Shown piece by piece: positions 1 through 64,000 of a stretch of 64,000 bases of DNA (the first letter of the stretch is position 1; every line of letters starts with the position of its first letter). This DNA comes from Micromonospora fulviviridis. Lineage in GTDB: Bacteria > Actinomycetota > Actinomycetes > Mycobacteriales > Micromonosporaceae. The notes below the pieces were generated by a model. It made no database searches, had not been told where the DNA came from, and saw nothing but the letters and a program-made list of their open reading frames with translations. The stretch covers positions 211,744 to 275,743 of the forward strand of contig NZ_BMRA01000009.1 of the NCBI RefSeq assembly GCF_014648395.1, in the 5' to 3' direction. The position numbers and the translations under genes are program-made.

Positions 1-209
1 CCGCTCGGCACCGGGTCGAGCCCATGGTCGTCCCGGGTCGACGCCACCGAGGCGATGCCGATCCGGTAGCCGTCCAGCGTCAGGTCGACGTGGATCGGCG
101 GGCCGTCGGCGGGCACCCGGAAGGTCTCGGTGAAGCCCAGCCCGGCGTAGAAGGCGGCGGCCCGGGACACGTCCTCGCTGAACAGGATCACCTGCGGGGT
201 GCGGAACAT
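1..209 (-). CDS. VOC family (glyoxalase/bleomycin-resistance fold) protein, 3' part missing
   Basis: The minus-strand translation begins MFRTPQVILFSEDVSRAA and runs off the left edge of the window, so only the N-terminal 69 or so residues are visible. The opening beta strand, followed by AAAFYAGLGFTET, is the typical first half of a vicinal-oxygen-chelate module, in which a strand leads into a helix ending in F-Y-x-x-L-G-F. A GTG two codons upstream (position 215) is an alternative start. VOC proteins are small cytoplasmic metalloenzymes or resistance proteins; the substrate cannot be told from this fragment. It lies downstream of dinB on the same strand with a short gap. The fold assignment is fairly sure, the function unknown. 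Confidence 0.75.
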   Translation of the reverse strand, partial: MFRTPQVILFSEDVSRAAAFYAGLGFTETFRVPADGPPIHVDLTLDGYRIGIASVASTRDDHGLDPVPS

Positions 210-231
210 CGACACGGCCGGACCCTACCCG

Positions 232-1425
232 TCAGTCGGGCAGCCGGGGCATCTCGAACCCCGGGTCGCGGCCGAGGAGGACGCCGCGGGTCAGCGCCCG
301 CGACCCGAACCGGTCCCGCACCGCGTCCACGGCGGCGTCCAGCGCGGGCCCCGGGTCGGGGGTGAACGGCAGGGTGAGCTGCACGTGCCCGTCGTCCAGG
401 TTGCCGACGGCGACCCCGATCAGCGTGACGCCCCGGGTCTCGATCTCGGGCAGCGCGGCGCGCAGCAGCGACCGGGCGGCGGCCCGCAGCGGCGCGGTCT
501 GCGCGGTCGGCTTGTCCAGGGTGTGCGCGCGGGTGGCGCGGGTGTAGTCGGCGAAACGCAGCCGCAGGGTCACGGTGCGGCCGGTGCGCCGGGCCGCCCG
601 CAGCCGCCCGGTGACCCGGTCGACCAGCCCGGCCAGCACGGCGTCCAGCTCGGCGGGGGAGTGCGGCTCACGGCCCAGCGCGTGCTGGGCCCCCATCGAG
701 GAGCGCCGCCGCCCGACCTGCACGGCGCGCGGGTCGCGGTTGTGGGCGAGGGCGTGCAGGTGGCGGCCGGCGCCCGCGCCGAGCAGCGACACCAGGGTCG
801 GCTCGTCCAGCCGGGCCACCTGCCCGACCGTACGCAGGCCCCGCTCGCGCAGCTTCGCGGCGGTGACCGGGCCGACGCCCCACAGCCGCTCCACCGGCAG
901 GGGGTGCAGGAAGGCCAGCTCGCCCTCCGGCGCGACGACCAGCAGGCCGTCCGGCTTGGCCACCCCGCTGGCCACCTTGGCGAGGAACTTGGTCCGGGCC
1001 ACCCCGACGGTGATCGGCAGGCCGACCTGCCGGCGGACCTCCCGGCGCAGCTCCGCCGCGATCCCGACGGGCGGACCGACCAGCCGGCGCAGCCCGCCCA
1101 CGTCGAGGAACGCCTCGTCGATGCTGAGCCCCTCGACCAGCGGGGTGGTCCGCCGGAAGATCTCGAACACCGCCCGGCTGGCCTCCGTGTAGGCGGCCAT
1201 CCGGGGCGGCACCACGACGGCGTCCGGGCAGAGCCGCCGGGCCTGCCGGCCGCCCATGGCGCTGCGCACCCCGCGCGCCTTCGCCTCGTAGCTGGCGGCG
1301 AGGACCACGCCGCCGCCGACGATCACCGGACGGCCGCGCAGCCGGGGATCGTCGCGCTGCTCGACCGAGGCGTAGAACGCGTCCAGGTCGGCGTGCAGGA
1401 TGGTGGCCTCGCTCGACACCAGCAC
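232..1425 (-). CDS. dinB: DNA polymerase IV (Y-family translesion polymerase)
   Basis: This is a Y-family error-prone polymerase that copies past damaged template bases. The palm motifs are intact: HADLDAFYASVEQ near residues 11-23, with the first metal-binding Asp at 13, and SIDEAFLD near 101-108, supplying the catalytic Asp-Glu pair. LWGVGPVTAAKLRERGL is the helix-hairpin-helix thumb, and a little-finger domain follows. The length (397 aa) is usual for the family. I see no clear beta-clamp-binding tail, although QLTLPF near residue 350 resembles the QLxLF clamp-binding motif. Start: GTG at 1425 is the longest choice, and a GTG two codons in (1419) is equally plausible because an SOS box lies only 5 bp upstream of 1425. 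Damage-induced expression is inferred from that box. Confidence 0.95.
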   Translation of the reverse strand: MLVSSEATILHADLDAFYASVEQRDDPRLRGRPVIVGGGVVLAASYEAKARGVRSAMGGRQARRLCPDAVVVPPRMAAYTEASRAVFEIFRRTTPLVEGLSIDEAFLDVGGLRRLVGPPVGIAAELRREVRRQVGLPITVGVARTKFLAKVASGVAKPDGLLVVAPEGELAFLHPLPVERLWGVGPVTAAKLRERGLRTVGQVARLDEPTLVSLLGAGAGRHLHALAHNRDPRAVQVGRRRSSMGAQHALGREPHSPAELDAVLAGLVDRVTGRLRAARRTGRTVTLRLRFADYTRATRAHTLDKPTAQTAPLRAAARSLLRAALPEIETRGVTLIGVAVGNLDDGHVQLTLPFTPDPGPALDAAVDAVRDRFGSRALTRGVLLGRDPGFEMPRLPD

Positions 1426-1429
1426 ATGT

Positions 1430-1445
1430 TCGCACAGATGTTCGA
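1430..1445 (-). promoter_or_regulatory. LexA/SOS box upstream of dinB
   Basis: On the minus strand the sequence reads TCGAACATCTGTGCGA. This matches the actinobacterial SOS operator TCGAAC-N4-GTTCGA at all but one base (T to G in the right half). It sits immediately 5' of the dinB start, where LexA binding would block transcription. The motif is seen directly; LexA control is inferred from the known consensus. Confidence 0.8.
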
Positions 1446-1457
1446 ACGCCGGGCCGG

Positions 1458-2375
1458 TCAGGGCATGCTGACCGCGAGTTTGCCCAGGGCGCCGGAGAAC
1501 TCCGTGAGGGCCCGGGGCACCTCGTCCAGGTCGTAGCGGCGGTCGACCGGCACCCGGACCCGGCCGGCCAGCACGTCGTCGGCGAGCCGGTCGAGCGTCC
1601 TCCGCTCCGGCCTGCCGAAGATCGAGACGGCCGCCGGGTGCTGGTCGGGGCCGAAGCCGATGGTGGAGGCCAGCCGCCCGCCGGCGGCGAGCAGCCCCGC
1701 CAGCGGCGCCCCGTCACCGGCCAGGTGCACCACCGCCGGGACGCCGTCCGGCGCGAGCGCCCGCACCTGCCCGGTCAGGTCGCCGGTGTAGTCGACCACC
1801 TCGGCGGCGCCCAGGTCCCGGACGAAGTCGGTGGCGGGGCCGGGGCGGGCGGTGGCGACGACCCGGGCGCCGGCCAGCCGGGCGTACTGCACGGCCAGCG
1901 CGCCGACGCCGCCGGTCGCCCCGGCCACGAGCACCGTGTCGTCCGGCCGGACGGCCAGCGCGTCGAGCGCGTCGAGGGCGGTGACTCCGGCCAGCCCCAG
2001 CACGCCCGCGGTGGACAGCTCGACGCCGTCGGGGACGCGGGTGATGCCGTCCGCGCCGCCGACGGTCACGTACTCGGCCCACGTGCCCTCGCCCAGGTAG
2101 GGACGCATGAGCACACCGAACACCGCCTCGCCGACACGGAACGGGCTGGTGCCGCCGATGGCCTCGACCTCGCCGGCGAAGTCCTTGCCGAGCACGACCG
2201 GGTACCGGTAGTCCATCGACCCGCGCATCATCCCGGCCGCCGCCTTCCGGTCGAAGGCGTTGACCGAGGACGCCCGCACCCGGACCAGCACCTCGTCCGG
2301 GCCGGGGCTGGGCCGGGCCACGTCGTCCCGGGCGGCCGGCGCCGCCCCGTCCCGGTCGAGAGTGATCGCCCACAT
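1458..2375 (-). CDS. NADP-dependent medium-chain oxidoreductase (quinone-reductase-like)
   Basis: This 305-residue protein belongs to the zinc-independent quinone oxidoreductase branch of the medium-chain dehydrogenase/reductase family. The N-terminal GroES-like domain contains VRVRASSVNAFDRK and VVLGKDFAGEVEAIG. The Rossmann domain contains VLVAGATGGVGALAVQYARL, the AGATGGVG nucleotide-binding loop characteristic of the branch, and no structural zinc cysteine cluster is present. Such enzymes reduce quinones or enones with NADPH; the actual substrate is not predictable. The ATG is preceded by GAGGAGGGA. A stress-type promoter lies about 60 bp upstream (2433-2457), suggesting an oxidative or general stress role. 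It is monocistronic or weakly linked to dinB. Confidence 0.9.
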   Translation of the reverse strand: MWAITLDRDGAAPAARDDVARPSPGPDEVLVRVRASSVNAFDRKAAAGMMRGSMDYRYPVVLGKDFAGEVEAIGGTSPFRVGEAVFGVLMRPYLGEGTWAEYVTVGGADGITRVPDGVELSTAGVLGLAGVTALDALDALAVRPDDTVLVAGATGGVGALAVQYARLAGARVVATARPGPATDFVRDLGAAEVVDYTGDLTGQVRALAPDGVPAVVHLAGDGAPLAGLLAAGGRLASTIGFGPDQHPAAVSIFGRPERRTLDRLADDVLAGRVRVPVDRRYDLDEVPRALTEFSGALGKLAVSMP

Positions 2376-2432
2376 CCGCTCTTCCCTCCTCGTGCGCCGG
2401 TGGCGCCCAGTCGGCCACCGGGCCGGGGCGGG

Positions 2433-2457
2433 TTTCCCGGCGGGGGAGCGGCTACAC
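2433..2457 (-). promoter_or_regulatory. Stress-sigma (SigB-type) promoter candidate for the oxidoreductase
   Basis: The minus strand reads GTGTAG, then 13 bases, then GGGAAA. This fits the actinobacterial sigma-B-type pattern GNNT-N14-16-GGGTA-like, with GTGT and GGGAAA separated by 15 bases. The same hexamers and the same 13-base spacer occur at 3019-3043 and 5199-5223. The site is in non-coding DNA about 58 bp 5' of the start at 2375. Confidence 0.6.
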
Positions 2458-2488
2458 CCGGCCGGGCGCCGGACGGGCGCCCCGAGGA

Positions 2489-2983
2489 TCAGGCGCCGCG
2501 GGCACGCGGCCGGCGGGACAGCGAACTCGGCGCGTTCACGCCCGCACCGTCACTCACGCTCATCCCCAGCCGTTCGACCAGCTCGCCGCCCAGCCAGCCG
2601 GTGAAACCGGCCAGCACGATGCCGGCGAAGCTGCACACCAGCGCACCGGCGTTCGGGTCCCAGTTGTCGGCGCCCCGGCGCAGCAGCCAGCTCACCGCGA
2701 ACAGCACCAGCACGACCACGTTGCCGAGGCCGTGCACCGCGCCGACCCGCTTGGCGCGGGTGCCGGCCGGGATGGCCGACCAGTCGATCAGGCCGAACAC
2801 CGCCGCGACCAGGCCGCCGATCACGCCGGCGGCGATGGTGTACGCGGCGGAGACCTGGAAGCCCGTCCGGTCGGTGATCAGGTACAGGATGTCGAAGATC
2901 ACCGAGGTGGCGAGCAGTCCGAGCGGGAACACGATCAGGATGGGGTGGATCGCATGCCCCATCGACTTCGCGCGACTCTCCAT
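2489..2983 (-). CDS. DUF2231 four-helix membrane protein
   Basis: This 164-residue integral membrane protein has four predicted transmembrane segments, around residues 14-35, 44-66, 82-103 and 115-137. It begins with the family's typical AIHPILIVFPLGLL motif (conserved His-Pro) and has HGLGNVVVLVLF in the third helix, as in DUF2231 proteins. Some DUF2231 members carry haem or are fused to Rieske or cytochrome domains, but no biochemical role is established for the stand-alone form. The start has a purine-rich ribosome site (GAAGGAAGGA). Its own stress-type promoter (3019-3043) overlaps the end of the upstream gene, so it can be expressed separately from the debranching enzyme. Confidence 0.85.
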   Translation of the reverse strand: MESRAKSMGHAIHPILIVFPLGLLATSVIFDILYLITDRTGFQVSAAYTIAAGVIGGLVAAVFGLIDWSAIPAGTRAKRVGAVHGLGNVVVLVLFAVSWLLRRGADNWDPNAGALVCSFAGIVLAGFTGWLGGELVERLGMSVSDGAGVNAPSSLSRRPRARGA

Positions 2984-3018
2984 GCCGGTCCTTCCTTCTC
3001 GGCCCCAGGCGCCGCCGG

Positions 3019-3043
3019 TTTCCCCGCCCGGCGCCGACTACAC
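3019..3043 (-). promoter_or_regulatory. Stress-sigma (SigB-type) promoter candidate for the DUF2231 gene
   Basis: GTGTAG-N13-GGGAAA lies on the minus strand about 36 bp before the start at 2983. The last three bases of the -35 hexamer GTGTAG are the TAG stop codon of the upstream debranching gene, so promoter and stop are shared. It has the same hexamers and spacing as 2433-2457 and 5199-5223. Confidence 0.6.
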
Positions 3044-5188
3044 CTGCCGGCGGGCGAGGGCGATCGCCTGCCGGGGCGGGCGGCGGACCACGGCCAGCCG
3101 GTCGCCGCGTACCCGCACCGAGGTCCGCCCGCCCCGCCGGCGCCGCACCGTCAGGTCCACCGTCGCGCCGCCCACCCGTACGCCCTCCAGCCGCAGGTCG
3201 GGCAGCCACGCGGGCAGGTGCGGGTCGATGAGGACCGTGCGCAGCGGCGCGGCCGGACGCATCCCAAGCAGGGCCTGGACCAGGGCCACCACCGCGCTGG
3301 CCGACCACGCCTGCGGGGAGCACGAGTTCGGGTAGACGCCGGGGTGCGGGTGGGCGGCGTCCCGGGGCAGCCCGCTGAGCACCTCCGGCAGCCGGTGCTC
3401 CGCGAACAGCGCCGCGGCGCCGACCATGCCCTCGGCCAGCCGGTGCAGGTGCGGCCAGCAGCCGTACCGGGCCAACCCCAGGCCGATGGTGCCCGCCTCC
3501 ACGGGCCAGACGCTGCCCCGGTGGTAGCTGAACGGGTTGTAGGCCGGGTGCTCCGCCGACAGGGTCCGCACCCCCCAGCCGCTGAACATGTCCGGGGCGA
3601 GCAGCCGGTCGGCCACCTTCTCGGCGACCCGGGTGGGGACGATGCCGGTGGCGAGGAGGTGACCGTCGTTGGAATTGGTCGAGCGGACCGGCCGCCGGTC
3701 CGGCCCCAGCGCCATGGCGTAGCAGCCCCGGTCGGGCAGCCAGTACGCCCGGTGGAACCGCCGGCGCAGCCCCCGGGCCCGGGCCAGCAGGGCGGCGCCC
3801 CGGGCCGGGTGCCCGGTGACGGTGAACACCACGGCGGCGTGCCGCAGGGCGGCGTACCAGTAGCCCTGAAGCTCGCTGCTGGCGATCGGGTTCGGCACCA
3901 CCTCGCCCCGCTCGTCGACGATCGCCGTGTCCGAGTCCTTCCAGCCCTGGTTCTTCAGCCCGCCCGGGGAGCGGCAGTGGTAGTCGAGGAAGCCGTCGCC
4001 GTCCGGGTCGCCGTACCGGTCGATCCACTCCAGCACCCGGCCCGCCGTGGGCAGCAGGTCCCGCACCGTGTCGAGGTCGCCGGTCCAGGCCAGGTACTGG
4101 CCGAGGAAGATCAGGAAGTCCGGGGCGGTGGACCAGTCGCCGTAGTAGGCGCCGTAGGGGTTCAGCCCGAGCAGGGAGACCGGCCCCTGCCGGGCCTCGT
4201 GCAGCGGCTTGCCGGGTTCCTCGTCCCGCCAGTCGTCCATCCGTTGCCCCAGGTGCCGGGCGTTGAGCCGGAGGCTGTCGGCCAGCATGGTGGGGCCGGC
4301 CAGCAGCGCCTGCCAGGAGGCGGTCATCGTGTCCCGGCCGAAGATCTCCTGGTAGATGGGGAGGCCGGCGATCGGCGCCGCCGGGCCGGCCGGCTCGCCG
4401 AGCGGCAGCACGGCCAGGTCGCGCACGGCGCACCGCCAGGCCGCCGTGACGTCGAAGTTGCTGCTGGACAGCCGGGCCAGCTCGGCGTCCAGCCGGGTCC
4501 GGGCCCGGGCGGCCGGGTCGTCGGGCTCGGCGAAGGTGGCCGGGGGCGCGGGCAGCCGGGTCCCGTCGAAGACCGGTTCGACCAGGAGGTCCGCCCCGGC
4601 GCTGCCGCCCGGCGGCACCACCAGGTCGACGGTGAACCCTCCGTCGGCGTACGCCACCGGGGCGTCGGCGCGCAGCCGGATCGCCACCGCGCGGTCCAGC
4701 CCCTCGTGCCGGTAGGTGAGCAGCAGCTCGGCCGCGTCGGGGTCCCACCCGGCCGCCACCCCGCCGACCTGGAGCCGGCGGCCCGCCTCGGCCTCGCTCG
4801 TGTCGGCGAAGTCCGCCTCGACCGCCACCACGAGGCGGAACCGCAGCGGCCGTGCGGCGTAGCTGACCACGGTGTACCGGCTGCGCAGCCCGGGGCCGAC
4901 GAACCGCGCGACGGTCAGGTACGCGGCCCGCGACGGCAGCGCCTCCCCGTCGCCCAGCTCGGCGTAGGAGAGCTGGGCGTGCCCGCCCACGTTGGCGGTG
5001 GCGAACGGCACCGGCTCGCGGCCGTCCACGGTGATCCGCTCCCAGCGGAGCACCCGGGTGTTGCGGGCGAAGAAGCCCTGCGGGTCGGCCCCGGCGATCC
5101 CGCCGCGGACGTCGGTGACCAGGGTGCTCCACCCGCTCGCGACGTAGAGCAGGTCGGGCCGGACGCGCAGGTTGCCCACCCAGGTCAT
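3038..5188 (-). CDS. Glycogen debranching N-terminal domain protein / amylo-alpha-1,6-glucosidase-like (GH133-type)
   Basis: This is a 716-residue cytoplasmic protein with no signal peptide. Residues from about 10 to 210 form the beta-rich glycogen-debranching N-terminal domain (for example GFFARNTRVLRWERI). From about 240 to 700 there is an (alpha/alpha)6 barrel. Barrel motifs are visible: IFGRDTMTASWQALL, NPYGAYYGDWSTAPDFL, the catalytic-region loop LKNQGWKDSDTAIVDERG and HRGSVWPVEAG. The family hydrolyses alpha-1,6 branch linkages or related glucosides; related actinobacterial proteins are linked to stress and storage carbohydrate metabolism. The -10 of a matched stress promoter ends only about 10 bp before the ATG, implying a nearly leaderless mRNA. 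The exact substrate is uncertain. Confidence 0.85.
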   Translation of the reverse strand: MTWVGNLRVRPDLLYVASGWSTLVTDVRGGIAGADPQGFFARNTRVLRWERITVDGREPVPFATANVGGHAQLSYAELGDGEALPSRAAYLTVARFVGPGLRSRYTVVSYAARPLRFRLVVAVEADFADTSEAEAGRRLQVGGVAAGWDPDAAELLLTYRHEGLDRAVAIRLRADAPVAYADGGFTVDLVVPPGGSAGADLLVEPVFDGTRLPAPPATFAEPDDPAARARTRLDAELARLSSSNFDVTAAWRCAVRDLAVLPLGEPAGPAAPIAGLPIYQEIFGRDTMTASWQALLAGPTMLADSLRLNARHLGQRMDDWRDEEPGKPLHEARQGPVSLLGLNPYGAYYGDWSTAPDFLIFLGQYLAWTGDLDTVRDLLPTAGRVLEWIDRYGDPDGDGFLDYHCRSPGGLKNQGWKDSDTAIVDERGEVVPNPIASSELQGYWYAALRHAAVVFTVTGHPARGAALLARARGLRRRFHRAYWLPDRGCYAMALGPDRRPVRSTNSNDGHLLATGIVPTRVAEKVADRLLAPDMFSGWGVRTLSAEHPAYNPFSYHRGSVWPVEAGTIGLGLARYGCWPHLHRLAEGMVGAAALFAEHRLPEVLSGLPRDAAHPHPGVYPNSCSPQAWSASAVVALVQALLGMRPAAPLRTVLIDPHLPAWLPDLRLEGVRVGGATVDLTVRRRRGGRTSVRVRGDRLAVVRRPPRQAIALARRQV

Positions 5189-5198
5189 CGGCCCGCCG

Positions 5199-5223
5199 TT
5201 ACCCCTTCCCGCTCCCGCTACAC
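5199..5223 (-). promoter_or_regulatory. Stress-sigma (SigB-type) promoter candidate for the debranching enzyme
   Basis: GTGTAG-N13-GGGTAA lies on the minus strand in the 40-bp gap between the FetB stop and the debranching ATG at 5188. This copy carries the canonical GGGTAA -10. The very short distance to the ATG would give a 5' leader of only a few bases. Confidence 0.65.
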
Positions 5224-5228
5224 CCGGC

Positions 5229-5975
5229 TCAGGGCCCGGTGCGGGCCCGGTCCCGGACGAGCAGCTCGACGGCCACCGCGATCGCCACCGCCTCCACGGC
5301 CAGCAGGGTGAGCAGGATCAGCAGCTGGGTGGCCCCGGCGCGGACCGGCCCGGCCCCGCCGAGCAGCACCCCGACGAACGCGCCGGGCAGGGTGACCAGC
5401 CCGACCGTGCGGGTCTGGTCCAGCGCCGGGACGAGGGCCTGCCCGGCGGCCGGGCGGCAGATCTCCAGCGCGGCGTCGCGGGGGAGCAGCCCCAGGGCCA
5501 GCCCGGCCTCGTACTCGCCGTGCCGGGCGCGCAGCTCGTCGAGGGTACGCCGGCCGGCCAGGCTGGTGGCGGTCATCGCCCCGCCGATCAGGATGCCGGC
5601 GGTGGGCAGCACCACGAGCGGGGTCGCCGGCAGGGCCCGGCTGGCCAGGAGCACGGCCAGGCTGGGCGCCACGCCGGCCGCGATGGCCAGCGGGGCGACC
5701 CGGGCCGGCGCCCCGGCCCCGACCCGCCGGCGCGCGGTGAGGGCGGCGACGACGTACATGAGCAGCACGAACGCGGCGGTGCTCCACCAGGCGCGGAGGA
5801 CGGCGACGATGACCAGCGAGACGGCGCCGAGCTGGACGGTGGCCCGGGCCGCCGCGGTGAGCACGGTCCGGGCCCGGCCGAGCCCGGCCAGCCGCAGCAC
5901 GGCGGCGCCGGCCAGGGTGAGCGCGGTGAGCGCCACGACGAGCGCCGGGCCGATCGGTACCGTGCCGCCGCCCAC
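5229..5975 (-). CDS. FetB/UPF0014-type ABC transporter permease
   Basis: This 248-residue integral membrane protein has about seven hydrophobic segments. It matches the UPF0014 (YbbM/FetB) family: early RATVQLGAVSLVIVAVLRAW, the long soluble loop with GGAMTATSLAGRRTLDELRARHGEYEAGLALG, and a terminal LPGAFVGVLLGGAGPVRAG motif. In E. coli, FetAB is an iron-homeostasis ABC exporter. The ATPase partner (FetA) is not adjacent here, so it must be encoded elsewhere or be shared. An ATG three codons into the protein, or another upstream start, cannot be excluded. Family assignment is confident; the metal role is by analogy only. Confidence 0.82.
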   Translation of the reverse strand: MGGGTVPIGPALVVALTALTLAGAAVLRLAGLGRARTVLTAAARATVQLGAVSLVIVAVLRAWWSTAAFVLLMYVVAALTARRRVGAGAPARVAPLAIAAGVAPSLAVLLASRALPATPLVVLPTAGILIGGAMTATSLAGRRTLDELRARHGEYEAGLALGLLPRDAALEICRPAAGQALVPALDQTRTVGLVTLPGAFVGVLLGGAGPVRAGATQLLILLTLLAVEAVAIAVAVELLVRDRARTGP

Positions 5976-5995
5976 CCGACGACCTTATGCCCGGT

Positions 5996-6028
5996 GGCCG
6001 GCCGGCGGGTGGCGCCCGCCGGCCGGCC
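5996..6028 (-). terminator. Hairpin terminator downstream of the acylase gene
   Basis: A perfect 14-bp inverted repeat (GGCCGGCCGGCGGG and its complement) flanks a 5-base loop. It lies 8 bp past the stop of the penicillin-acylase gene and upstream of FetB, both on the minus strand. There is no T-run, as is common for actinomycete terminators. Confidence 0.75.
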
Positions 6029-6035
6029 GCGGGTG

Positions 6036-9000
6036 TCACCGGCCGTAGACCTCGAACTCGTAGAGCGAGAAGCCGTACGAGGTGGCCCGCTTGACCCCGT
6101 ACACCCGCACGAAGCGGGCGCTGACCGGGGCGAGGGTGACGTTGTCCGTCCCGCCGTTGCCGGCGGTGGTGCTGAACACCGTCTGCCAGGTGCCGCCGTC
6201 CGGGGAGACCTCGATCCGGTACGCGCTGCCGTACGCGGCCTCCCAGCGCAGCACCACCCGGCCGACCGTGCGGGCCGCGCCGAGGTCCACCCGGATCCAC
6301 TGGTTGTCGTTGTAGCTGCTGGACCAGCGGCTGCCGAGGCTGCCGTCGACCGCCTTGTCCGGGGTGTGGCTGGTGAGGAACTGGGTGCTCGACGCGGTCG
6401 CTGGGCGCCCCTGGGCCAGGTTGGTGACGTCGTCGCCGCGGCGCGCCGGGAACGAGACGACCTGCTGGTAGGTGGGGCGGTTCTGCCAGGCGATCAGCGG
6501 GTGGGTGATGCCGCCGAGCCCGGACTGGGCGATGGCGTCGGCGCACCACTGGTCGCCCGCCCCGCAGGACTTGTCGGCCGGGTACACGGTGGCGGCCGGC
6601 ACGGCGGCCGCCTGGGCGAGGGTGTCGAGCAGGCTCTGCCGGCAGGTCCCGAGGTTGCCGCCGCCGCAGTACGTCCGGCCCAGCCCGCCGGCAACCGGGT
6701 CGCCGAGCACGGTGCGGATGTCCTTGTCGACGTAGCCCCACCAGCCGTACTGGAACGAGGAGCCCTTGTGTGGCTGGCCCTGCGCCGCCCAGACGGCGCT
6801 GCCGTCGCGCCCGCCGTTCTGGCCGCCGGACGGCGCCTCGTTCACCTCGATGGCGTCCACCAGCGCGGCGTAGAGGTCGGGCCCGAGGCCGGGCCGGAAC
6901 TCCGCGGCGGCCAGCAGCGGCCACCAGGCGTCGAAGATGCGGATGGCGTCGGCGTGCTGGTAGACCTTGGACCCGGCGGCGGTCTCCACCCGCCGGGCGC
7001 CGGCCTGCTGCCAGGCCCGCAGCTTGGTCACCGCGTCGGCCAGCGTCGGGTCGGTGACCGGTGCGCTGCCGAGCACCCGCAGCAGGTCGCCGAGGACCTG
7101 CTGGCCGCGCAGGTCGGTGACCGCGGCGTCGGCCATGATCCGGACGACGTCGGCCCGGCCGAGCTTGCGCTGGGCGATCGCGGCGCGCACCGGGCCGTCG
7201 AGGAGCTGGCCGCGGTGCACGGAGCCGAAGCTGAAGTTGCCGTCGGCCGCGCCGAAGTCCCTGGCCTGCTTGTTGTTCCAGCTGACGTAGTAGTCCTGGT
7301 TGACCGACTGCGGGTGGGCGGCGGCCGGGGTGTAGGTGGCGGCGTTGGTGTCCGGGTCCCAGCCGACCCACTCGTTGGCCGCCTCGGCCCGGGTGGGCAG
7401 GTTGGGGTCGGCGGTGGACGGCCGGACCGGGTTCGACCCGGAGTTGAAGTAGGCCGCCTCGGTCGAGTTGACGTAGAACCAGTTGAAGGCGTAGCCGACG
7501 CTCGCGGCGGACTGCTGGAAGGCCGCCGCGGAGCCCATCGCGGCCGGGTCGTTGTACGCCTGGAAGCCGATCGCCGAGTCGGCCTCGTGCCGGTAGGTCG
7601 AGCGCAGCCTGGTGAAGGCGGTCGGCTGCCCGTTCACCAGCCCCCGGTACGCGACGAGCCCGTACCTCGTGCGCAGCGCGCGCAGCGTGTACGAGCCGGC
7701 CGGGGTGGAGTCGGCCAGGGTCGGCGACCAGGAGTTGGTGTGCTGGAGGACCTCCATGGCCACGCACTGCCCGTGCCACAGGTAGCGGTTCGACCCGAGC
7801 GTCGGGGCGCTGCCGTCGGTGGTGCACAGCGGCACCGCGTAGGTGTCGGTGAGGTCCTGGGCGGCGGAGGTGGCGCTCCACGCGTAGTCCTGGCCGCGGC
7901 CGAGCAGCACGTACAGGTTCAGCCCGGCGAAGGCGGCGCCGCGGGCGCTGACGCCCGGCCCCTGCAACTCCTGGAGCATGAGCAGCTGCGGGGCGAAGTA
8001 GCCGGTCTGCGGGCCGAACACGGCGACCGGGTTGCCGGTGGTGGTGTGCCGTCCGGAGACCACCACGGCGTTGGACATGCCGTGCGACCGCAGCCCGGCG
8101 AGGCCGCTGAGCAGCGGCTGCGTGCTGGTGCTGCCGCCGCCGACCCGGGCGGTGGTGGCCCCGCCGGTCTGGTCGTAGGCGAGCGGCTCGGCCACGACGC
8201 TCCCGGCGTCGGGGAGCACCGCGCCGGTCGCGCCGGCCGGGGTGGCGCCGTACGGGAAGCTCTGCCCGTCGTGCAGGGTGAGCACCGTCTCCGGGTCGTT
8301 CTGGGACCGGAACGCCTGCCAGACCCGGTCGCCCTCGTCTGTGCCGAACTTGGCCCGGGCGGCCACCCGGACCAGGGCGGACCGGATCTCTGAGCCGCCT
8401 CCGCCGCCGAACAGCCCGCCGATGACGCCGGCGGTGGCGATGAGGTCGGTCATGGTGAAGTGCTTCGGCTTGCCGGCGCCGGCCAGGACGTACTCGCCGG
8501 GGTAGTTGTCGGCGCTGATGGACTGGTCGATGTAGGCGTTGACGCCGGCGATGTAGTCGGTGACGTCGGTGTAGAGCTGCTGGCCGCGGGCGCCCTTCTG
8601 GCGCAGCGCGTCGACCTGGGCCTGGAGGTCCGCCTCGGTGTACGGAGAGTTGGCCCAGATGCTCTGCTCCAGCTCCCGGTTGCCCGGGGCGCCGCCCGCG
8701 AAGGAGGTGAGCGTGCCGCGGCCGGCGTGCCGCAGCAGGTCCATCACCCAGAGCCGGTCCTGCGCGCCGGCGTAGCCGGCGCCGAACATGGTGCCCGAGC
8801 GGGTGGTGCCGGTGATGTGCGGTACGCCGGTCGCCCGGTCCCGCACGATGGTGACGTCCGCCCGCGGCTGCACGGTGCTCTCCACCTGGGCGTCGGGCAC
8901 GCCGAACGAGGCGTCGTTGTAGAACTGCGCGATCTGCTCGTCGGTGAGCCCGGCGTAGCCGTAGACGAGGTTGGCGTACTCGTCGAGCTGGTCGCTCGAG

Positions 9001-9227
9001 TGCGCGGGCCGGGTGCCGAGCGCCTGGTGGGCGAGGATCGCGGCGAGCGTGGCGTTGCCGTTCTCCCCGGGCGGCAGGATGTCGGCGCACTGGCCGAGGC
9101 AGTAGTCGTTGCCGGTGAAGGTGGTGGCGGCGACGGCCGGTGGTGGTGCGACGACCGTCAGGACGCTGGCGGTGAGGGCGGCGGCGGCCAGCGCCGCGAG
9201 CCGGGCACGGGTGGGGGGACGGGGCAT
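6036..9227 (-). CDS. Secreted penicillin-acylase-family N-terminal-nucleophile hydrolase with C-terminal discoidin (F5/8C) domain
   Basis: This 1063-residue exported enzyme has a Sec-type signal peptide (residues 1-33, cleavage near AVA-A). Next come the alpha subunit (about 35-350), a spacer, and the beta-subunit start at SHGMSNAVVVSGRHT. Ser385, after Gly-Met, is the expected autocatalytic cleavage site and catalytic nucleophile, with the family's S-N-A-x-x-V-S-G context. The beta subunit runs to about residue 920. The last 140 or so residues (LAQGRPATASSTQF, then AVDGSLGSRWSS, IRVDLGAARTVGRVVLRWE) form a discoidin/F5-8 type C carbohydrate- or surface-binding domain. Family members hydrolyse amide bonds of beta-lactams, acyl-homoserine lactones or cyclic lipopeptides; the substrate here is unknown. 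The discoidin tail suggests attachment to a polymer or cell surface. Confidence 0.93.
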   Translation of the reverse strand: MPRPPTRARLAALAAAALTASVLTVVAPPPAVAATTFTGNDYCLGQCADILPPGENGNATLAAILAHQALGTRPAHSSDQLDEYANLVYGYAGLTDEQIAQFYNDASFGVPDAQVESTVQPRADVTIVRDRATGVPHITGTTRSGTMFGAGYAGAQDRLWVMDLLRHAGRGTLTSFAGGAPGNRELEQSIWANSPYTEADLQAQVDALRQKGARGQQLYTDVTDYIAGVNAYIDQSISADNYPGEYVLAGAGKPKHFTMTDLIATAGVIGGLFGGGGGSEIRSALVRVAARAKFGTDEGDRVWQAFRSQNDPETVLTLHDGQSFPYGATPAGATGAVLPDAGSVVAEPLAYDQTGGATTARVGGGSTSTQPLLSGLAGLRSHGMSNAVVVSGRHTTTGNPVAVFGPQTGYFAPQLLMLQELQGPGVSARGAAFAGLNLYVLLGRGQDYAWSATSAAQDLTDTYAVPLCTTDGSAPTLGSNRYLWHGQCVAMEVLQHTNSWSPTLADSTPAGSYTLRALRTRYGLVAYRGLVNGQPTAFTRLRSTYRHEADSAIGFQAYNDPAAMGSAAAFQQSAASVGYAFNWFYVNSTEAAYFNSGSNPVRPSTADPNLPTRAEAANEWVGWDPDTNAATYTPAAAHPQSVNQDYYVSWNNKQARDFGAADGNFSFGSVHRGQLLDGPVRAAIAQRKLGRADVVRIMADAAVTDLRGQQVLGDLLRVLGSAPVTDPTLADAVTKLRAWQQAGARRVETAAGSKVYQHADAIRIFDAWWPLLAAAEFRPGLGPDLYAALVDAIEVNEAPSGGQNGGRDGSAVWAAQGQPHKGSSFQYGWWGYVDKDIRTVLGDPVAGGLGRTYCGGGNLGTCRQSLLDTLAQAAAVPAATVYPADKSCGAGDQWCADAIAQSGLGGITHPLIAWQNRPTYQQVVSFPARRGDDVTNLAQGRPATASSTQFLTSHTPDKAVDGSLGSRWSSSYNDNQWIRVDLGAARTVGRVVLRWEAAYGSAYRIEVSPDGGTWQTVFSTTAGNGGTDNVTLAPVSARFVRVYGVKRATSYGFSLYEFEVYGR

Positions 9228-9309
9228 GGCGATTCCTCCGGGGTGCGGAGTCGGGCCGGTCGTACGCCCGGCTACCGCTTGCCGACGTCTCGCCCTCCGT
9301 GCCCGGGCG

Positions 9310-9336
9310 TCATACCCGGAGGTGAGAGTGACTCAT
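9310..9336 (-). CDS. Possible 8-codon upstream ORF (MSHSHLRV) in a hairpin before the acylase gene
   Basis: On the minus strand a strong ribosome site (GGAGG, 5-base spacer) precedes ATG and eight codons encoding MSHSHLRV, then TGA. The ORF begins in the loop of the hairpin at 9313-9351, about 80 bp before the acylase start. This arrangement is typical of leader peptides, but I do not recognise this peptide. It could be a chance ORF. Confidence 0.35.
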   Translation of the reverse strand: MSHSHLRV

Positions 9337-9351
9337 GTCTACCTCCGGGTA
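9313..9351 (-). promoter_or_regulatory. Perfect 11-bp inverted repeat, possible attenuator/operator or terminator
   Basis: TACCCGGAGGT and ACCTCCGGGTA flank a 17-base loop in the 195-bp gap between the phosphatase-fold gene (ending at 9423) and the acylase gene (starting at 9227). In the minus-strand RNA the 5' arm contains the ribosome site GGAGG of the short ORF, and its ATG falls in the loop, so folding would hide translation initiation. It could instead be a terminator for the upstream gene or a protein-binding palindrome. Confidence 0.5.
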
Positions 9352-9422
9352 ATGATTGATGGCGTTCCATGCCTTGGGATAGGTGCCGTTCACCAGGCGC
9401 GAATGCCGACGTTTCCGCTTGA

Positions 9423-10508
9423 TTACGGCAGCGCGAGCACGGCCTCGTGACCCAGGTGGTCCGATGCCCACCGGCCGCCGGGGGTCTGCCGCGTGTTGCC
9501 GAAGACCTCACTGGACACCGGCACCACCGTCCCGCGGACCAGCACCATGTCGATCCGGTGCTCGACGTCGTCGGCCGGCTCGGTCAGGTCGTCGCCCAGC
9601 CCGGCCGTGTAGCCGGGGTCGCCGGGGTGCAGGACGGGCCAGGTGTCGACCATCCCGCCGGCCACCAGGGCGAGGTACGCCAGCCGGTTGTTCGGGTCGG
9701 GCAGTTCGGGTCCGCTGTTCAGGTCACCGAGGAGGATCAGCCGACCGGGCACGCTCAGCGGGCCGCGCAGCAGTTCCTGCGCCTGGAGCAGGCGTACGCC
9801 GGGGTGGAACGCTTCCAGGTGGGTGTTGACGAACCGGAACGTGCGGCTGCCCAGCACGGCGTCCACCGCTGTCCAGCCGCGGGTGCTCGTGGCGGTGCCG
9901 CCGGTGGCGGCGAGCGGGAAGACCAGGTTGTTGGCGAAGTTGCCCGACGAGGTGCCGGCGACCTTGACCCGGCCGCCGTGCCGCACCAGGATCACGTCCC
10001 GCATGGTGAGCCGGACGTCCCGCAGGTGCGGCGCCCCGGCCGGGGCCTCCAGGTCCGCCTCGTCCTGCGCCACGACGACGTCGTACGGGTGGCCGGACCC
10101 GGCCAGCTCCGCCATGAGCAGGGCCAGGTAGTCGTACCGGACCTCGGTGGCCGGGGCCGGGTCGCCGAGCGGCCCGGTGCGCCAGAGTGCCACCTCCTGC
10201 AGGCCGACCAGGTCGGGCTTGCGCTCGCGGATCTCGTCGGCGATGAGCGCCGCCCGGGCCGGGAAGTCGACCAGGTCCACGTGGCTCAGCAGGGCGGCGT
10301 TCGCGGCCAGGAACGCCGGCAGGGTCGGCGCGGCGATCGACGGCGTGAGGTCCCCGCCCAGGTAGAGGTTCCGGGTCAGCACGGTGACCTTGGGTCCGGC
10401 TTCCGCGTGTGCCGGCGGGGCGACGAGCCCCAGGCCGGCCACCGCGAGGGCGGCCGCGGTGGCCAGCCTGGCCAGGCGTCGGAGGTGTGCGCGGGGGCTG
10501 CCGTCCAT
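9423..10508 (-). CDS. Secreted endonuclease/exonuclease/phosphatase-fold protein
   Basis: This 361-residue protein has an N-terminal signal peptide with an Arg-rich start and an alanine-rich core, cleaved near AHA-EA at about residue 36. The mature part is an EEP (DNase I/sphingomyelinase-like) domain. Visible motifs are TRNLYLGGDL (first strand, metal-contacting Asn), PDLVGLQEVALW (catalytic Glu), RFVNTHLEAF (His), LILLGDLNSGPE (Asp/Asn) and RWASDHLGHEAVLA (terminal Ser-Asp-His). All the usual catalytic residues are present, so activity is likely. Possible substrates are extracellular nucleic acid, phospholipid or another phosphodiester. It is followed by the hairpin at 9313-9351. Confidence 0.9.
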   Translation of the reverse strand: MDGSPRAHLRRLARLATAAALAVAGLGLVAPPAHAEAGPKVTVLTRNLYLGGDLTPSIAAPTLPAFLAANAALLSHVDLVDFPARAALIADEIRERKPDLVGLQEVALWRTGPLGDPAPATEVRYDYLALLMAELAGSGHPYDVVVAQDEADLEAPAGAPHLRDVRLTMRDVILVRHGGRVKVAGTSSGNFANNLVFPLAATGGTATSTRGWTAVDAVLGSRTFRFVNTHLEAFHPGVRLLQAQELLRGPLSVPGRLILLGDLNSGPELPDPNNRLAYLALVAGGMVDTWPVLHPGDPGYTAGLGDDLTEPADDVEHRIDMVLVRGTVVPVSSEVFGNTRQTPGGRWASDHLGHEAVLALP

Positions 10509-10605
10509 GACTGTCGTCCTCTCCGGCGGGATCCGTGGATCCGCGTACGGTAACGCCGGTCACACCAGCGTGGACACCGCCGTTCGGGCCACCTCCGCCC
10601 GGCGG

Positions 10606-11018
10606 TCAGGCCTGGGGCTGCCCGATGTCCACCATCCAGGACGTGCCGAACCGGTCCACGCACATGCCGAACTCGTCGCCCCACATCTGCTTCTCCAGCG
10701 GCATGGTGACGGTGCCGCCGTCGGCGAGCTGTTCCCACCAGCGGCGCAGGTCGTCGGCGTCGTCGCCGCTCAGGCTGACGGCCATGGTGGTGCCCGGGGT
10801 GAACTCCATCCCGGGCGGGGTGTCGGAGGCCATCAGCGTGAGCCCTGGTCGGTCTCCAGTTGCGCGTGCATGATCAGGTCGGCCACCTGCGGGTCCGGGT
10901 TGCCGAACTCGCCGAAGGTGTTCATCCGCAGGTCGCCGCCGAACACCCGCTGGTAGTGCTCCATCGCGGCGCGGGCGTTGTCGCGGAAGCTCAGGTACGG
11001 ATTCAGTCGGGACGTCAT
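10606..11018 (-). pseudogene. VOC/PhnB-like protein gene broken by a -1 frameshift
   Basis: The 5' part (from ATG 11018) encodes MTSRLNPYLSFRDNARAAME and continues to IMHAQLETDQ, then reads GSR and stops. The 3' part, in another frame, continues naturally from LTLMASDTPPGMEFTPG to the end WMVDIGQPQA. The join is at about 10845, where CAGGGCTC would restore one PhnB-like reading frame (QLETDQGLTLMASD) if one G were added. The intact product would be about 137 aa, the normal size for this metal-binding VOC family. The damage is either a real inactivating deletion or a sequencing error in a short G run. The ribosome site GAGGCGAGATG supports the start. Confidence 0.85.
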
Positions 11019-11104
11019 CTCGCCTCCTCGGTGTCGTGACCTGGGCATCGTCGCAGAGGGACGGGCCGGGGCCTACGAGGCGCGACGGGCGAGTACGGAC
11101 GGCA

Positions 11105-11138
11105 ACGGTGGGGGTGGCGCCGTTGCCACCCCCACCGT
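11105..11138 (-). terminator. Strong hairpin terminator after the amidase gene
   Basis: A perfect 14-bp inverted repeat (ACGGTGGGGGTGGC and its complement) with a 6-base loop starts 21 bp beyond the amidase stop codon. It separates the amidase transcript from the VOC gene on the same strand. Confidence 0.8.
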
Positions 11139-11158
11139 CTTCCCCGCCGGTGCGCCGG

Positions 11159-12292
11159 TCAGCTCTTCTGGAACGACTGGCGCACCACACCCCCCACCAG
11201 GGCGCACCAGGTGGTGGTGCTGACCTTGCCGTTGGTGTCGAGACCGTGCAGTTCCTGAAGGTCCTGGAGGGCCTTCTTGGTCGGGTAGTCGTACTCGCCG
11301 GTGATCGCCACGTCGGCGTAGCCCTTGGAGTTGAGCATGAACTGCACCGCCTGCACCGGAATGCCGGTGGCGTCCTTGTCCAGTTCGGGCGCGAGGGTCT
11401 CCCAGGTCGGTGCCGTGAGGGTGGCGTCGATGTCGACCGGGATGCCGTTGCGGGCCTGCCAGTCCTGCACGGCCGCCACGGTGGCCGCGTCGAACACGCC
11501 GGTGACCGGGACGGTGTAGCCGCGGAAGGTGAGCAGGTACTGCGCCACCTTCACCACCGGGCCGCCGACGAAGCGCCAGATGTCCGGCCAGCGGCGGGCC
11601 GGCACGTCGGCCAGGTCGGTGCCGAGCTTCGCGAAGACCCGCCGGCGCAGCGCCGGGAACTCGCGGTAGAACATCGCGCCCGGGCACTGCGTGGCCCGGA
11701 AGTCCCAGTGGCCGAAGATGTCGTGCGCGTGCAGCCCGTACTGCTGGCAGATGGTGGTGCAGAGCTTGACCAGGGAGTCGAGCAGCTCCTGCGGCGGCGT
11801 GTCGGTGACGTAGGTGCCCTCGTTCTCGATGCCGATGGCCCGGCCGTTCTCGCCGGGGCAGTGCGCCGAGATCATCTGCCGGTCGCCGGCCTGCAACCGC
11901 TCCAGGCTGCCGTGCCGGCCTTCCAGGACGTGGCCGCCCCGGCTGACCGTGAAGTGCTGCCCGGTGTCCGACCACCGGTTCACGTCCATGTGCAGGTTCT
12001 GGCAGTCGCGGGCGAGCTGCTTGGCGTGTTCCTCGGAGTAGTCCGTGCTGTTGGGGAACGCCATGTGGTGCACGATGATCTTGTTGGTCGCGATCGCGCT
12101 GATCGACAGCGGGTCCGCCGGCGGGCGGGCTCCCCACTCGTCGCAGCTGATGATCCAGTCGAGGTCCGCGTCCGGCGCGGCCTGCGCGGCGGCCGGGAAG
12201 GCGAGTTCGCTCCCGACGACCGCGACCGCGGCGGCGCCGAGGCCGGCCCGCAGCAGGGTACGACGGTCCAGCTCGGGGTGGTCGAAGTGCAT
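11159..12292 (-). CDS. Tat-exported N-acetylmuramoyl-L-alanine amidase (PGRP-type) with two peptidoglycan-binding domains
   Basis: This 377-residue protein starts at ATG 12292, with GGAG ideally spaced. The N-terminus (LDRRTLLRAGLGAAAVAVVG) is a twin-arginine signal. The amidase_2/PGRP domain spans about 45-220, with zinc-ligand candidates in KIIVHHMAFP (His) and HDIFGHWDFRATQCPG (His and Cys) and AIGIENEGTY near the substrate site. The C-terminal 150 residues hold two tandem PG_binding_1-type repeats (AQYLLTFRGYTVPVTGVFD and VQFMLNSKGYADVAITGEYD). It would cleave the amide between muramic acid and the stem peptide during wall remodelling. A 234-bp non-coding gap separates it from the divergent thioredoxin gene. 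It contains AT-rich patches that may hold its promoter; I could not fix the hexamers. Confidence 0.92.
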   Translation of the reverse strand: MHFDHPELDRRTLLRAGLGAAAVAVVGSELAFPAAAQAAPDADLDWIISCDEWGARPPADPLSISAIATNKIIVHHMAFPNSTDYSEEHAKQLARDCQNLHMDVNRWSDTGQHFTVSRGGHVLEGRHGSLERLQAGDRQMISAHCPGENGRAIGIENEGTYVTDTPPQELLDSLVKLCTTICQQYGLHAHDIFGHWDFRATQCPGAMFYREFPALRRRVFAKLGTDLADVPARRWPDIWRFVGGPVVKVAQYLLTFRGYTVPVTGVFDAATVAAVQDWQARNGIPVDIDATLTAPTWETLAPELDKDATGIPVQAVQFMLNSKGYADVAITGEYDYPTKKALQDLQELHGLDTNGKVSTTTWCALVGGVVRQSFQKS

Positions 12293-12526
12293 GGCATCTC
12301 CTCGGTGGCCCGACGGGTGTGCGGGCGTGTAAAGGAACTCCAACTGCTGCGCGCGAAGTGGAGAATATTGCCAGGATCGGTCGGCGCGCCAGAGGACAAA
12401 TGCGACGACTGTCAATCGCGGCGCCGTCGGCCGGCCCTCCTTTCCCACCGCCGGAGTAGGCGATGTCACGTCCGGTGGGTGAGACGGCGGGATTCCTACC
12501 GCCGGTCGTCGTGGCAGCCTGGACCC

Positions 12527-12970
12527 GTGCAGCCGCCCCGTCTGACCGGTGTCCTGGTGCTCGTCGCGGTGCTCGCGGCCGCCACCGCCTTCGGCTGGTG
12601 GCGGCGCCGTCGCGACGGCCGGCTGCGTGCCGTGTCCCCGGCCGCCGCGCCGCACCGGGCCGCGCTGGCCGCCCTCGGCGTCCGCCCCGGCGCGGTCACC
12701 CTGGTACAGTTCTCCGCCCCGGTCTGCGCGCCCTGCCGCGCCGCCCGCCGCGTCCTCGAGGACGTCGCGGGGCGGCTCGACGGGGTCACCCTGCTGGAGG
12801 TCGGCGTCGAGGAGCACCTCGACCGGGCCCGCGAGCTGGACGTCTGGCGTACCCCGACGGTGCTGCTGGTGGACGGCGACGGCCGGATCGTCCGGCGGGC
12901 CGCCGGCGTGCCGGACCGGGACGACCTGCTCGCCGCGCTCGCGCCGCTGGCCGCCGGGGCGCGGGCGTGA
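12527..12970 (+). CDS. Membrane-anchored thioredoxin-family protein
   Basis: This protein of about 147 aa begins at GTG 12527 (VQPPRLTGVLVLVAVLAAAT). One N-terminal transmembrane helix (residues 6-23) is followed by an Arg-rich stop-transfer segment (WWRRRRD) and a thioredoxin fold. The fold contains FSAPVCAPCRAARRVLED, a redox-active Cys-Ala-Pro-Cys, and DVWRTPTVLLVDGDG, the cis-Pro region. With positive charges right after the helix, the domain probably faces the cytoplasm. Its stop overlaps the start of a Cys-containing leader peptide (12967-13053), and DUF4395 follows, so the three form a sulfur/redox-related transcription unit. The upstream start was chosen because the longer frame has no homology-like content. 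Confidence 0.85.
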   Translation: MQPPRLTGVLVLVAVLAAATAFGWWRRRRDGRLRAVSPAAAPHRAALAALGVRPGAVTLVQFSAPVCAPCRAARRVLEDVAGRLDGVTLLEVGVEEHLDRARELDVWRTPTVLLVDGDGRIVRRAAGVPDRDDLLAALAPLAAGARA

Positions 12971-13053
12971 GCGGCGTCCGGCTGATCCGGCGGCGGGTGG
13001 TGGACCACGGCCGGCTCGCGGCGAGCCTCTGTGCGCCGGTCGCCACCGCCTGA
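12967..13053 (+). CDS. Putative Cys-type leader peptide upstream of DUF4395
   Basis: This 28-codon ORF starts with a GTG that overlaps the thioredoxin stop (GTGA). It encodes a peptide with the core LIRRRVVDHGRLAASLC. That resembles the actinobacterial putative leader peptides with a basic RRR-x-VD-x-x-R-x-x-x-x-x-C signature that precede sulfur-metabolism genes. The single Cys codon (TGT) lies seven codons from the stop. The ORF ends 31 bp before the DUF4395 ATG, so ribosome stalling at Cys could control downstream expression. No independent strong ribosome site is seen; coupling to thioredoxin translation is likely. Confidence 0.65.
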   Translation: MSGVRLIRRRVVDHGRLAASLCAPVATA

Positions 13054-13084
13054 CCGACCCCTTCGCCGCCGAACGGAAGCCCCC

Positions 13085-13525
13085 ATGCTGCTCGACCCTC
13101 GCGGGCCGCGGTTCGCCGCCGCCCTCACCACCGTCGTCCTCGCCGTCGCCCTGGTCACCGGCTCAGGCTGGCTCGTCCTGGCCCAGGCCGTGGTCTTCGC
13201 GCTGACCGCCGTCCACCCGCGACTCGGCCCGTACGGTCTGCTGTTCCGCGCCCTGGTCGCGCCCCGGCTTGCCCCGCCGGCCGAGCTGGAGCCGGTGGCC
13301 CCGGTCCGCTTCGCCCAGCTCGTCGGCCTGGCCTTCGCCGCGGTCGGCGCGGCCGGTTGGCTGGCTGGCGTGCCGCTGCTCGGTCTGGTCGCCACCGCGG
13401 CGGCGCTCGCCGCCGCCTTCCTCAACGCGGCCTTCGGGCTCTGCCTCGGCTGCGAGGGCTACCTGGCGGTCCGCCGCCTCACCGGCCACCCGCTCACCGC
13501 CCGGGTCCCGGTTCCCCCACGCTGA
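13085..13525 (+). CDS. DUF4395 membrane protein
   Basis: This 146-residue protein starts at ATG 13085 with GGAAG upstream. It has a hydrophobic pair near residues 15-40 and a second pair near 78-115, then the hallmark FGLCLGCEGY (two Cys separated by Leu-Gly) near the C-terminal membrane end. This is the conserved DUF4395 Cys pair. DUF4395 genes often travel with thioredoxins and sulfurtransferases, and a role in handling sulfur or thiols at the membrane is suspected but unproven. The neighbours here (thioredoxin and a Cys leader peptide) fit that idea. Confidence 0.88.
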   Translation: MLLDPRGPRFAAALTTVVLAVALVTGSGWLVLAQAVVFALTAVHPRLGPYGLLFRALVAPRLAPPAELEPVAPVRFAQLVGLAFAAVGAAGWLAGVPLLGLVATAAALAAAFLNAAFGLCLGCEGYLAVRRLTGHPLTARVPVPPR

Positions 13526-13586
13526 CCGGCCCCGGCCCGCCGGGGCCTCGGCCCACGCCGCATCGCCGACCCAGGTCAGCGCGGTT

Positions 13587-13598
13587 GGAAACGTTTTC
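13587..13598. promoter_or_regulatory. LacI-family operator candidate O1
   Basis: GGAAACGTTTTC is an imperfect palindrome centred on a CG step, typical of LacI/GalR operators. It lies about 90 bp upstream of the LacI start, 5' of the candidate -35 (13610). Confidence 0.55.
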
Positions 13599-13609
13599 GT
13601 AACGAGGTC

Positions 13610-13639
13610 TTGACCTGATCGTCGGGTCGGGCGCAGACT
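13610..13639 (+). promoter_or_regulatory. Candidate promoter of the lacI-led catabolic operon
   Basis: TTGACC (13610-13615) and CAGACT (13634-13639) are separated by 18 bases. The -35 is good; the -10 keeps only the conserved second A and final T. It is bracketed by operators at 13587 and 13643, an arrangement suited to repression. Confidence 0.45.
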
Positions 13640-13642
13640 CCC

Positions 13643-13654
13643 GGAAACGTTTAC
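13643..13654. promoter_or_regulatory. LacI-family operator candidate O2
   Basis: GGAAACGTTTAC is a near-palindrome of the same type as O1 and O3. It sits just past the candidate -10, where a bound repressor would block transcription. Confidence 0.65.
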
Positions 13655-13678
13655 AGCAGACAGGTGGAGGTGCCGGGC

Positions 13679-14749
13679 GTGGGTCGTAAACGTTTACAGG
13701 AGTCGGCCGACGGCCGGCCCACCGTCCACACCGTCGCCGCCCGCGCCGGTGTCTCCATCGCCTCCGCCTCCCGCGTGCTCAACGGCGTCGGCGGCAGCCC
13801 GGAGACCGTCCGCAAGGTGCGCGAGGCCGCGGCCGAGGTCGGGTACGTGCCCAACGCCATCGCCCGCTCGCTCCAGTCGCAGCGCACCGGCCTCGTCGCG
13901 CTCGCCGTCGAGGACATCGGCAACCCGGTGTACGTCGAGATGATGCGGGCCATCGAGTCCGTGGTGGCCGCGTCCGGCCGGCAGCTGCTGGTGCACGCCA
14001 CCGGCGGGCAGATCGCCAACGAGACCGCCCTGCTGCGCCGGCTGGCCCACCGCTACGTCGACGGGATGATCGTCTCCCCGATCCGGGTCACCGACGACCA
14101 CCTCGCCGCGCTGGTCGACAGCCCGGTGCCGGTGGTCGTGGTCGGCCAGCTCCCCGGCGACGCGCCGGTGGACAACGTCCGCACCGACTCGCGTACCGGC
14201 GTGGGGCTGGCCGTGGACCACCTGGTCGCGGCCGGGCGGCGGCGGATCGGCTTCGTCAACGGCCCGCTGGACACCGTGCCCGGCGCGGCCCGCGACGCCG
14301 GCTTCCGGGCCGCCCTCGCCGGGCACGGCATCGCTCTCGACGAGCGCCTCGTCGAGGTCGGCGACTTCCGGTACGCGGCCGGCCGGGCCGCCACCGAGCG
14401 CCTCCTCGCCCGCGCCGAGCCCGACGCGCTGGTCTGCGCCAACGACCTCATCGCCGTCGGCGCGCTGCACGCCCTGCTGGCCGCCGGCCGGCGCGTCCCC
14501 GAGGACGTGGCGGTCGTCGGCATGGACGACACCGAGCTGGCCCGGATGATGTTCCCCCAGCTCTCCAGCGTCTCCCTCGGCTCGGCCGAGCGCGGTCGCC
14601 GCGCCGCCGAACTGCTGCTCCAGCGCATCGCCGACCCGACCCTGCCGCCGCGCCGCGAGCAGGTCGCCCCCAGCCTCGCCGTGCGCGCCTCCAGCGCCGC
14701 CGCGTCGCTCCCCGCTCCCGCGCCGCGTACCCCGGAGGTGACGGCATGA
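13679..14749 (+). CDS. LacI-family transcriptional regulator
   Basis: This protein of about 356 aa has an N-terminal helix-turn-helix with hinge (TVHTVAARAGVSIASASRVL) and a periplasmic-binding-like effector domain (VALAVEDIGNPVYVEMMRA, RRIGFVNGPLDTVPGAARD, DALVCANDLIAVGALHALL). GTG 13679 is preferred because GGAGG lies 8 bp before it; GTG 13664 would put the ribosome site inside the gene. Three similar palindromes (13587, 13643, 13686) flank the promoter and start, so it probably represses its own operon and is released by a sugar-like ligand. Its stop overlaps the first permease ATG. The nearby transport and sugar genes define its likely regulon. Confidence 0.93.
   Translation: MGRKRLQESADGRPTVHTVAARAGVSIASASRVLNGVGGSPETVRKVREAAAEVGYVPNAIARSLQSQRTGLVALAVEDIGNPVYVEMMRAIESVVAASGRQLLVHATGGQIANETALLRRLAHRYVDGMIVSPIRVTDDHLAALVDSPVPVVVVGQLPGDAPVDNVRTDSRTGVGLAVDHLVAAGRRRIGFVNGPLDTVPGAARDAGFRAALAGHGIALDERLVEVGDFRYAAGRAATERLLARAEPDALVCANDLIAVGALHALLAAGRRVPEDVAVVGMDDTELARMMFPQLSSVSLGSAERGRRAAELLLQRIADPTLPPRREQVAPSLAVRASSAAASLPAPAPRTPEVTA
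13686..13697. promoter_or_regulatory. Perfect LacI-type operator palindrome O3 inside the start of lacI
   Basis: GTAAACGTTTAC is a perfect 12-bp palindrome. It lies three codons into the regulator gene (codons for Arg-Lys-Arg-Leu), so operator and coding function overlap. Binding here could block elongation or form a loop with O1/O2. Confidence 0.7.
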
Positions 14750-15678
14750 CCACGGTGGCCGAACGGCCCGACGTCGCCCGCGCCGACGGGCCCCGCAGGG
14801 CCCGGTCCCGCTCCGACCGGCTCGGCATCTACCTGCTGCTGCTCCCGTCGCTGCTGCCCATCGTGGTGCTGTCGGTGTTCCCGCTGGTACGCGGCATCTA
14901 CCTCGGCTTCACCGACGCCCGGGCCGGGCGCAACGTCGAGATCAGCTTCACCGGGCTGGCCAACTACCGGGAGTTGCTCGGCGACGAGCTGTTCTGGAAC
15001 TCGTTCAAGATCGGCCTGCTCTGGGCGGTCGGGGTGACCGTGCTCCAGTTCGTGCTCGCCCTCGGCCTGGCCCTGCTGCTCAACCAGCAACTGCGCTTCC
15101 GCGGGCTGGCCCGGGTGCTGGCCGTGGTGCCCTGGGCGATGCCGCCCGTGGTGGTCGGCATCCTCTGGAAGCTGGTCTACCACCCGGACGCCGGCCTTCT
15201 GAACGAGTTCTTCCACCGCGTCGGCGCCGACGGGCTGCGCACCAACTGGCTCGGCGACTTCAGCACCGCCCTGCCCGCGGTCATCCTCGTCGGTGTCTGG
15301 GCCGGCATGCCGCAGACCACCGTCGTCCTCCTGGCCGGGTTGCAGGGCGTGCCGCGCGAACTGCACGAGGCGGCCGCGGTGGACGGGGCCTCCACCTGGC
15401 ACCGGTTCCGCAACGTCACGCTGCCCGCCATCGCGCCGGTCGTCGTGGCGATCACCTCGCTCGACTTCATCTGGAACTTCAACTCGTTCGGCCTGGTCTA
15501 CGTGCTCACCGCGGGCGGGCCGGGCGGCAAGACCATGCTGCCGATGCTCTTCGCCTACGAGGAGGCGTTCCGCTACGGCAACTACGGCTACGCCGCGGCC
15601 CTCGGCAACGTCATGGTCGTGATCATCGTCGCGCTGCTCGCGGTCTACCTGCGTCGCCGGTTGAGGGAGGCGAACTGA
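14746..15678 (+). CDS. Carbohydrate ABC transporter permease, MalF type
   Basis: This 310-residue inner-membrane subunit has six predicted helices; the first is LGIYLLLLPSLLPIVVLSVF. The EAA loop that docks the ATPase is visible as ELHEAAAVDGASTWHRFRNV, about 80 residues from the C-terminus. The long first periplasmic loop and the FTGLANYRELL segment are typical of CUT1-family sugar permeases. It is translated from an ATG overlapping the lacI stop. It pairs with the next permease and the lipoprotein at 16556. No ATP-binding subunit is encoded in the operon, so a shared MsiK-like ATPase elsewhere is expected. Confidence 0.93.
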   Translation: MTTVAERPDVARADGPRRARSRSDRLGIYLLLLPSLLPIVVLSVFPLVRGIYLGFTDARAGRNVEISFTGLANYRELLGDELFWNSFKIGLLWAVGVTVLQFVLALGLALLLNQQLRFRGLARVLAVVPWAMPPVVVGILWKLVYHPDAGLLNEFFHRVGADGLRTNWLGDFSTALPAVILVGVWAGMPQTTVVLLAGLQGVPRELHEAAAVDGASTWHRFRNVTLPAIAPVVVAITSLDFIWNFNSFGLVYVLTAGGPGGKTMLPMLFAYEEAFRYGNYGYAAALGNVMVVIIVALLAVYLRRRLREAN

Positions 15679-15679
15679 C

Positions 15680-16519
15680 ATGTTCGGAAAGCCGAGCCGC
15701 ACCGGGCGGACGCTCCAGTACGTCGCGCTGACCGGCTACCTGATCTTCCTCGGGTTCCCGCTGGTCTGGCTGCTCTCCACCGCGTTCAAGCCGCCGCGCG
15801 AACTGGTGCGGCTGCACCCCACGCTCATCCCGAGCAACCCCACCGTGCAGAACTTCGTGCAGGCCTTCACCGAGCAGCAGCTCGGCCGGGCCGCGCTGAA
15901 CAGCCTCCAGGTGTCGCTCGCCTCGGCGGTGCTCACCGTGCTGGTCGCGCTGCCCGCCTCGTACGCCCTCGCGCGGTTCCGGACCAGGCTCGGCACCGTC
16001 GCGCTGGGCTGGGTGCTGCTGTCGCAGCTCTTCCCGTTCGTCCTGCTGATCATCCCGATCTTCCTGATCCTGCGGCAGGTCGGGCTGGCCAACACCCACG
16101 CCGGGCTGGTGCTGATCTACGTGGTCTGGGCGCTGCCGTTCGCCCTGTGGATGCTGCAGGGCTTCGTCCGCAACATTCCGCGGGAGCTGGAGGAGGCGGC
16201 CAGCGTCGACGGCGCCAGCCGGCTCCAGGTGCTGCGCCGGGTGGTCTTCCCGCTGCTCGCGCCGGGCATCGTGGCCACCGCGCTGTTCTCCTTCATCTCC
16301 GCCTGGAACGAGTTCTTCTTCGCCCTGGTGCTGGTCAAGACGCCCGAGCTGGCGACCCTGCCGGTCGCCCTGGCCCGGTTCGTCGGCATCGAGGGCACCG
16401 CCCGCCTGGGTCCGCTGGCCGCCGGTTCGCTGCTGGCCACTCTGCCCAGCCTGATCTTCTTCGCGGTCATGCAACGCCGCCTCTCGTCCGGGTCGCTCGC
16501 CGGCGCGGTCAAGGGCTGA
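15680..16519 (+). CDS. Carbohydrate ABC transporter permease, MalG type
   Basis: This 279-residue membrane subunit has six helices. It contains TGYLIFLGFPLVWLLSTAFK near the N-terminus and the EAA motif ELEEAASVDGASRLQVLRRV in the second half. ATPFVL-type periplasmic contacts and the final SGSLAGAVKG tail (the typical G-x-x-G-A-V-K-G end of MalG proteins) are present. It starts one base after the MalF-type stop. With its partner it forms the translocation pore for the sugar ligand captured by the lipoprotein that follows. Confidence 0.93.
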   Translation: MFGKPSRTGRTLQYVALTGYLIFLGFPLVWLLSTAFKPPRELVRLHPTLIPSNPTVQNFVQAFTEQQLGRAALNSLQVSLASAVLTVLVALPASYALARFRTRLGTVALGWVLLSQLFPFVLLIIPIFLILRQVGLANTHAGLVLIYVVWALPFALWMLQGFVRNIPRELEEAASVDGASRLQVLRRVVFPLLAPGIVATALFSFISAWNEFFFALVLVKTPELATLPVALARFVGIEGTARLGPLAAGSLLATLPSLIFFAVMQRRLSSGSLAGAVKG

Positions 16520-16555
16520 CCACATCCCCCAACCACCACCAAGGAGGAATCCCCC

Positions 16556-17851
16556 ATGCTCCGTAGCAGATTCCGTCGACTCGCCGCGGCCACCGCGGTC
16601 GCGGTCGTCGGGCTCGGCGCCCTCACCGCGTGCGGTGACGGCGGCGGCGAGGACGAGAACTCGTCCGGCCCGGCCAAGCTGCGCTTCCTCAGCCTCGCCT
16701 GGCAGAAGGAGTCGCTCCAGGCCAACAAGGACCTGGTCGCCAAGTGGAACAGCGAGCACCCGGACATCCAGGTCGAGTACGTCCAGGGTGACTGGAACTC
16801 GATCCACGACCAGCTGGTCACCTCGTTCGAGGGCGGCGACGTGGCCGACATCGTGCACTACGAGGCCTCGGCCATCGGCGAGTTCAGCAAGCAGGGCTAC
16901 CTGACCGACCTCTCCAAGCTGCTCAGCGACGACTTCAAGGGCCAGATCGACCCGGGCGTCTGGGACACCGCCACGTTCGACGGCAAGGTCACCGGCGTGC
17001 CGTTCCTGCTGGAGTCGCAGGTCGTCATCGCCAACAAGAAGCTGCTCGACGCCGCCGGGATCGCCGTCCCGCCGGCCGACGGCGGCTGGACCTGGGACGA
17101 GTTCCAGGCCAACGCCCAGAAGCTCACCAAGCCCGGCCAGTACGGCGCCGCCTGGGCGCTCAAGTCGCCCACCAACCGGGTGCTGAACCTGGCGCTGAAC
17201 TACGACGGCAAGTTCTTCTACACCGAGGGCGGCAAGACCGAGGTCAAGGTCGGCGACGCGGAGAAGGAGGTGCCGAAGCGGATCCACGACATGCTCTACA
17301 CCAGCAAGTCGGCCTCCCCGGAGGCGCTGGGCATGAGCGGCGCGGACACCCTGCCCGGCTTCTTCGGCGGCAAGTACGCCATGCTCCCCGGCTCGGTCTC
17401 GCTGCGCCAGCAGATGGTCGAGCAGGCCCCCGCCGGCTTCGAGTGGGTGACCCTCCCGCCGATCAAGGGCCTCTCCAGCAAGCAGGCTGCCAACCCGCAG
17501 ACGCTGTCCATCGCCGAGGACAGCAAGCACAAGAAGCAGGCCGCGCAGTTCCTGGAGTGGTTCCTCAACCCGACCAACATGGCCGCGCTGGCCAAGGGTG
17601 ACTGGCTGGTGCCCACCGGCAAGCAGGCCAACGAGGAGCTGGTCAAGGCCACCGGGGGCAAGCAGGGCTGGGACGTCGCCGCGGACAGCGCCGCCGACCT
17701 GACCGTCGCCCCGTTCCAGAAGGCCGCCGGCTACCCGGAGTGGAAGACCAAGTACGCCACCCCGGCCCTCCAGCAGTACTTCGCCAACAAGATCACCCTG
17801 GACCAGCTCGGCACGCAGCTGGTCGACGGTGGCAAGCAGGTTCTGAGGTAA
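16556..17851 (+). CDS. Sugar ABC transporter substrate-binding lipoprotein
   Basis: This 431-residue solute-binding protein of family 1 has an excellent AGGAGG ribosome site. The signal peptide ends in the lipobox LTAC (Cys at about residue 24), followed by an acidic Gly-rich linker, so it would be lipid-anchored on the outer face of the membrane. The body shows typical features: KLRFLSLAWQKE, LVAKWNSEHPDIQVEYVQGD, DVADIVHYEASAIGEFSKQG and AKGDWLVPTGKQANEE. The highest ribosome-site quality in the operon fits the usual need for excess binding protein. The ligand cannot be read from sequence; the neighbours suggest a glycoside or ribosyl compound. Confidence 0.95.
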   Translation: MLRSRFRRLAAATAVAVVGLGALTACGDGGGEDENSSGPAKLRFLSLAWQKESLQANKDLVAKWNSEHPDIQVEYVQGDWNSIHDQLVTSFEGGDVADIVHYEASAIGEFSKQGYLTDLSKLLSDDFKGQIDPGVWDTATFDGKVTGVPFLLESQVVIANKKLLDAAGIAVPPADGGWTWDEFQANAQKLTKPGQYGAAWALKSPTNRVLNLALNYDGKFFYTEGGKTEVKVGDAEKEVPKRIHDMLYTSKSASPEALGMSGADTLPGFFGGKYAMLPGSVSLRQQMVEQAPAGFEWVTLPPIKGLSSKQAANPQTLSIAEDSKHKKQAAQFLEWFLNPTNMAALAKGDWLVPTGKQANEELVKATGGKQGWDVAADSAADLTVAPFQKAAGYPEWKTKYATPALQQYFANKITLDQLGTQLVDGGKQVLR

Positions 17852-17853
17852 CC

Positions 17854-18987
17854 ATGTCACTCTTGCTCGACACGTCGGTCGGATGCCTGGTCGGCGCCGC
17901 GGTGGGCGACGCCCTCGGCGGGGCCACCGAGACGGCCCTTCCGGAGCAGATCCGCGCCCGCTTCGGCGGCTGGGTCGAGGGGATCGTCCCCCCGTACCAC
18001 GCCGACTGGGCCACCGCGCGGCCACTCGCGCCGTACCACAAGGGCGACGGGCACATCACCGACGACACGTTGATGACCCACGCCCTGGTCCGGGCGTACG
18101 CGGCCAAGCGGGACCACCTCGACGCGTACGACGTGGTGGAACTGCTCGTCCCCGACCTGATCGAGCGGGTGGTGTACATCCCGGACCTGGAGCGGGAGGG
18201 GGTGACCTTCCACCGCCTGGCCGCGGCCGAGCGGTGGTTGGTCACCCGCCTGCACCACGCACACGCCGACCCGCGTGAGGCGGGCGTGGGCAACATCGTC
18301 AACTGCGGCGCCGCCATGTACATGGCGCCGGTCGGCATCGTCAACGCCGGTGACCCGGCCGGGGCGTACGCCGAGGCCGTGGAGATCGCCGGGGCGCACC
18401 AGCACAGCTACGGACGGGAGGCCGCGGCGGTCTTCGCCGCCGCGGTCGCCGCCGCCGCGACCCCCGGCGCGAACGTCGACGACGTCGTGGCGGCCACCCT
18501 CGACCTGGCCCGCGACGGCACCCGCGCCGCCATCGACGCGGTGGTCAAGGAGGCCCGCGGGCACGACGACTGGAAGGCCGCCATCCCGGCGCTGCGCGCC
18601 GCGGTGGCCCCCTACGACACGGTGGGGGAGGAGTACCGCAGCCCCGGCCTGGGCGCCCGCCGCCCGAGCCGGCTGCACGCCATCGAGGAACTGCCGGTGG
18701 CGCTCGGCATGCTGGTGGTGGCCGGCGGCGACTACCGGGCCGCGGTGCTCGGCTCGGTCAACTACGGCCGGGACGCCGACTCCACCGCCACCATGGCCGG
18801 CGCGATCGCCGGCGCGCTCGGCGGCGCGGCGGCCGTGCCGGCCGAGTGGTCGGAGACGGTCGCGGCGGCGTCCCGCACCGACCTGGTCGAGCCCGCCCGG
18901 GTCCTCGCCGGGGTGGCCACCGAGGTGTTCGACCGCGACCGGGAGCGCTTCGCCCGGCGCGCCGAGCGGTTCGGCGGGCTGGCATGA
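17854..18987 (+). CDS. ADP-ribosylglycohydrolase-fold enzyme 1
   Basis: This 377-residue protein of the ARH/DraG fold starts 2 bp after the lipoprotein stop. The binuclear metal-site signatures are present: VGAAVGDALGGATET (N-terminal), HITDDTLMTHALVRA (Thr-Asp-Asp) and NYGRDADSTATMAGAIAGALGG (the Asp-x-Asp-Ser/Thr motif). Classic members hydrolyse the N- or O-glycosidic bond between ADP-ribose and a protein side chain or a free metabolite. Many bacterial homologues sit in sugar operons with unknown small-molecule substrates, and this one lies between a sugar transporter and a ribokinase-type enzyme. Hydrolysis of an imported riboside is therefore an attractive but untested inference. Confidence 0.92.
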   Translation: MSLLLDTSVGCLVGAAVGDALGGATETALPEQIRARFGGWVEGIVPPYHADWATARPLAPYHKGDGHITDDTLMTHALVRAYAAKRDHLDAYDVVELLVPDLIERVVYIPDLEREGVTFHRLAAAERWLVTRLHHAHADPREAGVGNIVNCGAAMYMAPVGIVNAGDPAGAYAEAVEIAGAHQHSYGREAAAVFAAAVAAAATPGANVDDVVAATLDLARDGTRAAIDAVVKEARGHDDWKAAIPALRAAVAPYDTVGEEYRSPGLGARRPSRLHAIEELPVALGMLVVAGGDYRAAVLGSVNYGRDADSTATMAGAIAGALGGAAAVPAEWSETVAAASRTDLVEPARVLAGVATEVFDRDRERFARRAERFGGLA

Positions 18988-20363
18988 GCGCTGCCGGGAC
19001 GCCGGCCCGCGGGCTCCGGCTGACCTGGGTGCAGCCGGAGGACCTGCTGCCGCACGAACTGGCCGCGAGCCGCGACGAGGGCCGCGACGTCACCGCCCTG
19101 GCCGACCGCTGGGCGGCGGCCGGCGGTGACGTCACGGCCCCGGTCAGCGGGGCCTCGCCGGTGCCGGCACCGCCGGAACTGCGGGCCCTCGCCGTCGCGC
19201 TGCTCGCCGTCGCCGCCGCGCTGCCCGGCCCGGTCGCCGCGGACGAGCCCGACGACCTCGACGCGGTCCGCAAGACCTGGCCGGGCGCCTGGGACCTGCC
19301 GACCACCGTCGAGCGGGACCGGCTGCACGGCGCCTGGCTCGGCCGGGCGGCCGCCGGCCTGCTCGGCAAGCCGGTGGAGAAGATCCCCCGCCACGGGATC
19401 CGGGAGATCCTCTCCGCCGCCGGCCGGTGGCCGCTGCGCGACTGGTTCACCGCGCGGGGGCTGCCGGCCGAGGTGGCCGCCCGCTGGCCGTGGAACCGGC
19501 GCAGCGCGCCGACCAGCCTGGCCGAGAACATCGCCGGCATGCCCGAGGACGACGACCTCAACTTCGCGCTGCTGGCGCTGCGCGTCCTGGAGACCCACGG
19601 GCCCGGCTTCACCAGCGCCGACGTGGCGCAGGCGTGGCTGGACTGGCTGCCCGCGGGGCGGGTGTTCACCGCCGAGCGGGTCGCCTACCGCAACCTGCTG
19701 CTCGGACTCACCCCGCCGGAGACCGCCCGCCGGCACAACCCGTTCCGGGAGTGGATCGGCGCGCAGATCCGCACCGACGTGTACGGCTGGACCAACCCGG
19801 GCCGCCCCGACCGGGCCGCCGAGGCCGCCTGGCGGGACGCCGCCGTCAGCCACGTCCGGGCCGGGGCGTACGGGGCGATCTGGGTGGCCGCCCTGGCCGC
19901 GGCGGCGCCGGTGGCCGGCGACGTGGACGCGGTGCTGGACGCGGGCGAGTCGGTGCTGCCCCCGGGCAGCCGGTTCACCGCCGCCGTCCGGGAGGCGCGC
20001 GCCCTGGGCGCTGGTGGCGACGACTGGGAGAGCATCGTGGACACCCTCTACGCGCGGCACGGTCACCTGCACTGGGTGCACGTCCGCAACAACGCCGCCC
20101 TGGTCGCGGCGGCCCTGGCGTACGGGCGGGGCGACCTGGAACGGTCCATCTGCGCGGTGGTCGCCGGCGGCTGGGACACCGATTCCAACGGCGCCACCGT
20201 CGGCGCGGTCACCGGGGCGCTCACCGGCGCCGCCCGGCTGCCGGGGCGCTGGGTCGCGCCGCTGCGCAACCGGCTGGCCAGCAGCATCGCCGGCTTCGAC
20301 GGCATCGGCTTCGACGAGCTGGCCGACCGTACCCTCGCCCTGGCCCACGGGAACCGGGCATGA
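18984..20363 (+). CDS. ADP-ribosylglycohydrolase-fold enzyme 2 with N-terminal extension
   Basis: This 459-residue protein overlaps the previous gene by ATGA. The first 110 or so residues (LRLTWVQPEDLLPHELAASR onwards) are an extra domain not seen in enzyme 1. The ARH fold then follows: RLHGAWLGRAAAGLLGKPVEK, PEDDDLNFALLALRVLE and CAVVAGGWDTDSNGATVGAV. The metal-site triad here is Glu-Asp-Asp-Asp rather than the Thr-Asp-Asp-Thr of enzyme 1, but the C-terminal D-T-D-S motif is conserved. The two enzymes probably act on different linkages or in sequence. The specific reaction is not known. Confidence 0.9.
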   Translation: MSAAGTPARGLRLTWVQPEDLLPHELAASRDEGRDVTALADRWAAAGGDVTAPVSGASPVPAPPELRALAVALLAVAAALPGPVAADEPDDLDAVRKTWPGAWDLPTTVERDRLHGAWLGRAAAGLLGKPVEKIPRHGIREILSAAGRWPLRDWFTARGLPAEVAARWPWNRRSAPTSLAENIAGMPEDDDLNFALLALRVLETHGPGFTSADVAQAWLDWLPAGRVFTAERVAYRNLLLGLTPPETARRHNPFREWIGAQIRTDVYGWTNPGRPDRAAEAAWRDAAVSHVRAGAYGAIWVAALAAAAPVAGDVDAVLDAGESVLPPGSRFTAAVREARALGAGGDDWESIVDTLYARHGHLHWVHVRNNAALVAAALAYGRGDLERSICAVVAGGWDTDSNGATVGAVTGALTGAARLPGRWVAPLRNRLASSIAGFDGIGFDELADRTLALAHGNRA

Positions 20364-21292
20364 GCGCCCGGGTGGTGGTGGTCGGCAGCGCCAACCTCGA
20401 CCTGGTGGTCACCGCGCCGCAACTGCCCCGGCCCGGCGAGACGGTGCTCGGCGACGACTTCCGGATGGTGCCCGGCGGCAAGGGCGCCAACCAGGCGGTC
20501 GCCGCCGCCCGGGCCGGCGCGGCCTGCGCCTTCGTGGGCGCGGTCGGCGGCGACGGGTTCGGCGGGCTGCTGCGGGACAACCTGGCCGCCGCCGGCGTCG
20601 ACCTGCGCGGGCTGCGCACCGTCGACGGGCCGTCCGGGGTGGCGCTGATCGCCGTCGACCACGCGGCGGAGAACTGCATCGTGGTCGCGCCCGGCGCGAA
20701 CGCCGCGCTGACCCTCGACGACGCCGATCGCGGCGCGGTGGCGGAGGCCGACGTGCTGCTGCTGCAACTGGAGGTGCCGCTGTCGGAGGTCACCCGGGCC
20801 GCCGGCTGGGCCCGCGCCGGCGGCGCCGCCGTGGTGCTCAACGCCGCCCCGGCCCGGCCGCTGCCGGCCGAACTGCTCGACCTCGTCGACGTGCTGGTGG
20901 TCAACGAGCACGAGGCCGCCGTCGTCGCCGGGGTGTTCACCGACGAGCCGGCGGCCCTGCTCGACACGCTTGTCGGCCTGGTGCCCCGGGTGGTGCTCAC
21001 CCTCGGCGCGCGCGGTGCCGCCTACGCCGACCGGGACGGCGCCCGGATCGAGGTGCCGGCCCCGAAGATCGACGCGGTGGACACCACGGCCGCCGGCGAC
21101 GCGTTCACCGGCGCGCTCGCCGTCGCCCTGGCCGAGCGCGGCGGGCTCACCGGTGACACCGCCACGGCGGTGCTGCGCTGGGCGTGCGCCGCGGGCGCGG
21201 CCTGCGCCCAGCGCCCCGGGGCGTCCACCGCCCTGCCCGAGCGGGCCGCCATCGACGCGCTGTCCGCCGCCACCTACGGAGGGGTCGAGTGA
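20360..21292 (+). CDS. PfkB-family sugar kinase, ribokinase-like
   Basis: This 310-residue cytoplasmic kinase starts with VVVVGSANLDLVVTAPQLPR and has the substrate motif MVPGGKGANQAVAAARAG, close to ribokinase. The C-terminal PfkB signature DTTAAGDAFTGALAVAL contains the catalytic Asp after Ala-Ala-Gly. The TAAGDAF replaces the more usual TGAGD, a conservative change in the anion hole. It would phosphorylate ribose or a similar pentose at O5 with ATP. It overlaps both neighbours, so it is co-translated with the two ADP-ribosylglycohydrolase-fold enzymes whose product it may use. Confidence 0.92.
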   Translation: MSARVVVVGSANLDLVVTAPQLPRPGETVLGDDFRMVPGGKGANQAVAAARAGAACAFVGAVGGDGFGGLLRDNLAAAGVDLRGLRTVDGPSGVALIAVDHAAENCIVVAPGANAALTLDDADRGAVAEADVLLLQLEVPLSEVTRAAGWARAGGAAVVLNAAPARPLPAELLDLVDVLVVNEHEAAVVAGVFTDEPAALLDTLVGLVPRVVLTLGARGAAYADRDGARIEVPAPKIDAVDTTAAGDAFTGALAVALAERGGLTGDTATAVLRWACAAGAACAQRPGASTALPERAAIDALSAATYGGVE

Positions 21293-23238
21293 GCTTCAAC
21301 CCGTACGTGCCCCGGCCGATCGACCGGCCCACCGAGGTACCGCTCGGCGCGCACGCTGACCTGACCACCCTGGACGAGGCGAAGATCTTCGCCGCCCCCG
21401 GCGACCCCGCGGACTGGCCCGCCTGGCGGGAGCAGCTCACCCGGTGGCGGGCCGACGCCCGCGCCCGGCTCGGCTACACCGGCGCGCACTACGACGAGAT
21501 CGCCGGTGACTGCTTCACCGTCTGCCTGGCCTGGCTCTGGGACGAGACGCTGTACGACCACGACCGCGGCGAGTTCACCGTGGCGGCGTTCCTCGACGCG
21601 GCGCGGCGCGACTTCGGCGGCTTCGACGGGGTGGTGCTCTGGCACGCGTACCCGGTGATCGGGCTGGACGAGCGCAACCAGTTCGACTGGTATCGCGACG
21701 TGCCCGAGCTGCCCGACGTGGTCCGCGCGTTCCAGGCCGCCGGGGTCCGGGTGTTCGTCGACTACAACCCGTGGGACACCGGCACGAGGCGGGAGCCGGG
21801 CGCCGACGCCGAGGAGGTCGCGGCGCTGGCCGCCACCCTCGGCGTCGACGGCGTCTTCCTGGACACCCTCAAGGAGGGCGCCGGCGAGCTGCGCAAGGCG
21901 CTCGACGCGGTCCGCCCCGGCCTGGTCCTGGAGGGGGAGAGCCGGGTACCGCTGGCGCGGATCGCCGACCACGCCATGTCGTGGGCGCAGTGGTTCGCCG
22001 ACTCGGACACCCCCGGTGTGCTGCGGGCCAAGTGGTTCGAGCGCCGGCACGTCCTGCACCACACCCGCCGCTGGCACCGCGACCACCTCGACGAGCTGCA
22101 CTCCGCCTGGCTCAACGGCTGCGGCGTGCTGGTCTGGGAGAGCGTCTTCGGCGTCTGGGTCGGCTGGAACGAGCGGGACCGGGCCGTCCTGCGGGCCATG
22201 CGCCGGGTGCAGGCCAGCCACGCCGCGTGGTTGCGCGCCGAGGACTGGGTCCCGCTGGCCGACCACCCGGGCGCCGGCCAGGTGTACGCGTCCCGCTGGA
22301 CCCACGACGACCAGCCGCTGTGGACGGTGGTCAACCGCGGGGCCGACCACGACGGCCCGTGGCTGCTCACCGACCGCAAGCCGGGGCGCTTCGTCGACCT
22401 GGTCACCGGCGCCGAGCTGGCCGTCACCGAACTCGAGGACGGCCGGGTGGCCGTCGGCGGGCCGCTGCCCGCCGGGGCGATCGCCGCCGTGGTCGCCACC
22501 GACACCCCGGTGCCCCGGCACGAGCCGCCGACCGGGGACCCGTCCTTCCCGGCCCGCGCCGCCGTGCGCGCCCGTACCCCGTGGTCGCCGCTGGCGGCGC
22601 TGCCCGACGGCATGGTCACCGTCGAGGGGGGCCGGCACGAGCTGACCGTCCACCACCGGGTCCGGGAGACCGGCCTCTACGGCGAGGCCCCGTACGTCGA
22701 CGAGTGGAAGCCGCTGCCGCCGCGCCTGCACCACACGGGCACGCTGCGCCGCCAGGTCCGGCTCGGCCGGTTCGCCATCGACACGCACGAGGTCACCCAC
22801 GGCCAGTACGCCCGCTTCCTCGCCGCCACCGGTTACCGGCCGGTCCGGCCGGAACGGTTCACCGCCGGGCAGGGCCCCGCCGACGCCCCGGTCACCGGCG
22901 TCGACCTCGCCGACGCCCGGGCGTACGCCGACTGGGCCGGGCTGCGACTGCCCACCGAGGACGAGTGGCAGGTGGCCGCCGCGGCGGGCCTGCTGGTCCG
23001 GCGGGAGCCCCTCGTGTGGAACCTGACCGAGAGCGAGCACTCCGACGGGCGGACCCGCTTCGTCATCCTCAAGGGCGGCTGCGCGTACCGGGCGGAGGGC
23101 TCCGACTGGTATCTCGACGGCGGCCCGCAGCCGCCGGACGTGTCGGTGAAGCTGCTGCTCACCGGTGCCGGCCTCACCCGCTCCACCTCGATCGGCTTCC
23201 GCTGCGCCGCCGACCTGCCCGAAGGAGCCCTCCGATGA
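21289..23238 (+). CDS. Glycoside-hydrolase-like barrel fused to a short FGE/SUMF1-like domain
   Basis: This 649-residue protein starts at GTG 21289, overlapping the kinase stop. Residues from about 40 to 380 look like a TIM-barrel glycosidase-related region (FDGVVLWHAYPVIGLDERNQ, VRVFVDYNPWDTGTRRE, GVDGVFLDTLKEG), followed by a beta-rich piece. From about 500 to 640 it resembles a formylglycine-generating-enzyme/sulfatase-modifying fold: RFAIDTHEVTHGQYARFL, LRLPTEDEWQVAAAAG, FVILKGGCAYRAEGSDW and IGFRCAADLP. The FGE part is compressed (about 150 rather than 250 or more residues) and lacks the two-Cys catalytic motif, so canonical formylglycine activity is unlikely. No signal peptide is seen. 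The function is unknown; sugar binding or hydrolysis is plausible. Confidence 0.8.
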   Translation: MSFNPYVPRPIDRPTEVPLGAHADLTTLDEAKIFAAPGDPADWPAWREQLTRWRADARARLGYTGAHYDEIAGDCFTVCLAWLWDETLYDHDRGEFTVAAFLDAARRDFGGFDGVVLWHAYPVIGLDERNQFDWYRDVPELPDVVRAFQAAGVRVFVDYNPWDTGTRREPGADAEEVAALAATLGVDGVFLDTLKEGAGELRKALDAVRPGLVLEGESRVPLARIADHAMSWAQWFADSDTPGVLRAKWFERRHVLHHTRRWHRDHLDELHSAWLNGCGVLVWESVFGVWVGWNERDRAVLRAMRRVQASHAAWLRAEDWVPLADHPGAGQVYASRWTHDDQPLWTVVNRGADHDGPWLLTDRKPGRFVDLVTGAELAVTELEDGRVAVGGPLPAGAIAAVVATDTPVPRHEPPTGDPSFPARAAVRARTPWSPLAALPDGMVTVEGGRHELTVHHRVRETGLYGEAPYVDEWKPLPPRLHHTGTLRRQVRLGRFAIDTHEVTHGQYARFLAATGYRPVRPERFTAGQGPADAPVTGVDLADARAYADWAGLRLPTEDEWQVAAAAGLLVRREPLVWNLTESEHSDGRTRFVILKGGCAYRAEGSDWYLDGGPQPPDVSVKLLLTGAGLTRSTSIGFRCAADLPEGALR

Positions 23239-25385
23239 GAAGAGCCTGGCGCCCCGGCGCCGCCCTGGTCGCCCTGCTGACCGCCGTGGGGCTCGCCGGC
23301 CTCGCCCCGGAGACCGCCGTCGCCGGCAAGGAGCGGTCCGGCACCCTCACGACCGCCACCGCCCCCTCGCCGGCCCTCGGCGCGCCCGTCGACTACACCG
23401 TCTACCTCCCGTACGGCTACGCCGACGCGGCGAACGCCGGCACCCGCTACCCGGTGCTGTACCTGCTGCACGGGCGTGGCGACACCATGCAGGCGTGGAC
23501 CCGGGTGAAGAGCGACCTGGACCGGCTCATCGCCGACGGCGAGGTGCCGCCGGTGATCGCCGTGCTGCCCGACGCCCCGTGGAGCGAGCGCGGCAACTGG
23601 TACGTCGACTCCGCGTACACCGGCGCCGACCGCCCCGGCCGGCCGGTGGAGACCGCGCTCACCCACGACCTCGTCGCGCACGTCGACGCCACGTACCGCA
23701 CCGCCGCGCACCGGAACGCCCGGCTGGTCGGCGGCTACTCGATGGGCGGGGCCGGCGCGCTGCGCTACGCCCTCGCCCACCAGGACCTCTTCGCCAACGC
23801 GCTGGTGCTCAGCCCCGCCGTCTACCGGCCGCTGCCGCCGGCCGACTCCTCGGCCCGCGAGTTCGGCGCGTTCGGCGACGGCGACCGGCCCTTCTCCGAC
23901 GAGGTGTACCAGCGGCTGAACTACCCGGCCCTGCTGCCCGGTCTCGATCCGGAGTCGCCGGTGCGGATGTTCATCGCGGTCGGCGACGACGAGTGGGCCA
24001 ACCCCGACCCGGCCGACGCCGCCCACGACCTCGACTACGAGGCCGCCACCCTCTACAACACCGTCCGCCGCGCCGACGGCGTCGCCGCCGAGTTCCGCGT
24101 CCTCGACGGCGGGCACGACTGGGACGTCTGGCGGCCCGCGTTCGTCGACGGCCTGAAGCACCTGGCCGCCACGCTCAGCGTCACCCCGCCGGCCGGGCTG
24201 CCCGCCCCGCTGCACGGCACCGCCGGCGCGGACTGGGCCGGCGGGGTCGCCGCCCACCCGGACGGCGAGGTCACCCTCGGCTACGCGGCCTCCGGCGGCG
24301 TCGCCGGCCAGCCGTACGCCGGCGGTCTCGACGCCGTGGTCACCCGGCTCGCCGCCGACCGGCGCACGGTCCGCTGGACCAGCCAGTTCGGCACCCCCGC
24401 CAACGAGCGGCTCTACGGGACCGTGCCGCTGCCCGACGGCGGCGTGCTCACCGCCGGGTACACCCGCGGCGACCTCGACGGCCGGCACCCGGGCAGCCCC
24501 GCCGACGACGCGGTCGTGGCGAAGCTGACCGCCACCGGGCAGCGGGCCTGGCTCACCCAGGCCGGCGACCCGGCCAAGGCCGACCGGTTCTACGCGATCA
24601 CCGCCGCCCCCGACGGCGGCGCGTACGTCGCCGGCTACACCAGCGGCACGTTCGACGGGACGAGCGCCGGCGACAAGGACGCCGTGCTCGCCCGGATCGC
24701 ACCGGACGGCACCCTGGCCTGGACCCGGCAGTTCGGCGGCCCCGGCGAGGACAAGGCGTACGCCGTCGCGGCCGACGCGAACGGCGTCTACGTGGCCGGC
24801 GGCACCTCCGGCGCGCTGCTCGGCGCCACGCCGCTCGGCGGCGCCGACGGCTGGCTCGCCCGGTTCACCCCGGACGGCGCCCGCGACTGGCTCACCGTGG
24901 CCGGCGGCACCGGCGACGACCTGCTCGGCGGGGTCACCGTGACCGGCGCCGGCGAGGTGGTGGCGACCGGCGCCACCGCCGGCGACGTGCTCACCGTGGC
25001 GTACACCGCGAAGGGCGCGCAGCGCTGGCGGACCGTCACCGGCGGGCGCGGCGCGGACGCCGGCACCGACGTGCTGGCCCTCGCCGACGGCACCCTCGCG
25101 GTGGTCGGCTTCACCGGCAGCATCCTCGGCGTGCCGGCCGGCGGCGCGGACGTGTTCACCCTGCGCCTCGACGCCCGGGGCAAGCAGGTCGCCGTCGCCC
25201 AGTACGGCACCGCCCGCGACGACGCCGCCGACCCGTTCGGTGAGGAGAACGTCTACGCCACCCTCGGGCCGGACGGCCGGCTGCTGGTCAGCGGCCGCAC
25301 CGCCGGCACGCCCGACGGCGGCGCCGCGCTCGGCAACGGGGACGTGTTCCTCGCCGCCGTCGACCCGGCGAAGGGGACGCCGTGA
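23235..25385 (+). CDS. Secreted esterase-D-like alpha/beta hydrolase fused to a beta-propeller repeat domain
   Basis: This 716-residue protein begins with a signal peptide (RRAWRPGAALVALLTAVGL, then AVA-GK near residue 29-31). Residues from about 35 to 320 form an alpha/beta hydrolase of the esterase D/feruloyl-esterase type: LLHGRGDTMQAWTR, the nucleophile elbow VGGYSMGGAGALRYAL (Ser in G-Y-S-M-G) and the His loop LDGGHDWDVWRPAF. From about 330 on there are SBBP-like repeats of roughly 50-60 residues with WTSQFGTPANERLYG, WTRQFGGPGEDKAYAV and W-R-T-V-x-G-G-R-G, forming a beta-propeller. It would act outside the cell, unlike the other operon enzymes. It may de-esterify a substrate before import. 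Confidence 0.88.
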   Translation: MRRAWRPGAALVALLTAVGLAGLAPETAVAGKERSGTLTTATAPSPALGAPVDYTVYLPYGYADAANAGTRYPVLYLLHGRGDTMQAWTRVKSDLDRLIADGEVPPVIAVLPDAPWSERGNWYVDSAYTGADRPGRPVETALTHDLVAHVDATYRTAAHRNARLVGGYSMGGAGALRYALAHQDLFANALVLSPAVYRPLPPADSSAREFGAFGDGDRPFSDEVYQRLNYPALLPGLDPESPVRMFIAVGDDEWANPDPADAAHDLDYEAATLYNTVRRADGVAAEFRVLDGGHDWDVWRPAFVDGLKHLAATLSVTPPAGLPAPLHGTAGADWAGGVAAHPDGEVTLGYAASGGVAGQPYAGGLDAVVTRLAADRRTVRWTSQFGTPANERLYGTVPLPDGGVLTAGYTRGDLDGRHPGSPADDAVVAKLTATGQRAWLTQAGDPAKADRFYAITAAPDGGAYVAGYTSGTFDGTSAGDKDAVLARIAPDGTLAWTRQFGGPGEDKAYAVAADANGVYVAGGTSGALLGATPLGGADGWLARFTPDGARDWLTVAGGTGDDLLGGVTVTGAGEVVATGATAGDVLTVAYTAKGAQRWRTVTGGRGADAGTDVLALADGTLAVVGFTGSILGVPAGGADVFTLRLDARGKQVAVAQYGTARDDAADPFGEENVYATLGPDGRLLVSGRTAGTPDGGAALGNGDVFLAAVDPAKGTP

Positions 25386-26575
25386 CCACGCCCGGCCCGC
25401 TGCACGGCGTCAAGGTCGTCGACCTGGCCACCCTCTTCGCCGGTCCGCTGGCCGCCGCGTTCCTCGGCGACTTCGGCGCCGACGTGGTCAAGGTGGAGCA
25501 CCCGGCCAAGCCCGACCCGTCCCGGGGACACGGCCCCGCCAAGGACGGCGTCGGCCTGTGGTGGAAGGTGCTCGGCCGCAACAAGCGGACCGTGACGCTC
25601 AACCTGTCCGACCCGCAGGGCGCGGACCTGCTGCGCCGGCTGCTCGCCGACGCCGACGTGCTCGTGGAGAACTTCCGCCCCGGCACCCTGGAGCGGTGGG
25701 GTCTCGGCCCGGACGAGCTGCACGCGGTCAACCCGCGGCTGGTGATCGCCCGGATCAGCGGCTTCGGGCAGGTCGGCCCGTACGCGCCCCGGCCCGGGTT
25801 CGGCACCCTCGCCGAGGCGATGAGCGGCTTCGCCGCCGCCACCGGGGAACCCGACGGGCCGCCGACCCTGCCCCCGTTCGGGCTGGCCGACTCCGTCACC
25901 GCGCTCGCCGCCGCGTACGCGGTCATGCTGGCCCTGCGCGGCCGCGACCTGACCGGCCGGGGCCAGGTGGTGGACCTCGCCATCATCGAGCCGATCATGG
26001 CGATGCTCGGCCCGCAGATCACCTGGTACGACCAGCTCGGCTACGTCCAGCCCCGGCTGGGCAACCGGTCCAACAACAACGCGCCCCGCAACACCTACCG
26101 GTGCGCCGACGGACGGTGGGTGGCCGTGTCCACCAGCGCGCAGAGCATCGCCGAGCGGGTGGTCCGGCTCGTCGGCCGCCCCGACCTGGTCGACGAGCCG
26201 TGGTTCGCCACCGGTAGCGGTCGGGCCGCGCACGCCGACGAACTCGACGCCGCGGTCGGCGACTGGGTGGCGAAGCGGGACCGCGACGAGGTGGTGGCCG
26301 CGTTCGAGGCCGCCCAGGCCGCCGTGGCACCCGTCTACGACGTGCGGGACATCCTCGCCGACCCGCAGTACGCGGCGCTCGGCACCGTGGTCACCGTCCC
26401 CGACGAGGAGTTGGGGGAGGTGCGGATGCAGAACGTGCCGTTCCGGATGTCGGACAGCCCCGGGGAGATCCGGCACGCGGGCCGCCGCCACGGCCAGGAC
26501 ACCGACGCGGTGTTCGGCGCGCTCGGGCTGACCGCCGACGAGCTGGCCGCGCTGCGGGAGCGCGGGGTGATCTGA
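25382..26575 (+). CDS. Class III CoA-transferase (CaiB/BaiF family)
   Basis: This 397-residue protein overlaps the esterase stop. Family features are clear: the N-terminal GVKVVDLATLFAGPLAAAFLG, DFGADVVKVEHPAKPDPSRG, KRTVTLNLSDPQG, VLVENFRPGTLERWGLG, and the catalytic Asp in RGQVVDLAIIEPIMAML. Such enzymes move CoA between carboxylic acids through a covalent aspartyl intermediate. Paired with the adjacent CitE-type lyase, it suggests activation of a carboxylic acid to its CoA thioester followed by C-C cleavage. The acid is unidentified; a sugar-derived or acyl-group-derived acid from the imported compound would fit the operon. Confidence 0.94.
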   Translation: MTTPGPLHGVKVVDLATLFAGPLAAAFLGDFGADVVKVEHPAKPDPSRGHGPAKDGVGLWWKVLGRNKRTVTLNLSDPQGADLLRRLLADADVLVENFRPGTLERWGLGPDELHAVNPRLVIARISGFGQVGPYAPRPGFGTLAEAMSGFAAATGEPDGPPTLPPFGLADSVTALAAAYAVMLALRGRDLTGRGQVVDLAIIEPIMAMLGPQITWYDQLGYVQPRLGNRSNNNAPRNTYRCADGRWVAVSTSAQSIAERVVRLVGRPDLVDEPWFATGSGRAAHADELDAAVGDWVAKRDRDEVVAAFEAAQAAVAPVYDVRDILADPQYAALGTVVTVPDEELGEVRMQNVPFRMSDSPGEIRHAGRRHGQDTDAVFGALGLTADELAALRERGVI

Positions 26576-27396
26576 TGCTGCTCACCTGGCTCTACGTGCC
26601 CGGCGACCGGCCCGACCGGTTCCCCAAGGCGGTCGCCGCCGGCGCCGACGCGGTCATCCTCGACATGGAGGACGCCGTCGTGGCCGGCCGCAAGGCGTAC
26701 GCCCGGGACGCCGTCGCCGACTTCCTCGCCGACCCGCAGCCGCTGCCCGTGCAGGTGCGGGTCAACGAGCTGACCGGACCGGACCTCGACGCCGACCTGG
26801 CCGCCGTCGCGGGGCGGCCGGGGCTGGCCGGGCTGCGCCTGCCCAAGGTGGAGTCCCCGGCGACCGTCGCCGCGGTGGCCGCCCGGGTCGACACCCCGCT
26901 GCACCCGCTGGTCGAGTCGGCCGTCGGGCTGGAGTCCGCGTACGCCATCGCGGCCGCCCACCCGGCGGTGGCCTCGCTCGGGCTCGGCGAGGCCGACCTC
27001 CGCTCCGACCTGGGCGTCGCCGACGACGACGGCCTGCTCTGGGCCCGCGGCCGGATCGTGGTCGCGGCCCGCGCGGCCGGCCTGCCGCCGCCGGCCATGT
27101 CGGTGTACGCCGACGTGGCCGACCTCGACGGCCTGGCCGCCTCCTGCGCGGCCGGCCGGCGGCTCGGCTTCCTCGGCCGGGCCGCCATCCACCCGCGACA
27201 GTTGCCGGTGATCGCCGCCGCGTTCCGCCCGGCCGACCGGGAGGTGGACCGGGCCCGCGAACTGCTCGCCGCGGTCGCCGACGCGCACGCCCGCGACTCC
27301 GGCACCGTGGTGCTGCCCGACGGCCGGTTCGCCGACCGGGCCATGGTGGCCGCCGCCCGCCGGGTCGTCGACCTCGCCGCCCGCTACGCCGCCTGA
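26575..27396 (+). CDS. CoA ester lyase, CitE/HpcH-aldolase family
   Basis: This 273-residue TIM-barrel lyase begins at an ATG overlapping the CoA-transferase TGA by one base. It shows the family residues: LTWLYVPGDRPDRFPKA, AVILDMEDAVVAGRKAYAR (metal-linked Asp/Glu), GLRLPKVESP (Lys) and LGLGEADLRSDLG (acidic metal ligands). Related enzymes cleave citramalyl-CoA, malyl-CoA or related beta-hydroxyacyl-CoA to acetyl-CoA or glyoxylate-type products. It ends the long operon; a 129-bp gap follows. With the CoA-transferase it forms a two-step acid-degradation module similar in principle to itaconate/citramalate catabolism, though a hydratase is missing. Confidence 0.92.
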   Translation: MLLTWLYVPGDRPDRFPKAVAAGADAVILDMEDAVVAGRKAYARDAVADFLADPQPLPVQVRVNELTGPDLDADLAAVAGRPGLAGLRLPKVESPATVAAVAARVDTPLHPLVESAVGLESAYAIAAAHPAVASLGLGEADLRSDLGVADDDGLLWARGRIVVAARAAGLPPPAMSVYADVADLDGLAASCAAGRRLGFLGRAAIHPRQLPVIAAAFRPADREVDRARELLAAVADAHARDSGTVVLPDGRFADRAMVAAARRVVDLAARYAA

Positions 27397-27525
27397 CCCG
27401 GTGCCCGCCGCCGCCCGCCCGTCCCGCTGACCCGGCGGTCCCCGCCGGCCGCACGATCGCCGGATGCCGGGCCGGCGCCGCCGCCCGTACGCTGGCCCGG
27501 GCCGGCAGGGGAGCGGGGGAGCGGC

Positions 27526-29310
27526 ATGGGCGATCGGGCACGGCTGGACCGGCGCAGCCTGCTCGCCGCCGCCGGTGGGCTGGCGGTCGCCGGGATCGGC
27601 GTACCCGTGGGCCTCGCCGCCACCGGCGACCCGCCGCCGGTCGCCCGCGGACGGCGGCCGATCAGCATGGCCATGCACCTGCACGCCTCGTTCAGCGAGG
27701 GCGTCGCCAGCTACGCCGCCCACCTCGACCAGGCCCGACGCAACGCCGTCGACGTGCTCTGGTGGACCGACCACGACTTCCGGGTCGCCGCCCACGACCA
27801 CCGCCGCGTGGTCCACTTCGACGGCCCAGAGGAGCCCGAGGGCGGGCTCGCCTGGACCTGGACGGCGTCCACCGAGGGCGCGCTCACCGCCTCCGCCGCC
27901 GACTTCGTGGCCGCCCCGCACGCCGCCGACGACCCGGGCCGCGCGCTGCGGCTCACCGCCGCCGGCGCCGGCATCCTCTGGTACGCCGGCAAGGCGTGGA
28001 ACTGGACGCACACCGGGAACATCTCCGACACCACCCTGCACCTCGACGTGCTGCCCGAGACTGCCGGTCCCGACGCGACCCTGATCGTCGAGATCGCGCT
28101 GTCCCACCACCCGGCCGGCGCCGGCCGCCCCGCCGGCCAGCTCGTGCTCCGCTACCGCCTGGGCGCGGCGACCGCGACCCGGCACCGCGCCGACGGCCGG
28201 CACGGCACCGTCGACCTGCCCGCCCCGCCCGGCGCCTGGCGGCGGCACACCCTCGACCTGCTGGCCGACGTCCGGCGGCTCTGGCCAGACCTGGTGGCCG
28301 GCGACAACTCGCTGCGCGGGCTGCGCCTCGGAGTGCAGGTCGCGGCCGGCGCGCGCGGCGCGTACGTGGTCGACCGGCTGGTCTTCGACCGGGCCCGGCG
28401 TGCCGGGCAGGCCGGTGAGGAACTGCGCGCCGAGGTGCTGCGCGGCTACGCCGGGGCGTACCCGGGCGTCACCCACCACCGCGCCTACGAGGTGTCGATG
28501 GTCCGGCACCTCAACTGGTTCGGGGGCGACCAGACGCTGCCCGCCTTCCCGTCCCCGCCGTACCGGGACAACGACGTCGGGGCGACCGAACGGATGGTCG
28601 AGTTCCTGCACGGCCACGGTGGGGTGGTGTGCTGGAACCACCCGCTGGACGTGGAACGCCGCGAGTCCCTCGCGCGGCTGCTGGTGGAGCGGAATGCGCT
28701 CGGCGTCGACCTGATCGAGATCGGTCGCGATCCGGTCGACGACCACCTCTGGGCGTACGACGTGGCCGCGCGCAACGCCATCCCGGTCACGGCGGTCGGG
28801 GTGACCGACGACCACGACGGCACCGACTGGCGGGCCGGGCGGGACCGGCACGTCACGTACGTCTGGGCGGCCTCCACGGGCCGCGACGACCTGGTGGCGG
28901 CGCTGCGCGCCGGGCAGGCGTGGTTCACCGACCTGGCCCGCTACCGGGGCGCCCTCGACCTGGAGATCGGCGGCCGCAGCGCCATGGGCGCCGTGCTGAC
29001 CACCGACGCGGCCGACCTGACCGTGCGGCTGCGCGCCACCGACCTGCCGGCCGGCGCGACCCTGGAGGTGGTGACCGGGACGGTCGACCGGGCGGGTGTC
29101 GCCGACCCGACCCCGGCGATCCGGATCGGACAGGTGCCCTGGCGGCAGCTCCGGGAGGGCTGGCACGACCTGTCCGTCGCTCCGGGTGCGGGCAGCTACC
29201 TGCGGACCCAGGTCCGGGGGCGGGACGGTGTCATCATCGGGGCGGGCAACCCGGTCTGGCTGCTGCGCCAGGCCCCACCGCGCGGCATTCCCTTGGCCCG
29301 CCGCTTCTGA
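27526..29310 (+). CDS. Tat-exported PHP-domain metal-dependent phosphoesterase-like protein
   Basis: This 594-residue protein has a twin-arginine-type signal (LDRRSLLAAAGGLAVAGIG). After it comes SMAMHLHASFSEG with the His-x-His of a PHP-type metal site, then DVLWWTDHDF (Thr-Asp-His). A beta-rich domain (residues about 105-290, ending YVVDRLVFD) is inserted. The second half of the PHP fold follows: GGVVCWNHPLDVERR, VDLIEIGRDPVDD and VTAVGVTDDHDGTDW. PHP proteins hydrolyse phosphate esters with two or three metals; the inserted domain may bind glycans. It lies just after the catabolic operon but has its own 129-bp upstream gap, so co-regulation is uncertain. Confidence 0.87.
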   Translation: MGDRARLDRRSLLAAAGGLAVAGIGVPVGLAATGDPPPVARGRRPISMAMHLHASFSEGVASYAAHLDQARRNAVDVLWWTDHDFRVAAHDHRRVVHFDGPEEPEGGLAWTWTASTEGALTASAADFVAAPHAADDPGRALRLTAAGAGILWYAGKAWNWTHTGNISDTTLHLDVLPETAGPDATLIVEIALSHHPAGAGRPAGQLVLRYRLGAATATRHRADGRHGTVDLPAPPGAWRRHTLDLLADVRRLWPDLVAGDNSLRGLRLGVQVAAGARGAYVVDRLVFDRARRAGQAGEELRAEVLRGYAGAYPGVTHHRAYEVSMVRHLNWFGGDQTLPAFPSPPYRDNDVGATERMVEFLHGHGGVVCWNHPLDVERRESLARLLVERNALGVDLIEIGRDPVDDHLWAYDVAARNAIPVTAVGVTDDHDGTDWRAGRDRHVTYVWAASTGRDDLVAALRAGQAWFTDLARYRGALDLEIGGRSAMGAVLTTDAADLTVRLRATDLPAGATLEVVTGTVDRAGVADPTPAIRIGQVPWRQLREGWHDLSVAPGAGSYLRTQVRGRDGVIIGAGNPVWLLRQAPPRGIPLARRF

Positions 29311-29383
29311 CCGCCGTGGGGCCGCGGACCGTCGACCGTCGCGTCTCTGCTCTGCTGGCCGTCCACGAGAAGGAGGAAGGTCC

Positions 29384-29809
29384 GTGAGCCTGCACTACGA
29401 GGTGGTCTTCAGTTGTTTCCTGGACGACGAGACGCCGCCCGACGTCCTCGACGCCCTCCGGTGGCATCTCGGGCTGCGCGACGACCTGCCCGCCACGCTG
29501 CACCCGGACGAGCACCCGTACCGGCTGTTGTCGTCGGACCCGGACAGCTACCTGCCCGGCGGTGACGTGGCGTCGTTGCGCCGGCAGCGGGTCGGCTTCA
29601 CCGCGGCCGGCGACGTGTTCCAGTGGGGTCTGCACAGCCGGAACTACTGGCTGGACGACGACCTGGGCGAGCTGGTCACCATCCTCGACCTCATCGCGCC
29701 GCACGTCGTCGAGGACGGGTACGGCGGCCACTTCCGCGAGGTGTACGACAGGGATCTCGTCGTCTTCGAGTTCCGCGACGGGTCCTACGTCAGGAATCCC
29801 GCCCACTGA
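29384..29809 (+). CDS. Small hypothetical protein, 141 aa
   Basis: The GTG start at 29384 has an ideal AGGAGG site 8 bp upstream, and codon composition is normal for the host. The protein begins MSLHYEVVFSCFLDDETPPD and is soluble, acidic and rich in Trp/Tyr/Phe near the centre (VFQWGLHSRNYWLDDD). It carries no signal, membrane segment or recognisable motif. I do not recognise the family. It lies between the PHP protein and a repeat element. Confidence 0.7.
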   Translation: MSLHYEVVFSCFLDDETPPDVLDALRWHLGLRDDLPATLHPDEHPYRLLSSDPDSYLPGGDVASLRRQRVGFTAAGDVFQWGLHSRNYWLDDDLGELVTILDLIAPHVVEDGYGGHFREVYDRDLVVFEFRDGSYVRNPAH

Positions 29810-29822
29810 CACCGGAAACGTA

Positions 29823-29869
29823 GATCTTGGCGAGTTCCCGTTCGCTGCTGACGGCAACTCTCCAAGATC
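29823..29869. repeat. Imperfect 18-bp inverted repeat, terminator or dispersed palindrome
   Basis: The left arm, GATCTTGGCGAGTTCCCG (29823-29840), pairs with 29852-29869 with only two mismatches around an 11-base loop. It is AT-richer than its surroundings. The position between the hypothetical gene and the slipin fits a terminator. The sequence also looks like a small mobile palindromic repeat, which only a genome search could show. Confidence 0.6.
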
Positions 29870-29900
29870 CGTCCAGGCGCCTCCCGCTTGACATCACCAG

Positions 29901-29925
29901 GAGTGAAGGGCGGCGGACCGGGTAC
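29901..29925 (+). promoter_or_regulatory. Weak stress-sigma promoter candidate before slipin
   Basis: GAGT, 15 bases, then GGGTAC matches the general GNNT-N15-GGGTAY pattern, 44 bp before the slipin ATG. The -35 is poorly specific, so the call is tentative. Confidence 0.3.
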
Positions 29926-29968
29926 GCGCGCGGCCGGGAGGCGGGCGCCTCCGGGATCGAGGGGGACC

Positions 29969-30901
29969 ATGGCAGCCGCCGCCGTCATCGCGCTGATCAT
30001 CGTCGTCGCGCTCGTGGTGCTCGTGGCCTCGCTGAGCGTCCGGCTGGTCCAGCAGTACCAGCGCGGCGTGGTGTTCCGCTTCGGCCGGGTGCTGGAGCGC
30101 ATCCGCCAGCCCGGCTTCCAGCTGATCGTCCCGATCGCCGACCGGATGGTGCGGGTGAGCATGCAGACCACGGTGATCGGGGTGCCCGCGCAGGGCGTGA
30201 TCACCCGCGACAACGTCACGCTCACCGTCGACGCGGTCGTCTACTACCGGGTGGTCGACCCGGTGAAGGTGCTGGTCAACGTCCGCGACTACCCGTCGGC
30301 GGTGCTCCAGGTCGCGCAGACCGCGTTGCGCTCGGTGATCGGCAAGGCCGACCTGGACACCCTGCTGCGCGACCGGGACCGGATCAACGCCGAGCTCAAG
30401 GCGGTCATCGACGCGCCCACCGAGAAGCCGTGGGGCCTGCTCATCGAGCGGGTGGAGGTGAAGGACGTGTCGCTGCCGGAGGGGATGAAGCGGTCGATGT
30501 CCCGGCAGGCCGAGGCGGAACGGGAACGCCGGGCCCGGGTGATCGCCGCGGACGGCGAGTTCCAGGCGTCCCGGCGGCTCGCCGACGCCTCGCGGGCCAT
30601 GGCGAACACGCCGGGGGCGTACCAGCTGCGGCTGCTCCAGACGGTGGTGGACGTGGCGGCGGAGAAGAACAGCACCCTGGTCATGCCGTTCCCGGTCGAG
30701 CTGCTGCGCTTCTTCGACCGGCTCGCCGGCGGGGACGTCGACCAGGTCCGTCCGGCGGGACAGGCCGGCCGGGGCCCCGCGGGGCAGGGCGGCCGGGGCC
30801 CGGCGGAGCAGGCCACGCCGGTCGAGCCGGTGCTCGGGCCGGTCACCGAGAACGTCGCGGCGGCCGCCGCCGACGGGGACGGGCGCCCACCCGCGCAGTG
30901 A
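29969..30901 (+). CDS. Slipin / SPFH (band 7) membrane protein
   Basis: This protein of about 310 aa uses ATG 29969, which has a G-rich site directly before it; a longer in-frame start at 29888 would add a low-complexity tail. One N-terminal transmembrane helix (AVIALIIVVALVVLVASLSV) is followed by an SPFH domain: VFRFGRVLERIRQPGFQLIV, LTVDAVVYYRVVDPVKVLVN and WGLLIERVEVKDVSLPEGMK. A coiled-coil region with RQAEAERERRARVIAADGEF and a disordered Gly/Pro-rich tail complete it. Slipins oligomerise on membranes as stomatin-like scaffolds and often work with NfeD proteases; no nfeD is adjacent here. Confidence 0.92.
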   Translation: MAAAAVIALIIVVALVVLVASLSVRLVQQYQRGVVFRFGRVLERIRQPGFQLIVPIADRMVRVSMQTTVIGVPAQGVITRDNVTLTVDAVVYYRVVDPVKVLVNVRDYPSAVLQVAQTALRSVIGKADLDTLLRDRDRINAELKAVIDAPTEKPWGLLIERVEVKDVSLPEGMKRSMSRQAEAERERRARVIAADGEFQASRRLADASRAMANTPGAYQLRLLQTVVDVAAEKNSTLVMPFPVELLRFFDRLAGGDVDQVRPAGQAGRGPAGQGGRGPAEQATPVEPVLGPVTENVAAAAADGDGRPPAQ

Positions 30902-30936
30902 CCGGACAGGTATAGGCCGGGCCGCCGACCGGGAAC

Positions 30937-30968
30937 GCTGAGCGCTCGCCGGTGGCCCCGCGCTCAGC
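30937..30968. terminator. Bidirectional hairpin between convergent slipin and histidine kinase genes
   Basis: GCTGAGCGC and its exact complement, separated by 14 bases, lie in the 62-bp gap between the two convergent genes. They slightly overlap the kinase stop codon at 30964. Confidence 0.6.
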
Positions 30969-32574
30969 CCGGAGCCACCGGCGTCAGCTCGCCCGCCTGC
31001 TCCGGCACGCTCACCGCGGCGGCCGGCTTCGGCAGGGTGAGGACGAACCGGGCGCCGTCGGCGTACGCGTCGTCCAGCCGCAGCGTGCCGCCGTGGTACT
31101 CGACGATCTTCTTGCAGATGGCCAGCCCGATGCCGGTGCCGTCGTAGGTGCCCCGCGGGTGCAGCCGCTGGAAGATCAGGAAGATCTTGTCGGCGTACCG
31201 GGGGTCGATGCCGATGCCGTTGTCGGCCACGGCGAACTCCCAACCGGCCGTGTCCTCGGTGACCGAGATGCGGATCCGGGGCGCCTGGTCGGGGCGGCGG
31301 AACTTCACCGCGTTGCCGAGCAGGTTCTGCCAGAGCATGGTGAGCAGCGTCGGGTCGCCGTGCACCACCGGCAGCGGGTCCGCCAGGATCTCGGCGCCCG
31401 CCTCGGCGATCGGGTCGGAGAGGTTCGACTCGGCCTGGGCGAGCGTGGCGGCCAGGTCCACCTCCCGGTCGTCGCGGTAGACCCGGCCGATCCGGGAGAA
31501 CGCCAGCAGGTCGTTGATCAGGTTCTGCATCCGGGTGGCCCCGTCCACCGCGTAGTCGATGTACTGCCGGGCCCGGTCGTCGAGCTGGTCGGCGTAGCGG
31601 CGTTGCAGCATCTGGCAGAACGACGCCACCTTGCGCAGCGGCTCCTGGAGGTCGTGCGAGGCCACGTAGGCGAACTGCTCCAGGTCCTCGTTGGACCGGC
31701 GCAGCTCGGCGGCCTGCTGTTCGAGCGCGTCCCGGTGCCGGCGGCTGGTGTTCAGCGCGTCGACCACCCGCTGCCGCATGGTCTCCACGTCCGCGGTGAG
31801 CCGGGCGATGTCGGCCGGACCCTCCGGGGCGAGGCGGTGCTCGAAGTCGCCGCCGGCGACCCGCCGCACCGAGGCGCCCAGCCGGTCCAGCGGGCGCAGC
31901 ACCGTGGTCCGGACCAGCACCGAGATGACGATGCTGGACAGCAGCAGGGTGGCGAGGATCGCCACGAAGAGGAGGTCCCGCAGCGCGCGGGCCCGGTCCA
32001 GGTCCGCCCGGCCGGCCGCCTGCACCCGGTCCAGCCGGGCCTCCAGACCGGTCAGCGCGGCCTGCGCGGCGTCGAACGCGAGCCCGCTCTGCCGTACCAC
32101 CGGGGCCAGCTCCGCCGCGCTCGCGCCGGCCCGGCGGGCGGCGATCAGCCGGGTCGGGTACTCGGCCCGCCAGCGCTCCGCGAGGGCCAGCGCGGCGTCC
32201 AGCTCACGCCGCGCCGCCGGCTCGTCGGCGAGCAGGTCGCGGGCGCGCCGCGCGGTCGCGCGCTCGGCGGCCACCCCCTCCTCGTACGGGCGCAGCAGCT
32301 CCGGATCGCCGGTGATGACGTACCCGCGGACCGCCGCCACCTGCTCCAGCAGCCCGCTCTCCAGCCGGCTCACCGCGGTGCGGGCCGGGGAGATCCGGTC
32401 GGCCAGCCGGTTGGAGACCGTGGCGGTGTGGGACAGGGCCACCGCGCCGACCCCGCCGCCGGCGAGCACCAGCACGGTCATCCCGAGCATCATGACGCTC
32501 AGCCGGCGGCTCGTGGTCATCCGCGCCGCGCGACCCTCGATGACGGGTCCGTGCGCCGCTGCTGTGTTGCTCAC
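30964..32574 (-). CDS. Membrane sensor histidine kinase with CHASE3-like sensor and HAMP domain
   Basis: This 536-residue protein has a first transmembrane helix (residues about 27-48) and an extracytoplasmic helical sensor (about 50-195; ESGLLEQVAAVRGYVITGDP is CHASE3-like). A second helix (about 201-221), a HAMP domain (RPLDRLGASVRRVAGGDFEH) and a coiled coil follow. The HisKA motif is FAYVASHDLQEPLRKV, with phospho-acceptor His307, and the ATPase domain has LWQNLLGNAVKFRR, VADNGIGID and GTGIGLAICKKIV. The 'SHDLQEPLRKV' type resembles phytochrome-like kinases. No response regulator is adjacent, so it is an orphan. The GTG start at 32574 lies 7 bp after TACTGT, suggesting leaderless expression. 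Confidence 0.92.
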   Translation of the reverse strand: MSNTAAAHGPVIEGRAARMTTSRRLSVMMLGMTVLVLAGGGVGAVALSHTATVSNRLADRISPARTAVSRLESGLLEQVAAVRGYVITGDPELLRPYEEGVAAERATARRARDLLADEPAARRELDAALALAERWRAEYPTRLIAARRAGASAAELAPVVRQSGLAFDAAQAALTGLEARLDRVQAAGRADLDRARALRDLLFVAILATLLLSSIVISVLVRTTVLRPLDRLGASVRRVAGGDFEHRLAPEGPADIARLTADVETMRQRVVDALNTSRRHRDALEQQAAELRRSNEDLEQFAYVASHDLQEPLRKVASFCQMLQRRYADQLDDRARQYIDYAVDGATRMQNLINDLLAFSRIGRVYRDDREVDLAATLAQAESNLSDPIAEAGAEILADPLPVVHGDPTLLTMLWQNLLGNAVKFRRPDQAPRIRISVTEDTAGWEFAVADNGIGIDPRYADKIFLIFQRLHPRGTYDGTGIGLAICKKIVEYHGGTLRLDDAYADGARFVLTLPKPAAAVSVPEQAGELTPVAPG

Positions 32575-32580
32575 GGCAGC

Positions 32581-32586
32581 ACAGTA
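32581..32586 (-). promoter_or_regulatory. Candidate -10 element for leaderless histidine-kinase mRNA
   Basis: TACTGT on the minus strand lies six bases before the GTG start, the spacing expected when transcription begins at the start codon. No convincing -35 is seen. Confidence 0.35.
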
Positions 32587-32732
32587 ACGGAGTGTCGGGA
32601 ATGTGGCGGGAGGGTCACTCCCGTCGAGGGCCGGTGCGGCCTATAGCCGCCAGCACCGCCGATCTGGCAGGGTCGAGCAGGTCTCCCCATAGTCGCAAGG
32701 ATATCGATTACGTCTGTGATCTTAATCCAGCT

Positions 32733-34592
32733 TCAGCTGCCTATGTCTTCTAGTGTGAATACTTGGTCAGCGCTCGGATATCCGGCTCTTTCAAGCGCCT
32801 GCGTTGCCTCAGGCACGTCTGCCGTATACAGAACAATAGCCAGACTGTCCCTGGCTCTTGACGCACACACATACAGCAGCCTGCGGGTGCGCTCAATCAC
32901 GCTATCCCTTCCCTCGGCTCGATTGGTTCTGTCGGTTATCGACAAAGGCCGCAGCCCCAACAGCTTCTCGTACGAGTAGAGTGACCACGACTCCTCATTA
33001 TCATCAAGGACCACGACTACCCGAGGAAACTCTGCCCCCTTAGTCCCATGCTGAGTCGAGTATGGTGAGGCCCGATTGATGTAGGAAACGTAGCCATCCA
33101 GCTCGCCTACGTCACAGGCCATGAGCGCTTCTAGTACTGATTTCGTCGCTTCGGGAAGCGCGATGTCGTTGTCATCCCTGGAGTCCAAGAACCCGGCGAG
33201 ACGGGGATCAAGAGTTACAAGCTCCGCTTCATGAGCTATTCGGAGCACTTCTCCCATGGAACCCGGTCCTCCTTGCTGTGCAGCACGCCTTAGCGCATGC
33301 ACCGCCTCTTTGGCGGCACTTAACGCCGTGTGCACCGAGACTGACCTGAGCGCTTCATCGCTTAATGCCGTGCCGTGTCGGCGTACGACCACGGCTGGGA
33401 CATCGCTGGAGGCGCCTCTGCACAATGGGAGGATACTGTTAATCAAGGGCGTTAGCGGCCATGCATTGCCTTCGTCAAACGCCTCACTGATCGATCCAGC
33501 ACCGCGTTGATGAAACGCCGCATAAAGGTTCTCGAAGCCCAGTCGGCGCGCCGCAAGCTTGTGCATAATTAGCAAGATCTTTGCCCCGGCGGGGGGGTCA
33601 AGCGTCCAGTTTCCAGAAGCGCTGTGTGAGTCAAGCCAGGTGCGAACCCTCTTCAGGGTCGTGGTACGTTCGCTGTCGGCCGGCAAGACAAAAAAGAAGA
33701 CCTCGCCGTGGCGCTGTGCTTCTTCCGGGAGCCCCGACACCTGATGCAACCCGTCGGCGCCAGCGCGAATGTGGTTGACAACACTGAGCACCTTCAGTGA
33801 TGATCTGAAGTTCTCGGGCTTCTTTACGATCTCCCAGCCCCGCTCTGCCGGAATATCACTGATGCCACCAAAGTGGATCCTTTGCATTGGGTCGCCAAAA
33901 AATCCAAGACATATCCTGTCCGGCTGTGTACGGCGGACATGAAGGAGTGCCTCTAGGACTCGAGGTTCGGTATCTTGGCTCTCGTCAACGAAGATGAACG
34001 GAAACTTGGCCGCCACGATTCTGGACAACAAGGGCCGCGACAAGAGCATCTCAGGCACCATCGAGAGGATGTCTGAGTGTCCAACGATCCCTCGGCCGTA
34101 GTCGCCCCCGACCCCGTATGTCCACGACCGAATACTCCTGGACCCAGCGAGTTGATGGGCTCGCTTCTCTTTTGCCGCACCGGCCCTCGAGGCCCTGCGG
34201 GGATCTCCGGACGCCCCTGCCTCTGCTAGTTCGTCGATCTTCCGTTGCAGGTGACGTTGAACCCAGCCACCAATGTCTGCTTGAAACGGAGAGATTATCC
34301 TCCAAAGGAAACTGTGAATAGTTGATACATGGACCAAGGGATTACTGCCGACCTCTTGGAAGATTTCCTCCGCAGCTACCTCAGTGTAGGTAATACATGC
34401 GATCTGCTGGCCCTTTGCCGACAATACGTCGCCCTTGACTGCGGCGACGTGTGCAAGTGCTTTGACCAGGGACGTCGTCTTTCCCGAGCCTGCTCCGGCC
34501 ACAACAGAGAAGCTTGGTGATGGTTCAGACCCCAGGATCCGCTTGAGCTGTGCATCCGCATCAGTGTCAGGAGCCAACGTCCTTGCCGTCAC
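32733..34592 (-). CDS. gajB: UvrD/Rep-type SF1 helicase, GajB-like
   Basis: This 619-residue protein starts at GTG 34592, right after the TAA of the nuclease gene, with GAGGAGG 5 bp before. SF1A motifs are complete: Walker A VVAGAGSGKTTSLVKAL (about 31-47), Ia ACITYTEVAAEEIF, Ib VSTIHSFLWRII, Walker B FIFVDESQDTEP (about 199-210), III CLGFFGDPMQRIH, IV ENFRSS, V TQHGTKGAEFPRVVVVLDD and VI RRLLYVCASRARDSLAI. In Gabija, GajB senses DNA ends or single strands generated during infection and works with the GajA nuclease. It is longer than the roughly 500-aa described GajB. Composition is foreign. A generic repair helicase is possible, but the nuclease partner argues for defence. Confidence 0.85.
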   Translation of the reverse strand: MTARTLAPDTDADAQLKRILGSEPSPSFSVVAGAGSGKTTSLVKALAHVAAVKGDVLSAKGQQIACITYTEVAAEEIFQEVGSNPLVHVSTIHSFLWRIISPFQADIGGWVQRHLQRKIDELAEAGASGDPRRASRAGAAKEKRAHQLAGSRSIRSWTYGVGGDYGRGIVGHSDILSMVPEMLLSRPLLSRIVAAKFPFIFVDESQDTEPRVLEALLHVRRTQPDRICLGFFGDPMQRIHFGGISDIPAERGWEIVKKPENFRSSLKVLSVVNHIRAGADGLHQVSGLPEEAQRHGEVFFFVLPADSERTTTLKRVRTWLDSHSASGNWTLDPPAGAKILLIMHKLAARRLGFENLYAAFHQRGAGSISEAFDEGNAWPLTPLINSILPLCRGASSDVPAVVVRRHGTALSDEALRSVSVHTALSAAKEAVHALRRAAQQGGPGSMGEVLRIAHEAELVTLDPRLAGFLDSRDDNDIALPEATKSVLEALMACDVGELDGYVSYINRASPYSTQHGTKGAEFPRVVVVLDDNEESWSLYSYEKLLGLRPLSITDRTNRAEGRDSVIERTRRLLYVCASRARDSLAIVLYTADVPEATQALERAGYPSADQVFTLEDIGS

Positions 34593-36746
34593 TTAGCCCT
34601 CCTCGACGTCGGTCGCGGACGTCTCAGGCCCGAGCAGTTCGTCCGCCAGCCAGGATAAGCCGTTCACAATATAGTGAGGGGCGGCCCAAGACTCCGGATC
34701 TTTTGCGATGAGCCCCATGGCAAACGATGTCTTCTCGAATGACTTAACTCTTTTGTGCAGCTTCTCATGCAACTCGTTAGCCGCGAGTGATTCGCTTCCA
34801 CTAATGCCTAAGCCCAGCCCTTGCTGGGCGGAATCTTGGGACCATCTTAGGTTCTGTAACGCGAATGCTTCTTCGAATGTGCGCCCTGCCAGCTCTAAAC
34901 TTTCTCCATTCCATGTGACTGGCTGCTTAGTCTGGAAGGCTATACGTACCTTGCCCGCTTGGCCCTCGGCTCCCGGGGGGCACTTCTCCTTGTCGCTCAG
35001 TTCTAACAGCTCAGCAATTCCGTCTACACTGGGGAGCCAGGCTCGCAAGGTTTCGTTGGAGGTTCTTGCCTTAGCCGTCGTCGTCATGCAGGCGGAGCCC
35101 GCCTTTTGTCCTGATGCTTCATTGTCTTCTCCATATACGCTATCTAGGTCTGTAATGACGAGGGTGGTAAGCCCCAGGAACTCGAGCAGGCTCCGAAACT
35201 TGTGCGCGAAGGCGCCACCGAGCTCTAGGATCGTCAAATGGCATTGCCGAAGTGCGGGGGTCGCCTTATGGATAATTAGTGGAACTAGGAGTCGCTCGAC
35301 ATTTCCCTCGACTAAGACCGCGGCATCAGCGAAGAAGAGGTCGCAATGGGTGAGCTTTAAGTATCTCCGTATGAACTCTCTAGTTTCTTGCTCCTCGTTA
35401 TTGTGAAATGTTGAGAGGTTGCGCACGTCGCTGTGCAATATGTTGCCATCAGGGCCGGACCGCTTGAAGTATCTGATGGGCTCGAAGTTTGATTCATAGA
35501 TAACATGCGCTGAGTGTGTCGTCACGATCATCTGTGTAGTGAAGTGCAACGGCATGGGTGGAAGGATGTCGCGAATCTTCCTAATAAAGACCTGTTGCAA
35601 CTGGGCATGCAGGTGCGCCTCTGGCTCCTCAATCATAATGAGATGGATCGGTGGCGTTTCTTCAGCGACCTCCGTCCAGGCATGATGGAAGTCGAGAACT
35701 TCTACAACCATGTAGATGAGGTTCTTGAAGCCTAGGCCGTTGTAGTGATCGGGAAGCGTTGTGGTTTGACTCACATCACCGGTGCTGGTCTGAGGCAGTG
35801 CGTAGTGGACGCGGGCACTCGTATTGAGGATGCTCTCCGGGTTGAAAGAGGCCTTGATCACCAAGCTTGGGTTAGTTAGGCCGGGGTAACCTAGTTGCGT
35901 TAGCTTTTCCAGTGTTGACCCGAAGACTTTGGCAAAATGGGCATTGAGCTTTTCCTCTGATTCTGAGATGGCGTTTAGCGCCTCGAGGTCTTCGTTGCGC
36001 TTCTCCAAGTTCCTTGAATAGAACCTGCTAAGCCGTTTGGAGAGTTCCTCGGCTCGGCCGCGTGAATCCGTGTCCGTGAGGTGTCGTTGCGCACTCAGAA
36101 AGTCAACTCGGATCAGGGATTCGAGCTTCTTTGCCGATCCTGAATCGGATGATCCAAGGACGTACGGTGTATATGACTCATTCGGGTTGCCGTCATCGTC
36201 GCACTGCTGAGAGTCGAGTACCGAGTATCGAATCCCATATTCGGATCGTAGTCGCCGCGTCAGGTAGTCTGTGAGATCCTCAGGCCAGGGTTTGTAGTGC
36301 GATTCCGGTTTAAGGGCTTCGATATCGATAGCGTCTAGCGCCTCGTGAAAATTGGTTATGAGGGATAAATGGTCCCGTGGCATGTATTCCAGACGCACGC
36401 CCACAGGCTGCTCGCTATTCCACTCCAGGGTTGGGATGAAATCAACTACACGATGCAAGTTCTCGTCATCGACCACGAACCACAGGTCTAGAACGATTCG
36501 GGGTAAGCTTGTCTCTGGGTCGTCCCTCTCTGGGTTAAATTCGCTGAACTGGTTCCAGCAGTCCGCACTGAAATCGTACAGCTGGAACTGGCCCTTCTGG
36601 TTCCCGAGGAATAGTGGAAAGACGTGGGTGGCCGACGTCTTTCCACTATTGTTGGCGCCCACGAAGATCGTCGTTTCCTCGTCAAGCATGACATGGACGT
36701 TCTTGAGGCGTCGGAAATTCTTGACCCGAAACGACTTGAGGTGCAT
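34593..36746 (-). CDS. gajA: OLD-family ATPase/TOPRIM nuclease, GajA-like
   Basis: This protein of about 717 aa uses ATG 36746 (a TTG four codons upstream is possible). The N-terminal ABC-type ATPase starts MHLKSFRVKNFRRLKNV and has Walker A FVGANNSGKTSATHVF (about 29-44), a GLGFKNLIYMVVEVL signature segment, Walker B LIMIEEPEAHLHAQLQQ (near 370-386) and the switch His in IVTTHSAHVIYE. The C-terminal TOPRIM domain follows, with AAVLVEGNVERLLVP (catalytic Glu near 480) and LVITDLDSV (Asp-x-Asp near 533-535). This is the class 2 OLD layout, next to a UvrD helicase, as in Gabija, where GajA cuts phage DNA when nucleotides are depleted. It is longer than described GajA (about 580 aa). It is probably acquired by transfer. 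Confidence 0.87.
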   Translation of the reverse strand: MHLKSFRVKNFRRLKNVHVMLDEETTIFVGANNSGKTSATHVFPLFLGNQKGQFQLYDFSADCWNQFSEFNPERDDPETSLPRIVLDLWFVVDDENLHRVVDFIPTLEWNSEQPVGVRLEYMPRDHLSLITNFHEALDAIDIEALKPESHYKPWPEDLTDYLTRRLRSEYGIRYSVLDSQQCDDDGNPNESYTPYVLGSSDSGSAKKLESLIRVDFLSAQRHLTDTDSRGRAEELSKRLSRFYSRNLEKRNEDLEALNAISESEEKLNAHFAKVFGSTLEKLTQLGYPGLTNPSLVIKASFNPESILNTSARVHYALPQTSTGDVSQTTTLPDHYNGLGFKNLIYMVVEVLDFHHAWTEVAEETPPIHLIMIEEPEAHLHAQLQQVFIRKIRDILPPMPLHFTTQMIVTTHSAHVIYESNFEPIRYFKRSGPDGNILHSDVRNLSTFHNNEEQETREFIRRYLKLTHCDLFFADAAVLVEGNVERLLVPLIIHKATPALRQCHLTILELGGAFAHKFRSLLEFLGLTTLVITDLDSVYGEDNEASGQKAGSACMTTTAKARTSNETLRAWLPSVDGIAELLELSDKEKCPPGAEGQAGKVRIAFQTKQPVTWNGESLELAGRTFEEAFALQNLRWSQDSAQQGLGLGISGSESLAANELHEKLHKRVKSFEKTSFAMGLIAKDPESWAAPHYIVNGLSWLADELLGPETSATDVEEG

Positions 36747-37156
36747 AGTTCCGCCCAATGCTGAAGTCTACGAAAACCCGTTGGGTGTCCTTGCCTCAAC
36801 GGCCAACGCCAATGGGGTGCGGCCGTTGAGTCTCGCATATCCGGAGCGCTGGTCGTGGACGGATGAGTGGTACCGATGGCTGGTATTTGGACCGCATCGG
36901 ATGAGGCTCGATGGTCCTAGCCGCCGATGGTCGGCTGTACTCGGTGATAGCTAGGTCGTAGTCATGTGTCGTGCAGCCACGGAGTCCCACTGAGGCCTGA
37001 TGTTCGGAGCTCCATCAGCTGGTAGCGGCAGCCCCACCAGCATCGGCGAGAGGAACGGGCGCCGGCGCGGACCAGGCAGTCGCGCCGATGCCACCTCGCC
37101 CGCGGTCCTGCGATCCCATGCTGTGCTCACCGCACACAATGGATGTGTCGCGGCGC
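36747..37156. other. Gene-free right flank of the island
   Basis: These 410 bases lie between the GajA start and the end of the anti-sigma gene. Composition grades from moderate to high G+C. The first 40 or so bases must hold the defence-operon promoter; TAGACT on the minus strand about 20 bp before the ATG is a possible -10 without a clear -35. Short ORFs here have no coding character. I see no repeats, tRNA remnant or recombinase fragment. Confidence 0.5.
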
Positions 37157-37996
37157 TCAGTCGAGCAGCCCGCCCCCGGTGGGCAGCGGCAGACCGGGCA
37201 GCGGCAGGCCCGGCACGGAGACCGACACCGACACCGACGGCAGTGGCAGCCGGGGCAGCGGCAGCAGGGGACTGTCGGCCGGGGCGGGCGATCCGCTGGT
37301 CCCGGGCCTGGGCGAGCCGCCCGTGGAGGCGGGGCCCGGCCGGGGCGCACCGGTGCGGGTGGGGCTCGGCACGGCGGTGGGCGCGGGGGTGGCCGGGGCG
37401 GAGCCGGCCGGCGCGGCGCTCGGCGGCGCGGCCACCGCCCGGGCCGCCGCCAGGTCGCGGGCCAGCACGTCGAGCGCGGCGCCCAGCCGGGCGACCGCCG
37501 CCGGGTCCTCGACCCGGGCCAGGTCCCGGCGGGCCTGCGCGATCAGCGCCTCGGCGTCGTCGAGCCGGCCGGCGTCCAGGGCCGCGCGGGCCCGGTCGAC
37601 GGTGTCCTCGATGCCGCGCACCTCGGCCTGCTGCGGGTGCAGCAGCTTGGTCAGCGACCAGAGCGGGCTGCCCGGGCCGGCGTCGCGGCTGCTGATGCCG
37701 AGCCCGGAGACCAGGGCCAGCAGCGCCAGGGCGGCGGCCGCCAGCCGCAGCGTCCAGGGGCGGGGCCGCCGGACCGCCGGCCGCGCAGGCACCTCCTCGA
37801 CGGCGTCCGGCGCGGCGGGGCGTACCCCGGTGGGTTCCTCGGCGAGGTCGGACCGCCACGCGGCGAGCAGCCCGGCGAGCGCGTCGTCGTCGGGCGCGGG
37901 CTCGCCGCGGCCGAGCGCGTCGAGCAGCGCGTCGTCGCGGGCGATGGTCCCCAGGTCCATCGCCTCGTCGCCGTCGCCCGGCATCCGCCCGGTCAT
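37157..37996 (-). CDS. RsdA-like anti-sigma factor (SigD-binding), membrane-anchored
   Basis: This 279-residue protein overlaps the sigma-factor stop (ATGA). The N-terminal segment (IARDDALLDALGRGEPAPDD, then LAGLLAAWRSDLAEE) matches the short sigma-D-binding domain of RsdA-type anti-sigma factors. One transmembrane helix (WTLRLAAAALALLALVSGLG, about residues 81-100) is followed by an extracellular helical region (VDRARAALDAGRLDDAEALI) and a long Pro/Ser/Thr-rich tail. The tail has repeated proline-leucine and serine-valine runs. It would hold the sigma factor at the membrane until released, probably by proteolysis. Its C-terminal part is low complexity and poorly conserved. Confidence 0.85.
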   Translation of the reverse strand: MTGRMPGDGDEAMDLGTIARDDALLDALGRGEPAPDDDALAGLLAAWRSDLAEEPTGVRPAAPDAVEEVPARPAVRRPRPWTLRLAAAALALLALVSGLGISSRDAGPGSPLWSLTKLLHPQQAEVRGIEDTVDRARAALDAGRLDDAEALIAQARRDLARVEDPAAVARLGAALDVLARDLAAARAVAAPPSAAPAGSAPATPAPTAVPSPTRTGAPRPGPASTGGSPRPGTSGSPAPADSPLLPLPRLPLPSVSVSVSVPGLPLPGLPLPTGGGLLD

Positions 37997-38571
37997 GCCG
38001 CCACCTCGTCCAGTGAGCCCCCGGCCAGGGTACGGAGCCGGGCCAGGGCACGGGACTGGGCCATCCGGACCGCGGCCGCCGACATGCCGACGACGTCCCC
38101 GACCTCCTCGGCGGAGAGGCCCACCGCGACCCGCAGCAGGACGATCTCCCGCTGCACGTCGGGAAGCCGGCTGAGCAGGGCGGACAGCCGCCGGGCCAGG
38201 TCGCTCGCCACCGCCTGCTGCTCGGGCCCCGGCGCGGCGTCGGGCCGCTCCACCGGGGTCTCGGTGGGGGTGACCGCGGCGTCCCGGACGGCGGAGCGCT
38301 GGGCGTCGGCCACCTTGTGCGCGGCGATGCCGTAGACGAACGCGGCGAACGGGACGCCCTGCTCACGGTAGCGGGGGAGGGCGCGCAGCACGGCCACGCA
38401 CACCTCCTGGGCGACGTCGTCAGCGGTGGTGTAGGCCCCGCCCACCCGGCCCAGCCGGGCCCGGCAGTAGCGGACCAGCCCCGGACGCACGCCGACCAGC
38501 ACCGCCTCGACCGCCGCCGGGTCGCCCCCGGCGGCCCGGCGGACGAGCTCGGACTCGATCACTGTCGTCAT
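37993..38571 (-). CDS. Sigma-70 family RNA polymerase sigma factor, SigD/ShbA-like
   Basis: This 192-residue ECF-length sigma factor has region 2 (YTTADDVAQEVCVAVLRALP and FAAFVYGIAAHKVADAQRSA) and region 4 (RLSALLSRLPDVQREIVLLR, then LSAEEVGDVVGMSAAAVRMA). The 'F-x-x-F-V-Y-G-I-A-x-x-K-V-A-D-A-x-R' signature is characteristic of the SigD/ShbA group, which in actinobacteria controls genes including the principal sigma factor (Streptomyces) or housekeeping/ribosomal functions (mycobacteria). The coupled RsdA-like gene supports SigD-type control. The ATG at 38571 faces the divergent Mce operon across a 165-bp gap; I could not define a confident promoter for either. Confidence 0.88.
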   Translation of the reverse strand: MTTVIESELVRRAAGGDPAAVEAVLVGVRPGLVRYCRARLGRVGGAYTTADDVAQEVCVAVLRALPRYREQGVPFAAFVYGIAAHKVADAQRSAVRDAAVTPTETPVERPDAAPGPEQQAVASDLARRLSALLSRLPDVQREIVLLRVAVGLSAEEVGDVVGMSAAAVRMAQSRALARLRTLAGGSLDEVAA

Positions 38572-38736
38572 GGCGTTCGCGGAACATCCTCATCACCGGC
38601 CGGTTTCCGGCACGTTATCCACACCTCCGGGGTTTTGCATAGCTCGCCGCCCGTCCCCGACCGGTGACCCAAAGTAGTTGTTGCGCCCCGCCGCCCCCGC
38701 CCGATGTTCCAGGTGGGACACGAAGGGAGGGGAGCG

Positions 38737-39705
38737 ATGGGCGTCGAGGTCGCGGTACGTGGACTGACCAAGTCCTTCGGCGGGCACCCGGTCTGGTCGG
38801 ACCTCACCCTGACCCTGCCCGCGGGGGAGATCTCCGTCCTGTTGGGACCCTCCGGCACCGGCAAGTCGGTGTTCCTCAAGACGCTGGTCGGGCTGCTCCG
38901 ACCCGACCGGGGCTCCGTCGTCATCGAGGGCCGGGACCTGCCGAAGCTCTCCGAACGCGAGCTGTACGAGGTGCGCAAGCTGTTCGGCGTGCTGTTCCAG
39001 GACGGCGCGCTGTTCGGCTCGATGACCATCTACGACAACGTGGCGTTCCCGCTGCGCGAGCACACCCGCCGCTCCGAGTCGGAGATCCGGGCCGTGGTGA
39101 CCGAGAAGCTGGAGATGGTCGGCCTGGTCGGGGCCGAGCACAAGCTGCCCGGCGAGATCTCCGGCGGGATGCGCAAGCGGGCCGGGCTGGCCCGCGCGCT
39201 CGTCCTCGACCCGCAGATCATCCTCTTCGACGAGCCGGACTCCGGGCTGGACCCGGTGCGCACCGCCTACCTCAACCAGCTCATCGTCGACCTCAACCAG
39301 CGCACCGGGGCGACCTTCCTGATCGTCACCCACGACATCAACACGGCCCGGACCGTGCCGGACAACATCGGCCTGATCTACCACGGGCACCTGGCCATGT
39401 TCGGGCCGCGGGAGATGCTGCTGTCCAGCACCGAGCCGGTGGTCCGGCAGTTCCTCAACGCGCAGCGGATCGGCCCGATCGGGATGGCCGAGGAGAAGGA
39501 CGCCGAGGAGCTGGCGGCCGAGGCGCAGGCCGGCGTGGAGCTGCCGCCGTTGCCGCCGATCCCGCTGCAACTGCCCCCGTCGGACGGGCGGCCGCGCCGC
39601 GCCGAGCGCCCGCCCGGGCAGTGGTGCCGCGAAAACGGCGTCACCCCGCCGCCCGGGTCGTTCGAGGGCCGCTGGGCGCCCGAACCGAGTGAGGTGGTCC
39701 GGTGA
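38737..39705 (+). CDS. Mce-system ABC transporter ATP-binding protein (MlaF/MceG-like)
   Basis: This protein of about 322 aa starts at ATG 38737, where GGGAGGGGAG precedes; the longer ATG at 38704 lacks a good site. Motifs are Walker A LLGPSGTGKSVFLKTLVG, a Q-loop region (LFGVLFQDGALFGSMT), signature ISGGMRKRAGLARAL, Walker B IILFDEPDSGLDPVRT and switch His IVTHDINTA. The 'DEPDSGLDPVRTAYLNQLI' form is typical of Mkl/MlaF ATPases. A Pro-rich tail of about 60 residues follows the domain. It powers the YrbE permeases that follow (ATGA/GTGA overlap). Mycobacteria encode this ATPase away from the mce operons, so having it first in the operon makes this system self-contained. Confidence 0.94.
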   Translation: MGVEVAVRGLTKSFGGHPVWSDLTLTLPAGEISVLLGPSGTGKSVFLKTLVGLLRPDRGSVVIEGRDLPKLSERELYEVRKLFGVLFQDGALFGSMTIYDNVAFPLREHTRRSESEIRAVVTEKLEMVGLVGAEHKLPGEISGGMRKRAGLARALVLDPQIILFDEPDSGLDPVRTAYLNQLIVDLNQRTGATFLIVTHDINTARTVPDNIGLIYHGHLAMFGPREMLLSSTEPVVRQFLNAQRIGPIGMAEEKDAEELAAEAQAGVELPPLPPIPLQLPPSDGRPRRAERPPGQWCRENGVTPPPGSFEGRWAPEPSEVVR

Positions 39706-40472
39706 GTGCCCCGGTCTCCGCCGTGCGGCACACCGGCGAGTTCTTCGCGTTCTGCCTGGACACCCTGCGGGGGCTGGGCCGCCGGCCGGTGCAGGTCCGC
39801 GAGTTCGTCCAGCAGGCCTGGTTCATCAGCTCGGTGTCCATCCTGCCCGCCGCGCTGGTCTCCATCCCGTTCGGCGCGGTCATCGCGCTCCAGCTCGGCT
39901 CGCTGGTCCGCCAGCTCGGCGCGCAGTCGTTCACCGGCGCCGCCTCCGTGCTCGCCGTGGTCCGCGAGGCCGGCCCGATCGTCACCGCGCTGATCATCGC
40001 CGGCGCCGGCGGCTCGGCCATCTGCGCCGACCTCGGCGCGCGCAAGATCCGCGAGGAACTGGACGCCATGCAGGTGCTCGGCATCGACCCGATCCACCGC
40101 CTCGTGGTGCCCCGGGTGCTCGCCTCGATGCTGGTCGCGGTGCTGCTCAACGGCCTGGTCAGCGTGGTCGGCGTGACCGGCGGCTACGCGTTCAACGTGG
40201 TGCTCCAGGGCGGCACGCCCGGGGCGTACCTGGCCAGCTTCCAGGCCCTCGGCCAGCTTCCCGACCTGCTGGTCGGCGAGGTGAAGGCGCTGCTGTTCGG
40301 CGCCGCCGCCGCGCTGGTCGCCAGCCACCAGGGGATGACCGCCAAGGGCGGCCCGAAGGGCGTCGGTGACGCGGTCAACCGCAGCGTGGTCATCACCTTC
40401 ATGCTGCTGTTCGCGCTGAACTTCGTGGTCACGGCCGTGTACTTCCAGGTCGTCCCGCAGAAGGGGAGCTGA
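39702..40472 (+). CDS. YrbEA/MlaE-family permease, first of pair
   Basis: This 256-residue membrane permease has about five or six helices. It carries the MlaE-family segment REAGPIVTALIIAGAGGSAI, then DLGARKIREELDAMQVLGID, which contains the conserved cytoplasmic E-E-L-D-A-M/L-x-V-L-G coupling helix that contacts the ATPase. It overlaps the ATPase gene by 4 bp. In Mce systems two different YrbE subunits form the membrane channel under a hexameric Mce assembly for lipid or sterol import. Confidence 0.93.
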   Translation: MSAPVSAVRHTGEFFAFCLDTLRGLGRRPVQVREFVQQAWFISSVSILPAALVSIPFGAVIALQLGSLVRQLGAQSFTGAASVLAVVREAGPIVTALIIAGAGGSAICADLGARKIREELDAMQVLGIDPIHRLVVPRVLASMLVAVLLNGLVSVVGVTGGYAFNVVLQGGTPGAYLASFQALGQLPDLLVGEVKALLFGAAAALVASHQGMTAKGGPKGVGDAVNRSVVITFMLLFALNFVVTAVYFQVVPQKGS

Positions 40473-40473
40473 C

Positions 40474-41277
40474 ATGGCCGTCCTGCGGTACCTCGACGAC
40501 CTGGGCGGCCAGCTCGCCTTCCACCTGCGCGCCCTGGCCTGGGCGCCGCGCACCCTGCGCCGCTACCGGCGCGAGGTGATCCGGCTGCTGGCCGAGGTGA
40601 GCTTCGGCACCGGGGCGCTCGCCGTGTTCGGCGGCACCGTCGGGGTGATCTGCTTCCTCACCTTCTTCACCGGCACCGAGGTCGGGCTCCAGGGCTACCA
40701 GGCGCTCGACCAGCTCGGCAGCAGCGCGTTCACCGGCTTCGTCTCGGCCTACTTCAACACCCGAGAGATCTCGCCGCTGGTCGCCGCCCTGGCGCTGTCG
40801 GCCACCGTCGGCTGCGGCTTCACCGCCCAGCTCGGCGCCATGCGGATCTCCGAGGAGGTCGACGCGCTCGAGGTGATGGGCGTGCCCTCGCTGCCGTTCC
40901 TGGTCACCACCCGGATGATCGCCGGCTTCATCGCGGTCATCCCGCTGTACGTGGTCGGCCTGCTGGCCAGCTACCTGGCCACCCGCACCATCGCGGTCGG
41001 CTACTTCGGACAGTCCGCCGGCACCTACGACTACTACTTCCACCTCTTCCTGCCCCCGGCGGACGTGCTCTGGTCCTTCGGCAAGGTGCTGGTGTTCAGC
41101 GTGATCGTGGTGCTGGTGCACTGCTGGTACGGCTACACCGCCCAGGGCGGGCCGGCCGCGGTCGGCGTCGCCGTCGGGCGGGCCGTGCGGACCGCGATCG
41201 TCGCGGTCAACGTCGTGGACTTCTTCCTGTCCCTGGCCATCTGGGGCGCCACCACCACCGTCCGGATCGCGGGGTGA
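40474..41277 (+). CDS. YrbEB/MlaE-family permease, second of pair
   Basis: This 267-residue membrane protein is homologous to its neighbour. It contains REISPLVAALALSATVGCGF, then AQLGAMRISEEVDALEVMGV (coupling helix). FVTTRMIAG-type helices and the conserved C-terminal HCWYGYTAQGGPAAVGVAVG complete the family pattern. It starts one base after the first permease stop. The GTG of the first Mce gene overlaps its own TGA. It forms the hetero-pair with YrbEA. Confidence 0.93.
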   Translation: MAVLRYLDDLGGQLAFHLRALAWAPRTLRRYRREVIRLLAEVSFGTGALAVFGGTVGVICFLTFFTGTEVGLQGYQALDQLGSSAFTGFVSAYFNTREISPLVAALALSATVGCGFTAQLGAMRISEEVDALEVMGVPSLPFLVTTRMIAGFIAVIPLYVVGLLASYLATRTIAVGYFGQSAGTYDYYFHLFLPPADVLWSFGKVLVFSVIVVLVHCWYGYTAQGGPAAVGVAVGRAVRTAIVAVNVVDFFLSLAIWGATTTVRIAG

Positions 41278-42572
41278 CGACCATGCGACACCGTCTTCTC
41301 GGCCTCGTCTTCGTCGCCCTGCTCACCGCGGCGCTGACCGCCGCCGTGCTCCAGTACCGCGGGGCGTTCACCCCGGTCGACCGGGTCACCCTCCGCGCCG
41401 ACCGTGCCGGCCTGCACCTGATCGAGGGCGCCGACGTGAAGGTACGCGGGGTGGTGGTCGGCGACGTCCGGTCGGTGCGCAGTGACGGCCACGGCGCGAT
41501 CGTCGGGCTGGCCCTCGACCCCGCCGCCACCGCCCGGATCCCCGCCGACGTGACCGCCCGGCTGCTGCCCAAGACCCTCTTCGGCGAGCGGTACGTCGAA
41601 CTCGTCCCGCCCCCGGGCAGCTCCGCCGGGCCGATCCGCGCCGGCGCCGTGATCACCCAGGACCGCAGCCGCACGGCCGTCGAGCTGGAACGGGTGCTCG
41701 ACGAGGCGCTGCCGCTGCTCCAGTCCATCCGCCCCGATCAGCTCGCCACCACCCTCGGCGCCATCGCCACCGCCCTGGAGGGGCGCGGCGAGCGGCTCGG
41801 CGCGAACCTCGCCCGGCTCGGCGCGTACCTGCGGCAGCTCAACCCGCAGCTGCCGACGATCACCGAGGACCTCCGCCAGCTCGCCGCCGTGCTGGACAGC
41901 TACGACGCGGCGCTGCCCGACCTGCTGGCCCTGCTGCGCGACGTGACCGTCACCGCCGGCACCATCGGCGACCAGCGCGACCAGCTCGCCGCGTTCCTCG
42001 CCGACACCACCGACACGGCCGACACGGCGCGCGGCTTCCTGGACCGGCACGGCGACCAGCTCATCCGGCTGGGCCAGGTCAGCCGCCCGGTGCTGGAACT
42101 GCTGGCCGCCTACGCGCCCGAGTACCCGTGCCTGGTGCACGGGCTGGTCGCCCTGCAACCCCGGGTCGAGGAGGTCTTCGCCGGTGGCCGGATGCACATC
42201 ACCTTGGAGGTGACCCGCGACGGCGGCCCGTACGAGCGGGGCCGTGACGAGCCGGTCTACGCCGCCCACGACGGCCCGGACTGCCGGGGCATGCCGCACC
42301 CGCGGGTGCCCGCCCCGGAGGTGCCGGTCGCCGACGGCTACGACTATCGCGGCGCCCGTACCCCGGCGCCCCTGCCGGTCGGTGTCCCGGCCGGTGGCGC
42401 GCCGACGGCGCCGGCGTCCCCGGCGATGGGCCGGGCCGGCACCGCCGAGGAGCGGGCGCTGGTGAAACCGCTGGTCGGCGGGCTCACCGGGACGCCGCCC
42501 GCCGAGGTGCCCGACTTCGCGGTGCTGCTCTGGGGCCCGCTGCTGCGCGGAGCGGTGGTGACCGCCCGATGA
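41274..42572 (+). CDS. mceA: Mce family protein, first position (MceA)
   Basis: This 432-residue protein starts at GTG 41274 (GTGA overlap; ATG 41283 is also plausible). An N-terminal helix (RLLGLVFVALLTAALTAAVL) anchors it, then the MCE domain (about 35-120: LRADRAGLHLIEGADVKVRG, LPKTLFGERYVELVPPP). A long helical region (EDLRQLAAVLDSYDAALPDL and onwards) is the Cholesterol_uptake-type stalk. The C-terminal 120 or so residues include two Cys (EYPCLVHG, PDCRGMPHP) and a Pro-rich stretch. Six such subunits assemble into a tube that moves hydrophobic molecules across the envelope. Confidence 0.92.
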   Translation: MTTMRHRLLGLVFVALLTAALTAAVLQYRGAFTPVDRVTLRADRAGLHLIEGADVKVRGVVVGDVRSVRSDGHGAIVGLALDPAATARIPADVTARLLPKTLFGERYVELVPPPGSSAGPIRAGAVITQDRSRTAVELERVLDEALPLLQSIRPDQLATTLGAIATALEGRGERLGANLARLGAYLRQLNPQLPTITEDLRQLAAVLDSYDAALPDLLALLRDVTVTAGTIGDQRDQLAAFLADTTDTADTARGFLDRHGDQLIRLGQVSRPVLELLAAYAPEYPCLVHGLVALQPRVEEVFAGGRMHITLEVTRDGGPYERGRDEPVYAAHDGPDCRGMPHPRVPAPEVPVADGYDYRGARTPAPLPVGVPAGGAPTAPASPAMGRAGTAEERALVKPLVGGLTGTPPAEVPDFAVLLWGPLLRGAVVTAR

Positions 42573-43603
42573 CCGGGAAGACGACCCCCGCGCTGGTGAA
42601 GCTGGTGCTGTTCGCCGCGGTCACGCTGCTGGCCACCGGGCTGCTCGCGCAGACCCTCGGCGCGTTCCCGCCCGAGGGCACCACCTACCGGGCCCGGTTC
42701 ACCGACGTGACCGGGCTGCTCGCCGGCGACGACGTGCGGATCGCCGGCGTGCGGGTGGGCAAGGTGGCCGACATCCGGGTGGTCGACGACACCACCGCCG
42801 AGGTTGCCTTCACCGTCGACCGGGACGTGCCGCTGGCCGTCGGCGTGCGCGCCGCCGTCCGCTACCGCAACCTGGTCGGGCAGCGCTACCTGGCGCTGAC
42901 CGAGGGCCCCGGCGACCCCCGCCCGCTGCGCGCCGACGGCCTCATCCCGCTCAGCCAGACCAAGCCGGCGCTGGACCTGACCGTGCTGTTCAACGGCTTC
43001 CGGCCGCTGTTCACCGCCCTCGACCCCGCCGAGGTCAACAAGCTGGCGTACGAGATCGTCCAGGTGCTCCAGGGCGAGGGCGGCACAGTCGCCAGCCTGT
43101 TGCGCCGCACCGCCTCGCTGACCAGCACCCTGGCCGACCGGGACGCGGTGATCGGGCGGGTGGTCACCAACCTCAACGAGGTGCTGGGCACCCTGGCCGC
43201 ACACGACCAGGAACTCGACCAGAGCATCAGCCAGCTCCAGCAGTTCGTCTCCGGGCTCTCCGCCGACCGCACCGCCATCGGTGAGGCGCTGGTCAGCCTC
43301 GGCGAGCTGACCGACACCACCGCCGGGCTGCTGCGCCAGACCCGGCCGCCGCTCGCCGCCGACGTCCGCGCCCTCGACGAGCTGGCGGGCACGCTGAACC
43401 GCAACTCCGCCGTCATCGACGCCACCCTGGGCCGGCTGCCGCAGCGCTACGAGTCGCTGACCCGGGTCGCCTCGTACGGCTCCTGGTTCAACTTCTACCT
43501 CTGCGACTTCGACGGCCGGCTCGCCGTCGACGGGCGGGCGCCGCTCACCGTGCCCGGCGTCGACGCCACCGCCGCCCGCTGCGCCACCGGAGGTGCCCGG
43601 TGA
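42569..43603 (+). CDS. mceB: Mce family protein, second position (MceB)
   Basis: This 344-residue protein overlaps mceA by ATGA. Transmembrane helix LVKLVLFAAVTLLATGLLAQ is followed by the MCE domain (RARFTDVTGLLAGDDVRIAG, VRVGKVADIRVV, RYRNLVGQRYLALTEGPG). An extended coiled-coil-like region comes next (LGTLAAHDQELDQSISQLQQ). It ends with ASYGSWFNFYLCDFDGRLAV, a conserved C-terminal motif with one Cys in MceB-type proteins. It is predicted to be one ring subunit of the Mce hexamer. Confidence 0.92.
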   Translation: MTGKTTPALVKLVLFAAVTLLATGLLAQTLGAFPPEGTTYRARFTDVTGLLAGDDVRIAGVRVGKVADIRVVDDTTAEVAFTVDRDVPLAVGVRAAVRYRNLVGQRYLALTEGPGDPRPLRADGLIPLSQTKPALDLTVLFNGFRPLFTALDPAEVNKLAYEIVQVLQGEGGTVASLLRRTASLTSTLADRDAVIGRVVTNLNEVLGTLAAHDQELDQSISQLQQFVSGLSADRTAIGEALVSLGELTDTTAGLLRQTRPPLAADVRALDELAGTLNRNSAVIDATLGRLPQRYESLTRVASYGSWFNFYLCDFDGRLAVDGRAPLTVPGVDATAARCATGGAR

Positions 43604-44586
43604 GACCGTTCCGCGAACGCAACCCGGTGATCGTCGGCGCGGTCGGGCTGACCGTGCTGGTCGCCGCCCTGCTCGGCGCCTTCCAGCTCGACCGGATCGC
43701 CGCGCTCACCGGCCGGGCGTACGCCGCCGCGTTCCACGACGCCAGCGGCCTGGCCACCGGCAACGAGGTCCGGGTGGCCGGGGTGCGCGTCGGGGTGGTC
43801 ACCGCCGTGGAACTGGCCCGGGGGCCGCAGCCGTACGTACGGGTCCGGTTCCGGGTCGACGACGACGGCGTACGCCTCGGCCGGGACACCGGCGCGACCA
43901 TCCGGATCAAGACGGTGCTCGGGCAGAAGTACCTGGCCCTGGCCCCGGCCGGCGCGGGGAAGCTGCCCGAGCGCGGGCAGATCCCGCTGGACCGCACCGC
44001 CGCACCGTTCGACGTGGTGCAGGCCGTCACCGGCCTCGCCGACACCCTCGACAAGGTCGACACCGACCAGCTCGCCCGGGCGTTCACGACCCTGTCGGAG
44101 ACCTTCGCCGACACCCCGTCCAGCGTGAGCACCTCGCTGACCGGACTGTCCCGGCTGTCCCGCACGGTCTCCTCCCGCGACGCGGAGCTGCGCACCCTGC
44201 TGTCCCGGGCCCGGGGCGTCACCGGCGTGCTCGCCGAGCGGGACGAGGAGTTCCGCAAGCTGGTCACCGACGGGGAGAAGCTGCTCACCGAGGTCAGCCG
44301 GCGGCGGGACGCCATCCACCAGCTCCTGGTCGGCACCGACCAGCTCGCCACCCAGCTCTCCGGGCTGGTCGCCGACAACCGCACCCAGCTGCAACCGGCG
44401 CTGCGCAAGCTGCGCGACGTGGTGGCCGTCCTGCAACGCAACCGCGACGACCTGGAGCAGACCATCCGCCGGATGGGCCCGTTCGTCACCGCGTTCGCCA
44501 ACGTGGTCGGCAACGGGCGCTGGTTCGACTCGTACGTGGACGGTCTGCTCCAGCCCTACCTGCCCGCCGCCACCGGAGGTCGCTGA
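43600..44586 (+). CDS. mceC: Mce family protein, third position (MceC)
   Basis: This 328-residue protein starts with RPFRERNPVIVGAVGLTVLV, an N-terminal anchor with the common 'ERNPVxVG' start. It has the MCE domain (AAFHDASGLATGNEVRVAGV, IRIKTVLGQKYLALAPAG), helical stalk segments (VSRRRDAIHQLLVGTDQLAT) and the C-terminal WFDSYVDGLLQP motif. It has a GTG start in a GTGA overlap with mceB. It is another ring subunit with the usual size and no anomalies. Confidence 0.92.
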   Translation: MRPFRERNPVIVGAVGLTVLVAALLGAFQLDRIAALTGRAYAAAFHDASGLATGNEVRVAGVRVGVVTAVELARGPQPYVRVRFRVDDDGVRLGRDTGATIRIKTVLGQKYLALAPAGAGKLPERGQIPLDRTAAPFDVVQAVTGLADTLDKVDTDQLARAFTTLSETFADTPSSVSTSLTGLSRLSRTVSSRDAELRTLLSRARGVTGVLAERDEEFRKLVTDGEKLLTEVSRRRDAIHQLLVGTDQLATQLSGLVADNRTQLQPALRKLRDVVAVLQRNRDDLEQTIRRMGPFVTAFANVVGNGRWFDSYVDGLLQPYLPAATGGR

Positions 44587-45830
44587 TGCCCGGTCGGATC
44601 CAGCGCTGGCGGCGCCCGCTCGCCGCGGCCACCGTGCTCGTCATCGCCGTCGCCGCCGGGGCGGCGGTGTGGCGGCACGAACCGCCGCAGCGGCGCGTCG
44701 TCGCGTACTTCACCCGCGCGGTCGGCGTCTACGCCGGCTCCGACGTGCGGATCCTCGGCGTCCGCGTCGGCGAGGTCGAGAAGGTGGTCCCGCAGGGGCG
44801 GGTGGTCCGGGTCGAGATGCGCTACGACCCGGAGCTGCGGCTGCCGGCGGGCGCGCAGGCGCTGATCGTCCCGCCCAGCGTGGTCAGCGACCGGTACGTG
44901 CAGCTCACCCCGGCGTACACGGGCGGCGCCGCGCTCGACGACGGCGCGCGGATCCCGGTCGACCGGACCGCCGCGCCCATGGAGATCGACGACATCTACG
45001 CCGCGCTCGACGAGTTCAACCGGACGCTCGGCCCGCGCGGCGCCAACGCCGACGGCGCCCTGTCCGACCTGGTCGCCACCGGCCGGGCCAACCTGGACGG
45101 CAACGGCGCCGACCTGCACGAGACGCTCGACGGGGTCTCCCGCGCGCTGACCACCCTGTCGAACGGGCGCGGCGACCTCTTCGGCACGGTGGTCAACCTG
45201 CAACGCTTCACCACGACCCTGGCCCGCAGCGACCAGCAGGTACGCCGCTTCCAGCAGCAGCTCGCCGACGTCGCCGAGCAGCTCGCCGGCGAGAAGGAGG
45301 AGCTGGCCCGGGCGCTGCGCAACCTGGCCGCCGCGCTCGGCGACGTGACCACCTTCGTCCGGCAGAACCGGACCGCGCTCACCTCGAACGTCACCGCGCT
45401 GGCCGACATCACCAAGGTCCTGGTCAAGCAGCAGCAGGCGGTCATCCAGATCCTCGACGTGGCCCCGCTGGCCATCGGCAACCTCAACCTCGCCTACAAC
45501 CCCCGCTCGGGCACCCTGGACACCCGCGACAACCCGCTCGGCCCGTACGACCCGGCCACCTTCGCCTGCTCGCTCATGGTCGCCCAGCTTCCCGCCGCGG
45601 AGGTGCCGGCGATCTGCACCAAGCTCGCGCAGACCCTGCGGCAGCGCGGGCTGCCCCTCACCGACCAGCTGCGCAAGCTGCTCAAGCTGCCGCCCGGCGC
45701 CCCGGCGGGAGGCGGGTCCTCACCGGGCTCCGTCAGCTCCCCCGGTGCGCCGACCGCCGACCAGGCGCCGGGCGGCTCCACCATCCCGAGCGACCCCACG
45801 CTCGGCGGCATCCTGCGGGGCCCGGCGTGA
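44586..45830 (+). CDS. mceD: Mce family protein, fourth position (MceD)
   Basis: This 414-residue protein begins at ATG 44586 in a TGATG overlap. N-terminal anchor RRPLAAATVLVIAVAAGAAV is followed by the MCE domain (YFTRAVGVYAGSDVRILGVR, VVSDRYVQLTPAYTGG), then IDDIYAALDEFNRTLGPRGA and the helical stalk (VRRFQQQLADVAEQLAGEKE). The conserved end LNLAYNPRSGTLDTRDN precedes a Pro/Gly/Ser-rich tail of about 70 residues. A much longer upstream frame in this phase is a shadow of mceC, which is why the internal ATG was chosen. Confidence 0.92.
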   Translation: MPGRIQRWRRPLAAATVLVIAVAAGAAVWRHEPPQRRVVAYFTRAVGVYAGSDVRILGVRVGEVEKVVPQGRVVRVEMRYDPELRLPAGAQALIVPPSVVSDRYVQLTPAYTGGAALDDGARIPVDRTAAPMEIDDIYAALDEFNRTLGPRGANADGALSDLVATGRANLDGNGADLHETLDGVSRALTTLSNGRGDLFGTVVNLQRFTTTLARSDQQVRRFQQQLADVAEQLAGEKEELARALRNLAAALGDVTTFVRQNRTALTSNVTALADITKVLVKQQQAVIQILDVAPLAIGNLNLAYNPRSGTLDTRDNPLGPYDPATFACSLMVAQLPAAEVPAICTKLAQTLRQRGLPLTDQLRKLLKLPPGAPAGGGSSPGSVSSPGAPTADQAPGGSTIPSDPTLGGILRGPA

Positions 45831-47272
45831 CCGCCCGGCTGTCCGGCGCGCCCGCCGCCACCCGCGCCCGGCTGCCCCGGTTGCTGGCCGGCGCGCTGGC
45901 CGTGGCCCTGCTGCCTGCCGGCTGCGGCCTGCCCGAGGTCGCCGACCTGCCGCTGCCCGGCGGCCGGCCGGCCGGGCCCGGCTACACGGTCACCGCGGAG
46001 TTCACCGACGTGCTGGACCTGGTGCCCCGGGCCGCCGTGAAGGTCGACGACGTCACCGTGGGCAGCGTCGAGAAGATCTCGCTGGACGGCTGGCACGCCC
46101 GGGTCCGGCTGCGCATCGACCGGGCGGTGCGGCTGCCGGCGAACGCCACCGCCGCCGTCCGCCAGAGCAGCCTGCTCGGCGAGAAGTACGTGGCGGTGGC
46201 CCCGCCCCCGGCCGAGCCGGCCCGCGGCGACCTCGCCGACGGCGACCTCATCCCGCTGTCCCGCACCACCCGCGGCGCCGAGGTGGAGGAGGTCCTGGCC
46301 GCGCTGGGCCTGCTGCTCAACGGCGGTGGCCTGGCCCAGTTGCGCACCATCAACGCCGAGCTGAACCGGGCCCTGGCCGGCCGCGAGCCGGCGCTGCGGG
46401 ACACCCTCACCCAGCTCGACACCTTCCTCGGCGGGCTCGACCGGCAGAAGGCCGACATCGTCCGCGCCATCGACGCCCTGGACCGGCTCACCGGCCGGCT
46501 GGCCCGGCAGCGGCAGGTCGTCGGCGACGCGCTGGACTCCCTCGCCCCGGGCCTGACCGTCCTGGCCCGGCAACGCGCCCAGCTCACCAAGGCGCTCACC
46601 GCGCTCGGCCGGCTCGGCACCGTGGGCACCCGGGTGGTGGAGCGCAGCCGGGCCGACACGGTGGCCGCGGTGACGTCCCTGCAACCGATCCTGGAACAGC
46701 TCGCCCGGGCCGGCGACGACCTGCCGAAGTCGCTGGACTTCATGCTGTCGTACCCGTTCCCGCCGAACGTCACGGGTGCGATCGTCGGCGACTTCGTGAA
46801 CCTGTCCGTCACGGCCGACCTGGACGCGGCCAGCATCCTGGCCAACCTGGTGGCCGCCGCGCCCGCCCCGGCGCCGCGGGCGTCCCGGCCGGCGACCCCG
46901 ACGGCGCCCCGGCCGCCCGCCACCGGCGGCGGCCCGGCGCGGCCCGGCGCCAAGCCCGGCGGCGGCGTCCTCCCCGACCTGCCGCTGGTCCGGTGCCTGC
47001 CGGACCTCAAGGACTTCCCGGCCATCTTCACCCCGCCGAAGGAGTGCGGGCTGCCGGAAGGCTGCAAGCTGCTCAAACCCGGCTCCGCCGTGCCGCTGGG
47101 CGGGCTGCTGCTGCCCAAGGGCCTGGTGCCGCCGGGCACCGCGCTTCCCGCCGGAACCGAACTGCCCGACGGCACCGTGCTCACCGCCGAGTGCGTGCTC
47201 CCGGTGACCGGCGCCGTCGTCGGCCAGGTCGGCGACCTGACCGACGTGCTCGGGGGAGGGCTGATCCCGTGA
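45827..47272 (+). CDS. mceE: Mce family lipoprotein, fifth position (MceE/LprK-like)
   Basis: This 481-residue protein has a GTG start overlapping mceD. The signal peptide RLLAGALAVALLPAGC ends in a lipobox (Pro-Ala-Gly-Cys, Cys near residue 33), making it the lipid-anchored member normally found fifth in actinobacterial mce operons. The MCE domain follows (AEFTDVLDLVPRAAVKVDDV, SSLLGEKYVAVAPPP), then a helical stalk and the SYPFPPNVTGAIVGDFVNLS motif. A long Pro/Gly-rich tail has four Cys in its terminal 100 residues (VRCLPDLK, KECGLPEGCKLL, AECVLP), possibly disulfide-bonded. Confidence 0.93.
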   Translation: MTARLSGAPAATRARLPRLLAGALAVALLPAGCGLPEVADLPLPGGRPAGPGYTVTAEFTDVLDLVPRAAVKVDDVTVGSVEKISLDGWHARVRLRIDRAVRLPANATAAVRQSSLLGEKYVAVAPPPAEPARGDLADGDLIPLSRTTRGAEVEEVLAALGLLLNGGGLAQLRTINAELNRALAGREPALRDTLTQLDTFLGGLDRQKADIVRAIDALDRLTGRLARQRQVVGDALDSLAPGLTVLARQRAQLTKALTALGRLGTVGTRVVERSRADTVAAVTSLQPILEQLARAGDDLPKSLDFMLSYPFPPNVTGAIVGDFVNLSVTADLDAASILANLVAAAPAPAPRASRPATPTAPRPPATGGGPARPGAKPGGGVLPDLPLVRCLPDLKDFPAIFTPPKECGLPEGCKLLKPGSAVPLGGLLLPKGLVPPGTALPAGTELPDGTVLTAECVLPVTGAVVGQVGDLTDVLGGGLIP

Positions 47273-48504
47273 TCGGACGCACCGTGAAGCTTCAGGTGCT
47301 CGCCTTCGTGCTGGTGAGCATCCTCGGCGTCGGCTACGTCGGCATCCGCTACGTGGGCCTCGGCGACCGGCTGTTCCACACCGGCTACGTGATCCACGTC
47401 GACCTGGCCCGCGCCGGCGGGCTGTTCGCCAACGCCCCGGTCACCTACCGCGGCGTGCCCGTCGGCCGGGTCACCGCGGTCGACCTGCGCGGCGACGGGG
47501 TCCGCGCCGACCTGCGCATCGACCGGGGGGTCCGGGTTCCCGACGCGCTGCGCGCGGTGGTCGCCCAGCGGTCCGCCGTCGGCGAGCAGTACCTCGACCT
47601 GCGTCCCGACCGCGACGGCGGGCCGTACCTGGCCGACGGGGCGGTGATCCCGGCCGACCGGACCGGCCTCCCGCTGGCCCCGGAGACGCTGCTGACCAAC
47701 CTGGACGCGCTGGTCCGCTCGGTGGACCCGGACGACCTGTCCGTGCTCGTCACCGAGCTGGGCACCGCGTTCGAGGGCAACGAGCAGGCCCTGGCCCGCC
47801 TCCTCGACGCCGGGGACGCCCTGCTCGCCGAGGCGGACCAGCGGCTGCCCGAGACCCTCGCGCTGATCCGCGACGCGCGGACCGTGCTGACCACCCAGGC
47901 CGAGTCCGCCGAGGCGCTGCGCCGCTGGTCGGCCGGGCTGGCGCAGCTCGCCGCCACGCTCCGCGCCGCGGACCCGGACCTGCGCCGGCTGCTGGCCGGC
48001 GGACCGCCGGCCGGCGTCGAGCTGCGGGCGCTGCTGCGCGGCCTGGAACCCGACGTGGGGGTGCTGCTCGGCAACCTGGTCACCGTCAACGGGATCGCCG
48101 CCCGGCGGCTGCCCGGCATCGAGCAGCTCCTGGTCGTGTACCCGATCGCGGTGGCCGGCGGGTTCACCGTCACCCCCGGCGACGGCACCGCGCACCTCGG
48201 TCTCGTGGTGAACGCGGGCAACCCGCCGTCCTGCGTCTACTCCGGCGGCGGCACCCGGTGCGACGCCGGCGAACGGTCCGCCGGGGCGAGCGTGCGCGGC
48301 GCCGGGAACGCCCCCCGACCCGGCGGCGCCGACCCCGCGCCCCCGACCGCCGACCGGGGCGGCGACCCCGGGTACGACCCGGCGACCGGCCTGGTGCTCG
48401 GCGCCGACGGCCGCCCCCTGCAGTTCGGCGGCACCGGCGGCCAGTACCGCACCGCCGGCGCCCAGTCCTGGAAACAGCTGTTGCTCGCCGGGGTGACCCC
48501 GTGA
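47269..48504 (+). CDS. mceF: Mce family protein, sixth position (MceF)
   Basis: This 411-residue protein has a GTG start overlapping mceE. Anchor VKLQVLAFVLVSILGVGYVG is followed by the MCE domain (IHVDLARAGGLFANAPVTYR, AQRSAVGEQYLDLRPDRDGG) and a helical stalk (VTELGTAFEGNEQALARLLD). A C-terminal region has PGIEQLLVVYPIAVAGGFTV and a Gly/Pro-rich end containing PSCVYSGGGTRCDAG (Cys pair). It completes the six Mce subunits expected for one hexameric tube. Confidence 0.92.
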   Translation: MIGRTVKLQVLAFVLVSILGVGYVGIRYVGLGDRLFHTGYVIHVDLARAGGLFANAPVTYRGVPVGRVTAVDLRGDGVRADLRIDRGVRVPDALRAVVAQRSAVGEQYLDLRPDRDGGPYLADGAVIPADRTGLPLAPETLLTNLDALVRSVDPDDLSVLVTELGTAFEGNEQALARLLDAGDALLAEADQRLPETLALIRDARTVLTTQAESAEALRRWSAGLAQLAATLRAADPDLRRLLAGGPPAGVELRALLRGLEPDVGVLLGNLVTVNGIAARRLPGIEQLLVVYPIAVAGGFTVTPGDGTAHLGLVVNAGNPPSCVYSGGGTRCDAGERSAGASVRGAGNAPRPGGADPAPPTADRGGDPGYDPATGLVLGADGRPLQFGGTGGQYRTAGAQSWKQLLLAGVTP

Positions 48505-49313
48505 CCGGCGTACCCGAGGAGGTGGCGGTGCCCAGCCGTAGGAACACCACGTTGAAGGTCATCAAGGGCGCGAAGGCGGGCGGGCCGACGCCACCGCGCC
48601 GCCGCCTGGTCACCCGGGCGGTGCCCGCACCCGCCGAGCCGATCGAGCGGGTGCTGGAACGGCTCGACCGGGAACCCGTCGAGGACCCCACCGAGGCCGG
48701 CGACCTGACCGTCGTCGGCGACCCGGCCGAGGTCGAGGACCTGCCGGATCCCCACCGGGAGTCCGCCGAGGCGGACGCCGCCGACGAGCCGGACGCTGCT
48801 GCCGAGTCGGTCGGCGACGTCCCGCGCGGCCGGGCCCGGGCGCTCACGGCGCTGCTCGTGATGCTGCTCGCCGCCGCCCTGGCCGGCGCCGGCGTGCAGG
48901 GCCACCGCTGGTACGTCGACCGCGCCACCGAGCAGGCCCGCGGGGCGGCCGTCGCCGCCGCCCGGCAGGCCGCGGTCAACTTCGTCTCGGTCAGCGCGGC
49001 CAGCGTCGACCGGGACCTGAGCCGGATCACCGCCGGCGCCACCGGCGACTTCAAGGACGAGTTCACCCGCGGTCAGGCCCAGGTGCGCGCCGCCGTGGTG
49101 GAGAACAAGGTCCAGTCGCAGGGCACCGTGCTGCGCGCCGGGATCGTCTCCGGCGACCGGCGGCGCGCGGTGGTGCTGGTCGCGGTCGACGCCACCGTCC
49201 GCAACGTCAAGGCGCCCGACGGGCGGCCGTCGCACTACCGGATCCAGCTGGACCTGGTCCGGGACCGGGACTCGGGGGACTGGCTCGTGACCAAGCTCCA
49301 GTTCGTCGGATGA
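48501..49313 (+). CDS. Mce-associated membrane protein (Mam-like) 1
   Basis: This protein of about 270 aa starts at GTG 48501 (GTGA overlap). A GTG at 48528, preceded by GAGGAGG, is a good alternative. A long acidic cytoplasmic N-terminus (about 110 residues) precedes one transmembrane helix (LTALLVMLLAAALAGAGVQG). A compact NTF2-like extracellular domain follows, with AAVNFVSVSAASVDRDLSRI and a terminal DLVRDRDSGDWLVTKLQFVG. Such Mam proteins stabilise Mce complexes in mycobacteria. Confidence 0.88.
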   Translation: MTGVPEEVAVPSRRNTTLKVIKGAKAGGPTPPRRRLVTRAVPAPAEPIERVLERLDREPVEDPTEAGDLTVVGDPAEVEDLPDPHRESAEADAADEPDAAAESVGDVPRGRARALTALLVMLLAAALAGAGVQGHRWYVDRATEQARGAAVAAARQAAVNFVSVSAASVDRDLSRITAGATGDFKDEFTRGQAQVRAAVVENKVQSQGTVLRAGIVSGDRRRAVVLVAVDATVRNVKAPDGRPSHYRIQLDLVRDRDSGDWLVTKLQFVG

Positions 49314-49330
49314 CCGACAGGAGGAGACCG

Positions 49331-49831
49331 ATGCGCGTACCGACCGTCCTGCGCCGACCCCCGCTGCGGCCCGTGCCGCTGCTCGTCGTCGCGCTGCTGC
49401 TGGCCGCCGCCGTGGCGGTGGCCGGCTGGACCGCCGACCGCCGCGCCGGCCAGCGCGACCAGGCCGTCCGGCAGGCCCTGGCCACCGCCCCGGCCGCCGC
49501 CAAGGCCCTCTTCTCGTACGACTACCGCACGTTCGACGACAGCGTCGCCAACGGCCGCACCTTCGCCACGGGCGCGTTCGCCGACGAGTACGCGCAGACC
49601 ACCACCGCGCTCAAGGCGACGGCCACGAAACAGCAGGCCGTGGTGCTCGCCGAGGTCTCCGCCACCGGCGTGGTGAGCGCCGAGCCGGACCGGGTGGAGC
49701 TGCTGCTCTACCTCAACCAGTACCGGCGCAACGTGACCACGGCGGGGGAGAAGGTGGACCAGAACCGGGTGGTGCTCACCCTGGTGCCGGTGCACGGCGA
49801 GTGGAAGGTCGTCCAGGCCACCGCCATCTGA
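49331..49831 (+). CDS. Mce-associated membrane protein (Mam-like) 2
   Basis: This protein of about 166 aa uses ATG 49331 because AGGAGGAG lies directly upstream; an ATG at 49310 overlapping the previous gene would add seven residues. A transmembrane helix (VPLLVVALLLAAAVAVAGWT) is followed by an NTF2-like domain typical of Mam proteins: AKALFSYDYRTFDDSVANGR, EYAQTTTALKATATKQQAVV and VVLTLVPVHGEWKVVQATAI. It closes the Mce operon. Confidence 0.88.
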   Translation: MRVPTVLRRPPLRPVPLLVVALLLAAAVAVAGWTADRRAGQRDQAVRQALATAPAAAKALFSYDYRTFDDSVANGRTFATGAFADEYAQTTTALKATATKQQAVVLAEVSATGVVSAEPDRVELLLYLNQYRRNVTTAGEKVDQNRVVLTLVPVHGEWKVVQATAI

Positions 49832-49867
49832 CCGGCGGGCTTGCCGGCGTCTGCTAGCTGTGGCGGT

Positions 49868-50074
49868 GTGTCCGAAACCGACCACCGGCCCGCCGACCTG
49901 GCCGGCCCGTCCGCGACCGACCCCGGACCCGGCCGGCACCCCGGGTCCGGGGTCGCCGTCCGGCGCGCGGAAGCACCCGTTGCGCCGATGGACGGCGGCT
50001 CCGGCGCGACCAGAATGACCAGCGAGGCGGAGGCCGACACCCGCCCCTGGAACGCCGTGGAGTTCGTCGCATGA
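49868..50074 (+). CDS. Possible small ORF coupled to the kinase gene
   Basis: A 68-codon ORF from GTG 49868 ends in a TGA that overlaps the kinase ATG (ATGA). The peptide is hydrophilic and Pro/Gly/Ala-rich with no recognisable motif and no clear ribosome site. The overlap is the only argument for it; it may be simply 5' leader sequence. Confidence 0.3.
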   Translation: MSETDHRPADLAGPSATDPGPGRHPGSGVAVRRAEAPVAPMDGGSGATRMTSEAEADTRPWNAVEFVA

Positions 50075-51711
50075 GCGGCTGGCAGCTGTCCGGCTACACG
50101 CCGGTCCGTCGGCTCGGCGCCGGTGCGTCGGGCAGCGTCGTGCTCGCCACCCACGACGCCACCGGCACCCCGGTCGCCATCAAGTACCTGGTGCGCGACA
50201 TCGGCGCGGACTCCTCCTTCCGGACCGCCTTCCGGGAGGAGGCCCGGCTCCTCGGCGAGATCGACGACCGGCACGTCAGCCGCCTCTACGAGTACGTCGA
50301 GTCGCCCCACGGCGCGGCCATCGTGATGGAGCTGGTCAACGGGGTCTCGCTGCGCCAGATGCTGCGCGCGCACGGCCCGACCACCCCCGAGGCGGCGCTC
50401 TGCGTGCTGAAGGGGTCGCTCGCCGGGCTCGCCGCCGCGCACGCCCGCGGCGTGGTGCACCGCGACTACAAGCCGGAGAACGTGCTGGTCACCGGCGAAG
50501 GGCTGAGCAAGCTCGCCGACTTCGGCATCGCCATGCCGGTCGGGCAGGGCTCCGACACCACCGTCTCCGGCACGCCCCGCTACATGGCCCCGGAGCAGTG
50601 GACCGGCGCGCCGGCCAGCCCGGCCTGCGACATCTACGCGGCCACCGCCACCTTCTTCGAGTGCCTCACCGGCCGGCCCCCGTACGAGGGGCCGGACCTG
50701 TTCACCCTGCGCGAGCAGCACGTCTCCGCGCCGATCCCGACCGACCCGGCACCCGCGCCGGTGCACGAGCTGCTCCGGCACGGCATGGCCAAGCGCCCCG
50801 ACGAGCGGCCGCAGCCCGCCCAGGTGTTCCTGGAGATCCTGGACCGGGTGGCGGGCGCCGGATACGGCGAGGAGTGGGAGGAGCGGGGCCTGCGCGAGCT
50901 GGCCCGCCGGGCCGCCCTGCTCGCCGCGCTCTGGCCGTTCCCCGACGGCGCGGGCGGCGCCACCAGCCTCGCCAGCACCACGCTCGGCACGACGGCGGGG
51001 AGCGGCCGGTTCGGCCGGGGGCGCGCCCGGACCGTGCTGGCCGCCGGCGCCCTCGCGGCCGCCCTGCTGGCCGGCGGCGCCGGCTACAGCTACGCCGCGC
51101 ACGACGACCCGGCCACCGCCGACGGCCCCACCGCCCCGGCCGTCACCGACCCCACCAGCACGGGCCCGGCCGGCGCCACGCCGACCGGCACGCCGGCGCC
51201 GACCGTGACCGCCACCCCGTCCGTGACCGCCACCGCGTCCGCGATCCCGAGCGCCACCCCGACCGGTTCCCGCTCCGCGACGCCCACCCGCTCGCCGGTA
51301 CGCACCAGCGCTCCCGCCCCGACCCCGTCGACCAGCACCTCGCCGCCCCCGCCGCCGGACGTCACCGCCCCCACCGTTGGTGGTGTCGCCGCCGACCCCG
51401 GGCAGCTCGAACCGAACGGCTGCCCGTACGGCTACAAGACCGCAACGGTCACCGCGACGGTCACCGACGACCGCAGCGGCCCGGCCGCACTCAAGGTCAC
51501 CTTCCGCTACACCCTGGAGGGCGCCACCGGCACGGGGTCGATGGCCGCCGCCGGGCGCGGCGTGTTCCGGGGCACGCTCGGCCCGTTGTCGGCGCCGAAG
51601 CAGAGCACCCGCATCCCCGTCCACGTCACCGCCGTCGACGCCGCCGGCAACGCGACCACCTCGGCGTCGCCGGTGTACGTGACGCTCTACAACTACTGCA
51701 CCCCCGGCTAG
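50071..51711 (+). CDS. Membrane serine/threonine protein kinase (PknB-like) with extracellular Ig-like domain
   Basis: This 546-residue Hanks-type kinase contains the Gly loop RLGAGASGSVVLA, VAIKYL (Lys38), VVHRDYKPENVLV (catalytic Asp132; Tyr replaces the usual Leu in HRDLKPEN), LADFGIA (Asp150) and GTPRYMAPEQW. Kinase residues run to about 265. A juxtamembrane linker and one transmembrane helix (TVLAAGALAAALLAGGAGYS, about 312-331) lead to a Pro/Thr/Ser-rich stalk. A beta-sandwich-like domain (about 430-546, with two Cys near the ends) completes it. No PASTA repeats are present, so the ligand differs from that of PknB. The next two genes encode Thr-motif-rich proteins that may be its substrates. 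Confidence 0.93.
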   Translation: MSGWQLSGYTPVRRLGAGASGSVVLATHDATGTPVAIKYLVRDIGADSSFRTAFREEARLLGEIDDRHVSRLYEYVESPHGAAIVMELVNGVSLRQMLRAHGPTTPEAALCVLKGSLAGLAAAHARGVVHRDYKPENVLVTGEGLSKLADFGIAMPVGQGSDTTVSGTPRYMAPEQWTGAPASPACDIYAATATFFECLTGRPPYEGPDLFTLREQHVSAPIPTDPAPAPVHELLRHGMAKRPDERPQPAQVFLEILDRVAGAGYGEEWEERGLRELARRAALLAALWPFPDGAGGATSLASTTLGTTAGSGRFGRGRARTVLAAGALAAALLAGGAGYSYAAHDDPATADGPTAPAVTDPTSTGPAGATPTGTPAPTVTATPSVTATASAIPSATPTGSRSATPTRSPVRTSAPAPTPSTSTSPPPPPDVTAPTVGGVAADPGQLEPNGCPYGYKTATVTATVTDDRSGPAALKVTFRYTLEGATGTGSMAAAGRGVFRGTLGPLSAPKQSTRIPVHVTAVDAAGNATTSASPVYVTLYNYCTPG

Positions 51712-51764
51712 GAGTCGACCGTGCCCGCTGCCCAGACCTGCGCCGCGACCCGGGGACGGCCGGC

Positions 51765-52745
51765 GTGACCCGGCCCGAGGAGCCGACCGAGGCGCTGCCC
51801 ACCCGGGCGCTGCCCACCGACCCCGGCGCGACCGTCGACCTGGGTCGCGCCGGCGACCCGGCGCACCACACCGACGCCACCGTCCACCTCGGCCCGCCGG
51901 CGCCGCCCGCCCCGCCCCCGAGCCCGGACGCGACCGTGCACTTCGGCGCGACCTCCCCGGCGGCCGGGTGGCCCGGCGACGACCGGACGGCGCACCTCGG
52001 CGCGTCCGAGCCGACCGCGCGCTTCGGCGGCCCGACCGGGGGTGTGCCCGGCGCCGCCGAGCCGACCGTGCACTTCCGCGCGACGCCGGAACCGACCGCC
52101 CGGTTCGACGTACCGACCGTCGGCGCTCCGCGCGCCGCCGAGCCCACCGAGTACCGCAGCGCGCCGGCCGGGCCGACCGCCGGGGCGTACCGGCAGGCGA
52201 CGGCGGACGCGCGGGCGGTGAGCGGCGGCACGGCGCCCGCGCCCGGCGGGGAACTGCGCTTCGGGCCCGGCGTGCCGGCCACCCCGCCGCCCGCCCCGGC
52301 CTGGCCGGCGGCGCCCTCGGCGCGGCGGCCCCGCCCGGTCTGGCGCCGCGTCGTCTCGGTGCTGTCCACCCTGCTCACCGCGGCGCTGCTGGTGGTGGTC
52401 GGGCTCTACCTCTGGCAGCGGTTGCGCCCGCTGGAGGTCGAGGGGGTCACCGTGGCGGTGCCCCGGCCCCCCGGCGTGGCCTGCGACGTCACCGTGGATG
52501 TGGTGGCCACGGTGCGCACCAACGGGCGCGGCGGGGTGATCCGCTACCAGTGGTTCCGCTCGGACGCGCCGCCGGGCAGCCTGCTCACCGAGCGGGTCGG
52601 CCGCGGCCAGCGGACCGTCACCCTCACCCTCAAGTGGACGTTCAGCGGGGTCGGCGCGACCAACGGGACCGCCACCGTCAACGTCATCGAGCCGTCGCCG
52701 GTGCAGGCCGGCACGCAGGTCCGCTACCGCTGCCCCGGGGGCTGA
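51765..52745 (+). CDS. Single-pass membrane protein with N-terminal Thr-motif array
   Basis: This protein of about 326 aa starts at GTG 51765. The first 190 residues are a Pro/Ala-rich segment containing eight similar short motifs: GATVDLG, DATVHLG, DATVHFG, DRTAHLG, EPTARFG, EPTVHFR, EPTARFD and EPTEYRS. Each has an acidic or polar residue two positions before Thr. One transmembrane helix follows (VVSVLSTLLTAALLVVVGLY), then an extracellular beta-rich domain with two Cys (GVACDVT, RYRCPGG) similar in style to the kinase ectodomain. The repeated Thr sites right beside a Ser/Thr kinase suggest multisite phosphorylation. I do not recognise a family. Confidence 0.8.
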   Translation: MTRPEEPTEALPTRALPTDPGATVDLGRAGDPAHHTDATVHLGPPAPPAPPPSPDATVHFGATSPAAGWPGDDRTAHLGASEPTARFGGPTGGVPGAAEPTVHFRATPEPTARFDVPTVGAPRAAEPTEYRSAPAGPTAGAYRQATADARAVSGGTAPAPGGELRFGPGVPATPPPAPAWPAAPSARRPRPVWRRVVSVLSTLLTAALLVVVGLYLWQRLRPLEVEGVTVAVPRPPGVACDVTVDVVATVRTNGRGGVIRYQWFRSDAPPGSLLTERVGRGQRTVTLTLKWTFSGVGATNGTATVNVIEPSPVQAGTQVRYRCPGG

Positions 52746-52749
52746 CCGC

Positions 52750-52775
52750 GTTTCCCGGACGGCTGGTCAGGGTAG
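52750..52775 (+). promoter_or_regulatory. Stress-sigma promoter candidate upstream of the TM-helix protein
   Basis: GTTT, 16 bases, then GGGTAG lie in the 73-bp gap before the ATG at 52819. This fits the GNNT-N14-16-GGGTA pattern and resembles the candidate at 60680-60704. Confidence 0.55.
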
Positions 52776-52818
52776 CTCCAGGTGAACGACCCCTGACCAT
52801 GTGCGTGGAGGCCCTTCG

Positions 52819-53784
52819 ATGAGAGACAACTTCGGGGACGCGGTGGGTGACGCGTTCCGTTCGGTGATGCTGTTCCTGCCCAAGGCGGTCGCCTTCGTCG
52901 CCATCCTGATCGTGGGCTGGCTGGTGGCCAAGGCCGTGCTGAAGATCGTGGACAAGGTCCTGGAGCGGGTCCACTTCGACCGGGCCGTCGAGCGCGGCGG
53001 CATCAAGACCGCGCTGGCCCGCTCGAAGTACGACGCCAGCGACATCGTCGCCAAGCTGGCCTACTACGCGGTGCTGCTGGTGACCCTCCAGCTCGCCTTC
53101 GGCATCTGGGGCCCGAACCCGATCTCGGACCTGATCGCCGGTGTCATCGCCTGGCTGCCCCGGGCGTTCGTGGCCATCGTCATCGTGGTGGTGGCCGCGG
53201 CCATCGCCCGGGCGGTGAAGGACATCATCTCCAGCGCTCTCGGCGGCCTGTCCTACGGCCGGGTGCTGGCCAACATCGCCTCGGTGTTCATCCTGGGCCT
53301 GGGCGTCATCGCCGCGCTCAACCAGATCGGCGTCGCCACCACGGTGACCACCCCGGTGCTGATCGCCGTGCTCGCCACCGTCGGCGGCATCCTCGTCGTC
53401 GGCGTCGGCGGCGGTCTGGTCCGCCCCATGCAGAGCCGCTGGGAGAACTGGCTGGCCCGCGCCGAGGAGGAGTCGCGGACCATCGCCACCCACGCCCGGG
53501 CGTACCAGGCCGGGCGGCGGGACGTCGAGGCGCGGTTCGCCGAGCCGACCAGCCCGTACGCCGAGGCCGAGCTGACCCGGCCGGTGGCCGGCGAGACCGA
53601 GGCCGACCGGACCCTGCCGGTCGCCCCGTACGGCGCGGCGGAGCCGACCCAGCCGGTGCCGGCGTACGGCGACCCGGACCGCACCCAGCCGACCACGCCG
53701 CGGCAGCCCACGGCCGAGCAGTCCGCGGACAGCGAGGCCACCATGGTCATCCCGCAGGCGGACGTCGACCGGTCCCGCCGCTGA
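52819..53784 (+). CDS. Conserved TM-helix (mechanosensitive-channel-like) membrane protein with Thr-rich tail
   Basis: This protein of about 321 aa has ATG 52819 with GGAG upstream. About five transmembrane segments include FLPKAVAFVAILIVGWLVAK and AWLPRAFVAIVIVVVAAAIA, typical of the 'conserved TM helix' proteins related to MscS-type channels, but the MscS pore/beta domain is absent. The cytoplasmic tail (about 210-321) holds repeated Thr sites in acidic or polar contexts: AEPTSPY, AELTRPV, ADRTLPV, AEPTQPV, PDRTQPT and SEATMVI. Such sites resemble targets of PknB-type kinases and FHA-binding motifs. It has its own stress-type promoter candidate. Confidence 0.85.
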   Translation: MRDNFGDAVGDAFRSVMLFLPKAVAFVAILIVGWLVAKAVLKIVDKVLERVHFDRAVERGGIKTALARSKYDASDIVAKLAYYAVLLVTLQLAFGIWGPNPISDLIAGVIAWLPRAFVAIVIVVVAAAIARAVKDIISSALGGLSYGRVLANIASVFILGLGVIAALNQIGVATTVTTPVLIAVLATVGGILVVGVGGGLVRPMQSRWENWLARAEEESRTIATHARAYQAGRRDVEARFAEPTSPYAEAELTRPVAGETEADRTLPVAPYGAAEPTQPVPAYGDPDRTQPTTPRQPTAEQSADSEATMVIPQADVDRSRR

Positions 53785-53796
53785 CCGAACGCCTAC

Positions 53797-53833
53797 CGGC
53801 CGGGGTGGGGCCCTACGGGTCCCACCCCGGCCG
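53797..53833 (+). terminator. Hairpin terminator after the TM-helix protein
   Basis: A 13-bp perfect inverted repeat (CGGCCGGGGTGGG and its complement) with a further inner CCC/GGG pairing lies 12 bp beyond the stop codon at 53784. Confidence 0.8.
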
Positions 53834-53978
53834 TCTGTTCGGGGCGGCGTGGGTGCCGGCTGTCCGGTTACCATCGCCGCATGCACTGGCGACATTGATG
53901 CCCTGCTGAGGGTCGAGCCCGCGGGCCACCGCGGACACCGCACGTCCGGTGTCCGTCACGTCCCCGTGGGAAGGCCCC

Positions 53979-55265
53979 ATGCTCATCGTCTCCGCGCGCG
54001 TGCCCGCCGAGCGCCGGCTCGCCGCCACCCTCTACGCCTACGCGTTCCTCACCGACCTGGTCCTGCTCTATCCGGTCTACGCGCTGCTCTTCGCCGACAC
54101 CGGGCTGTCGGTCGGGCAGATCTCCTCGCTCTTCGTGCTCTGGTCGGCCGCCGGCATCCTGCTGGAGGTGCCCTCCGGCGCCTGGGCCGACGCGGTCTCC
54201 CGGCGGCTGCTGCTCTGCCTCGCCCCGCTGCTCGCCGCCGCCGGCTTCGCGCTCTGGGTACTCGTCCCGTCCTACCCGGCGTTCGCCGTCGGCTTCCTGC
54301 TCTGGGGTGCGGGCGGCGCGCTGCGCTCCGGCGCCCTGGAGGCGCTGGTCTGGACCGAACTCGACCGGCTCGGCGCCGCCGGCCGGTACGCCCGGCTGGC
54401 CGGCCGGGCGAAGACCGCCGAGTCGCTCGGGGTGGTCGCCGCCATGGGGCTGGCCGCCCCGGTCCTGGCTCTCGGCGGCTATCCGGCGGTCGGCGCGGCG
54501 AGCGTGGCGGCGTGCCTGGCCGCCGCGGCGGTCGCCACCCGGTTCCCCGAGCACCGCGCGGCAAAGCCGGCGGGCCACGACCGGACCGGCGCGGCCCAGC
54601 CCGACGCGGCGGGCGAGGGCCAGCCCGATCCGGCCGAGCCGGGCTGGTGGAAGAGCCTGCGCGGCGGGCTGGCCGAGGCCCGCGCCGACCGGTCGGTGCG
54701 GGCGGCCGTGCTGCTGGTGCCGGCGGTCGCCGCCGTGTGGGGCGGCCTCGACGAGTACACGCCGCTGCTGGCCCGGGACACCGGGGTTCCGGCGGCCGGC
54801 GTGCCGTTGCTGCTCCTGCTGGTCTGGGCCGGCACGACGGTGGGCGGCCTGCTGGCCCCGGCGGGGGAGCGGCTGACCGACCGTGGCTTCGCCGCCCTGC
54901 TGGCCGGCGCGGCGCTGGCCCTCGCCGCGGGGGCCCTGCTCCGCCACCCGGCCGGGTTCGTCCTGGTCGGCGTCGCGTTCGCGGCGTTCCAACTCGCCAC
55001 CGTGCTGGCCGACGTGCGGCTCCAGGCCCGGATCAGCGGGCCGGACCGGGCGACCGTCACCTCGGCGGCGGGGATGGCCACCGACCTGACCATCGTCGCG
55101 GTCTACGCGGGATACGGCGTCGTGGCGGGCGCGGCCGGCAACGCGGTCGCCTTCGCGGTGGCGGTGCTGCCGTACCTGCTGCTGGCGGGCCGGCTGGCCA
55201 TCGGTCGACCCGCCAGCCCGGGTCTGCCGAATAGGTCGTTGCCCGACAATACGGGGCTTTCCTGA
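53979..55265 (+). CDS. MFS transporter
   Basis: This protein of about 428 aa has twelve predicted helices; ATG 53979 is preceded by GGGAAGG (a GTG at 53949 is possible). Features are FADTGLSVGQISSLFVLWSA in helix 2, the loop 2-3 motif PSGAWADAVSRRLLL (a variant of G-x-x-x-D-R-x-G-R), a central hydrophilic loop (about residues 200-230) and a second half with DVRLQARISGPDRATVTSAA. The latter resembles the 'MFS_1 / YfcJ-like' drug-efflux subgroup. The substrate is unknown. It is monocistronic, flanked by a terminator upstream. Confidence 0.88.
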   Translation: MLIVSARVPAERRLAATLYAYAFLTDLVLLYPVYALLFADTGLSVGQISSLFVLWSAAGILLEVPSGAWADAVSRRLLLCLAPLLAAAGFALWVLVPSYPAFAVGFLLWGAGGALRSGALEALVWTELDRLGAAGRYARLAGRAKTAESLGVVAAMGLAAPVLALGGYPAVGAASVAACLAAAAVATRFPEHRAAKPAGHDRTGAAQPDAAGEGQPDPAEPGWWKSLRGGLAEARADRSVRAAVLLVPAVAAVWGGLDEYTPLLARDTGVPAAGVPLLLLLVWAGTTVGGLLAPAGERLTDRGFAALLAGAALALAAGALLRHPAGFVLVGVAFAAFQLATVLADVRLQARISGPDRATVTSAAGMATDLTIVAVYAGYGVVAGAAGNAVAFAVAVLPYLLLAGRLAIGRPASPGLPNRSLPDNTGLS

Positions 55266-55358
55266 CTACGGTATGGGCGGAAGCGACCGGCGCCGGTCGT
55301 CCCCGGGGTGGGCCCGGGGCGGCCGGCGGTGGGCTGGTCGGGACGGAGGCGACGCGGC

Positions 55359-57221
55359 GTGACGATGGAAGCAGAGCGCACCCTGCGCGAGGAGGAACTG
55401 ACCGGGCTGGCGGAACTGGCCGCCCAGCTCCGGGTCGACTCGATCCGGTGCAGCACCCGGGCCGGCTCCGGCCACCCGACGTCGAGCCTGTCCGCCGCCG
55501 ACCTGCTCGCGGTGCTGGTCTCCCGCCACCTGCGCTACGACTGGTCGTACCCGGGCAACCGCGCCAACGACCACCTGATCTTCTCCAAGGGGCACGCCTC
55601 GCCGCTGCTGTACGCGGTCTTCCGCGCGACCGGCGCGATCAGCGAGCAGGAGCTGCTGGAGACCTACCGCCAGTCGAACTCCCGCCTCCAGGGCCACCCC
55701 ACCCCCGTGCTGCCCTGGGTCGACACCGCCACCGGCTCGCTCGGCCAGGGGCTGCCGGTCGGCGTCGGCATCGCCCTGGCCGGGCGGTACCTGGACAAGC
55801 TGCCGTACCACGTCTGGGTGCTCTGCGGCGACAGCGAGACGGCCGAGGGCTCCATCTGGGAGGCGCTCGACAAGGCCGGCCACTACGGGCTGCGGAACCT
55901 CACCGCGATCGTGGACGTGAACCGGTTCGGCCAGCGGGGACCGACCGAGCTGGAGTGGGACCTGGACACCTACCGCCGGCGGGTCGAGGCGTTCGGCTGC
56001 CACCCGCTCGTCGTCGACGGCCACGACCTGGCCGCCATCGACGAGGTGCTCGGGCGGGCCCGGCAGGCGACCGGCCCGACGGTGGTGCTCGCCCGGACGG
56101 TCAAGGGCAAGGGCGTGCCGGAGATCGAGAACCGGCCGGACTGGCACGGCAAGGCGCTCGAACCGGACCAGGCCGAGCGGGCCGTCCAGGCCCTCGGCGG
56201 CGTGCGGCAGATCCGGGTCGCCGGCCCGCGGCCCGCCGCCGCGCCGCCGGCCCCCGCCCCCGCGGCCGGGAAGCCCCTGGAGCTGCCCCGGTACGAGAAG
56301 GGGACGAAGGTCGCCACCCGCAACGCGTACGGGGACGCGCTGCGCGCGCTGGGCGCCCGGCCGGACGTCGTGGCCCTCGACGGCGAGGTCAGCGACTCCA
56401 CCCGGGCCGACAAGTTCGGCGAGGCGTACCCGGACCGGTTCTTCGAGATGTTCATCGCCGAGCAGCAACTGGTCGCCGCCGCGGTGGGGCTGCGCGTGCG
56501 CGGCTACCGGCCCTTCGCGGCCACCTTCGCCGCGTTCCTCTCCCGCGCCTACGACTTCATCCGGATGGCCGGCATCTCCCGGGCCGACATCGCCCTCGCC
56601 GGGTCCCACGCGGGCGTGGAGATCGGCCCGGACGGCCCCTCCCAGATGGGGCTGGAGGATCTCGCCGCCCTGCGCGCCGTGCACGGGTCGACCGTGCTCT
56701 ACCCGAGCGACGCCGTGTCCTGCGCGGCCCTGGTCGCCGCCATGGTCGACCGCGAGGGCGTCAGCTACCTGCGCACCACCCGCGGCAAGTACCCGGTCCT
56801 GTACGACAACGGGGAGGACTTCCCGATCGGCGGCAGCAAGGTGGTCCGCGACGGGAGCGACGTCGCGCTCATCGGCGCCGGGGTGACCGTGCACAACTGC
56901 CTCGCGGCCGCCGACGAGCTGGCCCGCGAGGGGATCGACGCGCGGGTCGTCGACCTCTACTCGGTCAAGCCGGTCGACCGGCAGCGGCTGCTCGACGCCG
57001 TACGGGACACCGGCGGCCGGTTGGTGGTGGTCGAGGACCACTACCCGCAGGGCGGGCTGGGCTCCGCCGTGCTGGAGTCGCTGGCCGACCTGGCCGAGCC
57101 GGTGCGGGTGAGCCACCTGGCGGTACGCGGGCTGCCCGGCTCCGGCACCCCGGCGCAGCAGATGGACCGGGCGGGCATCGGCGCCCACGCGATCGTCAGC
57201 GCGGCGCGCGCCATCGCCTGA
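55359..57221 (+). CDS. Transketolase (single chain, short form)
   Basis: This 620-residue thiamine-diphosphate enzyme is chosen from GTG 55359, with GGAGG 9 bp upstream; ATG 55365 is two codons in. The N-terminal TPP domain contains CSTRAGSGHPTSSLSAADLL, HLIFSKGHASPLLYAVF, LGQGLPVGVGIALAGRYLDK and the cofactor motif VLCGDSETAEGSIWEALDKA. A Pro/Ala linker (about 288-302) precedes the pyrimidine and C-terminal domains (FEMFIAEQQLVAAAVGLRVR, MGLEDLAALRAVHGSTVLYP, YSVKPVDRQRLLDA). It moves two-carbon units between sugar phosphates. The domain order and the linker resemble the two-subunit transketolases joined into one chain, somewhat shorter than the classical 660-700 aa enzymes. It probably is a second, non-housekeeping transketolase. 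Confidence 0.92.
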   Translation: MTMEAERTLREEELTGLAELAAQLRVDSIRCSTRAGSGHPTSSLSAADLLAVLVSRHLRYDWSYPGNRANDHLIFSKGHASPLLYAVFRATGAISEQELLETYRQSNSRLQGHPTPVLPWVDTATGSLGQGLPVGVGIALAGRYLDKLPYHVWVLCGDSETAEGSIWEALDKAGHYGLRNLTAIVDVNRFGQRGPTELEWDLDTYRRRVEAFGCHPLVVDGHDLAAIDEVLGRARQATGPTVVLARTVKGKGVPEIENRPDWHGKALEPDQAERAVQALGGVRQIRVAGPRPAAAPPAPAPAAGKPLELPRYEKGTKVATRNAYGDALRALGARPDVVALDGEVSDSTRADKFGEAYPDRFFEMFIAEQQLVAAAVGLRVRGYRPFAATFAAFLSRAYDFIRMAGISRADIALAGSHAGVEIGPDGPSQMGLEDLAALRAVHGSTVLYPSDAVSCAALVAAMVDREGVSYLRTTRGKYPVLYDNGEDFPIGGSKVVRDGSDVALIGAGVTVHNCLAAADELAREGIDARVVDLYSVKPVDRQRLLDAVRDTGGRLVVVEDHYPQGGLGSAVLESLADLAEPVRVSHLAVRGLPGSGTPAQQMDRAGIGAHAIVSAARAIA

Positions 57222-57327
57222 CGACCGCCCGACCTGGCCCGGAACCCGCCGCTGACCTGCGCTCTTGAGCCGGACGGCACCAGATGACGCCAGGATGGCA
57301 CCTTTCTGAGCCAACTAGGCTTGCCTG

Positions 57328-57357
57328 TGGTGCCATACGTGTGCCACGATGGCACCA
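57328..57357. promoter_or_regulatory. Autoregulatory operator with palindrome reaching the start codon
   Basis: TGGTGCCAT (57328-57336) and ATGGCACCA (57349-57357) are perfect 9-bp inverted repeats separated by 12 bases. The last A is the first base of the regulator's ATG. A third GTGCCA lies between them, and another GGCACC copy occurs at about 57297-57302. TAGGCT (57316-57321) is a reasonable -10. The ribbon-helix-helix regulator encoded next is the obvious ligand. Confidence 0.75.
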
Positions 57358-57887
57358 TGGACCTGACGTCGTATGTGAGCAACCTCGGACGCGAGTTCGC
57401 CACGCTTGCCGAAGCCGGCGGTGAGGAGTCGCGTGCCCTGGTCGAGCGCCTGACCGGGTCGCTCGAGTCGGCGATCCGGATGACACTGCTGGACGCGCTC
57501 TCGGCCGCCGCCGACGAGATCACCCGGGACCTGGCCCCGGGCTCGGTGGAGCTGCGCCTGCGCGGACGCGAGCCGAACTTCGTCGTGACCGTGCCACCCG
57601 CCGAGCCGTCCGGCCGCACCGCCGAGGACAGCACGGCGACGGCCGGCGCGCCGGACAGCGATCTGCTGATCGCCGAGGAGGGCCCCTCCGCCCGGATCAA
57701 CGTACGCCTGCCCGAGCAGCTCAAGGCCGCGGTCGAGGAGGCCGCGGCCCGGGAGGGGCGCTCGGTCAACGCCTGGCTGGTCCGGGCGGCCGCCGCCGGC
57801 CTGCAGCGCTCGGACCGCGACCAGCGTCCCGAGCGACCCGGCAGCGCGAAACGCACCCCGCAGAGCTTCACCGGCTGGGTCCGGTAG
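57357..57887 (+). CDS. Ribbon-helix-helix (HicB/Arc-like) transcriptional regulator
   Basis: This protein of about 176 aa starts at ATG 57357. An N-terminal helical region (LTSYVSNLGREFATLAEAGG and onwards, about 1-75) is followed by a variable linker. A C-terminal RHH segment (ARINVRLPEQLKAAVEEAAA, then REGRSVNAWLVRAAAAGLQR) resembles HicB antitoxin DNA-binding tails, but no HicA toxin is present. The strong palindrome spanning the promoter and start suggests autoregulation. The next three genes (DUF4097, ABC ATPase, ABC permease) form its likely regulon, a common actinobacterial arrangement. Confidence 0.88.
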   Translation: MDLTSYVSNLGREFATLAEAGGEESRALVERLTGSLESAIRMTLLDALSAAADEITRDLAPGSVELRLRGREPNFVVTVPPAEPSGRTAEDSTATAGAPDSDLLIAEEGPSARINVRLPEQLKAAVEEAAAREGRSVNAWLVRAAAAGLQRSDRDQRPERPGSAKRTPQSFTGWVR

Positions 57888-57962
57888 CCGCGCCGCACCA
57901 CTTTCCCCACCCGTCCCCCGACCTGCGGGGACGGCCCACCTACCCCTGACGCGAGGACAACC

Positions 57963-58808
57963 ATGCCCCGTTTCGAAACGCTCGAACCGATTTCCGTCAC
58001 GCTCGAACTCGGCGTCGGCAACGTGCGGATCGCCGCCAGCGACCGGACCGACACCGTCGTCGAGGTCCGCCCGAGCGACGAAGCCGACGAGTCCGACGTG
58101 AAGGCCGCCCAGCAGGTCCGGGTCGACTTCAGCAACGGCACGCTGCGGGTCACCGGCCCGAAGATCCGTGCCTTCGACTTCTCCCGCAAGACCCGTTCGG
58201 TCGACGTGTCGATCGAACTGCCCACCGGCTCCCACCTGTCCGCCGAGATGCAGCTGGGCGACTACCGCTGCGCCGGCCGGCTCGGGCAGTGCCGGCTCAA
58301 GACCTCCGCCGGGAACATCGGGCTCGAACGAACCGGCCCCCTGCGCCTGGACACCTCGGCCGGTCACATCACCGCCGGCGACGTCGCCGGCAACGCCGAG
58401 ATCTCCACCGGCTCCGGCAAGGTCCAGATCGGCGAGGTCGACGGCACCGCGGTGATCAAGAACTCCAACGGGGACACCACGATCGACGCGGTCACCGGCG
58501 ACGTGCGGGTCCGCGCCGCCAACGGTGGCATCCACATCGAACACGCCGGCGCCGGCGTCGACGCGAAGACCTCCAACGGCAGCATCCGCCTCGGCGAGGT
58601 GAGCCGCGGCTCGGTCGTCCTCGCTACCGCCATGGGCGACCTGGACATCGGCATCGCCGAGGGCGCCGCCGCCTGGCTCGAGGTCAACACCGGATTCGGC
58701 AAGGTACGCAACCTGCTGGACAACACCACCCGGCCCGACGACGTCGCGCGAACCGTCGAGATCCGCGGCGGCACCTCCTTCGGCGACATCACCATCCACC
58801 GCTCCTGA
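57963..58808 (+). CDS. DUF4097 beta-strand repeat protein
   Basis: This 281-residue protein begins MPRFETLEPISVTLELGVGN and is almost entirely short beta-strand repeats of about 20 residues (for example GPLRLDTSAGHITAGDVAGN, GKVQIGEVDGTAVIKNSNGD, GGIHIEHAGAGVDAKTSNGS), the right-handed beta-helix/solenoid of DUF4097. No signal peptide or membrane segment is seen, so it is cytoplasmic. Its role is unknown. Similar genes commonly sit between an RHH regulator and a DrrAB-type exporter, as here, suggesting a sensor or scaffold for that unit. Confidence 0.88.
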   Translation: MPRFETLEPISVTLELGVGNVRIAASDRTDTVVEVRPSDEADESDVKAAQQVRVDFSNGTLRVTGPKIRAFDFSRKTRSVDVSIELPTGSHLSAEMQLGDYRCAGRLGQCRLKTSAGNIGLERTGPLRLDTSAGHITAGDVAGNAEISTGSGKVQIGEVDGTAVIKNSNGDTTIDAVTGDVRVRAANGGIHIEHAGAGVDAKTSNGSIRLGEVSRGSVVLATAMGDLDIGIAEGAAAWLEVNTGFGKVRNLLDNTTRPDDVARTVEIRGGTSFGDITIHRS

Positions 58809-58836
58809 CCCGCTCTCGGCCCCGGAAGAAGGCAAC

Positions 58837-59796
58837 ATGACCAGCACGCAGTCCCGGCCGGCGATCGCCGCGACCGGGCTACGGAAATCGTTCGGCGACC
58901 ATGTGGTGCTCGACGGTCTCGACCTGAACGTGGCACGGGGAACGGTCTTCTCGCTGCTGGGCGCCAACGGCGCCGGGAAGACCACCACCGTCAAGATCCT
59001 CTCCACCCTGCTCGGTGCCGACGCCGGTGACGCCCAGGTCGCCGGGCACGATGTCGCCCGCGAACCGGACGCGGTGCGCGCCGCGATCGGTGTCACCGGT
59101 CAGTTCTCCGCCGTGGACAAGCTGCTCACCGGCGAGGAGAACCTGCGGCTGATGGCGGATCTGCACCACCTGGCCCGGGGCGAGGGCCGGCGCCGCGCCG
59201 CCCGGCTGCTCGAACAGTTCGACCTGACCGAGGCGGCCAGGAAGCCGGCATCGACCTATTCCGGCGGCATGCTGCGGCGGCTCGACCTCGCGATGACCCT
59301 GGTCGGCAGTCCGCAAGTGATCTTCCTCGACGAGCCGACCACCGGGCTCGACCCGCGCAGCCGCCGGGCCATGTGGCAGATCGTCCGGGACCTGGTGGCC
59401 GGCGGCGTCACCATCTTCCTGACCACGCAGTACCTGGACGAGGCCGACGAGCTGGCGGACCGGATCGCGGTCCTCGACCGCGGCCGGGTGGTCGCCGAGG
59501 GCACCGCGGAGGAGCTGAAGCGCCGCATCCCCGGCGGACACGTCCGCCTGCGGTTCGCCGACCCGCAGTGTCTCGACGCGGCCGTGGCCGTGCTGGACGA
59601 ATCCTCGCGCGACAACGACGCCCTCGCCCTGCGGGTGCCCAGCGACGGCAGCCTGCGCTCGCTGAAGACCCTGATCGGCCGGCTCGACGACCGGGCCATC
59701 GAGGTCGAGGAACTGTCTGTGCGCACCCCCGATCTCGACGACGTCTTCCTCGCCCTCACCGGCAACCCCACCCGAGAGAAGGTGACCACCCGATGA
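58837..59796 (+). CDS. ABC-2 exporter ATP-binding protein, DrrA-like
   Basis: This 319-residue ATPase contains Walker A LLGANGAGKTTTVKILSTLL, Q-loop VTGQFSAVDKLLTGEENL, signature STYSGGMLRRLDLAMTLVG, Walker B VIFLDEPTTGLDPRSR and switch TTQYLDEADELADRIAVLDR (Gln-Tyr replaces the usual switch His, a known feature of DrrA relatives). A C-terminal accessory region follows (LRFADPQCLDAAVAVLD). It energises export by the permease that overlaps its stop, likely of a drug or lipid-like compound. Confidence 0.94.
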   Translation: MTSTQSRPAIAATGLRKSFGDHVVLDGLDLNVARGTVFSLLGANGAGKTTTVKILSTLLGADAGDAQVAGHDVAREPDAVRAAIGVTGQFSAVDKLLTGEENLRLMADLHHLARGEGRRRAARLLEQFDLTEAARKPASTYSGGMLRRLDLAMTLVGSPQVIFLDEPTTGLDPRSRRAMWQIVRDLVAGGVTIFLTTQYLDEADELADRIAVLDRGRVVAEGTAEELKRRIPGGHVRLRFADPQCLDAAVAVLDESSRDNDALALRVPSDGSLRSLKTLIGRLDDRAIEVEELSVRTPDLDDVFLALTGNPTREKVTTR

Positions 59797-60626
59797 GCGC
59801 CCCCGCCCTCACCGGCCCGGCTCCGGCAAGCCTCCGTTTCCATCCGCTGCGCGACTCGGCGACGATGCTGCGCCGCAACCTCAAGCGGATGCTGCGGTAT
59901 CCGTCCATGACCGTGATGCTCGTCGGGATGCCCGTCGTCTTCCTGCTGCTCTTCGTCTACGTGCTGGGCGGCACGCTCGGTGCCGGGCTCGACGGGACGG
60001 CGGACATCGGCGCGGCCGCCGGGCGCGCCGCGTACGCCAACTACGTGGCGCCCGCGATCATCCTCATGACCGTGGCGGCCACGGTCCAGGGGACCGCGAT
60101 CTCGATCGCCATGGACATGACCGAGGGCATCATCACCCGGTTCCGGACCATGCACATCGCCCGCGTCTCGGTGCTGACCGGACACGTCCTGGGCAGCGTG
60201 ATCCAGGCGGTGTTCAGCCTGGTGGTCGTGATCGGCGTGGCACTGCTGGTCGGCTTCCGGCCCACCGCCGGGCCGGCCGCGTGGCTGGCCACGGCCGGTT
60301 TCCTGGTGGCGGTGACCTTCGCGCTCGTCTGGTTGTCCGTCGCGCTCGGCCAGGTGAGCAGGAGCGTCGAGACCGCGAGCAACCTGCCCATGCCCCTCGT
60401 CCTGCTGCCCTTCCTCGGCAGCGGATTCGTCCCCACCGACTCCATGCCCGCCGGCCTGCGCTGGTTCGCCGAGTACCAGCCGTTCACGCCGATCATCGAG
60501 ACCCTGCGCGGCCTGCTGATGGACGAGCCGATCGGCAACAACGCGTGGATCGCGCTCGCGTGGTGCGCCGTCATCGCGCTGGTCGGGTACCTCTGGTCGA
60601 AGCGCCTGTTCAACCGCGAGTCCTGA
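59793..60626 (+). CDS. ABC-2 type exporter permease, DrrB-like
   Basis: This 277-residue membrane protein overlaps the ATPase gene (ATGA). Six helices fit the ABC2 permease pattern: RYPSMTVMLVGMPVVFLLLF, ANYVAPAIILMTVAATVQGT, the DMTEGIITRFRTMHIARVSV coupling region, and LPLVLLPFLGSGFVPTDSM-like signature residues (NLPMPLVLLPFLGSGFVPTD). The 'EGIITRFRTM' and 'F-x-x-x-Q-P-F-T-P' motifs are typical of daunorubicin-type exporters. A strong terminator follows at 60644. Confidence 0.93.
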   Translation: MSAPALTGPAPASLRFHPLRDSATMLRRNLKRMLRYPSMTVMLVGMPVVFLLLFVYVLGGTLGAGLDGTADIGAAAGRAAYANYVAPAIILMTVAATVQGTAISIAMDMTEGIITRFRTMHIARVSVLTGHVLGSVIQAVFSLVVVIGVALLVGFRPTAGPAAWLATAGFLVAVTFALVWLSVALGQVSRSVETASNLPMPLVLLPFLGSGFVPTDSMPAGLRWFAEYQPFTPIIETLRGLLMDEPIGNNAWIALAWCAVIALVGYLWSKRLFNRES

Positions 60627-60643
60627 CCCTGCCGCGGCACGAG

Positions 60644-60681
60644 ACGGCCGGCGCCCCCGGACGGGTGGGGGAGCCGGCCGT
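60644..60681 (+). terminator. Hairpin terminator after the ABC exporter
   Basis: ACGGCCGGC and GCCGGCCGT (9 bp) enclose a further CCCCC/GGGGG stem and an 8-base loop; TTTG follows. It begins 18 bp past the permease stop. Confidence 0.8.
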
Positions 60682-60704
60682 TTGTGGGCGTCGCCGGCGG
60701 GTAG
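60680..60704 (+). promoter_or_regulatory. Stress-sigma (SigB-type) promoter candidate for the DUF2267 gene
   Basis: GTTTGT, 13 bases, then GGGTAG lie 33 bp before the ATG at 60737. This is GTTT-N15-GGGTA, a close match to the actinobacterial and Bacillus sigma-B consensus. It shares two bases with the terminator just upstream. Confidence 0.65.
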
Positions 60705-60736
60705 CCACGCGGTCTCCGGGACGGAAGGACCGAGCG

Positions 60737-61126
60737 ATGGCGGAGTTGGAGTTCGTGGCGAAGGTGGCCGCACGGGCGGGCGTACCGGCGGAGGCGGCGC
60801 GATCCCTGACCGAGGCCACCCTGCGCACCCTCGCCGAGCGGATCAGCGGCGGCGAGGCGGCGGACCTGGCCGACCACGTGGCGCACGAGCTGCGCCCGCT
60901 GCTGGCCCGGGCCCGCCCGGAGGAGCCGGAGGCGTTCGGGTACGACGAGTTCCTGCGCCGGGTGGCCGACCGTGCCGGCACGGCGCCGGACGTCGCCGAG
61001 CGGGGCGCGCGGGCCGTGCTGCAGACGCTGCACCGGGTGGTCGGGCACGCCGAGTTCGAGCAGGCCCTGGCGGAGTTGCCGCGCGAGATCGGGGCGCTGG
61101 CCCAGCCGGTGCCCCGCACGCCCTGA
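60737..61126 (+). CDS. DUF2267 domain protein
   Basis: This 129-residue soluble protein has ATG 60737 with GGAAGG upstream. It begins LEFVAKVAARAGVPAEAARS and has two similar helical repeats: SLTEATLRTLAERISGGEAA, then LADHVAHELRPLLARARPEE, and later YDEFLRRVADRAGTAPDVAE, then ARAVLQTLHRVVGHAEFEQA. This repeat pair defines DUF2267. Function is unknown, though such proteins are often stress-induced, consistent with the sigma-B-type promoter directly upstream. It appears monocistronic. Confidence 0.88.
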   Translation: MAELEFVAKVAARAGVPAEAARSLTEATLRTLAERISGGEAADLADHVAHELRPLLARARPEEPEAFGYDEFLRRVADRAGTAPDVAERGARAVLQTLHRVVGHAEFEQALAELPREIGALAQPVPRTP

Positions 61127-61190
61127 CCCGGCCGGCGCCGGGGTGGGACGAAACGCCCGGTGGGTCCCGCCGGGGCGGCCGGACGGCCGC

Positions 61191-61196
61191 TAGGTT
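61191..61196 (+). promoter_or_regulatory. -10 element for a leaderless transcript
   Basis: TAGGTT ends six bases before the ATG at 61203, so transcription would start at or next to the start codon. No Shine-Dalgarno spacing exists there. No confident -35 was found. Confidence 0.55.
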
Positions 61197-61202
61197 GGGG
61201 TG

Positions 61203-61997
61203 ATGGCCGCGCTGAGCTTCGACCGCCATCGTGCCGAGATCGTCGCCCAGAGCGATCTGCTCCGCACCCATCTCGACGGCGCCGACCTGACCACGCCCGT
61301 CGCCTCCTGCCCCGGGTGGAACGTCGGCCAGCTGGCCCGGCACCTCGGCGGCGGCCAGCACGTAGCGGCCGAGGTGGTCCGCACCCGGGCCGACCGGCCG
61401 CCGTCGGACACCCACTTCCGCGACCTGTCCCCGTACGCCCGTGAGGAGCCGGGGGTGGTCGGCCCCTGGCTGGTGGAGAGCGCCGCCGCGCTGGCCGATG
61501 CGCTCGGCGAGGCCGGCCCCGACGTGGCGACCTGGACGCCGCTGTCGGTGCCGGCCGCCGGGGTGTTCTGGGCGCGCCGGTTCGCCCACGAGACGCTGCT
61601 GCACCGGGCCGACGCCGCCCTCGCCCTGGGCGTGGACTTCGCCGTCGACCCGGCGGTGGCGGTCGACGCGCTGGACGAGTGGATGGAGCTGGGCTCCCTG
61701 CCGCAGATGCTGGACTTCTATCCGCACCGGCGCGACCTGCTCGGCCCCGACCGCACCCTGCACCTCCACGCCACCGACGTGCCGGCCGAGCTGGGCGCGG
61801 AGTGGCTCGTGGACCTCACCGGGGACACCCTGGCCTGGCGGCGGGCGCACGAGAGAGCGGCCGTGGCGGTCCGCGGCCCGGTGACCGAACTGCTGCTCAT
61901 GGTCTACCGGCGGCGCCCGGTCGACACCGCCGTGGTCGAGGTCTTCGGCGAGGCGGCGCTGCTCGACCGCTGGCTGGCGGCGGTCGCGTTCGGTTGA
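61203..61997 (+). CDS. Maleylpyruvate-isomerase-family mycothiol-dependent-type enzyme
   Basis: This protein of about 264 aa probably starts at ATG 61203, directly after a -10 element (a GTG at 61200 is in frame). The N-terminal DinB-like helical bundle shows SCPGWNVGQLARHLGGGQHV (metal-binding His) and FAHETLLHRADAALALG (second His region). A C-terminal domain (TLHLHATDVPAELGAEWLVD, then VFGEAALLDRWLAAVAFG) is typical of the MDMPI C-terminal module. Family members use mycothiol for isomerase, transferase or S-conjugate reactions and occur only in mycothiol-producing actinobacteria. The substrate is unknown. Confidence 0.88.
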   Translation: MAALSFDRHRAEIVAQSDLLRTHLDGADLTTPVASCPGWNVGQLARHLGGGQHVAAEVVRTRADRPPSDTHFRDLSPYAREEPGVVGPWLVESAAALADALGEAGPDVATWTPLSVPAAGVFWARRFAHETLLHRADAALALGVDFAVDPAVAVDALDEWMELGSLPQMLDFYPHRRDLLGPDRTLHLHATDVPAELGAEWLVDLTGDTLAWRRAHERAAVAVRGPVTELLLMVYRRRPVDTAVVEVFGEAALLDRWLAAVAFG

Positions 61998-61998
61998 C

Positions 61999-62034
61999 GG
62001 TGGGGCCGGCGGCCGGGTGGCCGCCGGCCCCACC
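61999..62034. terminator. Bidirectional terminator between convergent genes
   Basis: A perfect 16-bp inverted repeat (GGTGGGGCCGGCGGCC and its complement) with loop GGGT fills the 43-bp gap between the stops at 61997 (plus) and 62041 (minus). Confidence 0.88.
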
Positions 62035-62040
62035 ACCGGC

Positions 62041-62430
62041 TCAGCCGGGCAGGTGCAGGAACGACCACTGGTGGCCGTCGAGGTCCCGGAACCCGCGCAT
62101 GTACAGGTAACCGAGGTCCTGACCGGGGCCGAGCGAGGTGCCACCCGCGAGGACCGCCACGTCGACGAGCGCGTCCACCCGCTCCCGCCGATCGACGGCG
62201 AGGCCGACGATCACCTCCCGGCTGATGGCGGTGTCGCACACCCCGGCGCCGGCGAACGCGGCGAAGGCCGCCGGGGTGTGCAGGATCAGGTGGGTGGTCT
62301 CGCCCAGGGTGAGTTGGGCGCTGTCCCCGTCGGGTTGCCGGGGCCGGGCCGTGAAGCCGAGAGCGGTGAAGAACTCGACCGCCCGGTCGAGATCGGCCGC
62401 CGGCAGGTTGACGAACGTCGCGGCGCTCAT
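62041..62430 (-). CDS. VOC family (glyoxalase-fold) protein
   Basis: This 129-residue single-domain protein begins SAATFVNLPAADLDRAVEFF and continues TALGFTARPRQPDG, the standard VOC opening. It ends with LYMRGFRDLDGHQWSFLHLP, with conserved Asp and Trp near the terminal strand as in lactoylglutathione-lyase-like extradiol-fold proteins. Its ATG overlaps the stop of the upstream DUF4287/SRPBCC gene, so they are co-translated. The enzymatic role is unknown. Confidence 0.9.
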   Translation of the reverse strand: MSAATFVNLPAADLDRAVEFFTALGFTARPRQPDGDSAQLTLGETTHLILHTPAAFAAFAGAGVCDTAISREVIVGLAVDRRERVDALVDVAVLAGGTSLGPGQDLGYLYMRGFRDLDGHQWSFLHLPG

Positions 62431-63128
62431 CGGGTCACCTCCCCCTGCTCCAGCAGCTGCTTCAGGGCGGCGAGGCGGTCCCGCCAGTACGCCTTGAGCC
62501 GGTCGGCCTCCGCGGCGTCGGCGAGCTTCTCGTGCTGTACGGCCACCCGGGCCTTCGTCTCGTTGACCGGGGTGAAGCCGACGGCGATCCGGCTCGGCCC
62601 GCCGGCCCAGTCGGCGCGGAAGCTCCTCGGTGCGGTGGCCGTACGGACCGAGACGGCCACGTCGGGCAGCCAGCGCCGGCGTACCGCCTCGTCGGCGAAC
62701 GCCGCGAACAGCACCGCCACCGGCACCGCCACCGTGCGGCTGCCGGTGGCCTCGAAGCCGCTACCGCGCCGTTGGCCGGGGGCGCGCAGGCCGCGCGCCT
62801 GCTCGTACCCGACGGTGATGGTCTGCGCCCACCAGCCCGGCACCTCGTGCGCCGTGACCAGCCAGCGCGCCATCTCGGCGTGGGTCCGGTCGACCGCGCC
62901 CCAGGCGTCGAGCCGGGCGAACCACTCGTCCCAGTCGTGGCCGGTGCGCTCGCGCAGCAACGCGGCGGAGACCCGGTCCATCTGCGTCCGGGCGGGGGAG
63001 GGGGGCTCCGCGGCCGCGACGGCGGCTGCGGACCCGGCCAGCAGTTGCCTGCGGGCGGTCGTGTAGCTCTCGCCGGTCCGGGCCATCCGGGTGCGCACCC
63101 GGAACTTGAACGACCTGTGACTCGTCAT
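62427..63128 (-). CDS. DUF4287-like plus SRPBCC/AHSA1-like protein
   Basis: This protein of about 233 aa starts at ATG 63128, with GGGAG upstream. The N-terminal part (FKFRVRTRMARTGESYTTAR, then RTGHDWDEWFARLDAWGAVD, then VPGWWAQTITVGYEQARGLR) matches DUF4287-type proteins. The C-terminal part (TVAVPVAVLFAAFADEAVRR, WLPDVAVSVRTATAPRSFRA, VNETKARVAVQHEKLADAAE) is an activator-of-Hsp90-homologue-like START fold. The function is unknown. It forms an operon with the VOC gene that follows by a 4-bp overlap. Confidence 0.87.
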   Translation of the reverse strand: MTSHRSFKFRVRTRMARTGESYTTARRQLLAGSAAAVAAAEPPSPARTQMDRVSAALLRERTGHDWDEWFARLDAWGAVDRTHAEMARWLVTAHEVPGWWAQTITVGYEQARGLRAPGQRRGSGFEATGSRTVAVPVAVLFAAFADEAVRRRWLPDVAVSVRTATAPRSFRADWAGGPSRIAVGFTPVNETKARVAVQHEKLADAAEADRLKAYWRDRLAALKQLLEQGEVTR

Positions 63129-63350
63129 CACATGCTCCCTGTCGACGGCGCGGTCGCAGGGACTCACGCTCCCGTCGACCCCGCCGAGGGCATGTGGCGT
63201 GTCGGTGGGCCTGTCGGCACCGCGTCCCGAGAGCTCGGGGCCCCCTTTGCCTCCGCGGGACCGGTGGCGTGAGCACCGGGATGGAGGTGAGGCGCAGGAC
63301 TGCGCCGCGCCCAGTCTACGCCCCGATCCGTCCCCGGTGGGGAGGCCGGC

Positions 63351-64000
63351 TCAGCCGGTCGTCTGCTCCCACATCGACTTCATCTCGTCGAACGCCTGCT
63401 CCATGATCTGCACCATGGCGCGGCGGGCCGCTTCGCCGTCGCGGCGCTGGATCGCCGAGGCCACGTCGGCGTGCGACTGCAACGCCTGCTGGTCGGGGTG
63501 GTGCGGCATGAGGTGGTAGTGGTGCCGGCCGGTGAGCACCTCGGCGACCAGTTCCCGGAGCTTGCCGAACATCTCGTTGCCGGAGGCGGCCAGGACCCGC
63601 CGGTGGAACTCGATGTCCAGTCGGAGGAACCGCTCCTCGTCCCCGGCCTGCCCGGCGGCCCACATCTTCGCCGCGACCCCGACGAGGTCGCTGGCGTCGT
63701 CGGGGGAGATCCGTCCGGCGGCCAGCCAGGCGGCGTGCGGCTCGACCGCGGTCCGCAGCTCGGTGATCGAGCGCAGCTGCGCCATCCGGCCGGCGGAGGC
63801 GAGCCGCCAGCGGATCACCTGCGGATCGAAGACGTTCCACGCCTCGGCGGGTCGGATCAGGACGCCGACCCGGCGGCGCGTCTCGATCAGGCCCATCGAC
63901 GCGAGCACCCGGAGGACCTCGCGGATCACCGACCGGGAGACGGCGTGCCGGTCGACCAGCTCGTCGATGTTGAGCACGGAGCCGGCGGCCAGTTCGCCGC
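63351..64000 (-). CDS. FadR-type GntR regulator, N-terminus cut by window edge
   Basis: The minus-strand frame is open to the right edge. It reads GELAAGSVLNIDELVDRHAV, then SRSVIREVLRVLASMGLIET and RRRVGVLIRPAEAWN, the winged helix of the GntR superfamily with its first residues missing. The C-terminal all-helical FCD domain includes LRSITELRTAVEPHAAWLAA, RFLRLDIEFHRRVLAASGNE and HADVASAIQRRDGEAARRAM, with the Asp/His metal-ligand positions (D-x-x-x-H and late His). It probably responds to a sugar acid or carboxylate and controls genes beyond the window. Nothing inside the window clearly belongs to its regulon. Confidence 0.9.
   Translation of the reverse strand, partial: GELAAGSVLNIDELVDRHAVSRSVIREVLRVLASMGLIETRRRVGVLIRPAEAWNVFDPQVIRWRLASAGRMAQLRSITELRTAVEPHAAWLAAGRISPDDASDLVGVAAKMWAAGQAGDEERFLRLDIEFHRRVLAASGNEMFGKLRELVAEVLTGRHHYHLMPHHPDQQALQSHADVASAIQRRDGEAARRAMVQIMEQAFDEMKSMWEQTTG

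What the first reader, a model, noticed from the sequence alone, without database searches (positions are those of the whole stretch)
32690..37140. Low-GC defence island with a long-form Gabija-like pair
An OLD-type ATPase/TOPRIM nuclease (about 717 aa) and UvrD-like helicase (619 aa) are adjacent, same strand, with GAGGAGG-coupled translation and roughly 50% G+C in 75% G+C surroundings. Both proteins are more than 100 residues longer than the described GajA (about 580 aa) and GajB (about 500 aa), so this may be a divergent subtype.
Basis: partly seen in the sequence, partly recalled or inferred. Interest (0 to 1): 0.7.

Follow-up and report, generated by a model that had tools for sequence, protein, structure and literature searches.

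The report
Gabija antiphage gene pair in Micromonospora
A two-gene module in a Micromonospora chromosome is a complete member of Gabija, a known bacterial defence system against viruses, and its unusual length is normal for a widespread, already catalogued branch of that system.

Summary
On the minus strand, gajA (36746-34593, 717 aa, ABC ATPase plus OLD TOPRIM) is followed directly by gajB (34592-32733, 619 aa, UvrD-like helicase). GAGGAGG precedes a GTG start that abuts the gajA stop. G+C is 53-57% in 69-80% surroundings.

Both proteins match PADLOC Gabija models over almost their whole length (821 bits on a 752-position GajA model; 632 bits on a 632-position GajB model), so the long form is already catalogued. 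The 48 aligned GajA measure 704-802 aa. All 80 kept relatives (best 80 of 144 confirmed in GTDB contigs) have the helicase directly downstream. A deposited Pf-phage record already names a 647/660-aa pair GajA/GajB. Key residues match B. cereus GajA.

The pair is an acquired cassette of about 4.5 kb. Its spot is empty in two close congeners, and 3 of 160 genus genomes carry the gene, the other two at unrelated loci. "Defence island" is not supported here: none of 8 flanking ORFs is a convincing defence gene.

Verdict: new member of a known kind. It is diverged from the B. cereus prototype (14-17% identity in structure alignments), but a functionally new subtype is unproven.

The parts
34593..36746 (-). 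gajA-like gene, 717 aa: AAA_15 ABC-type ATPase (about residues 4-419 of the 720-aa reading) plus OLD-like TOPRIM (PF20469, 474-538) and C-terminal part
   Evidence: PADLOC GajA PDLC00095 821 bits, protein 4-710 on model 1-736 of 752; Pfam AAA_15 and OLD-like_TOPRIM above cut-off; E480, D533, D535, H411 invariant in 48 of 48 aligned
32733..34592 (-). gajB-like gene, 619 aa, UvrD/Rep/PcrA-like SF1 helicase
   Evidence: PADLOC GajB PDLC00143 632 bits, protein 1-614 on model 1-630 of 632; Pfam UvrD-helicase; DESQD box and K38 invariant in 45 of 45
34590..34604 (-). translational coupling: GAGGAGG (34604-34598), gajA stop TAA (34595-34593) abutting gajB GTG (34592-34590)
   Evidence: sequence; overlapping, abutting or up to 3-nt-apart layout in 80 of 80 relatives
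36747..37156 (-). non-coding upstream stretch, 410 bp, GC rising to flank level at its far end; no promoter on the gene strand and no RNA family recognised
   Evidence: no match to 77 relatives' upstream sequences by BLASTN at 1e-3
32594..37154 (.). approximate extent of the acquired insert between a CHASE3 histidine kinase gene (30964-32574, -) and an RsdA-like anti-sigma gene (37157-37996, -); no integrase, target duplication or terminal inverted repeat recognised
   Evidence: empty site in G022 (L087) and G009 (L088; its right flank aligns over only 166 bases before the contig ends)

Best explanation
This is a complete two-gene Gabija (class 2 OLD) antiphage system of a long-GajA lineage, acquired horizontally as a bare cassette. 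Most likely GajA tetramerises and binds GajB as in the solved B. cereus complex. The ATPase domain holds the TOPRIM nuclease in check at cellular nucleotide levels. GajB loads on or senses phage DNA (ends, single strands, or DNA not processed by RecBCD/AdnAB), and GajA then cuts the DNA. Shown here: gene layout, family membership, intact catalytic motifs, linked occurrence of the two genes, patchy presence with empty sites. Inferred from studied relatives: complex formation, nuclease activity, trigger, phage protection.
For: Near full-length top matches of both proteins to PADLOC Gabija models. 80 of 80 kept relatives have the helicase ORF directly downstream, its extrapolated start -25 to +4 from the last base of the GajA stop. 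GajA and GajB identities co-vary in 45 shared loci, r=0.94, best of 1000 permutations 0.13 (no unrelated gene was run as a control, so relatedness of the organisms may contribute). Residues aligned to B. cereus H320, E379, G409, D432, D434 are H411, E480, G510, D533, D535, invariant 48 of 48 (functions in PMC8136825 and PMC10781630, passages read). In the structure comparison, among the 50 rows shown, only GajA and TsOLD chains span residues 1-2 to 703-708; best is 8x5i_C, Z 15.3, 430 aligned, rmsd 5.3, 16% identity. Related pairs lie beside type I R-M in E. coli EC26, next to a Shedu gene on a S. meliloti plasmid, and beside a type IIG enzyme in L010. Patchy presence and empty sites.
Against: No activity was tested. 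Sequence similarity to the studied B. cereus proteins is weak: phmmer 35 bits for GajA, behind TsOLD at 38 bits, and 21 bits for GajB, behind UvrD at 31 bits. The GajA model is moderate (pLDDT 77, 222-254 under 50); whole-model TM-scores to GajA chains are only 0.34-0.41 by query length, and ABC/SMC heads score equally on the ATPase part. GajB scores higher against UvrD/Rep/PcrA than against GajB structures (Z 25.5 vs 18.4). No defence gene was recognised next to it in this genome. No promoter on the gene strand was recognised.
Confidence: 0.88

Rival explanations
1. A housekeeping RecF-like/UvrD-like DNA repair pair of the genus.
For: Weak profile hits to RecF, Rep, UvrD, PcrA; UvrD/PcrA structures are GajB's best fold matches; a non-defence OLD ATPase, Cran1, exists in an archaeon (PMC12796447, start of abstract in listing).
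Against: RecF, UvrD, PcrA, Rep scores are far below their curated cut-offs. Only 3 of 160 genus genomes carry it; empty sites exist; the two other genus copies lie at loci without similarity to the window's flanks.
Confidence: 0.03
2. Another OLD or ABC-ATPase defence system (PARIS AriA, retron-Eco8 or PtuA effector, class 1 OLD) mistaken for Gabija.
For: AriA model 194 bits on the ATPase half; retron-Eco8 (35 bits) and PtuA (54.5 bits) NCBIfam hits below cut-off; TsOLD is the first Foldseek hit and retron Eco8 chains are among the matches.
Against: Gabija GajA models score up to 821 bits. The TOPRIM is fused in the same protein rather than on a separate AriB (PARIS layout recalled). A UvrD-like partner is present in 80 of 80 kept relatives. 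No reverse-transcriptase or HNH domain was found among the 8 flanking ORFs.
Confidence: 0.02
3. Still Gabija, but a functionally distinct subtype with a different trigger or substrate, as the reader suggested (not exclusive of the best explanation).
For: 14-17% identity to B. cereus GajA in whole-length structure alignments; a coherent lineage with 46-59% identity to the query apart from one 43% row, in organisms of several phyla by record title; PADLOC has separate models that it matches best.
Against: The catalytic and nucleotide-sensing residues that could be aligned are retained. No additional Pfam domain. Added length is spread over several short segments in alignment to the Pf-phage GajA.
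Confidence: 0.2

Closest known systems
PADLOC Gabija model clusters GajA PDLC00095/PDLC00093/PDLC00068 and GajB PDLC00143/PDLC00111
   Same: Best matches for both proteins, near full length and with similar model lengths (752/736 and 632/625); PDLC00068 is a 545-position model matched over residues 211-708
   Different: I found no experiment tied to these clusters in the three paper searches made
Gabija of Bacillus cereus VD045 (GajA 578 aa, GajB about 494 aa; PDB 8sm3, 8jqb, 8x5i)
   Same: ATPase-TOPRIM nuclease plus UvrD-like helicase; E379, G409, D432, D434 and H320 equivalents present
   Different: 14-17% identity in structure alignments of GajA; query GajA 139 aa and GajB about 125 aa longer
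Gabija pair of Pseudomonas phage PfAC02b (OR790969.1), annotated GajA 647 aa, GajB 660 aa
   Same: Collinear over the whole GajA, 24% identity, also matches the long GajA models
   Different: Different best PADLOC clusters (PDLC00065, PDLC00125)
Pair in E. coli EC26 annotated only as ATP-dependent nuclease (771 aa) and UvrD-helicase domain protein (625 aa)
   Same: 46% and 42% identity, same layout, beside type I restriction genes
   Different: 34 residues more after the DxD region of the TOPRIM part
Class 2 OLD of Burkholderia pseudomallei, C-terminal region 6nk8
   Same: TOPRIM part, Z 13.8, 178 aligned, 3.1 A, 21% identity
   Different: Solved as the C-terminal region only; residue numbering of the solved part ends at 594, so the protein appears shorter

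Membership tests
Gabija (class 2 OLD) | GajA: N-terminal ABC-type ATPase plus C-terminal TOPRIM in one protein | tested here: met
   AAA_15 4-419 and OLD-like_TOPRIM 474-538 above cut-off; GajA model 821 bits
[quoted passage not shown]
   abutting gene, GajB model 632 bits; 80 of 80 kept relatives
Gabija (class 2 OLD) | TOPRIM active site: glutamate, DxD, glycine (E379, D432, D434, G409 in B. cereus; PMC10781630) | tested here: met
   E480, D533, D535, G510 by phmmer alignment, invariant 48 of 48
Gabija (class 2 OLD) | D511 and K541 equivalents needed for B. cereus nuclease (PMC8136825) | tested here: inconclusive
   E625 and K672 are invariant but their equivalence to D511/K541 was not aligned residue by residue
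Gabija (class 2 OLD) | GajB Walker A and DEXQD box | tested here: met
   G33, G35, G37, K38, T39 and D203-E-S-Q-D207 invariant in 45 of 45
Gabija (class 2 OLD) | 4:4 GajA-GajB complex, DNA cleavage inhibited by nucleotides, phage protection | not testable with these tools
   needs experiment
PARIS (AriA/AriB) | AriA ATPase with a separate TOPRIM-type AriB (recalled) | tested here: not met
   TOPRIM fused in the same protein; partner is a helicase
Retron with OLD-type effector (class 3 OLD) | adjacent reverse transcriptase and ncRNA | tested here: not met
   no RT domain in 8 flanking ORFs; no Rfam match at gathering score in 32500-37300
Genus-conserved RecF/UvrD repair pair | present across the genus at the same locus and above repair-family cut-offs | tested here: not met
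   3 of 160 genus genomes; below NCBIfam cut-offs

The most novel reading that the evidence does not exclude
The long-GajA lineage, found in several phyla yet only 14-17% identical to the studied B. cereus GajA, is an uncharacterised Gabija subtype. Its extra segments would change what it senses, for instance DNA ends protected in actinomycetes by AdnAB rather than RecBCD (the AdnAB point is recalled, not tested).
Probability: 0.2. Interest if true: 0.45.

Novelty: new member of a known kind. Interest (0 to 1): 0.2.

Why it matters
It adds an actinomycete example of a very common defence system and shows that this lineage can move as a bare two-gene cassette of roughly 4.4-4.5 kb. Because the studied systems disagree on trigger (nucleotide depletion in B. 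cereus versus DNA ends lacking RecBCD in P. aeruginosa PA14), testing this long lineage in a lab host could show which features are general. The find itself changes no view of the field.

Tried and rejected
Rejected: repair pair, PARIS, retron effector (see rivals). Rejected: a larger defence island here. Eight flanking ORFs gave Band_7, CHASE3 histidine kinase, RsdA-like anti-sigma, ECF sigma, an ABC ATPase and two MlaE permeases, with one ORF unmatched. The ABC ATPase's mad3 (84.6 bits) and AriA (47.2 bits) PADLOC hits are read as generic ATPase similarity.

Led nowhere: mobile-element ends. No target duplication, terminal inverted repeat or flanking integrase was recognised; nearly all repeats listed in the region are short and two-copy. 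A third congener with the flanking kinase gene (G010) ends its contig near the site and cannot tell. Promoter-like sites equal the shuffled expectation (2 found, mean 2.0) and both lie on the other strand. No Rfam match at gathering score. The upstream stretch is not conserved: 21 matches at 1e-3 among 78 upstream sequences, none with the window.

Weak points kept in view: of the 80 relatives, the GajA frame of L076 is not open over its start, L079 and L080 match only part of GajA, and GajB ORFs in L045, L053 and L079 are short (426-431 aa), close to contig ends. Only the best 80 of 144 confirmed relatives were kept; 48 GajA (47 relatives) and 45 GajB (44 relatives) were aligned. The defence-neighbour scan was given 10 ORFs that I picked from the 42 listed for five loci, from four of the loci (L002, L005, L006, L010): a type IIG enzyme (L010), a C5 methyltransferase about 3.3 kb away (L005) and a weak JetD-like hit (L002); 7 of 10 had no PADLOC hit at 1e-10. 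The genus name rests on G340 contig 33 having the length and an identical 500-base block of the M. inaquosa contig NZ_QGSZ01000153.1. The order-level sample of 298 genomes found only the own genome, although the genus search found two more, so that sample is sparse.

Papers: passages read in PMC10781630, PMC8136825, PMC12407980, PMC10568477, PMC11559045; all others seen only in search listings. Not seen in those three listings: a named long-GajA subtype; the library lacks most subscription papers.

Changes at the report check: the identity to B. cereus GajA was widened from about 16% to 14-17%; the Pf-phage pair is called a deposited record; the gap wording, the missing control for the 0.94 correlation, and the better-scoring TsOLD and UvrD hits were added. 

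Full report
Observation. The minus strand of window 37156-32590 holds two abutting genes. The first encodes 717 aa (ATG 36746, stop 34593; a TTG at 36758 would give 721). The second encodes 619 aa (GTG 34592, stop 32733). GAGGAGG stands five bases before the second gene's GTG, which touches the first gene's TAA. G+C is 53.3% and 57.2%, GC3 64% and 61%, against GC3 of 97% and 95% in two flanking genes.

What it is. PADLOC profiles call the first protein GajA (821 bits, residues 4-710 on positions 1-736 of a 752-position model) and the second GajB (632 bits, residues 1-614 on 1-630 of 632). Pfam gives AAA_15 and OLD-like_TOPRIM for the first and UvrD-helicase for the second. NCBIfam retron, RecF, Rep, UvrD and PcrA models score far below their cut-offs. 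Against solved structures by sequence, B. cereus GajA is matched at 35 bits, just behind TsOLD (38 bits), and GajB at 21 bits, behind E. coli UvrD (31 bits). Predicted models: GajA pLDDT 77 and GajB 86. Foldseek ranks TsOLD first for GajA, then GajA chains, with low whole-model TM-scores. Among the 50 rows shown by the structural aligner, only GajA and TsOLD chains cover the whole GajA model; the best is 8x5i_C with Z 15.3, 430 aligned residues, rmsd 5.3, 16% identity. ABC/SMC heads score the same on the ATPase half. GajB resembles UvrD, Rep and PcrA more strongly (Z up to 25.5) than solved GajB (8sm3_B, Z 18.4).

Active sites. The phmmer alignment puts B. cereus H320, E379, G409, D432 and D434 opposite H411, E480, G510, D533 and D535. 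All five are invariant in 48 of 48 aligned proteins, as is Walker A K36. In GajB K38 and the DESQD box are invariant in 45 of 45. In B. cereus, E379A abolishes cutting and H320A partly relieves ATP inhibition (PMC8136825, passages); E379 with D432, D434 and G409 forms the nuclease site (PMC10781630, passages). Nuclease and nucleotide-sensing machinery therefore look intact; activity itself is inferred.

Length. The 48 aligned GajA measure 704-802 aa and the 45 aligned GajB 579-652 aa. The GajA models listed for the query run from 372 to 752 positions. A Pseudomonas Pf phage record names a 647/660-aa pair GajA and GajB, and its GajA aligns collinearly with the query, with the extra residues scattered in several short stretches. 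Residue-level placement against B. cereus GajA over the whole protein was not obtained; the structural tool gives ranges only.

Distribution. In GTDB r220 contigs 144 stretches encode relatives; the best 80 were kept. All 80 have a GajB-like ORF directly downstream on the same strand, its extrapolated start between 25 bases before and 4 after the last base of the GajA stop; three of these ORFs are short. Pairwise identities of GajA and GajB over 45 shared loci correlate at 0.94 (highest of 1000 permutations 0.13), as expected of a co-inherited pair, though no unrelated gene served as control. Matches to GajA, many of them remote, occur on 376 of 72,556 plasmid records, 100 of them covering at least 80% of the query, and on 5 of 50,697 phage records, 2 of them covering at least 80%. 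E. coli EC26 carries a 771/625-aa pair beside type I restriction genes; it was one of 5 of 5426 E. coli genomes with a partial DNA match to a Serratia relative. On a S. meliloti plasmid the next listed gene is a Shedu nuclease. In a scan of 10 ORFs picked from four actinomycete loci, 3 of 10 had PADLOC hits (type IIG enzyme, C5 methyltransferase, weak JetD-like).

Acquisition. The genus is Micromonospora, because genome G340's contig 33 matches the M. inaquosa contig in length and in a 500-base block. A search of 160 genus genomes finds the gene in 3 (own, G340, G409) at E <= 1e-50. An earlier sample of 41 genomes gave only remote OLD-like or ATPase hits besides the own copy, in 3 genomes. In G022 the flanking histidine kinase and anti-sigma genes sit next to each other with only a short spacer where the window has about 4.5 kb; G009 shows the same, with 166 bases of right flank before its contig ends. 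G340 and G409 share an 88.7% identical 4355-bp block that covers the two genes plus about 280 bp upstream. In the 16-17 kb fetched around each, the flanks match neither each other nor the window. The unit thus appears to travel as a bare two-gene cassette. How it inserts is unknown, since no ends, duplications or integrase were recognised.

How it works. The best-supported picture is Gabija: a GajA tetramer with GajB attached, with a nuclease inhibited by high nucleotide levels (review PMC10568477, passages). Two triggers are in print. One is nucleotide depletion (B. cereus). The other is linear DNA not handled by RecBCD, with a non-abortive outcome, in P. aeruginosa PA14 (PMC12407980, passages). 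Nothing here decides between them for this pair. That Micromonospora relies on AdnAB rather than RecBCD is recalled, not tested.

Judgement. The pair is a real, apparently intact, horizontally acquired Gabija system of a long-GajA lineage that databases already cover: a new member of a known kind. It is diverged from the B. cereus prototype and may differ in detail, but length alone is not evidence for a new subtype. Low interest.

Noticed in passing
L083 769-2640 and L084 976-2805 (Micromonospora genomes G024, G017): OLD-like ATPase/TOPRIM genes of 623 and 609 aa, distant from the query (about 30% over part). The 3.5-kb stretches are too short to say whether a helicase partner follows, so class 1 OLD is only a guess.
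   Followed up: partly
L085 580-3027 (genome G028): An ABC ATPase gene followed by a gene with an HNH-like motif, resembling a Septu (PtuA-PtuB) pair by eye; not profile-tested.
   Followed up: no
L123 5600-9953 and L124 6812-11166: An 88.7% identical gajAB cassette plus about 280 bp upstream in two Micromonospora genomes with no shared flanks in the stretches fetched, suggesting cassette-precise transfer without a recognised mobile element.
   Followed up: partly
L010 4455-5945: A gene with a REP_ORF2-G2P replication-protein match lies directly upstream of gajA in Mycobacterium gordonae, which may mean carriage on an integrated plasmid-like element.
   Followed up: no
window 37182-37260: Short imperfect GC-rich direct repeats (22-nt family, spacing 15 and 42) at the 3' end of the anti-sigma gene, near the insertion boundary.
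   Followed up: no
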